Origin: a virus
Direction: 5' to 3' (one strand)
Length of the DNA: 21,715 bases
Virus record (IMG/VR): IMGVR_UViG_3300006124_000353
Location: 1-21,715 of that record
The position numbers and the translations under genes were made by a program. Below, piece by piece: positions 1-21,715 of this stretch. The notes beneath the pieces are model-generated. The model saw only the letters and a program-made list of their open reading frames with translations, did no database searches and had not been told where the DNA came from. Within the stretch, counting starts at the first letter, position 1; every line of letters begins with the position of its first letter.

Positions 1-636
1 CACGCCGGACACTGCGCCAAAATCTGTGATGCTGACCGTTTCCCCTAGCTTTCCCGCCACGGTGCGGGACACTGCGCCTATGCCCGTTTGGATGAATCCT
101 ATCAGGCTTGCGCCTGCGGATGCGGCTAAGTTGACCAAGCTGGTGCCGGTGCTGGCTGCTATCAGCACTGCATTGCCGTTAGTGTCAAAGCTGATTGTTT
201 GCCCCGCCGTTGGGGGTGTGGGCAGGTTGGGGGAGCCGGTTGAGCCAATGGGCATTTGCAGCGCAAGCCCCACACTGACCGCCAATTGCTTGACCTGCAT
301 GGTAAGCCAGTCGAGCGCGTTGGTGATCTGCGAGCCGCCCGCGCTGGTCAATACGAGGCTTTGTGCATAGGCTATTTGTGTGGTCACATAAATGACGGTG
401 GTGCTTGGCGCCACCCATAGCATGGTTATCGTGCCGCCCGGCGTGGTGGCTTGGTTGGTGTTGATGGTGGCGGTGTAGTCCGCCCCGTTGACCAAGGTGC
501 TGACCACACCGCCCTTGTTGGAGATAACGAGCAAGTCAGCCGTTTCAAAGATACGGAAGGTGAACGGTATGATTAACGCGCTTGAGCCGTTGCCGTAGAA
601 CGGCCCGGCAAGCTGCGGGGTGCTGGCTACTGTCAT
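1..636 (-). CDS. Tail fibre / tailspike protein, N-terminal part (cut by window edge)
   Basis: The reading frame is open from an ATG at 636 to the window edge, giving the first 212 residues only. The N-terminus has a pattern known from head-binding domains of podovirus tail fibres: a short Gly/Asn/Ser-rich start, then PFTFRIFETADLLVI, a LVNGADYTATI segment and a GGTITM strand (roughly residues 22-72). Near residues 187-207 is GAVSRTVAGKLGETVSITDF, a close match to the linker that precedes beta-helical (pectate-lyase-like) receptor-binding or depolymerase domains. The enzymatic or receptor-binding part would lie beyond the left edge. Its ATG overlaps the stop of the upstream gene by 4 bases, so it is the last gene seen in the late operon. 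Role (host surface recognition) is inferred from family; the specificity cannot be read here. Confidence 0.8.
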   Translation of the reverse strand, partial: MTVASTPQLAGPFYGNGSSALIIPFTFRIFETADLLVISNKGGVVSTLVNGADYTATINTNQATTPGGTITMLWVAPSTTVIYVTTQIAYAQSLVLTSAGGSQITNALDWLTMQVKQLAVSVGLALQMPIGSTGSPNLPTPPTAGQTISFDTNGNAVLIAASTGTSLVNLAASAGASLIGFIQTGIGAVSRTVAGKLGETVSITDFGAVSGV

Positions 637-923
637 GGTTGGCCTATGAGTTTGGCTATGAAGGTTGCCAGTCCGGTAAGCATTGCGCCTATGACGATGC
701 CCGCCGCCGAGATGAAGCCCTTTTGGCTGTTAAGCGTGGCTTGGATGCCGTCCAGCTTGGCTTCTATGTTGTCAAAATGTTTTTCGGTTTCGTTACGGTG
801 GATGGATAACATGCTGTCCATGTTGTCCATGCGTTGCTCAAGTTTGGCAATCCTGCAATCTGAATCTGGCATGTCATTCAATCCCGCAATTGTGGGCCAC
901 GAAATGCCAACATTCGTTGGCAT
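633..923 (-). CDS. XhlA-like small coiled-coil/membrane protein, probable lysis-associated
   Basis: A 96-residue protein with a charged heptad-like middle (about residues 22-62, IAKLEQRMDNMDSML and EKHFDNIEAKLDGIQATL) and a single C-terminal membrane segment (about 70-94, SAAGIVIGAMLTGLATFIAKLIG). This layout is that of the haemolysin XhlA/holin-accessory family, whose members sit in the inner membrane and help endolysin release. It lies between a spanin-like gene and the tail fibre, a usual place for lysis genes. The start is uncertain: the ATG at 923 has no clear ribosome site and lies in an 8-bp hairpin; an in-frame ATG at 872, after a GGGA, would give a shorter form that keeps all recognisable parts. 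Function is inferred from architecture only. Confidence 0.6.
   Translation of the reverse strand: MPTNVGISWPTIAGLNDMPDSDCRIAKLEQRMDNMDSMLSIHRNETEKHFDNIEAKLDGIQATLNSQKGFISAAGIVIGAMLTGLATFIAKLIGQP
904..923 (-). other. Perfect hairpin enclosing a start codon
   Basis: ATGCCAAC and GTTGGCAT are perfect inverted repeats of 8 bases with a 4-base loop. On the minus-strand mRNA the first three bases of the stem are the ATG proposed for the XhlA-like gene. It could hide the start codon, or mark that translation really begins further downstream at 872. Confidence 0.55.
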
Positions 924-929
924 AGATGG

Positions 930-1334
930 CTAGTTGGTCGGCCCGGTAGAGTTGGCCTTTAAGAAATCCATCAAGCTTTTCTGGAAATCCGGGGCTTGTG
1001 GCTTGTCCAGCAGGTGCTTGGGTGGTTGCACCTTTTGGCAGGGGGCTTGCACAACTTGCCCCACTGGCCGGGAGCAGCCGTGCAGCAGCAAGCTTAGCGT
1101 GATAGTGTTGATGGCAAAGCCACGGGAAGCTTCGAGCTGTGCATTGGTGTCCTGTGCGTGTTGTGTTGCCGCCGCAATGTTGGCATGTGCCAAGGCGAGC
1201 TGTGATGCCGCCGTTTGGTTTTGCAGGATGACGGCCTGTTTTAGTGATTCATAACGGGTGCTGTCCATCTGGTGCGTGATGAACGCACCAGAACCGAACC
1301 CGCTCGCTAATATGGCAAGCCATAGGTAAATCAT
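930..1334 (-). CDS. Rz-like spanin (inner-membrane spanin candidate)
   Basis: A 134-residue protein beginning MIYLWLAILASGFGSGAF, a single N-terminal membrane anchor, followed by an Ala/Gln-rich helical stretch (about residues 25-70) as in i-spanins of the Rz type that link inner and outer membrane during lysis. The ATG at 1334 overlaps the preceding stop by 4 bases, and so is preferred over a longer in-frame start. Unusual: residues 72-87 form a second hydrophobic run, FAINTITLSLLLHGC, that looks like a lipoprotein signal with Cys87, followed by Pro-rich sequence as in Rz1 outer-membrane spanins, but in the same frame and with no internal ATG/GTG in front. No Rz1 was recognised in the other frames. 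Function is inferred from topology and position. Confidence 0.55.
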   Translation of the reverse strand: MIYLWLAILASGFGSGAFITHQMDSTRYESLKQAVILQNQTAASQLALAHANIAAATQHAQDTNAQLEASRGFAINTITLSLLLHGCSRPVGQVVQAPCQKVQPPKHLLDKPQAPDFQKSLMDFLKANSTGPTN

Positions 1335-1540
1335 TTGTTGCCCGCATAGCCCACGTTGAAGGCTATCAGGTTTATGATTTTGTGCAGTTTTGCCCATAGG
1401 CCCGGTGCATTGGGGGGCGGCAAACGCGAGGCCAAGGCGGTGATGCCATAGGCCACCATTGCCAGTTTTGGCAATAGGGCCTGTGCCGCGTCAATCAGTG
1501 CGCCCAACGTGTTGAGCGCGTCAGTGGCCTCGGCCATCAT
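1331..1540 (-). CDS. Small phage protein, possible holin
   Basis: A 69-residue protein with a moderately hydrophobic stretch (about residues 11-39, LGALIDAAQALLPKLAMVAY then GITALASRL), a Pro-rich turn and a C-terminal amphipathic stretch, GLWAKLHKIINLIAFNVGYA. It directly precedes the spanin-like gene and overlaps both neighbours by 4 bases (ATGA), so it is clearly part of the operon. Its place and partial hydrophobicity would suit a holin, but I do not recognise a holin family with certainty; it may be an unrelated small structural or membrane protein. Confidence 0.5.
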   Translation of the reverse strand: MMAEATDALNTLGALIDAAQALLPKLAMVAYGITALASRLPPPNAPGLWAKLHKIINLIAFNVGYAGNK

Positions 1541-1752
1541 GGCACACCCCCTTCATCGGCGGCAGAGGTCTCCACCTCGGCGGCCAAATTCTTCCGAACC
1601 GTCGCCGGCCTGGATTCCGCCGCCCCATCCGTCACCCGCTCCATATTATGGTCAGGCTTGCCGTGCTGGTTGTTGGGCAAATCGACGACCGAACCCAACG
1701 GGTAAAACACCCCGCCGATCATCGCGTCTTTCTTCAATCGATACTTTGCCAT
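1537..1752 (-). CDS. Small hypothetical phage protein
   Basis: A 71-residue soluble protein. The N-terminal half (MAKYRLKKDAMIGGVFYPLG, then a VVDLP segment and HGKPDHNM) resembles the beta-rich small proteins found after capsid genes in many phages; the C-terminal half is Ala/Glu-rich and probably disordered. The start is supported by AGGGGG eight bases or so before the ATG. It lies between the putative capsid cement gene and the lysis-type genes. No function can be assigned. Confidence 0.6.
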   Translation of the reverse strand: MAKYRLKKDAMIGGVFYPLGSVVDLPNNQHGKPDHNMERVTDGAAESRPATVRKNLAAEVETSAADEGGVP

Positions 1753-1762
1753 TGCCTACCCC

Positions 1763-2347
1763 CTACGCCACATAACCGGCTTTATACGCCTTGTTTTTCC
1801 ACAACTGCTTGCCCGCGCAAATCTCCACCACAATGCCGCCGGTGGTGAACGCCGCGCCCTTGGTCGTTATCTGCGCGGCAAAATAGCAAGGGCCGACATT
1901 GTTGGCAGGGCCCTTATAAGCCCCGGTCGGCGGGATCGCCAAAAAGTGATCCTGCCCGCTGCTATAATTCAGCGGGTAATTGGTGCCGTCTTGGCAATGG
2001 CCTGTCGCCACAATCATCGAGGCTGCCGACGATACCGCAACCGTACCGGTGCCGGCATTGCTGGTCAGGAAAAGGTCAATCTGGAAGTCCGTCAACGTGC
2101 CCAAATTGTTCACCCCGTTGCCGTTGCTGTCATTGGCAAACGTCCAATGCAAGTACAAGTCCTGAGCGCCGCCCCAGTCAACCGCCGGATTGTTGACAAC
2201 AAGGCCGGATGGCACACTGTTGGTGACCAAAAAAGGCAGCAGCATCGCCGTGCCCGCCGTGGTCGGAAAAGACAAGAACGAAGCCGGCGCAATGACACCG
2301 TTGGCGTTAATCGTCCCCGCCATTAATAAACCCGCATCAGCTAACAT
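1763..2347 (-). CDS. Bbp16-like capsid cement protein
   Basis: A 194-residue protein directly downstream of the major capsid gene, starting MLADAGLLMAGTINANGV after an AAGGGGG ribosome site. The short start followed by a long beta-rich body (DWGGAQDLYLHWTFAND, then FQIDLFLTS, then HFLAIPP) and the place after the capsid gene match the cement (decoration) protein Bbp16 of Bordetella phage BPP-1 and relatives, which clamps capsid subunits on the outside of the head. Family assignment rests on position, length and recalled sequence pattern, not on a search. An alternative is a different head-decoration or head-closure protein. Confidence 0.6.
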   Translation of the reverse strand: MLADAGLLMAGTINANGVIAPASFLSFPTTAGTAMLLPFLVTNSVPSGLVVNNPAVDWGGAQDLYLHWTFANDSNGNGVNNLGTLTDFQIDLFLTSNAGTGTVAVSSAASMIVATGHCQDGTNYPLNYSSGQDHFLAIPPTGAYKGPANNVGPCYFAAQITTKGAAFTTGGIVVEICAGKQLWKNKAYKAGYVA

Positions 2348-2357
2348 AATCGCCCCC

Positions 2358-3383
2358 TTAGGAAGTTGAAGTCACTTGACTTTCAGTGTTTAAAACCTGG
2401 TCGACTTCCCGGATGGGGATGCCGTCAAAGTACAGCCAGCGTCTGTTCTCGCCAAACTGGTTTTGTGCCACGTCGATGGACAAGGCGTTTTGCGAAGCCT
2501 TGCGCGCCTGTTTCTTCAGCTCGGCAAACACCGTCTTGTTGCAATAGAACGCATATTTCACATTGCCGTTCTTGGGCGGCTTGATGGTCATGTCGCTCAT
2601 CATGTCAATCAGGTTGGCGACAATCCGCTGGCTGTTGGCGGTGTTCACCGCAATATTGGCAATGCGCCCCACATACCGCCAATCCTTGATGGCCAAACCC
2701 GCCAGCCACTTGAATTCGGTCTTGTAGGCCATAAACAAATTGTTGTTGTTGTCGAAAGCCTGCTGCAAACCGTGGTCATAAATCTGCAAACCGCCCGCCG
2801 TGCCTTTCGGGTACGGGCAAAACACCGTATTGTCAGACCAGCCCACCATCCAAATGGACGTATTGGACGCCGCGCCCGTTCCGCCCGCGTCAATGATGTT
2901 CTGCGCCGCGTTGTTGCCGCTGCCGTTGTTGCCATAGGCCAAAGCAAAGCCCGGGAACTGGTTCTTATTGTTGGCGGGGCTGCCGTAAAACAGCTGGTAA
3001 GCCAAATTCTGGTTCAGCGCCTCAATAAAGCCCTTGTCATTTTGGAAACGGATGCCCGCCTCGTCACCGCCCAACTCCACTTCGTCACGGTCAACCTGAG
3101 ACCAGGCGCTGTACAGCGAATAACTGACATCCAAATTATCAAACTGGCTGGCGGAAATCGGCGTACCCGCGTTGAACGTGCGCGTGTACACCGAAGGCAA
3201 ACCCGTCTGCACCGCCAAGCGGTGCGAGAACGGGCCATTGCCCGGCATAAAGATGACATCCTCCAGAATCTCATTGTTTTGCGACAGCAAATCCGCCGCT
3301 ATCTGCACACTCCCATCCGGAGCGAGCAATTTTGCAACCTGCGACAGGGACAAGCCCAGCGAGGTCGATTGAACTGTTGCCAT
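2358..3383 (-). CDS. Major capsid protein (Bbp17 type)
   Basis: A 341-residue protein with AAGGGG before its ATG. It is preceded by a scaffold gene and followed by a cement-type gene, the usual order for phage capsids. Sequence features include a helical N-terminus (LSLSQVAKLLAPDG), the segment NEILEDVIFMPGN where many HK97-fold proteins have their E-loop/spine region, repeated Asn/Gly-rich loops around residues 140-170, and a C-terminal YFDGIPIREVDQV strand typical of the capsid P-domain (substrate-like FDGIPIR motif). It forms the icosahedral shell. HK97-fold and BPP-1-like assignment are from family knowledge; the capsid identity is well supported by context. Confidence 0.85.
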   Translation of the reverse strand: MATVQSTSLGLSLSQVAKLLAPDGSVQIAADLLSQNNEILEDVIFMPGNGPFSHRLAVQTGLPSVYTRTFNAGTPISASQFDNLDVSYSLYSAWSQVDRDEVELGGDEAGIRFQNDKGFIEALNQNLAYQLFYGSPANNKNQFPGFALAYGNNGSGNNAAQNIIDAGGTGAASNTSIWMVGWSDNTVFCPYPKGTAGGLQIYDHGLQQAFDNNNNLFMAYKTEFKWLAGLAIKDWRYVGRIANIAVNTANSQRIVANLIDMMSDMTIKPPKNGNVKYAFYCNKTVFAELKKQARKASQNALSIDVAQNQFGENRRWLYFDGIPIREVDQVLNTESQVTSTS

Positions 3384-3397
3384 AAATTACCCCTTAA

Positions 3398-4090
3398 TCA
3401 TTTGCCGTAAAACTTGTCTGCCGGGCGGCGTGTGTCAGCCCCCGGCCCGTTGCCCACCACCAGCTTGCCTTCCGACAGCTGCTGGCCTATCCTAAAAAAC
3501 GCCTTGACCATCTCAGGGTGTGACCCAATGCCGCTCTTATCAAAAAACCGTTTCAGCTCGGGCGTGGCGAAAGCATTCATCGCCTTGGCCGCCACGCCCA
3601 CGTTCTCATCAAACTTTGCCCCGCCAAATTCAGGGTCAGCCGCCAGTTGCGCCTGCCACTTTTGCGACTGTTCCTCCAACAACTTGGGGCGCGTGAACTG
3701 TTCCGCCGCCACGCTGTCCGGCCCGCTGTTGAAGGCCTCCAGATAAGCCGACTGTTCAGCGGTTTGGGCTTGTGCCACCTGCGCCATAATGGTTTGGCTT
3801 TGCTTGACCCCCAGATCAATGAACGCTTGCGCCTGTTCTTGGCTTAGCTTGTAATCTTTAGCAAAGCCCTTGAACTGCCCCAATATCTCATCATTGAAAG
3901 TCATGCCTTCCGGGGCAATGAAATCCGTGTAGGTGATTTCTTCCGGTGTGGCGGCCGCTTCCGTTGTGGTGGGCGTTTCCGCTGGCGCGGTGGGGTCAAC
4001 CACCGGCGCATTCCCGGCAACCGGGTCAACCGCGCCCGCAACCGGATCAACCGCGCCGACCGGCGCAGCCGCATCAATCATTTCTGCCAT
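3398..4090 (-). CDS. Capsid scaffolding protein
   Basis: A 230-residue acidic, Ala/Glu/Gln-rich protein placed just before the major capsid gene. The first 60 residues are low-complexity Ala/Pro/Val/Thr with a duplicated DPVAGA unit, encoded by two 21-bp direct repeats at 4017-4058. The middle (about 70-170) is predicted helical (FKGFAKDYKLSQEQAQAFID, then a Gln/Ala-rich helix). The C-terminus contains MVKAFFRIGQQLSEGKLV and a basic tail (RRPADKFYGK), the type of end used by scaffolds to contact the shell. GGGAGA precedes the ATG; the start overlaps the previous stop by 17 bases. No protease motif was seen. Role in prohead assembly is inferred from composition and order. Confidence 0.75.
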   Translation of the reverse strand: MAEMIDAAAPVGAVDPVAGAVDPVAGNAPVVDPTAPAETPTTTEAAATPEEITYTDFIAPEGMTFNDEILGQFKGFAKDYKLSQEQAQAFIDLGVKQSQTIMAQVAQAQTAEQSAYLEAFNSGPDSVAAEQFTRPKLLEEQSQKWQAQLAADPEFGGAKFDENVGVAAKAMNAFATPELKRFFDKSGIGSHPEMVKAFFRIGQQLSEGKLVVGNGPGADTRRPADKFYGK

Positions 4091-4418
4091 TTTCTATCTC
4101 CCATTCCAAAATTTCCGCATCCGCCGCCGCTTCAGACAGCATCTGCACCTTCAAATGATTGCAATCGCCGAACAGCCCATCAACAAACCGCCCCACCTCA
4201 TGCTTGCCGCAGCGCCGCGCCATCTCCAAAGCGTCCGGGCTAAACGCCGCCAAACCCGTTTCACACACCAACAACAACCGCGCCAAAAACCGCCGCCCTT
4301 CCGCCGTGCCAGCCACCGCCTTAAAATCCAGCCGGTCACGCGCCGCCAACTTTTGCGCCGCCGCCGCCAAACGCTGTTCGTGACCGTCCATCAGTTGCTG
4401 CTCAACATCAAGTGCCAT
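4074..4418 (-). CDS. Bbp19-like phage protein
   Basis: About 114 residues from the ATG at 4418 (MALDVEQQLMDGHEQRLAAA); an alternative ATG at 4391 overlaps the preceding TGA by one base and would remove nine residues. The core DFKAVAGTAEGRRFLARLLL, followed by CETGLAAFSPDALEMARR and a GKHEVGRFVDGLF segment, matches the pattern of the Bbp19 family (a TPAGRR-x-LWRLLE type core followed by an EGRRNVGL-like helix) encoded near the portal and scaffold in BPP-1-like phages. Its molecular role is not known to me. It sits in the head-gene cluster just before the scaffold gene. Confidence 0.6.
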   Translation of the reverse strand: MALDVEQQLMDGHEQRLAAAAQKLAARDRLDFKAVAGTAEGRRFLARLLLVCETGLAAFSPDALEMARRCGKHEVGRFVDGLFGDCNHLKVQMLSEAAADAEILEWEIENGRND

Positions 4419-5128
4419 AAGCCCGCCACGGTTGTGATGAACTGGCACACCTTCGATGCCTGCCCGCCCGTTGGCGCCCCCAGCGAGTACGCCACACCCG
4501 CGCCCAAGGCTTCAATCGCATCCGTGCCGTACGGGTAAACTTTCAGCGGATTGGTGGCCTGTGCGTTCAGCACCGTGATGGTCAAAGAACTCGCCGCCCT
4601 CAGGTTGGCCGTGTTGGGCAAAATCACCCCGCTGCCCGCCGCCACCGTCGTCACCCGGTTCATCAACCGGATTAGCGGCGTTGCCGTGCCTTGCGTCGTG
4701 CCGGCCGCCGCCATGCCGTTGGCGCTGCTTTGCGTGGGCAGGTTGCCTAAAAACCCCGCACCGACCAGCTCACATTCCCAGTTGCCCGCCGACGAACAGA
4801 CAATCGTCAGGAACGAGCTGGGCATCTGCACGATATAACCGCCCGCACTGCCAAAATTGATGGCGTCAGTGCCGCCCGCAAAAACAGCACACTCCTGTGC
4901 GCCGTCGTTATAGATGTTCAGCGTCATGCCCGGGAGGGCTTGCGGCAACTGCACCGCATCCCCCGCACTGGCACAAGTCACAATCCGGTTCACCTCATTG
5001 TTCAAAATGGGCAGGTTGCCCACATTGATGTAGTTCGCCCCCGGCTGCGCGGTGTACTGCCCCCAGCTTTCAAGCTCAATTTCGCCGTTCAGCAACAAAA
5101 TCTTGGTGGGTACGTTAACGTTGCTCAT
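4391..5128 (-). CDS. Beta-rich structural protein with an internal duplication
   Basis: A 245-residue protein with AGAGGG before the ATG. It is made of two related halves: VTCASAGDAVQLPQALPG with LNIYNDGAQECAVFAGGTDA and FLTIVCSSAGNWECEL (about residues 50-121), and VTTVAAGSGVILPNTA with LTITVLNAQ, YPYGTDAIEALG and VCQFITTVAGLWHLML (about 160-242). Each half is Gly/Ala/Thr-rich with strand-turn spacing typical of phage fibre or decoration domains. It is encoded between the spike-base-like gene and the Bbp19-like gene in the head module. I do not recognise a named family; a virion surface or head-fibre role is an inference. Confidence 0.6.
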   Translation of the reverse strand: MSNVNVPTKILLLNGEIELESWGQYTAQPGANYINVGNLPILNNEVNRIVTCASAGDAVQLPQALPGMTLNIYNDGAQECAVFAGGTDAINFGSAGGYIVQMPSSFLTIVCSSAGNWECELVGAGFLGNLPTQSSANGMAAAGTTQGTATPLIRLMNRVTTVAAGSGVILPNTANLRAASSLTITVLNAQATNPLKVYPYGTDAIEALGAGVAYSLGAPTGGQASKVCQFITTVAGLWHLMLSSN

Positions 5129-5143
5129 AAAACCCTCTGAAAA

Positions 5144-5395
5144 TTAATATAAGGCCAGCAAACTGCTGGCGGTCGCCGCCGTCACAATGCTGGACTGGAT
5201 AGGAAAAGGGCCCACCGGCAAGTTAGGGATAGTCACGGTTGTCCCCATTTTTGTAGTCAGCGTGACATTGCCCGTGACCCCCACGTAAATGCCCCGCGCC
5301 ATGCCGTTAGGGTAGGCCGTGCCTACCGTTATGGGCTGGGCGTCAACCCAAGGGGCCGCATCCCCCGCCGACAAAAAAGGCCGTTCATTCGCCAT
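5144..5395 (-). CDS. Spike-base-like small structural protein
   Basis: An 83-residue protein whose ATG overlaps the portal stop by one base (TAATG). The order PITVGTAYPNGMARGIYVGV, GNVTLTTKMGTTVTIPNLPVG and SSLLALY resembles a widespread small phage family whose members run ARALYVGTAGDV, TVTF-x-NVPAG and a terminal ALY, known from Rhodobacter gene transfer agent-type spike-base proteins. It probably forms a small beta-barrel virion component. The match is by recalled pattern; the exact place in this virion is unknown. Confidence 0.55.
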   Translation of the reverse strand: MANERPFLSAGDAAPWVDAQPITVGTAYPNGMARGIYVGVTGNVTLTTKMGTTVTIPNLPVGPFPIQSSIVTAATASSLLALY

Positions 5396-7065
5396 TACTG
5401 CACTCCTAGATGTTTAGCCAAAACCCCGCCCACCGTGCCGTTGCCCGTGGGTATGTTGCCCAGCTTTGCCGCCGCGTCCGCACCTGCCTGCAGTTGCTCT
5501 TGCTGTTGCTGCCGCTGCATCGCCGCTTGCCGCTGCTGCCGGACAACCGCCACCTGGTCACTCGCCAACAGGCAATCCGGCGGCACATCCAAATCGTCGG
5601 CATAACGGTTCACCAGCTTGTCAACGTCTACATTGTCAAGGGCTTGCGGGTTCAATTGCGCCACTTCGCCCAGCACCGTCACAAACCTGTCCATGCCCGC
5701 CAAACCTGCTTGCTGCTGCGCCTGCACCAGAATCGACTTGTAATCCACCTGCAACGACTGCCCTTGCAGCTCCTGCGGCGGCATCGGCAACAGCTTGGCC
5801 TCCAGCAATTTGCCAAAAGTGATCTCAATCAGCGGCCCGCACAGCTCATGCGTCAGACGTTCCACCACCGGCCCAAGCATCAGCATCTTTTCCTGCTGCC
5901 GCATCATCACCTCCGTGGCGGTCATTTGCCCCGCCTCAAACTGCGACAGCATCATGAACAGGTCTTTGAACAGCGCCGAGTTAATGCGCCCGACAATCTC
6001 CTGCTTGACCTCCTGCCAGCCCTTAGGGTCTATGCGCATGTCATAAGCCGTCTTCAGCAGCTCCCCTTGGTTCATCATGGCTGAGCCGTAGAAACTAATG
6101 CCGCCCGGTTTAAGATTGTTCAGGCGGTTTTTCAGGCTTTCGTGCGCCATCAGCGGCGGACGTGCCAAATAATCAAACGCATTGCCCAAGTTATATTCAT
6201 AACTCTGCAACGCCTTACTGTCGCCCAACGCATCCATCGCCGGGCTTCTGCCGTAAATGTCCCGCCCCACCACCTCCCAGCGCGGCGCCAACACCGGAAA
6301 CAGCTTAAAACCCTCTTCACGCAACGGCGCTTCAGACTGCAGACCCCATTCCCAGTACACGCCACGGAACGGCATATTGAGCTTGTCACGCTGGGTGATG
6401 TCACGGTCGGCGCGCGGCTCAATCACATGGCCAATGTCTATCCACGTATCCAGCGACTTGTTTTTGAACAGCGCTTGGGTGCGGGTGCTGCACGCCTCCA
6501 GGCCAAACTCCTTAACGACTTGGGACACCTGCATTTGAAAATGGCGGTACAAGGTGCAGACCTGCCCCTGCCAGTCCGTCGCCAACTGGTACTCACCGGC
6601 GGTGAAATTGTAGACATTGATGACGTTCTTAAAACTGTCGGTCACCAAAGCGCAAGACGTGCCAAACCCTGCCAGCTCTAGGTAGTTGGCATGGAGTTGG
6701 TTGTACAGGTTGCTTTGGCTGAACACACTCTCAATCATGCGTGTCACTTGCGCCAGCCACACCTTGACCGGCTGGAAATCCGCCAAATCCTTATCAGGCA
6801 CGGACAAACTGAACCAAGGGCGTGACGGCGGGGTCATGCCGCTGAGCATACCCGCCGCCAAACCCTTAACGGCCAGCGTGGGCGTGTTGTTGTAAATGCG
6901 GTGCGTCTTGTCCTGCCCCTTGTTGCGGTCAGTGGCAAAATAACGCATGTTGTACGGGATCATGAATTGGGAAATATCCCAATACTGCGCCAGCCAACTG
7001 GCTTGCTCGCTCCTCAGCGCGGTGGCCCGGCGCTCAAGGTCAGGGATGTCCATGCGGCCGTCCAC
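5395..7065 (-). CDS. Portal protein (podovirus head-tail connector)
   Basis: A 556-residue protein (552 if the ATG at 7053 is used rather than the GTG at 7065, which overlaps the upstream stop as TAGTG). The N-terminal ISQFMIPYNMRYF, with NNTPTLAVKGLAAGMLSGMT and SRPWFSLSV (about residues 30-90), is characteristic of the head-tail connector portal family of T7-like and related podoviruses. Further marks are LELAGFGTSCALV, the central GRSPAMDALGDSKALQSYEY and QMTATEVMMRQQEKMLMLG. A Gln-rich tail (about 515-535) is probably flexible. The portal forms the dodecameric ring through which terminase packs DNA. It lies after TerL as expected. Length is normal for the family. Confidence 0.92.
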   Translation of the reverse strand: MDGRMDIPDLERRATALRSEQASWLAQYWDISQFMIPYNMRYFATDRNKGQDKTHRIYNNTPTLAVKGLAAGMLSGMTPPSRPWFSLSVPDKDLADFQPVKVWLAQVTRMIESVFSQSNLYNQLHANYLELAGFGTSCALVTDSFKNVINVYNFTAGEYQLATDWQGQVCTLYRHFQMQVSQVVKEFGLEACSTRTQALFKNKSLDTWIDIGHVIEPRADRDITQRDKLNMPFRGVYWEWGLQSEAPLREEGFKLFPVLAPRWEVVGRDIYGRSPAMDALGDSKALQSYEYNLGNAFDYLARPPLMAHESLKNRLNNLKPGGISFYGSAMMNQGELLKTAYDMRIDPKGWQEVKQEIVGRINSALFKDLFMMLSQFEAGQMTATEVMMRQQEKMLMLGPVVERLTHELCGPLIEITFGKLLEAKLLPMPPQELQGQSLQVDYKSILVQAQQQAGLAGMDRFVTVLGEVAQLNPQALDNVDVDKLVNRYADDLDVPPDCLLASDQVAVVRQQRQAAMQRQQQQEQLQAGADAAAKLGNIPTGNGTVGGVLAKHLGVQ

Positions 7066-7268
7066 TACGCGCCCAACACCGACTTGGAACCCAGTTGGCT
7101 AGTGCCTACCGGTGCGCCCATGCCGCCCGTCAACAGGGTCGAGCCAAATTGCTGCGCGGAACTGGCCGCCGTGGTCGAACGCACCGCCGCCGGGGTCGGC
7201 GCACTGGCCAACTGGGGCGGGGGTGGTGGCGGCGGCGGCGGCGGTGGAGGTGAAGCGCCCATGCACAT
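7065..7268 (-). CDS. Small poly-proline phage protein
   Basis: A 67-residue protein between the terminase region and the portal. After MCMGAS it has a run of 12 prolines encoded by a G-rich tract on the plus strand (about 7216-7251), then an Ala/Ser/Thr linker and the tail FGSTLLTGGMGAP followed by LGSKSVLGA. Small proteins with a Pro run and a STLLTGG...LG ending are often found just before portal genes in podo- and siphovirus-like phages, but their function is not known to me. An ATG at 7262 is an alternative start. The simple-sequence tract makes this gene prone to slippage. Confidence 0.6.
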   Translation of the reverse strand: MCMGASPPPPPPPPPPPPQLASAPTPAAVRSTTAASSAQQFGSTLLTGGMGAPVGTSQLGSKSVLGA

Positions 7269-7312
7269 AAATTACCCGTCATAAAATCAGTAATTCATGA
7301 TAACCCCGTTTA

Positions 7313-7339
7313 ATGGTGGACATGGTGGACATGGTGGAC
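7313..7339. repeat. Three tandem copies of ATGGTGGAC
   Basis: A 9-bp unit is repeated three times without interruption in the 75-bp gap between the HTH gene that ends at 7344 and the poly-proline gene that starts at 7268. Nothing else is evident in the gap beyond the weak ribosome site of the downstream gene. Confidence 0.85.
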
Positions 7340-7343
7340 AGCC

Positions 7344-7535
7344 TCACAAAGGCACACACCGCCAGGCCGTGCCGTTGACAATCTTCTCAATCGTCGACTT
7401 CGACACCCCAAAAGCCTCCGCCAGCGACCGGTACGACTCGCCGAACTCCTTCGCCCTATACCTGATCGCCTCCACATCCATTTGCCTAAGCTTGGCCCCC
7501 TTGTGCGCCTCGCCCGCTATCGCCACGCCACTCAC
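7344..7535 (-). CDS. Small HTH DNA-binding protein (TerL-adjacent copy)
   Basis: A 63-residue protein starting at a GTG that overlaps the TerL stop (GTGA). It reads GEAHKGAKL, then DVEAIRYRAKEFGESYRSLA, then EAFGVSKSTIEKIVNG and TAW. The last part is a classic helix-turn-helix of the kind found in resolvases and as DNA-reading modules appended to phage HNH endonucleases; here it stands alone. A related gene lies at 9490-9708 on the other side of the terminase genes. It is probably a sequence-specific DNA-binding protein acting on phage DNA, in regulation or packaging; the target is not shown by the sequence. Confidence 0.75.
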   Translation of the reverse strand: MSGVAIAGEAHKGAKLRQMDVEAIRYRAKEFGESYRSLAEAFGVSKSTIEKIVNGTAWRCVPL

Positions 7536-9019
7536 CAAATCCCGCGCTCGCCAAACGGCGACGGCGCATACTGGTCACCACGGCTGCCCGATGGCCTGCC
7601 GCCTTGCTTCTGCACCGGGAACGCAAACGTAAGGGCCAACGCATCCGCCCTGTCCGGTGACCGGCCAATCCTATCCTTGACCTCGTCCTTATCGCACAAG
7701 CGGAACTTATCCCCCTGAAAAGTGTAAGTTTGCGCGCACAACTCCTCATGCAAAAGCTTGTCATCCGGCAACTTGCCGCCCGACTTCACCCAATTGGACA
7801 ACTCAAAATACATTTCAGAGCGTTTATTAAAATAACGCGGGTCAGTCGGCTTGCCGCCAAACTGGATGCCAATCGGGCTATGGTGCATCTGCCGCAGCGC
7901 GTCCACCACACCCGCGCCATAACCGCCCGACTCATCGACAAAACAGGCATCGGCATTGTGTTCAGAGACAGACAAGGCCACTTGCGCCGCCACCAGCATC
8001 GTGTCCGGTATCTTCATCACCCGGATAGGCCAAGCGTACATGCCCTGCCGCCGGGCAATGGCGCTCGAGTCATCCCCCTGCCGTGCCACATCCACACCCA
8101 AAATAACCGCCGCATAGTCCTGGGAACCCAGCGGGAATTCACGCGCCGCAGACGCCTCGCACTGATCCGGCCCGAACAGCGCATTGGCGGACGTGGACGG
8201 GAATTGCCCGCGCACCCGCACCCTAAAAAAATCATGGTCTTCATCATTGCCGCAATCCACCAAGAATTTACCGATCTCAACCTTGTTGGTGATCTTCACC
8301 GTGCGGCTGTCAATCTGCCGCGTCACCCAGCGGTGGCGGTACTTGCCAAAACACTCCCTGAACCGCCCCGTGGTTTGTGTCGGGTTGCCGAAACAGCACC
8401 ACACAATCTCAGTGTCCGAGTCCGTCAACACCCCCTGGGAAACCTCCCAGATCACATCCGGGATGGCGCTCGCCTCATCAAAAACCAACAAAATCCGCTT
8501 GCCAAGATTGTGCAACCCGGCGAACGCCTCAGTGTTCTTTTCCGACCAAGGCTGCATATCAACCCGCCACGTCTTCTCATGCTTGGGGTCTTTGGCAAAC
8601 AACGCCGTTGCCGTCAGCTTAAACCAATCCCCAGTGATGCACAGCCGATGCCACTTCGCCAGCTCCGACCAGGTCTTGGTCTTAAGCTGGTTCTCCGTGT
8701 TGGCCGTCACCACCCCCTTGCAATCCTCAAACGTCGCCATCGCCCACTCAATCAGCCACGCCACCAGCGCCGACTTGCCAATCCCATGGCCCGAGGCAAT
8801 GGCGATCTGGATCGCCTCCGTGGCAGACATGCCCGCCTTCAGCCTATCCCCGATCACCGACAAAATGTCCCGCTGCCACGGGTCAGGGCCGTCCGGAAAA
8901 TTGACCAGCGCGCCCACCCCCCAATCAAACGCAAACAGCACAAACCCCAGCGGGTCATGCGTGAAAGCGGCCACCTGGCTTATCAGCTCGTTTTCCAACT
9001 CAGCCGCCGACTTTGGCAC
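7532..9019 (-). CDS. terL: Terminase large subunit
   Basis: A 495-residue packaging motor. ATPase: a Walker A at residues 76-83 (SGHGIGKS), and Walker B ILLVFDEAS with Asp181-Glu182. The coupling segment is near CCFGNPTQTTG (208-218). Nuclease: GVDVARQGDDSS (Asp310), CFVDESGGYG (Asp362) and RSPDRADALAL (Asp456, Asp459), giving the RNase H-like metal site that cuts the concatemer. The GTG at 9019 is chosen because GAGGGA lies directly before it; an in-frame ATG at 9085 would add 22 residues that lie wholly inside TerS and look unlike terminase. It overlaps the TerS end by 20 bases. Packages DNA through the portal. The identification is secure. Confidence 0.95.
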   Translation of the reverse strand: MPKSAAELENELISQVAAFTHDPLGFVLFAFDWGVGALVNFPDGPDPWQRDILSVIGDRLKAGMSATEAIQIAIASGHGIGKSALVAWLIEWAMATFEDCKGVVTANTENQLKTKTWSELAKWHRLCITGDWFKLTATALFAKDPKHEKTWRVDMQPWSEKNTEAFAGLHNLGKRILLVFDEASAIPDVIWEVSQGVLTDSDTEIVWCCFGNPTQTTGRFRECFGKYRHRWVTRQIDSRTVKITNKVEIGKFLVDCGNDEDHDFFRVRVRGQFPSTSANALFGPDQCEASAAREFPLGSQDYAAVILGVDVARQGDDSSAIARRQGMYAWPIRVMKIPDTMLVAAQVALSVSEHNADACFVDESGGYGAGVVDALRQMHHSPIGIQFGGKPTDPRYFNKRSEMYFELSNWVKSGGKLPDDKLLHEELCAQTYTFQGDKFRLCDKDEVKDRIGRSPDRADALALTFAFPVQKQGGRPSGSRGDQYAPSPFGERGIW

Positions 9020-9413
9020 GCTCCCTCGCCCGTTGCAACCGCTCAGAAAGCGCGTCAACCATCTCAACCTCAACCTTATCCACAAACATCTTCAAATGCC
9101 GCCCCTGCAGCTCGCACGCCTTCAAAGCCGCCGCATGGTTCACCATGCCGCCCCCCGCCTCCTGCATCGCGTCCTGCTTGATCCGCTCGATATCCGCAAG
9201 CACCTTGTCGGCCGTAATTTGGGTGCGCTCCGACCGCCGAACCAGCGCCGCCTGCACCGCCGCCGCCACATCAGGTTTTGTCAAGTTCTCAGAACCGGTG
9301 CGGTTCGCCGTCCTGGCGGAATAGCCCGCCCTGATCGCCGCTTGGGTGGCGTTCAAATCCACCAGATACTCATCGACAAACCGCGCTTGCCGTGCGGTCA
9401 GTTTCACAGCCAC
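9000..9413 (-). CDS. terS: Terminase small subunit
   Basis: A 137-residue protein from a GTG at 9413 (VAVKLTARQARFVDEYLVDL), chosen because AAGGGGG lies five bases upstream; the longer ATG-initiated reading adds a Cys-rich leader that looks non-coding. The N-terminal LTARQARFVDEYLVD, then NATQAAIRAGYSARTANRTG, is the helix-turn-helix region typical of the Terminase_2 family that recognises the packaging site. The middle and C-terminal helices (KVLADIERIKQDAM, then KACELQGRHLKMF) suit the oligomerisation domain. It starts packaging together with TerL, which overlaps its 3' end. The recognised DNA site is not known; the repeat array at 9770-10128 lies about 360 bases upstream. Confidence 0.9.
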   Translation of the reverse strand: MAVKLTARQARFVDEYLVDLNATQAAIRAGYSARTANRTGSENLTKPDVAAAVQAALVRRSERTQITADKVLADIERIKQDAMQEAGGGMVNHAAALKACELQGRHLKMFVDKVEVEMVDALSERLQRARERAKVGG

Positions 9414-9489
9414 AAAAACCCCCTTCTCCGGCCAAACCGTGCGCCTATCGGCATTGCATAAACATGGCGCCAGCCTACCACACCCCCCG

Positions 9490-9708
9490 TCAAAGCAAGT
9501 GCACCGCCCCGTTGGCATTTCGTGCGCGCCGCTCGAACCGGCAAATGCGCCCGACCGTCACCTTGCTGATGCCAAACTTCCCCGCGATTTCCGCATATGT
9601 CACCCCCAGCGCCGCCAGTGTGCGGATAAGCCCCACATCGTTGTCCGTCAGCTTTGCGCGCGGGTGCGCCTCCCCCACACGTTGCATGCAACCCCCGACA
9701 ATCACCAT
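9490..9708 (-). CDS. Small HTH DNA-binding protein (TerS-adjacent copy)
   Basis: About 72 residues from the ATG at 9708, with GGGGG nine bases before; a second ATG at 9672 also has GGGGG in front. The sequence reads VGEAHPRAKLTDNDVGLIR, TLAALGVTYAEIA and GKFGISKVTVGRICRF, a helix-turn-helix of the same family as the gene at 7344-7535 (shared GEAH, AKL, DV, IR, G..Y, A..FG.SK.T). It is the first gene of the late operon and lies directly downstream of the GGTCGTAGA repeat array. A role as a regulator or as a packaging/replication accessory DNA-binding protein is inferred only from fold and position. Confidence 0.75.
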   Translation of the reverse strand: MVIVGGCMQRVGEAHPRAKLTDNDVGLIRTLAALGVTYAEIAGKFGISKVTVGRICRFERRARNANGAVHLL

Positions 9709-9880
9709 GGCGTTAGCCCCCAATCTGCATAGGAAACGGATTTAAACTTTTATGTAAAAACGTTGTAACGGTCGTAGAGGTCGTAGAGGTCGTGGAATGT
9801 GCGCACGTTTAAAAAAACCTCTACGACCTTCACGACCTTCACAAAAAAGCGTAGACACCGTAGACAACAAATTAAATTTC

Positions 9881-9923
9881 AAAAAAAACCAAAAGCTTAA
9901 GCTGTCACCGCTAAACTTTTGGT
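9881..9923 (-). terminator. Candidate terminator after the cro-primase operon
   Basis: Read on the minus strand, ACCAAAAG and CTTTTGGT form an 8-bp stem with a 20-base loop (which itself contains most of AGCTTAAGCT), followed by an eight-base T run. It sits between the primase gene and the late operon. The stem is AT-rich and the loop long, so this is only a moderate candidate. Confidence 0.4.
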
Positions 9924-9960
9924 GTTCACGTTTGAAACTCGTCTACGACCTTCTACGACC

Positions 9961-10005
9961 TCTACACTTATTTCCTATATATACTAAAATCAACCTATAC
10001 ATTGC
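9961..10005. other. AT-rich block inside the repeat array
   Basis: A short AT-rich segment containing TTTCCTATATATACTAAAAT lies between two inward/outward-facing pairs of the 9-mer. In iteron-type origins an AT-rich stretch next to the repeats is the duplex-unwinding element; that reading is an inference here. It is followed by an alternating GCGCGCGC run. Confidence 0.45.
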
Positions 10006-10137
10006 GCGCGCGTAGTTAGGTAAAAGGTCGTAGAGGTCGTAGAGATTCCATGCAGCCTTACAGCCACGTGGCCTACAGACTCTACGACCTTAATGCCGAG
10101 GTCGTAGAGAGGTCGTAGAGGTCGTAGAGTTTTTTAA

Positions 10138-12273
10138 TCATTTCCGCCAAACACGCACAGAATGCGTGCCAATTTTTGTAACGCTTAAGCAATAACCCAA
10201 TTTCTTCATCACCTTCGCAATCTGCATCTCATCACCGCGCTTCTTAAAACGGGCTTCGATCTTCAAACACTGGCTGGCGATGTCCGCCGTCTGCAGCAAC
10301 AAACGCTCGCGCGGTGCCTCGCCGGTGAGCAAATCCGGCTCGTCCAGCCAGCGCTCGATCTCCTCCTGCCACTGCTCGGAAACCATATGCGCCTCGTGCA
10401 TCCCCGCCGCCAACCGCTCCGCATCCTGCCAGCACACCCCGTGTTCCAAAAACAGCAGGCGGCCTTCCGCCCACAACTGCAGGCGGTCACGGGCCACCGC
10501 AGCCACATCCACCACCCCCGTCCGGATAGGGCACCAGCGCCGGTTGCCCGTCTCGTCAGCCAAAAACTGCTCCTGGTTGGTGGTGCCCACAAACACATTG
10601 CGCCGCGCATAAGACGTGGCGAACTCGCGGTACTTCGGCACCCACTTCTCATGGGTGCGCGTGATGAAGGCCTTGATGCCCTCCAGCTCCCGTGTCCGCA
10701 AGCCCTGCAGCTCGGCTATCTCAGCCACCAGGCAACCCCTCAGCTTGCGCGACAGGTCATCCTCCTTCTCATGGAACGACACCTCACAAAACATGCCGTC
10801 ATCCGGCAGCATCGCCGCCACGCCAGACGACTTGCGGCTGCCCTGCACACCCACCAGCACCGGCACCATATCGGCCTTGATGCCCGGTGACAGCAGCCTG
10901 CCCGCCATCGCCGACCACAAATAGCGCGACAAGGCCAGCGCGTAGGGCGAATCCCCGCAGCCAAAATAACCCGCAAAGAACCCCGCCACCCTCGGCACAC
11001 CGTCCCATGCCAGACCCTCCAACCACTCAATGGCCGAATCAAACGGGCGGTCTTCCGCCACCATCAGCACCGCGTCACGCATCAGCTCCCTGCCCACCGG
11101 CCGGAAACCCAACCGCTCCAACGCAATGCGCAGCCGCGTGTAGTCGGCATCGGTCAACGGCAACCACGCCTGGGGCGCATCCGGCAAGGCAAACACAATC
11201 TCGTCACGGAACCTGTCCAGCCGGATGTCCATCCCGCACAGGTCTGGGCGCACCAGCACCAAAGCCAAGTTGGGCAAGCCCGCAATAATGCGGCCATTGC
11301 CGTCACGGGCAAACGGCGGCAGCGCCACCCCCACCCGTTCAACCACCTCAAACTCATCTTCGGATGCCACCGCCCCCGCCGCTTTGCCCTTGGCCTTCAG
11401 GCAATGCTCACGCCACAGATAGAGCAAGGCGCGGGTCGGGTCTTGCCCGCGGTGGCCCAGCGCCACCTCCATGGCATGGCCGTTGTTGGCAAGTATCGAG
11501 AACACCTCGGCATCATCAAGCCCCGCCGCATACAAGGCCACCCCCGCCGCGAACAACGCCGCCGAGCGGTCGCCGCCGCTTTCCCCGGCCAACAAAAACT
11601 GCCGGCAAAGCCCAGGGAGCGGCAACGAGGCCACGTCCGGCAACACCAGATCGGTCAGGATGTCAGGGTAAGACAAATCCAGCACCGTCGCGCTCGGCTT
11701 CGCCTTGGCATACTGCGCCGCCAAGGCCGCCAGCACGGCGGGTTCGACGGCCTGCAAATCGTCAGGGCTATCCGCCAGCCGGTTGCCGGTCACCGTCAAA
11801 AAGCGCGCCGCGCCGCCGCCATACACCTCAATGCCGATGGCGGGGTTGGTCCAGTCACCGACACTGCCCGAAAAGAAAATCCGGTAGCCCTTGCCGCTGG
11901 GGCTCAGCTCCGTGTAACTGCCCAACTGGCCGATCACCGCCAACGCCCAGGGCGCATCCAGGCAATTGTCAAGGTCAACCGCGCCCACGCCTTCAAGGCC
12001 GGTCATCACAAACCCCAGGCCGCACGACCGCCCGGGGTCGAAGGCCGCCAGCGCCGCCGCAAACGGCTTCCAGCGTTCCGGCTTGGCGGTGGACAGCCCC
12101 CGCGCCGGGTTGCCGGGCTGCTGCGGCACCTTGACGAACTTGTTGCGCCGCGCGTCCCACACCCGCTTCCACGGCGCCCAGCGGTCATGCCCGCGCAGCG
12201 CGGCGGGGATGTTGCCGGGCAGGAAAACGGGGAGCGGCGCGTCTGGGCCAGAAACCTCCCCAGGCACCCTCAT
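10138..12273 (-). CDS. PrimPol-type primase fused to VapE-family helicase domain
   Basis: A 711-residue replication protein from an ATG at 12273 that overlaps the cro stop (ATGA). Residues 20-140 form an archaeo-eukaryotic-type primase-polymerase domain: RWAPWKRVWD, GLGFVMTG, the acidic pair VDLDNC (Asp100, Asp102) and SPSGKGYRIFF (124-134), as in the NrS-1-like polymerases. A helical linker with a primase C-terminal-type segment follows. From about residue 400 to 650 is the VirE/VapE P-loop domain: VPVLVGVQGSRKSS (about 467-480), HEKEDDLSRKLRG, LVAEIAELQGL, IKAFITRTHEKWVPKYREFA and FVGTTNQEQFLADETGNRRW. The P-loop has Arg where Gly usually precedes Lys. It probably primes and unwinds phage DNA, and lies beside the iteron-like array. 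Confidence 0.85.
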   Translation of the reverse strand: MRVPGEVSGPDAPLPVFLPGNIPAALRGHDRWAPWKRVWDARRNKFVKVPQQPGNPARGLSTAKPERWKPFAAALAAFDPGRSCGLGFVMTGLEGVGAVDLDNCLDAPWALAVIGQLGSYTELSPSGKGYRIFFSGSVGDWTNPAIGIEVYGGGAARFLTVTGNRLADSPDDLQAVEPAVLAALAAQYAKAKPSATVLDLSYPDILTDLVLPDVASLPLPGLCRQFLLAGESGGDRSAALFAAGVALYAAGLDDAEVFSILANNGHAMEVALGHRGQDPTRALLYLWREHCLKAKGKAAGAVASEDEFEVVERVGVALPPFARDGNGRIIAGLPNLALVLVRPDLCGMDIRLDRFRDEIVFALPDAPQAWLPLTDADYTRLRIALERLGFRPVGRELMRDAVLMVAEDRPFDSAIEWLEGLAWDGVPRVAGFFAGYFGCGDSPYALALSRYLWSAMAGRLLSPGIKADMVPVLVGVQGSRKSSGVAAMLPDDGMFCEVSFHEKEDDLSRKLRGCLVAEIAELQGLRTRELEGIKAFITRTHEKWVPKYREFATSYARRNVFVGTTNQEQFLADETGNRRWCPIRTGVVDVAAVARDRLQLWAEGRLLFLEHGVCWQDAERLAAGMHEAHMVSEQWQEEIERWLDEPDLLTGEAPRERLLLQTADIASQCLKIEARFKKRGDEMQIAKVMKKLGYCLSVTKIGTHSVRVWRK

Positions 12274-12509
12274 TTGCCGCTGGCGGCAGCCGTGCCGCGG
12301 ATGAACGCCCAATCAATGTCAGGGCGCAGGTCTTCGCAAGTGAGCGCCCCGCCGGACTCCCTTGCGATACGAATGCACAAAGGTGTGCCGATTTTTGCAT
12401 CAACGCAGACTGCCTTGCGCAGATAACCTAAGGATGTACCGCAGCGCGTGGCGAACTCATGTTGTTGGGGGACAGATAACGTGTTCAGGTATGCTCTAAG
12501 TTTTTTCAT
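12270..12509 (-). CDS. Cro-like repressor (YdaS/Cro family)
   Basis: A 79-residue protein, MKKLRAYLNTLSVPQQHEFA, then RCGTSLGYLRKAVCV, then GTPLCIRIARESGGALTCEDLRPDIDWAFIRG. The EFA-x-RCGTS-x-GYLRKA helix-turn-helix and SGG-x-(V/L)-T-x-EDLRPD end are hallmarks of the Cro/YdaS family, whose members turn on lytic growth by opposing CI. It is divergent from the CI-type gene and is the first gene of the leftward operon, coupled to the primase by an ATGA overlap. No clear ribosome site precedes the ATG (pyrimidine-rich CCTTTCCTG), so its translation may be weak or depend on a very short leader. Confidence 0.88.
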   Translation of the reverse strand: MKKLRAYLNTLSVPQQHEFATRCGTSLGYLRKAVCVDAKIGTPLCIRIARESGGALTCEDLRPDIDWAFIRGTAAASGK

Positions 12510-12692
12510 CAGGAAAGGTTGGTAGGTTTAAAAACCCTGAGTTTACCCCTAGCAACCCCCATAAACAATACCCACAGGTATTAAACTTAGTTATAACCAT
12601 AAATATCAAAAGTTTAATTAACTTATTCACCTCGGAGTAATTTAAGTGTATAAAGTGCTATTAATGGTTACTTAAAGGTACACGGGGGCAAC
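12510..12692. promoter_or_regulatory. Divergent CI/Cro switch region
   Basis: An AT-rich 183-base gap between divergent cro and cI. A candidate repressor promoter is listed separately. For cro, TTGTTT-17-TAAACT on the minus strand is a weak candidate. Possible operators are an imperfect palindrome GGTATTAAACTTAGTTATAACC-like element at 12577-12598 and TTACTTAAAGGTAC at 12668-12681; the latter lies just before the repressor ribosome site and would allow self-control. Similar words recur upstream of the two downstream transcription units. Confidence 0.6.
12626..12654 (+). promoter_or_regulatory. Candidate repressor promoter
   Basis: TTCACC at 12626-12631 and TATAAA at 12649-12654 with a 17-base spacer match sigma-70 elements at 4 of 6 and 5 of 6 positions. 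Transcription would start about 30 bases before the repressor GTG. Confidence 0.5.
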
Positions 12693-13460
12693 GTGGCGAT
12701 AGACCGTAAAAATGAATATGAACACCGTCGGCAAAGGCTTAACGAACTGCTTGTCTCCGGTTTGTTCGCCGGAAAAGCGCCGCAAGCCTCTTTGGCAAAG
12801 GTGTGCGGGTTAGATGCGTCCTACATATCCAGGCTGCTCTACCCGGATGGAAAAACGGGTAAAAAGGTGATGGGTGAAATGACCATGCGCAATCTGGAAA
12901 TTGCGCTAAACCTGCCCCGTGGCTGGTTTGACCTGCCCTTGGGCTCACCCGTGCCGGGCGAAGCGAAAGGGCGCGTGGCGGCCAGCCTCCCCGCCGTGGC
13001 GGCGCACGCCCCCGGCGACGCCCTGCCCGACGGCAGCATCGCCATCCCCGAGTACCGGGTCAAGTTTGGCGCGGGCAACGGCCACACCCTCGAATACGAC
13101 CCGGTCGAAGAAGCAGAGCCCGCCTGGTACCGGCTGTCGTGGTTCCGCAAACACAACATCAACCCCGCCCACGTCAAACGCTTCAGGGTGCACGGCAACA
13201 GCATGGAGCCGCTGCTGTTCCACGGCGACGCCATCCTCGTCAACCTCGCCGAGACCCACATCGCCGACGGCAAGGTCTACGCCATCCGCTACGGTGACGA
13301 ACTGAAGGTCAAACGCATCACCAAACGGTTGGACGGCAGCCTGGTGCTGATCAGCGACAATGCCGACTACCTGCCCGAAGCCGTGCCGCCCGAACTGGCC
13401 ACCGAACACATCACCATCATAGGCCGCGTCCGCGACAAAAGCGGCGCGGGCGGATTGTGA
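12693..13460 (+). CDS. CI-type phage repressor, HTH plus S24 peptidase
   Basis: A 255-residue lysogeny repressor starting at a GTG with GGGGG five bases upstream. Residues 30-80 hold an HTH (QASLAKVCGLDASYISRLLY) with the NLEIALNLPRGWFD ending usual for phage CI proteins. Residues 118-250 form an S24/LexA-type C-terminal domain: VHGNSMEPLLFHGDAILV with nucleophile Ser170 and ELKVKRITKR with Lys207, 37 residues apart as in LexA. A possible self-cleavage bond is Ala127-Gly128 in FGAGNG. It probably binds the operators around 12577-12681 and upstream of the early operon, holding the phage dormant until RecA-stimulated cleavage. Family is secure; inducibility is inferred. Confidence 0.92.
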   Translation: MAIDRKNEYEHRRQRLNELLVSGLFAGKAPQASLAKVCGLDASYISRLLYPDGKTGKKVMGEMTMRNLEIALNLPRGWFDLPLGSPVPGEAKGRVAASLPAVAAHAPGDALPDGSIAIPEYRVKFGAGNGHTLEYDPVEEAEPAWYRLSWFRKHNINPAHVKRFRVHGNSMEPLLFHGDAILVNLAETHIADGKVYAIRYGDELKVKRITKRLDGSLVLISDNADYLPEAVPPELATEHITIIGRVRDKSGAGGL

Positions 13461-13463
13461 ACA

Positions 13464-13479
13464 GTTACCCTTTAGTATT
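13464..13479. promoter_or_regulatory. Possible repressor operator near the lysogeny-gene promoter
   Basis: GTTACCCTTTAGTATT, read on the minus strand, gives TACTAAAGGGTAAC, which resembles TACTCAAAGGTAAT at the early promoter (14379-14392) and TTACTTAAAGGTAC before the repressor. It lies just upstream of the promoter for the next gene. Confidence 0.35.
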
Positions 13480-13485
13480 TTTTGC

Positions 13486-13515
13486 TCGACCTGCGTTAAA
13501 GGGATAGCCTATAAT
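13486..13515 (+). promoter_or_regulatory. Promoter giving a probably leaderless transcript
   Basis: A perfect TATAAT lies at 13510-13515, with TCGACC at 13486-13491 as a weak -35 (18-base spacer). Only six bases separate TATAAT from the ATG at 13522, so the expected start of transcription falls on or within a base or two of the start codon. No ribosome site precedes the gene. Confidence 0.6.
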
Positions 13516-13521
13516 CAAGTC

Positions 13522-13782
13522 ATGGCTAATTTTGTAATCGTCCCCATCCCCACAAGCAGCGAAGCGCTTGATAAATTGCTCCCTGAAAAATTTGGGAACG
13601 CCAGCTTTAGCCTGGGCAACGGCTCGTGGCTGGTTTCCTACGACGGGACGACCCGGCAACTGTCGGACGAAATAGGCATCACCGATGGCTCAACCAGCAA
13701 CGGGGTTGTCCTAAGCTTTGCCGGGTATTGGGGTAGGGCCACCCCGGATTTATGGGAATGGATAAATGAACACTCAAAATAG
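13522..13782 (+). CDS. Small conserved-looking protein, probable lysogeny-expressed gene
   Basis: An 86-residue soluble protein beginning MANFVIVPIPTSSEALDKLL, with the core GSWLVSYDGTTRQLSDEIGI, a variable turn and GVVLSFAGYWGRATPDLWEWI. This resembles small hypothetical proteins of proteobacterial genomes and prophages that end in a GYxGRA-x-x-D-x-WEWI motif; I know of no function. It directly follows the repressor but has its own TATAAT promoter, so it may be transcribed in the lysogen independently. It overlaps the next gene by 17 bases. Candidates for such genes include superinfection exclusion and host fitness factors, but nothing in the sequence decides this. Confidence 0.7.
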   Translation: MANFVIVPIPTSSEALDKLLPEKFGNASFSLGNGSWLVSYDGTTRQLSDEIGITDGSTSNGVVLSFAGYWGRATPDLWEWINEHSK

Positions 13783-14278
13783 CGCGGGATCGGGCGGATC
13801 AGGGGGCGCACCCACCTACACCAACCCGATAGCAGTGCACCCACATGCGCAATTTATAATAGACACCGTAACCGAAGAAGTTAAACGTCAGATGGGCGGT
13901 AATGGAGGGGGAGGCGATATGACAGATACAGAGAGACGGGTTGGCAATCTTGAAAGCGACGTGAAAGCAATCAAGCAAAGTGTCAACGCTTTGTGCGTTG
14001 ATGTGGCAGTAATAAAATCCAATTACGCCACCCAGTCCTACCTGGCGGACATCAAAGCGGATTTGGCGACAGTAAAATCCAATTATGCCACCCAGTCAGA
14101 TATAGCCAACGTTAGGGCGGAAATAGCCAAAGAAACCCTTACCCTGACCCGGTGGATTGTGGCCAGCGCCATTGCGGTGTCTGCCGTCACCATCGCTGCC
14201 CAACGCCTATTCCCCCCGCAACAGACCACGCCAGCGGCCGCTATCGAACACCACGACACCCAAGCCGAGAAGAAATAA
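13766..14278 (+). CDS. Coiled-coil protein with C-terminal membrane anchor
   Basis: A 170-residue protein. Residues 1-50 are Gly/Ser-rich (two Gly clusters) and probably flexible; 52-130 is a coiled coil (TERRVGNLESDVKAIKQSVN) with a 20-residue repeat containing KSNYATQS twice; about 131-147 is a single membrane segment (WIVASAIAVSAVTIAA); the tail is short and polar. An internal ATG at 13919 follows a GGAGGGGGAGGCG stretch and is a serious alternative start, giving a 119-residue form without the Gly-rich part. The topology resembles XhlA-like or exclusion-type membrane proteins. Expressed with the repressor-side genes and followed by a terminator; a role in superinfection exclusion is possible but unproven. 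Confidence 0.7.
   Translation: MNTQNSAGSGGSGGAPTYTNPIAVHPHAQFIIDTVTEEVKRQMGGNGGGGDMTDTERRVGNLESDVKAIKQSVNALCVDVAVIKSNYATQSYLADIKADLATVKSNYATQSDIANVRAEIAKETLTLTRWIVASAIAVSAVTIAAQRLFPPQQTTPAAAIEHHDTQAEKK
14013..14097 (+). repeat. 60-bp-period direct repeat within the coiled-coil gene
   Basis: Bases 14013-14037 and 14073-14097 are identical at 24 of 25 positions, and the single difference is silent. The period of 60 bases equals 20 residues of the coiled coil. Confidence 0.85.
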
Positions 14279-14298
14279 GGCCAACCCCGCCCCACACC

Positions 14299-14325
14299 AA
14301 AACCCGCCACGGCGGGTTTTTTATT
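14299..14325 (+). terminator. Rho-independent terminator after the lysogeny genes
   Basis: AAAACCCGCC and GGCGGGTTTT form a near-perfect GC-rich stem with a minimal loop around CACG, followed by a T run. It closes the repressor-side transcript about 20 bases after the stop of the coiled-coil gene and separates it from the early promoter. Confidence 0.88.
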
Positions 14326-14365
14326 GCCTGGAATAAAAAAATTTAACTTAGGTAATGTTTAACTA

Positions 14366-14394
14366 TTGACACATTAGGTACTCAAAGGTAATCT
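14366..14394 (+). promoter_or_regulatory. Early (PR-like) promoter with overlapping operator-like sites
   Basis: A perfect TTGACA at 14366-14371 and TAATCT at 14389-14394 are 17 bases apart. Candidate operators overlap or flank it: TTAACTTAGGTAA (14343-14355), a site with ACTCAAAGGTAA in the spacer and -10 (about 14380-14391), and TTACCTTAGGACA (14412-14424). A bound repressor would block the whole replication operon. The leader would be about 30 bases. Confidence 0.65.
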
Positions 14395-14432
14395 ATACCC
14401 ACGCCAAAAACTTACCTTAGGACAATATCTAA

Positions 14433-14603
14433 ATGACCCGAAACCCAACCCCCCAAGAACTGCAAGCCCGCAACGACGCCCTGTACCGGCTGCTGGACGA
14501 GACCGATGCCAAACTGCACCACGCCCAAGCCAAACTGGCCCTGTACCGTGGCGCCCTCGTTTTCATAATCCTGACGGCCGCCCTTGCCGTGGCCGCCGCC
14601 TGA
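14433..14603 (+). CDS. Small membrane protein, first gene of the early operon
   Basis: A 56-residue protein, MTRNPTPQELQARNDALYRL, then a charged helical stretch (DETDAKLHHAQAKLALYRG) and a C-terminal membrane helix (ALVFIILTAALAVAAA). It is the first gene after the early promoter; AGGA lies about ten bases before its ATG. The helical N-terminus plus a terminal anchor resembles many short early phage proteins of unknown role. No family is recognised. Confidence 0.6.
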   Translation: MTRNPTPQELQARNDALYRLLDETDAKLHHAQAKLALYRGALVFIILTAALAVAAA

Positions 14604-14618
14604 CCCAAAGGAACCCCC

Positions 14619-15011
14619 ATGTCACTAGAAGCCGTCATCCAAGAGAACACCGCCGCCCTGCAAAGCTTCAGCGCCTTGCTGGCCCAGCTGCTCAACGCAT
14701 TTCCAATACCCCAGGCGGAGGTGGGGAGCAATAACACCGCCAGCCACACGGTTGCATCGCCTCAGGCGCAAGCCCAAAAAGAGCAGCCCGAAGTCGCCGA
14801 CCAGAAACCCGCCGCCGTCCCGGAAAGCCCAACGGCCGACCCCGACCCGTTGGTTTACGACGACATCAGATCAGCCCTCCAAGCCGTGGCGCTCGCCAAA
14901 GGCCGCGAAGCCGCCCTGGCCGTGCTCGCCCAGTTCGGCGCCACCAATGCCCAACAACTCCAAGAAAGCCAATGGGAAGCAGTGTACCAAGCCTGCGACG
15001 CGCAACTATGA
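14619..15011 (+). CDS. Early protein of unknown function
   Basis: A 130-residue protein with AAAGGA before the ATG. The N-terminus (about 1-30, ENTAALQSFSALLAQLLNAF) is a single helix, the middle (35-80) is Pro/Ala/Gln-rich and likely disordered, and the C-terminus YDDIRSALQAVALAKGREAA, then LAVLAQFGATNAQQL and a WEAVYQACDAQL helix, forms a small helical domain seen at the ends of several phage recombination and replication proteins (a DVRAAL...GKxAALALLxxFGA pattern). The modular make-up suggests a linker or accessory to the recombination module downstream. It overlaps the DUF2800 gene by 4 bases. Confidence 0.65.
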   Translation: MSLEAVIQENTAALQSFSALLAQLLNAFPIPQAEVGSNNTASHTVASPQAQAQKEQPEVADQKPAAVPESPTADPDPLVYDDIRSALQAVALAKGREAALAVLAQFGATNAQQLQESQWEAVYQACDAQL

Positions 15012-16264
15012 GCGGCGCACACGCCAAACTCAGCCCCAGCGGCGCGCACCGCTGGCTGGCCTGCCCCGGCTCCGTGGCAATGGAAGAACCCATCCACGAA
15101 CCGCACAGCCGCTTCGCCGCCGAAGGCAGCGCCGCGCACTTCCTCGCCGAGCAATGCCTGAAAGCGGACACCGATGCCCGCGCGTTCCTTGGCAAGACCA
15201 TCCTCATGACCGCCGAGGGCGGCGCATGGCTGGACCAGGCCACCGACGCGCCCGTGCCGCATGACCTGTTCTTTGTCGCAGTAGAAATGGCCGAACCCGT
15301 GCAAGCCTACGTTGATCTGGTGCGCAGCGAACCCGGCGACCACTACTACGAGCAGCGCTACGCCATCGGCCACCTGACCGGCGAAGCGGACGCGCACGGC
15401 ACCAGCGACGCCGTCATCATCAACGGCGACAAACTGACCGTCATCGACCTGAAATACGGCCGCGGCGTCAAAGTCACCGCCGAAGCCAACGTCCAGCTAG
15501 GGCTATATGCCCTGGGGGCCATCCACCACTGGGCGTTCCTGTACGACTTCAGCAGCGTCGAACTGGTCGTCCACCAACCGCGCCTCGACCACATCGACCG
15601 CTGGGTGGCGCCGCACGGCTGGCTGCAAGAACTGGAGACGCACGTGGTTTCCGTCTCGTCCGTCATCCGCGAGCGCGGCGATGAAGCGTTCTTGGAACCC
15701 GGCGAACACCAATGCCGCTTCTGCAAAGCCAAGGCACACTGCCCGGCACTGGCAAAAAGCGTGCTGGGCACCGTCGCCGGCGATTTCGTAGACCTGCAAG
15801 CGCCCGTCGCGTCCCAGCTAGGCCACGCCAAGCCGACCCTTGCCCACGTCGACACGCGCCAGCTGGGCAACCTGATGGCCGCGACCGGCCTCATAGAAGA
15901 CTGGTGCAAAGCCATCCGCGCGCGCACCGAGGCCGAACTGTCCGCGGGCAACGCCGTGCCCGGCTACAAACTGGTGCAAGGCCGCCGTGGCGCACGCCGC
16001 TGGGCGGACGCGCGCGCCGCCGAAGAGCTGATGAAAGCCATGCGCATCAAGCTCGACGTCATGTACGAGCAAAGCCTCATCAGCCCGACCACCGCCGAAA
16101 AGCGCCACAAAGACGGCGGCATCGGCCCCCGCCAATGGCCAAAGCTGCAGGAACTCATCACCCAGCCCGAAGGCAGCCCCAGCGTCGTCCCCGAGACCGA
16201 CAAGCGCCCCCCGCTGGTGGTCACCGCCGAAAGCTGCGGCTTCAGCAACGCCGCCGCCACATGA
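15008..16264 (+). CDS. DUF2800 protein, PD-(D/E)XK nuclease with Fe-S-type cysteines
   Basis: A 418-residue protein from the ATG at 15008 that overlaps the previous stop (ATGA). It begins with KLSPSGAHRWLACPGS, the typical DUF2800 opening. Nuclease features: AEGSAAH (Glu39, His44), GTSDAVI (Asp134), VIDLKYGRG (Asp147, Lys149) and QLGLY (Gln163, Tyr167), the motif order of RecB/Cas4/AddB-type nucleases. Cys19 together with Cys236, Cys239 and Cys245 (CRFCKAKAHC) would complete a four-cysteine iron-sulfur cluster as in Cas4 and AddB. It probably acts as a DNA exonuclease in phage recombination or replication, paired with the DUF2815 protein encoded nearby. Biochemical role is inferred from motifs. 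Confidence 0.85.
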   Translation: MSGAHAKLSPSGAHRWLACPGSVAMEEPIHEPHSRFAAEGSAAHFLAEQCLKADTDARAFLGKTILMTAEGGAWLDQATDAPVPHDLFFVAVEMAEPVQAYVDLVRSEPGDHYYEQRYAIGHLTGEADAHGTSDAVIINGDKLTVIDLKYGRGVKVTAEANVQLGLYALGAIHHWAFLYDFSSVELVVHQPRLDHIDRWVAPHGWLQELETHVVSVSSVIRERGDEAFLEPGEHQCRFCKAKAHCPALAKSVLGTVAGDFVDLQAPVASQLGHAKPTLAHVDTRQLGNLMAATGLIEDWCKAIRARTEAELSAGNAVPGYKLVQGRRGARRWADARAAEELMKAMRIKLDVMYEQSLISPTTAEKRHKDGGIGPRQWPKLQELITQPEGSPSVVPETDKRPPLVVTAESCGFSNAAAT

Positions 16265-16431
16265 GCGGCAGCTCGCTACCCCCCAGCTCCTGGCTGCCGC
16301 CCGAGGCGGTCAGGCTGCTCCAGGACGCGGCGCGCACCCCCGTCACCGACAAAGGCCCCTTGGCACGCGAGAAAGCCGTCAACGCCGCCACGGCAAAAGT
16401 GAAACGGCTCTACCCCCAATATTTTAAATAG
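16261..16431 (+). CDS. Small basic protein of the replication cassette
   Basis: A 56-residue protein, MSGSSLPPSSWLPPEAVRLL, then an ARTPVTDKGPLAREKAVNAA segment and the end TAKVKRLYPQYFK. The ATG overlaps the DUF2800 stop by 4 bases. It is basic and probably helical at its C-terminus. Similar short proteins appear between DUF2800 and DUF2815 genes in related cassettes as I recall, but no function is known to me. Confidence 0.65.
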   Translation: MSGSSLPPSSWLPPEAVRLLQDAARTPVTDKGPLAREKAVNAATAKVKRLYPQYFK

Positions 16432-16441
16432 GACACTAACC

Positions 16442-16999
16442 ATGATAGTCAAACTGGCAAACGTAAGACTGGCCTTCCCCGCCCTGTTCGAGGCGCAAAC
16501 CGTCAACGGCGAAGGCGACCCGCGCTTCTCCGCCGTGTTCCTGATCCCCAAGGACAGCCCCCTGTTGAAAACCCTCGCCGAGGCCGTCCGGGAGGTCGCC
16601 ACCGCCAAATGGGACGAAAAAGCCGCCGACGCCGTCAAGAAAATGTCCGCCTTAGACAAAATCTGCCTGCGCGACGGCGACAACAAAGCCGAATACGACG
16701 GCTTTGAAGGCATGCACTACCTGTCCGCCAGCAACAAGGCGCGCCCCCTGGTGGTCGACGCCGACAAGACCCCGCTGGTGCAAGCCGACGGGCGCCCCTA
16801 CGCGGGCTGCTACGTCAACGCCTCGGTGGAACTGTGGGCGCAGGACAACAACTACGGCAAGCGCATCAACGCCCAACTGCGCGGCATCCAGTTCGTGCGC
16901 CACGGTGACGCCTTCGGCGGCGGCGGCGGCCGCGCCGCCAGCGAAGACGAGTTCGACGACATCAGCGCGGGCGCCGAAGCCACCGCCGACCTCTGGTGA
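16442..16999 (+). CDS. DUF2815 family ssDNA-binding-type protein
   Basis: A 185-residue protein beginning MIVKLANVRLAFPALFEA, with FSAVFLIPKDSPLLK, GMHYLSASNKARPLVVD, YAGCYVNASVELWAQDN and YGKRINAQLRGIQFVRHG. This is the DUF2815 pattern, an OB-fold family related to T7 gp2.5-type single-stranded DNA-binding proteins. The Gly-rich linker followed by an acidic tail ending in an aromatic residue (EDEFDDISAGAE, final Trp) is the usual way SSB proteins dock replication partners. It overlaps the polymerase start by 4 bases and probably coats ssDNA for the polymerase and nucleases of the same operon. Confidence 0.85.
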   Translation: MIVKLANVRLAFPALFEAQTVNGEGDPRFSAVFLIPKDSPLLKTLAEAVREVATAKWDEKAADAVKKMSALDKICLRDGDNKAEYDGFEGMHYLSASNKARPLVVDADKTPLVQADGRPYAGCYVNASVELWAQDNNYGKRINAQLRGIQFVRHGDAFGGGGGRAASEDEFDDISAGAEATADLW

Positions 17000-19086
17000 C
17001 CGCCATGGCCACCCTGTTCCTCGATCTGGAAACCTACAACGAGACACCCATCACCGTGGGCACGCACCGCTACGCCGAGACCGCAGAGATCACCCTGTTC
17101 GCCTATGCGTTGGACGACGCCCCGGTGGCGGTGTGGGACCTGACCGAAGGGGCGGCCATGCCGCAACCACTGCACGACGCGCTGGGCGACCCGGCAGTCA
17201 CCTTGTGCGCCCACAACTCAGCGTTCGACCGCACCGTGCTGCGCCACCGCTTCCCCCAGCTGGCGCTGCCCGTCAGCCGCTGGGAAGACACCCTGGTGCA
17301 AGCCTACGCCCACTCGCTGCCCGGCGCACTGGACGAACTGTGCTTCATCCTCGGCGTCGGCAGAGCCGAAACCAAAGACATGCACGGCCACAACCTGATG
17401 CTGATGTTCTGCAAACCCAAACTGAAGGACGGCGTGGCGATCCGCGCCAGCCGCCACACCCACCCCGGCGCATGGGAGCGCTTCAAACGCTACGCGGGGC
17501 AAGACATCGAGGCCATGCGCGCCGTCAAAAAGAAAATGCCCACCTGGAACAGCCAGGGTGCCGAACTGACCCTATGGCACCTTGACCAAACCATCAACGA
17601 CCGCGGCGTGCTCATCGACACCGACCTGGTGTGCGCCGCCATCAAGACCGTCACCCGCGAACAAAAGCGCCTCGCCGCCGCCGCCAAGGACGGCAGCGGC
17701 GGAGCGGTGGACTCGCTGCTCCAGCGCGACAGCCTGCTCAAGCACATCCTCACCGCCTACGGCGTTGACCTGCCCGACCTGCAAGCCGCCACGCTGGAGC
17801 GGCGCATCAACGACCCGACACTGCCCGCCGAACTGCGCAACCTGTTGGCGCAACGCCTACAGGCCTGCACCAGCAGCACCGCCAAATACCGGGCACTGCA
17901 CAAAGCCGTCAGCACCGACGGCCGCCTGCGCGGCACCCTGCAATTCAACGGCGCCACCCGCACCGGCCGCTGGGCCGGCCGCCTGTTCCAACCCCAAAAC
18001 CTGCCGCGCCCCACCCTCAAACAAACCGACATCGACAACGGCATCGCCGCCATGAAGGCCGACGTCGCCGACCTGCTGGCAGCCGATGTCATGGCGCTCG
18101 CCAGCAACGCCCTGCGCGGCTGCATCATCGCCCCGCCCGGGCACAAACTGGTGATAGCCGACCTGTCCAACATCGAAGGCCGCGTCCTGGCGTGGCTGGC
18201 GGAAGAAGACTGGAAAACCGACGCGTTCCGCGCCTACGACCAAGGCAAAGGCCACGACCTCTACGCGCTGGCCTACGCCAAAGCCTTCGGCGTGTCACCC
18301 CAAACGGTCATGGACAACAAAAACCACGGCGACGGCAACATGCGCCAAATCGGCAAAGTCATGGAACTGGCCTTAGGCTATGGCGGCGGTGTCGGCGCGT
18401 TCCTGACCTTCGCCGCCGCCTACGCCATCGACCTCGAAGCCCTGGGCGAACAGGCCTGGGCGCAGATCAGCCCCGCCATCCGGCTACAGACCGCCGACGC
18501 CTGGGACTACGCCCAAGAACGCGGCACCACCTACGGCCTGAGCGAACGCGCCTGGCATACCTGCGACGCCTTCAAACGGCTATGGCGCAACGCCCACCCC
18601 AACACCACCGTGCTGTGGCTAGCCTTGGAGGGCGCGACCAAGCGCGCCTTGTCCCTGCGCGGCAGCACCCAAGCCTGCGGCAAACTGGCCGTGCGTGCGG
18701 ATGGCGCGTGGCTGCGCATCCGCCTACCCTCAGGCCGCTGCCTGTGCTACCCCGGCGCAAAGCTCGACGGCGGCAAGGTCAGCTACCAAGGCGTGGACCA
18801 GTACAGCCGCAAATGGACAACCCTGCACACCTACGGCGGCAAGCTGGTGGAGAACGCCGTCCAGGCCATCAGCCGCGACCTCCTCGCCGCCAACCTGCAA
18901 CCGGTCGAGGACGCAGGCTACCGTATCGTCCTCACCGTCCATGACGAAATCATCAGCGAAGCGCCCGACGACCCCCGCCACCACCACGGCCAACTGGCGG
19001 CCCTGATGGCCAGCAACCCGCCCTGGGCGCCCGGCCTGCCGCTGGCCGCCGCCGGCTTTGAAACCCACCGCTACCGGAAAGGCTAA
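16996..19086 (+). CDS. Phage family A DNA polymerase with 3'-5' exonuclease domain
   Basis: The frame opens at a GTG at 16996 overlapping the DUF2815 stop; the ATG at 17005 (MATLFLDLETYN) gives 693 residues and fits the domain start better. Exonuclease: FLDLETYN (Asp7, Glu9), LCAHNSAFDRTVLR and YAGQDIEAM, all three acidic motifs being present. Polymerase: TRTGRWAGRLFQPQNLPRP, motif A LVIADLSNIEGR (about 382-393), motif B RQIGKVMELALGYGGG (about 447-462) and motif C VLTVHDEI (about 640-648). It is the replicative polymerase of the phage and, being intact, should proofread. It is shorter than Pol I because there is no 5'-nuclease domain. Identification is secure. Confidence 0.95.
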   Translation: MTAMATLFLDLETYNETPITVGTHRYAETAEITLFAYALDDAPVAVWDLTEGAAMPQPLHDALGDPAVTLCAHNSAFDRTVLRHRFPQLALPVSRWEDTLVQAYAHSLPGALDELCFILGVGRAETKDMHGHNLMLMFCKPKLKDGVAIRASRHTHPGAWERFKRYAGQDIEAMRAVKKKMPTWNSQGAELTLWHLDQTINDRGVLIDTDLVCAAIKTVTREQKRLAAAAKDGSGGAVDSLLQRDSLLKHILTAYGVDLPDLQAATLERRINDPTLPAELRNLLAQRLQACTSSTAKYRALHKAVSTDGRLRGTLQFNGATRTGRWAGRLFQPQNLPRPTLKQTDIDNGIAAMKADVADLLAADVMALASNALRGCIIAPPGHKLVIADLSNIEGRVLAWLAEEDWKTDAFRAYDQGKGHDLYALAYAKAFGVSPQTVMDNKNHGDGNMRQIGKVMELALGYGGGVGAFLTFAAAYAIDLEALGEQAWAQISPAIRLQTADAWDYAQERGTTYGLSERAWHTCDAFKRLWRNAHPNTTVLWLALEGATKRALSLRGSTQACGKLAVRADGAWLRIRLPSGRCLCYPGAKLDGGKVSYQGVDQYSRKWTTLHTYGGKLVENAVQAISRDLLAANLQPVEDAGYRIVLTVHDEIISEAPDDPRHHHGQLAALMASNPPWAPGLPLAAAGFETHRYRKG

Positions 19087-19364
19087 TGAAAGAGTCCGCC
19101 ATCGAAAAGGCACTGTGCGCCCGGATCGCCGAACTGGGCGGCACCATCCATAAAATCCGCTGGGTCAACCGCAAAGGCGCGCCCGACCGCGTCATCATGT
19201 ACCGGGGCAAGACCGTCTGGGTCGAACTCAAACGCCCCGGCGGCAAACCCGAAGCGCACCAACAGCGCGCCCATCAACGGCTGCGCGCCATGGGCCAGCA
19301 CGTCGTGGTGGTGGACACCCTGGCAGGCGTGCATGCCTTGGCGGCGGAGCTGCACCATGCCTAA
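19086..19364 (+). CDS. VRR-NUC domain nuclease
   Basis: A 92-residue stand-alone VRR-NUC protein. MKESAIEKALCARIAELGG is followed by KIRWVNRKGAPDRVIMYRG, VWVELKRPGGKPEAHQQRAH and HVVVVDTLAG. Catalytic residues of the PD-(D/E)XK fold are visible as Glu6, Asp in GAPD, and Glu-Lys in VELK, with a following Gln. Stand-alone phage VRR-NUC proteins are structure-selective nucleases that can act on Holliday-type junctions. The start overlaps the polymerase stop by one base (TAATG), and the 3' end overlaps the helicase gene by 8 bases, so the three are probably made together. Confidence 0.9.
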   Translation: MKESAIEKALCARIAELGGTIHKIRWVNRKGAPDRVIMYRGKTVWVELKRPGGKPEAHQQRAHQRLRAMGQHVVVVDTLAGVHALAAELHHA

Positions 19365-20745
19365 AGCCTTCGCCCCGCGCCCCTACCAGCACGACATCAT
19401 CCGCTACCTGCTGGCCAACCCGCGCTGTGCCGTCTGGGCCGGCATGGGCACCGGCAAGACCGTATCCACCCTGACCGCCCTGTCCATCCTGACCCTCACC
19501 GAGAGCGGCCCCGCGCTGGTGATAGCCCCCCTGCGCGTCGCCCAATCCACCTGGCCGGACGAAGCCGCCAAATGGCAACACCTGGCACACCTAAAAATAG
19601 CCGCCATCACCGGCGACGCCAAACGCCGCGCCGCCGCCTTGGCAAGCCCCGCCGACATCTACACCATCAACTACGAAAACCTGCCCTGGCTGGTGGCGGC
19701 CCTTAACGGCGCGTGGCCGTTCGCCACCGTGGTCGCCGACGAGTCCACCCGCCTCAAAAGCTTCCGCCTGCGCCAAGGCGGCCAACGCGCGCGCAGCCTA
19801 GGCCGCGTCGCCCACCGAGCCGCACACTTCATCGAACTGACCGGCACACCCAGCCCCAACGGCCTGCAAGACCTCTGGGGCCAAGCCTGGTTCATCGACA
19901 AAGGCGAACGCCTAGGCCGCACCTACGGCGCCTTCCAAGCGCGCTGGTTCCACCCGGTGCGCGTCGGCGCCGACGCCCACGCCGTCCAACACATCCCGCA
20001 ACCGTACGCCCAAAGCGAAATAGAAGGCAAACTGCGCGACCGCTGCCTCACCATCGACGCCAAAGACCATTTCAGCCTGAGCGACCCGATCACCAACCTC
20101 ATCCACGTCACGCTGCCGCCCAAAGCCATGCGCCTGTACCTCGACATGGAGCGGGACATGTACCTGCAACTCGCCTCCGGCCACACCGTAGAAGCCTTCA
20201 ACGCCGCCAGCCAGACCATCAAATGCCTGCAACTGGCCAACGGCGCCCTGTACACCGACGACAAAGGCAACTGGCAAGCCGTCCACGACGCCAAACTGCA
20301 AGCCCTGGAATCAGTCATCGAAGAAGCGGCAGGCATGCCCGTACTGGTCGCCTACCACTTCAAAAGCGACCTGGCACGGCTGCAAAAGCGCCTCCCCCAA
20401 GGCCGCGCCCTCGACAAAAGCCCCGCCACCCTGCGCGACTGGAACGCAGGCAAAATCCCCGTCCTGTTCGCCCACCCCGAAAGCGCCGGGCACGGCCTCA
20501 ACCTCCAGGACGGCGGCAACATCCTGGTGTTCTTTGCCCACTGGTGGGCGCTTGAGCCCTACCAACAGATCATCGAACGCATAGGCCCCGTACGCCAGGC
20601 ACAATCCGGCCACCGGCGGCCGGTCTACATCCACCACATCATCGCCGCCGGCACACTGGACGAACAGGTCATGGCGCGGCGCGACAGCAAGCGCAGCGTC
20701 CAAGAGCAACTTTTAGAAGCCATGAAAACCCGGAGCAACCCATGA
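19357..20745 (+). CDS. SNF2-family DEAD-like helicase/translocase
   Basis: A 462-residue protein from the ATG at 19357 (MPKAFAPRPYQHDIIRYLL). RecA-like domain 1: Q-type PRPYQ, Walker A AGMGTGKT (28-35), LVIAPLRVAQSTWPDEAAKW (Ia), YTINYENLPWL, motif II VADEST (about 126-131; DEST in place of DEAH) and LTGTPSPNGLQDLW (III). Domain 2: LVAYHFKSDLARLQ, AHPESAGHGLNLQDG (V) and QQIIERIGPVRQAQ (VI with arginine fingers). It is the phage SNF2 type found with VRR-NUC genes, probably a dsDNA translocase for fork or junction remodelling. It lacks additional chromatin-type domains. The last gene of the tight replication cluster apart from a short peptide. Confidence 0.92.
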   Translation: MPKAFAPRPYQHDIIRYLLANPRCAVWAGMGTGKTVSTLTALSILTLTESGPALVIAPLRVAQSTWPDEAAKWQHLAHLKIAAITGDAKRRAAALASPADIYTINYENLPWLVAALNGAWPFATVVADESTRLKSFRLRQGGQRARSLGRVAHRAAHFIELTGTPSPNGLQDLWGQAWFIDKGERLGRTYGAFQARWFHPVRVGADAHAVQHIPQPYAQSEIEGKLRDRCLTIDAKDHFSLSDPITNLIHVTLPPKAMRLYLDMERDMYLQLASGHTVEAFNAASQTIKCLQLANGALYTDDKGNWQAVHDAKLQALESVIEEAAGMPVLVAYHFKSDLARLQKRLPQGRALDKSPATLRDWNAGKIPVLFAHPESAGHGLNLQDGGNILVFFAHWWALEPYQQIIERIGPVRQAQSGHRRPVYIHHIIAAGTLDEQVMARRDSKRSVQEQLLEAMKTRSNP

Positions 20746-20840
20746 CATACGACCAAGCCACCCGGCTAAGCAACGAGTACACCAAGCACTACCGCCGCTA
20801 TTACACCGCCGTTTATGCGGAAAAGGCGCGTGGAAAGTAA
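20742..20840 (+). CDS. Short Tyr-rich peptide gene
   Basis: A 32-residue frame, MTYDQATRLSNEYTKHYRRY, ending YAEKARGK. Its ATG overlaps the helicase stop (ATGA), the arrangement used throughout this operon, and the sequence is basic and Tyr-rich with normal codon use. Being so short it could be chance, but the coupling favours a real product. Function unknown. Confidence 0.5.
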   Translation: MTYDQATRLSNEYTKHYRRYYTAVYAEKARGK

Positions 20841-20868
20841 CCGATAAGTTTCATCCGAAGGAGGAACC

Positions 20869-21077
20869 ATGCAACTGACCACCACCGAATTTGCAGAATT
20901 GTTGGGCATATCAACTTTGCCCAAACCCTAAAAACAGCGCCGCGTACAAGAAAAGGCGGCATTAAATATGCCCGGCTTAACGAAATGCACGGCGATAAAA
21001 AAGCGCCCGAAATCACGTTTAACCAGCTAGCTGTCAAGTTTTTGACACTGAAATATTATCAAAGAGAAACCGCATGA
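20869..21077 (+). pseudogene. Frameshifted small HTH/excisionase-type DNA-binding gene
   Basis: AAGGAGGA, the best ribosome site in the window, precedes an ATG at 20869 reading MQLTTTEFAELLGIS, the usual start of a small MerR/excisionase-like HTH protein. That frame stops after 20 residues (TAA at 20929-20931). The -1 frame then reads TLKTAPRTRKGGIKYARLNE and continues MHGDKKAPEITFNQLAVKFL to a TGA that overlaps the next ATG by 4 bases, as coupled genes here do. This second half has no start codon of its own. The two halves fit one protein whose middle (recognition helix) is shortened and out of frame. Disruption by a small deletion is most likely; recoding is less so, as I see no canonical slippery heptamer at the junction. 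Confidence 0.6.
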
Positions 21078-21364
21078 ACCTGATTGAACAAATAGAAAAC
21101 ATACTGGAGAGCGGACGATACCACGTTAGCGCACACGGATATGAAACCATGGAAGCGGCATTAGAAGAGCTGAAAAAACGGAAATGGATACCTGTTACTG
21201 AGCGGGTGCCGGAAAAAAGCGGATGTTATTTGGTTATTGTTAATGACGGCCTAAACAATCCAGTTTGTGAAATTATCTCGTATAGAAACAGTTTATGGAA
21301 TATTTTTGATCATGAAAAAGTAACCCACTGGATGGAATTACCTGAGATGCCCCATGATAGATAA
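21074..21364 (+). CDS. DUF551 protein
   Basis: A 96-residue protein. An N-terminal helical region (MNLIEQIENILESGRYHVSA, then METALEEL-like helix) is followed by the DUF551 module: KWIPVTERVPEKSGCYLVIV, a variable middle, and VTHWMELPEMP at the C-terminus. DUF551 proteins are common in tailed phage and prophage accessory regions of enterobacteria and relatives; their function is unknown. The ATG overlaps the end of the broken HTH gene by 4 bases. Base composition is clearly AT-richer than the replication cluster upstream, suggesting a separately acquired cassette. Confidence 0.85.
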   Translation: MNLIEQIENILESGRYHVSAHGYETMEAALEELKKRKWIPVTERVPEKSGCYLVIVNDGLNNPVCEIISYRNSLWNIFDHEKVTHWMELPEMPHDR

Positions 21365-21560
21365 AGCATACGACAAAACGCCGCCCAAGGCGCAAGTTCT
21401 GGCACGCGACATGACATTGCGCGATCATTTTGCTGGGTTGGCTATGCAGGCTTATTTTACTGGAGATTTTCAATATCCTAATACATTTAATAACCATGCG
21501 GAATGGGCTTACTGCATAGCAGATGAAATGATGGAGGCACGATGCTCGCTGCCATCCTGA
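21354..21560 (+). CDS. Small phage protein of unknown function
   Basis: A 68-residue protein with the pattern LRDHFAGLAMQAY, followed by WAYCIADEMMEAR, which recurs in many short phage proteins (RDxFAxxAMQA...A-YxxADAMLxAR). I do not know its function. It overlaps DUF551 by 11 bases and the next gene by 19, so it is part of the same transcript. Confidence 0.7.
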   Translation: MIDKAYDKTPPKAQVLARDMTLRDHFAGLAMQAYFTGDFQYPNTFNNHAEWAYCIADEMMEARCSLPS

Positions 21561-21715
21561 TGGGATTGCCCACCGACACCCTAAAAACCATCCACGCCGA
21601 CATCATAGAGTGTTCATTGGCGGCAAGCATGGGTGGCAGTTACCGCGCAAAGCCTTATGAGCTGCAAAAAATGGCCGACACCGTGGTAAAGGTAGCGAGG
21701 ATACTGAAAAAATGA
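21542..21715 (+). CDS. Small phage protein ending at the window edge
   Basis: A 57-residue protein from an ATG at 21542 with GGAGG five bases upstream; it reads MLAAILMGLPTDTLKTIHAD, a Cys/Ala/Met middle, and MADTVVKVARILKK at the end. The stop TGA is exactly the last three bases of the window, so the gene is complete. No family is recognised; it overlaps the preceding gene by 19 bases. Confidence 0.6.
   Translation: MLAAILMGLPTDTLKTIHADIIECSLAASMGGSYRAKPYELQKMADTVVKVARILKK

Follow-up and report, generated by a model that had tools for sequence, protein, structure and literature searches.

A two-arm iteron array 3' of a phage primase-helicase gene is very probably a replication origin recognised by the protein's C-terminal wing

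Genomic context and the primase-helicase

The window analysed here is the whole of a 21.7-kb virus record (IMGVR_UViG_3300006124_000353, 21,715 nucleotides). It encodes terS, terL, a head-tail connector, a DUF2800 exonuclease, a single-stranded DNA-binding protein, PolA, an S24 repressor and a YdaS-like gene, a content which indicates that the source is a phage, probably a temperate one. An AT-rich gap at 12401-12800, between the YdaS-like gene (minus strand) and the S24 repressor (plus strand), is likely the immunity or early control region, and a SNF2/DEAD-type helicase gene (19333-20745; PF00176, 8e-12) ends the replication module. No plasmid Rep family was found among the scanned window proteins. 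We also considered that the window could be a PICI satellite using the virion genes of a helper. This was rejected, since it has its own TerS, TerL and head-tail connector, and since full phages carry the same module.

The gene of main interest lies at 10138-12312 on the minus strand and encodes a 724-residue protein, a PrimPol fused to a VapE-like SF3 helicase, which family and structure matches lead us to propose as the initiator. The helicase part matches PF05272 over residues 431-641 (1.3e-53), and the protein matches the DNA helicase family phrog_256 (2.6e-92). Residues 34-208 match phage primase families and include the invariant D113 and D115, in the manner of PrimPol; the domain-family scan of the window proteins gave no TOPRIM match to this protein. 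Its AlphaFold2 (AF2) model has a moderate overall pLDDT of 71, rising to 84-92 in the C-terminal domain. There, at about residues 675-724 (10141-10290, minus strand), the model places helices at 675-682 and 692-704, followed by a two-strand hairpin (708-714 and 717-723). Hence, the C-terminus is predicted to be a winged helix, whose wing (708-723) would hold the residues that co-vary with the repeat unit described below. The best structural match in the PDB is SaPI PriRep1 with double-stranded DNA (7pds; Z 27.6, 376 aligned residues, spanning 328-724), with NrS-1, the SaPI5 primase-helicase, AsfvPrimPol and poxvirus D5 ranking lower. A sequence search of the PDB with the same protein returned only 7pds (E 6.1e-43).

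The repeat array in the window

Between positions 9770 and 10128 we identified 11 exact copies of GGTCGTAGA, seven on the plus strand (starting at 9770, 9779, 10026, 10035, 10100, 10111 and 10120) and four on the minus strand (9820, 9942, 9952 and 10081). There is one further copy with a single mismatch at 9788, and nearby copies with more mismatches lie at about 9829-9840. When one mismatch is allowed, the window has 17 hits, whereas shuffled sequences average 2.0 and never exceed 6. Tandem copies are spaced by 9-11 bases, both orientations are used, and AT-rich blocks lie between the groups. The edge of the array is about 9-10 bases 3' of the stop codon of the primase-helicase gene (10138). 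The earlier note, made from the sequence alone, had thus described the array accurately in its interval, its eleven exact and additional near copies, its spacing, its two orientations with AT-rich blocks, and its contact with the 3' end of the PrimPol/VapE gene. The same 501 bases occur identically in a second contig, IMGVR_UViG_3300025365_000028 (L020), so a misassembly in a single contig is not its source.

Starting from the gene, the proximal arm comprises an outer triplet of exact plus-strand iterons (10100-10108, 10111-10119 and 10120-10128), a single inverted iteron on the minus strand (10081-10089), which corresponds to the conserved "+" slot of the relatives, and an inner plus-strand pair (10026-10034 and 10035-10043), making six sites in all. 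It is followed by an AT-rich core of 65 bp (9961-10025; AT 0.66 vs 0.37 in the gene), the proposed melting site. On the other side of the core is the inner pair of the distal arm, two exact and opposed minus-strand copies (9942-9950 and 9952-9960). A second AT-rich block with A/T tracts (9841-9935), where the GC content drops to about 0.43-0.47, separates them from an outer distal iteron on the minus strand (9820-9828) and its degenerate tandem copy (about 9829-9840; 9820-9840 together). The outermost element is the plus-strand triplet at 9770, 9779 and 9788 (9770-9796), the last with one mismatch, which has no fixed counterpart in most relatives. In other words, six proximal sites, a core of 65 bp and an opposed pair are joined in the window by additional outer sites, which most relatives do not have.

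Arrays of other words lie at the same place in relatives

To study conservation, we collected 80 viral and 32 genome loci by profile searches and reduced them to a non-redundant set of 43 loci with dissimilar downstream DNA. In 39 of these 43, a different 8-9-mer array on both strands lies just 3' of the homologous gene and scores above all 20 dinucleotide shuffles. The region 3' of the gene also beats every other 380-bp window of its own locus in 34 of the 43 loci, and the array score upstream of the gene is at chance level. A clear array 3' of the gene is absent in four loci (L125, L139, L141 and L031). Two of these, L125 and L139, come from insect-symbiont genomes and are perhaps decayed prophages. 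L031 (ctHz2215) is a distantly related VapE phage in which repeats of the GTGGCTATA type and an AT-rich stretch occur at about 4110-4450, upstream of the helicase gene and not downstream.

The 9-mer itself is another matter. The exact window unit forms an array only in this phage (the window and L020), and the array DNA had no match among phage records. The exact double unit GGTCGTAGAGGTCGTAGA is found in 18 contigs among all viral contigs, and these, besides L020, have few copies and no array and are mostly coding-repeat-like. Hence, the conservation that the earlier note proposed to look for fails for the word and holds for its position, layout and skeleton.

The closest annotated phages by helicase are Yersinia YeP4-6, APSE, Acidovorax ACF1 and the Caulobacter Rauchviruses, and arrays of other words can be seen by eye 3' of the genes of relatives, such as AGGTTGTCT in YeP5 and GGTTGTTAC in APSE-1. 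APSE-3 (LR794150.1) has a full two-arm array 3' of its VapE gene. The "putative origin" labelled upstream of cro in its GenBank entry (L028:6664-6764, LR794150.1) is AT-rich and has no iterons, and we rejected it as a candidate. In BPP-1 (L143), opposed CGAGGCAAA iterons surround an AT core at about 1050-1250, between bbp28 and the HTH gene bbp27; a small gene separates primase and array there, so that the array is not directly at the primase stop. In L067, L069 and other Enterobacterales prophages, the first iterons lie within the last primase codons (-5 to -35 from the stop), and the C-terminal tail is thus partly encoded by the putative origin repeats.

A common slot map

The arrays share a geometry. 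In gene orientation, sites occupy slots around one inverted site at about -40, -30, -20, +35, +44 and +53, followed by the AT-rich core and then by opposed sites. The inverted site with at least four of the six slots was found in 52 of 66 loci, against a mean of 1.3 and a maximum of 3 with letter-shuffled units. The core has a median length of about 58 bp and an AT content of 0.67 in the relatives (0.45 in the gene), and in every one of the 59 loci where a core was recognised its AT content exceeds that of the gene. The distal arm mirrors the proximal one in some relatives, e.g., +++-++ in APSE. The commonest proximal arms are --+--- and ---+--, which means that most arms have six sites (37 of 59). 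Slots -40 and +35 tend toward mutual exclusion (Fisher p 7e-5), a six-site trend that is suggestive only, because the tree-aware test had too few tree-independent pairs. To compare the units, we aligned their registers by a profile seeded with GGTNGNNNCA. In this common register they follow GGTnGnnnCA, with G at position 5 in 95% of them, and the skeleton they share stems in part from the method, since this pattern served as seed for the register step.

The repeat unit co-varies with the wing of the primase

We compared unit and protein distances across 66 loci with about 40 distinct units, after removal of the helicase-core distance. The association peaks at residues 709-722 (partial r 0.53), the next stretch being 667-680 (0.38). 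For the wing, the partial Mantel correlation is 0.497, and none of 999 permutations was as high. Within the wing, residues 711, 713, 718 and 720 pair with unit positions 4 and 7-9. Gln718 accompanies 11 of 11 units with TC at positions 6-7 and one of the 55 other units, a match on which about 7 of 7 tree-independent pairs agree (p 0.016). The wing of the window protein (VTKIG..S-VRVW) most resembles those of L063, L066 and L119 (a Gilliamella contig). These three have the window's GTAGA half-unit, and their helicase cores rank only about 37th-40th. In the window and the L063/L085 group, GTAGA is accompanied by Ser718. On the 66-leaf tree we counted about 50 unit changes, hardly fewer than the 57 obtained after shuffling, which suggests that specificity turns over fast. 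The earlier note had asked whether the unit co-varies with the primase, TerS or the HTH protein: it tracks the C-terminal wing of the primase, and neither the TerS nor the HTH gene goes with the array.

A correlation between adjacent sequences could arise by linkage, if wing codons and array recombined together without functional match. The wing codons do adjoin the array, and cassette exchange is clear, as in L097 and L108, which have identical cores with different units and wings; the L069 and L082 types likewise join near-identical helicase cores to wings and arrays that differ. However, equally near flanking DNA nearly lacks the signal: the partial correlation is 0.04 for the DNA 330-900 bp downstream and 0.12 for the codons just upstream of the wing, against 0.50 for the wing, which argues against mere linkage. 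The same residue-base matches also recur in distant backbones (Gln718 with TC in the 7 of 7 independent pairs, Ser718 with GTAGA). We thus regard linkage as a very improbable source of the covariation.

Packaging, regulation or hairpin formation

The earlier note had left open a role in packaging, in regulation or as a large hairpin. A pac site read by TerS, whose gene lies just downstream, would agree with the order seen in the window, in Jess A/BL94/SR18 and in BPP-1, where the array is 5' of an HTH or small gene and terS. However, we examined 50 loci whose downstream sequence extends over 3.5 kb or more, and only in the window does a homologue of its TerS adjoin the array. In the 49 others, this homologue lies more than 2.2 kb from the array in nine, and none was found within about 4 kb in 40; yet the array persists. 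Moreover, the next gene in APSE is an antitermination Q gene, and unit changes follow the primase wing rather than the downstream DNA. We therefore hold a pac site to be extremely unlikely. Operators for a repressor or HTH regulator (the 77-residue HTH protein or the YdaS-like protein) would account for the small HTH-like genes which the window and some relatives carry close to the array, and such operator arrays can occupy both strands. Yet a homologue of the 77-residue protein occurs in only 11 of the same 50 loci, a fixed two-arm geometry around an AT core and covariation with the wing would be unexpected, and a single promoter-like site was found, as expected by chance; promoter and terminator scans alike were at chance level. 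This makes an operator function highly improbable. Since the array persists where TerS and HTH homologues are usually not adjacent, it follows the primase and not the packaging or HTH gene.

The repeats might also matter only by pairing, as a stem-loop origin or a terminator. Inverted copies can indeed pair into stems (28 nt, 86%), and the pRN1 paper proposes a stem-loop origin for pRN1 and for these phages, namely a large one in Bordetella phage BIP-1, for which no iteron origin was found (PMC4234260). Pairing leaves unexplained the 9-bp tandem direct copies, the identity of the units within each array, the slot map and the covariation with protein residues. In contrast with the BIP-1 proposal, BPP-1, called nearly identical to BIP-1 in the same paper (PMC4234260), and relatives have opposed iteron arrays (TTTGCCTCG twice, the AT core and CGAGGCAAA twice between bbp28 and bbp27 in BPP-1). 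We rejected a single large stem-loop of pRN1 type in the window, where tandem iterons follow the slot geometry as they do in relatives and in BPP-1. A hairpin whose repeats act by pairing alone is therefore very unlikely. Hence, the three roles that had been left open are disfavoured by the gene neighbourhoods, the covariation and the slot map.

Discussion

The array, its position and geometry, its conservation in relatives, the covariation of wing and unit and the fold match to SaPI PriRep1, all read from sequence, point to the array being the DNA replication origin of the phage, recognised by the wing at the C-terminus of the neighbouring primase-helicase. We consider this very probable. The initiator-driven iteron origin tied to PrimPol/VapE, which the earlier note had favoured, thus becomes the best-supported reading, given the covariation and the persistence of the array beside the primase. 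The GC-skew check suggested with it gave no origin signal: skew in the window, which is a fragment, has no inflection at the array.

We infer that the winged helix at the C-terminus of the primase-helicase would physically bind the 9-bp repeats, its wing hairpin reading the variable bases. Each of the two opposed arms would load one helicase ring facing the AT-rich core, which would melt. The fused PrimPol domain, together with the PolA and single-stranded DNA-binding protein of the phage, would then start replication, probably in both directions.

The type of origin would be a known one. In the alpha protein of P4, primase, helicase and ori-binding domains are joined in one protein that acts on repeats; both PMC4234260 and PMC6092414 mention it. 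The window protein would have the same union, probably with a PrimPol-type primase, and P4 alpha has a TOPRIM-type one (PMC4234260). The repeats of P4 are split between ori and crr. Closer still in layout are the pri-rep-ori modules of PICI and SaPI. A pri-rep-ori segment of EcCICFT073 replicates a plasmid and has its ori 3' of rep, with two iteron sets around an AT-rich region (PMC6092414), and both SaPI Rep and Cch2 use their C-terminal domain to bind iterons (PMC7581432). As proposed for the window, these systems (SaPI PriRep1, EcCICFT073) combine an SF3/VapE-type helicase and a C-terminal DNA-binding domain with an ori directly 3' of the gene, in which an AT-rich region has a set of iterons on either side (PMC6092414). 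The window array lies directly 3' of the proposed initiator gene, and the protein has the VapE/SF3 helicase and a predicted C-terminal dsDNA-binding domain of PriRep1 fold (PF05272; 7pds). By architecture and modelled fold it thus belongs to the pri-rep-ori type, with binding of the iterons by the Rep protein and plasmid replication as putative properties, which the covariation of wing and unit supports only indirectly. The module differs in that the tailed phages carrying it are not satellites but encode a terminase, a portal and PolA themselves, and in that its primase and helicase are fused.

Other systems share some of these features. SCCmec Cch2 is a helicase whose gene has repeats directly downstream, bound by the C-terminal domain (PMC7581432), but these are only three 5-nt iterons without a two-arm array, and the primase is a separate CCPol-MP. 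ORF904 of pRN1 and the BIP-1 protein each unite a PrimPol, an SF3 helicase and a winged helix, with the origin 3' of the gene (PMC4234260). In the PLE satellites of Vibrio, RepA and ori swap as matched modules with switching specificity (PMC8263062), as initiator and origin would in these phages; PLE RepA is, however, a RepA_N family initiator without helicase or primase, and its iterons are semi-palindromic and of about 30 bp. We found no paper on such arrays in this phage group, in a search that lay outside most subscription journals. On the sequence data, three things appear to be new: the occurrence of this putative origin type in complete phages of the group, a slot map that is fixed, and a code that links wing to repeat.

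Our preferred reading is that of a P4/PICI-type origin which belongs to complete tailed phages and onto which the primase-helicase loads itself. It would place such a self-loading origin in a broad group of phages, among them APSE, the Yersinia YeP phages, Rauchvirus/BPP-1, Acidovorax ACF1 and many Enterobacterales prophages, and in APSE it would lie elsewhere than the GenBank label. The array evidence argues against the published stem-loop proposal and against the claim that no other known bacterial replicon has the PICI organisation (PMC6092414). More speculatively, and as a possibility that we rate rather below even, these origins may count subunits, with one six-subunit ring per arm, one C-terminal domain per repeat and six sites kept by slot trading. 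A few wing residues would switch the repeat that is read, so that lineages could rapidly pass from one origin type to another that is incompatible with it; co-infecting phages, satellites or nucleases directed at origins may supply the pressure for such switches. As the repeat words of the relatives change in step with a few primase residues, matched protein-DNA pairs should be readable from sequence. The roughly 40 distinct repeat units, each with its own wing, would thus be a natural data set for initiator-origin recognition and the loading of helicase rings.
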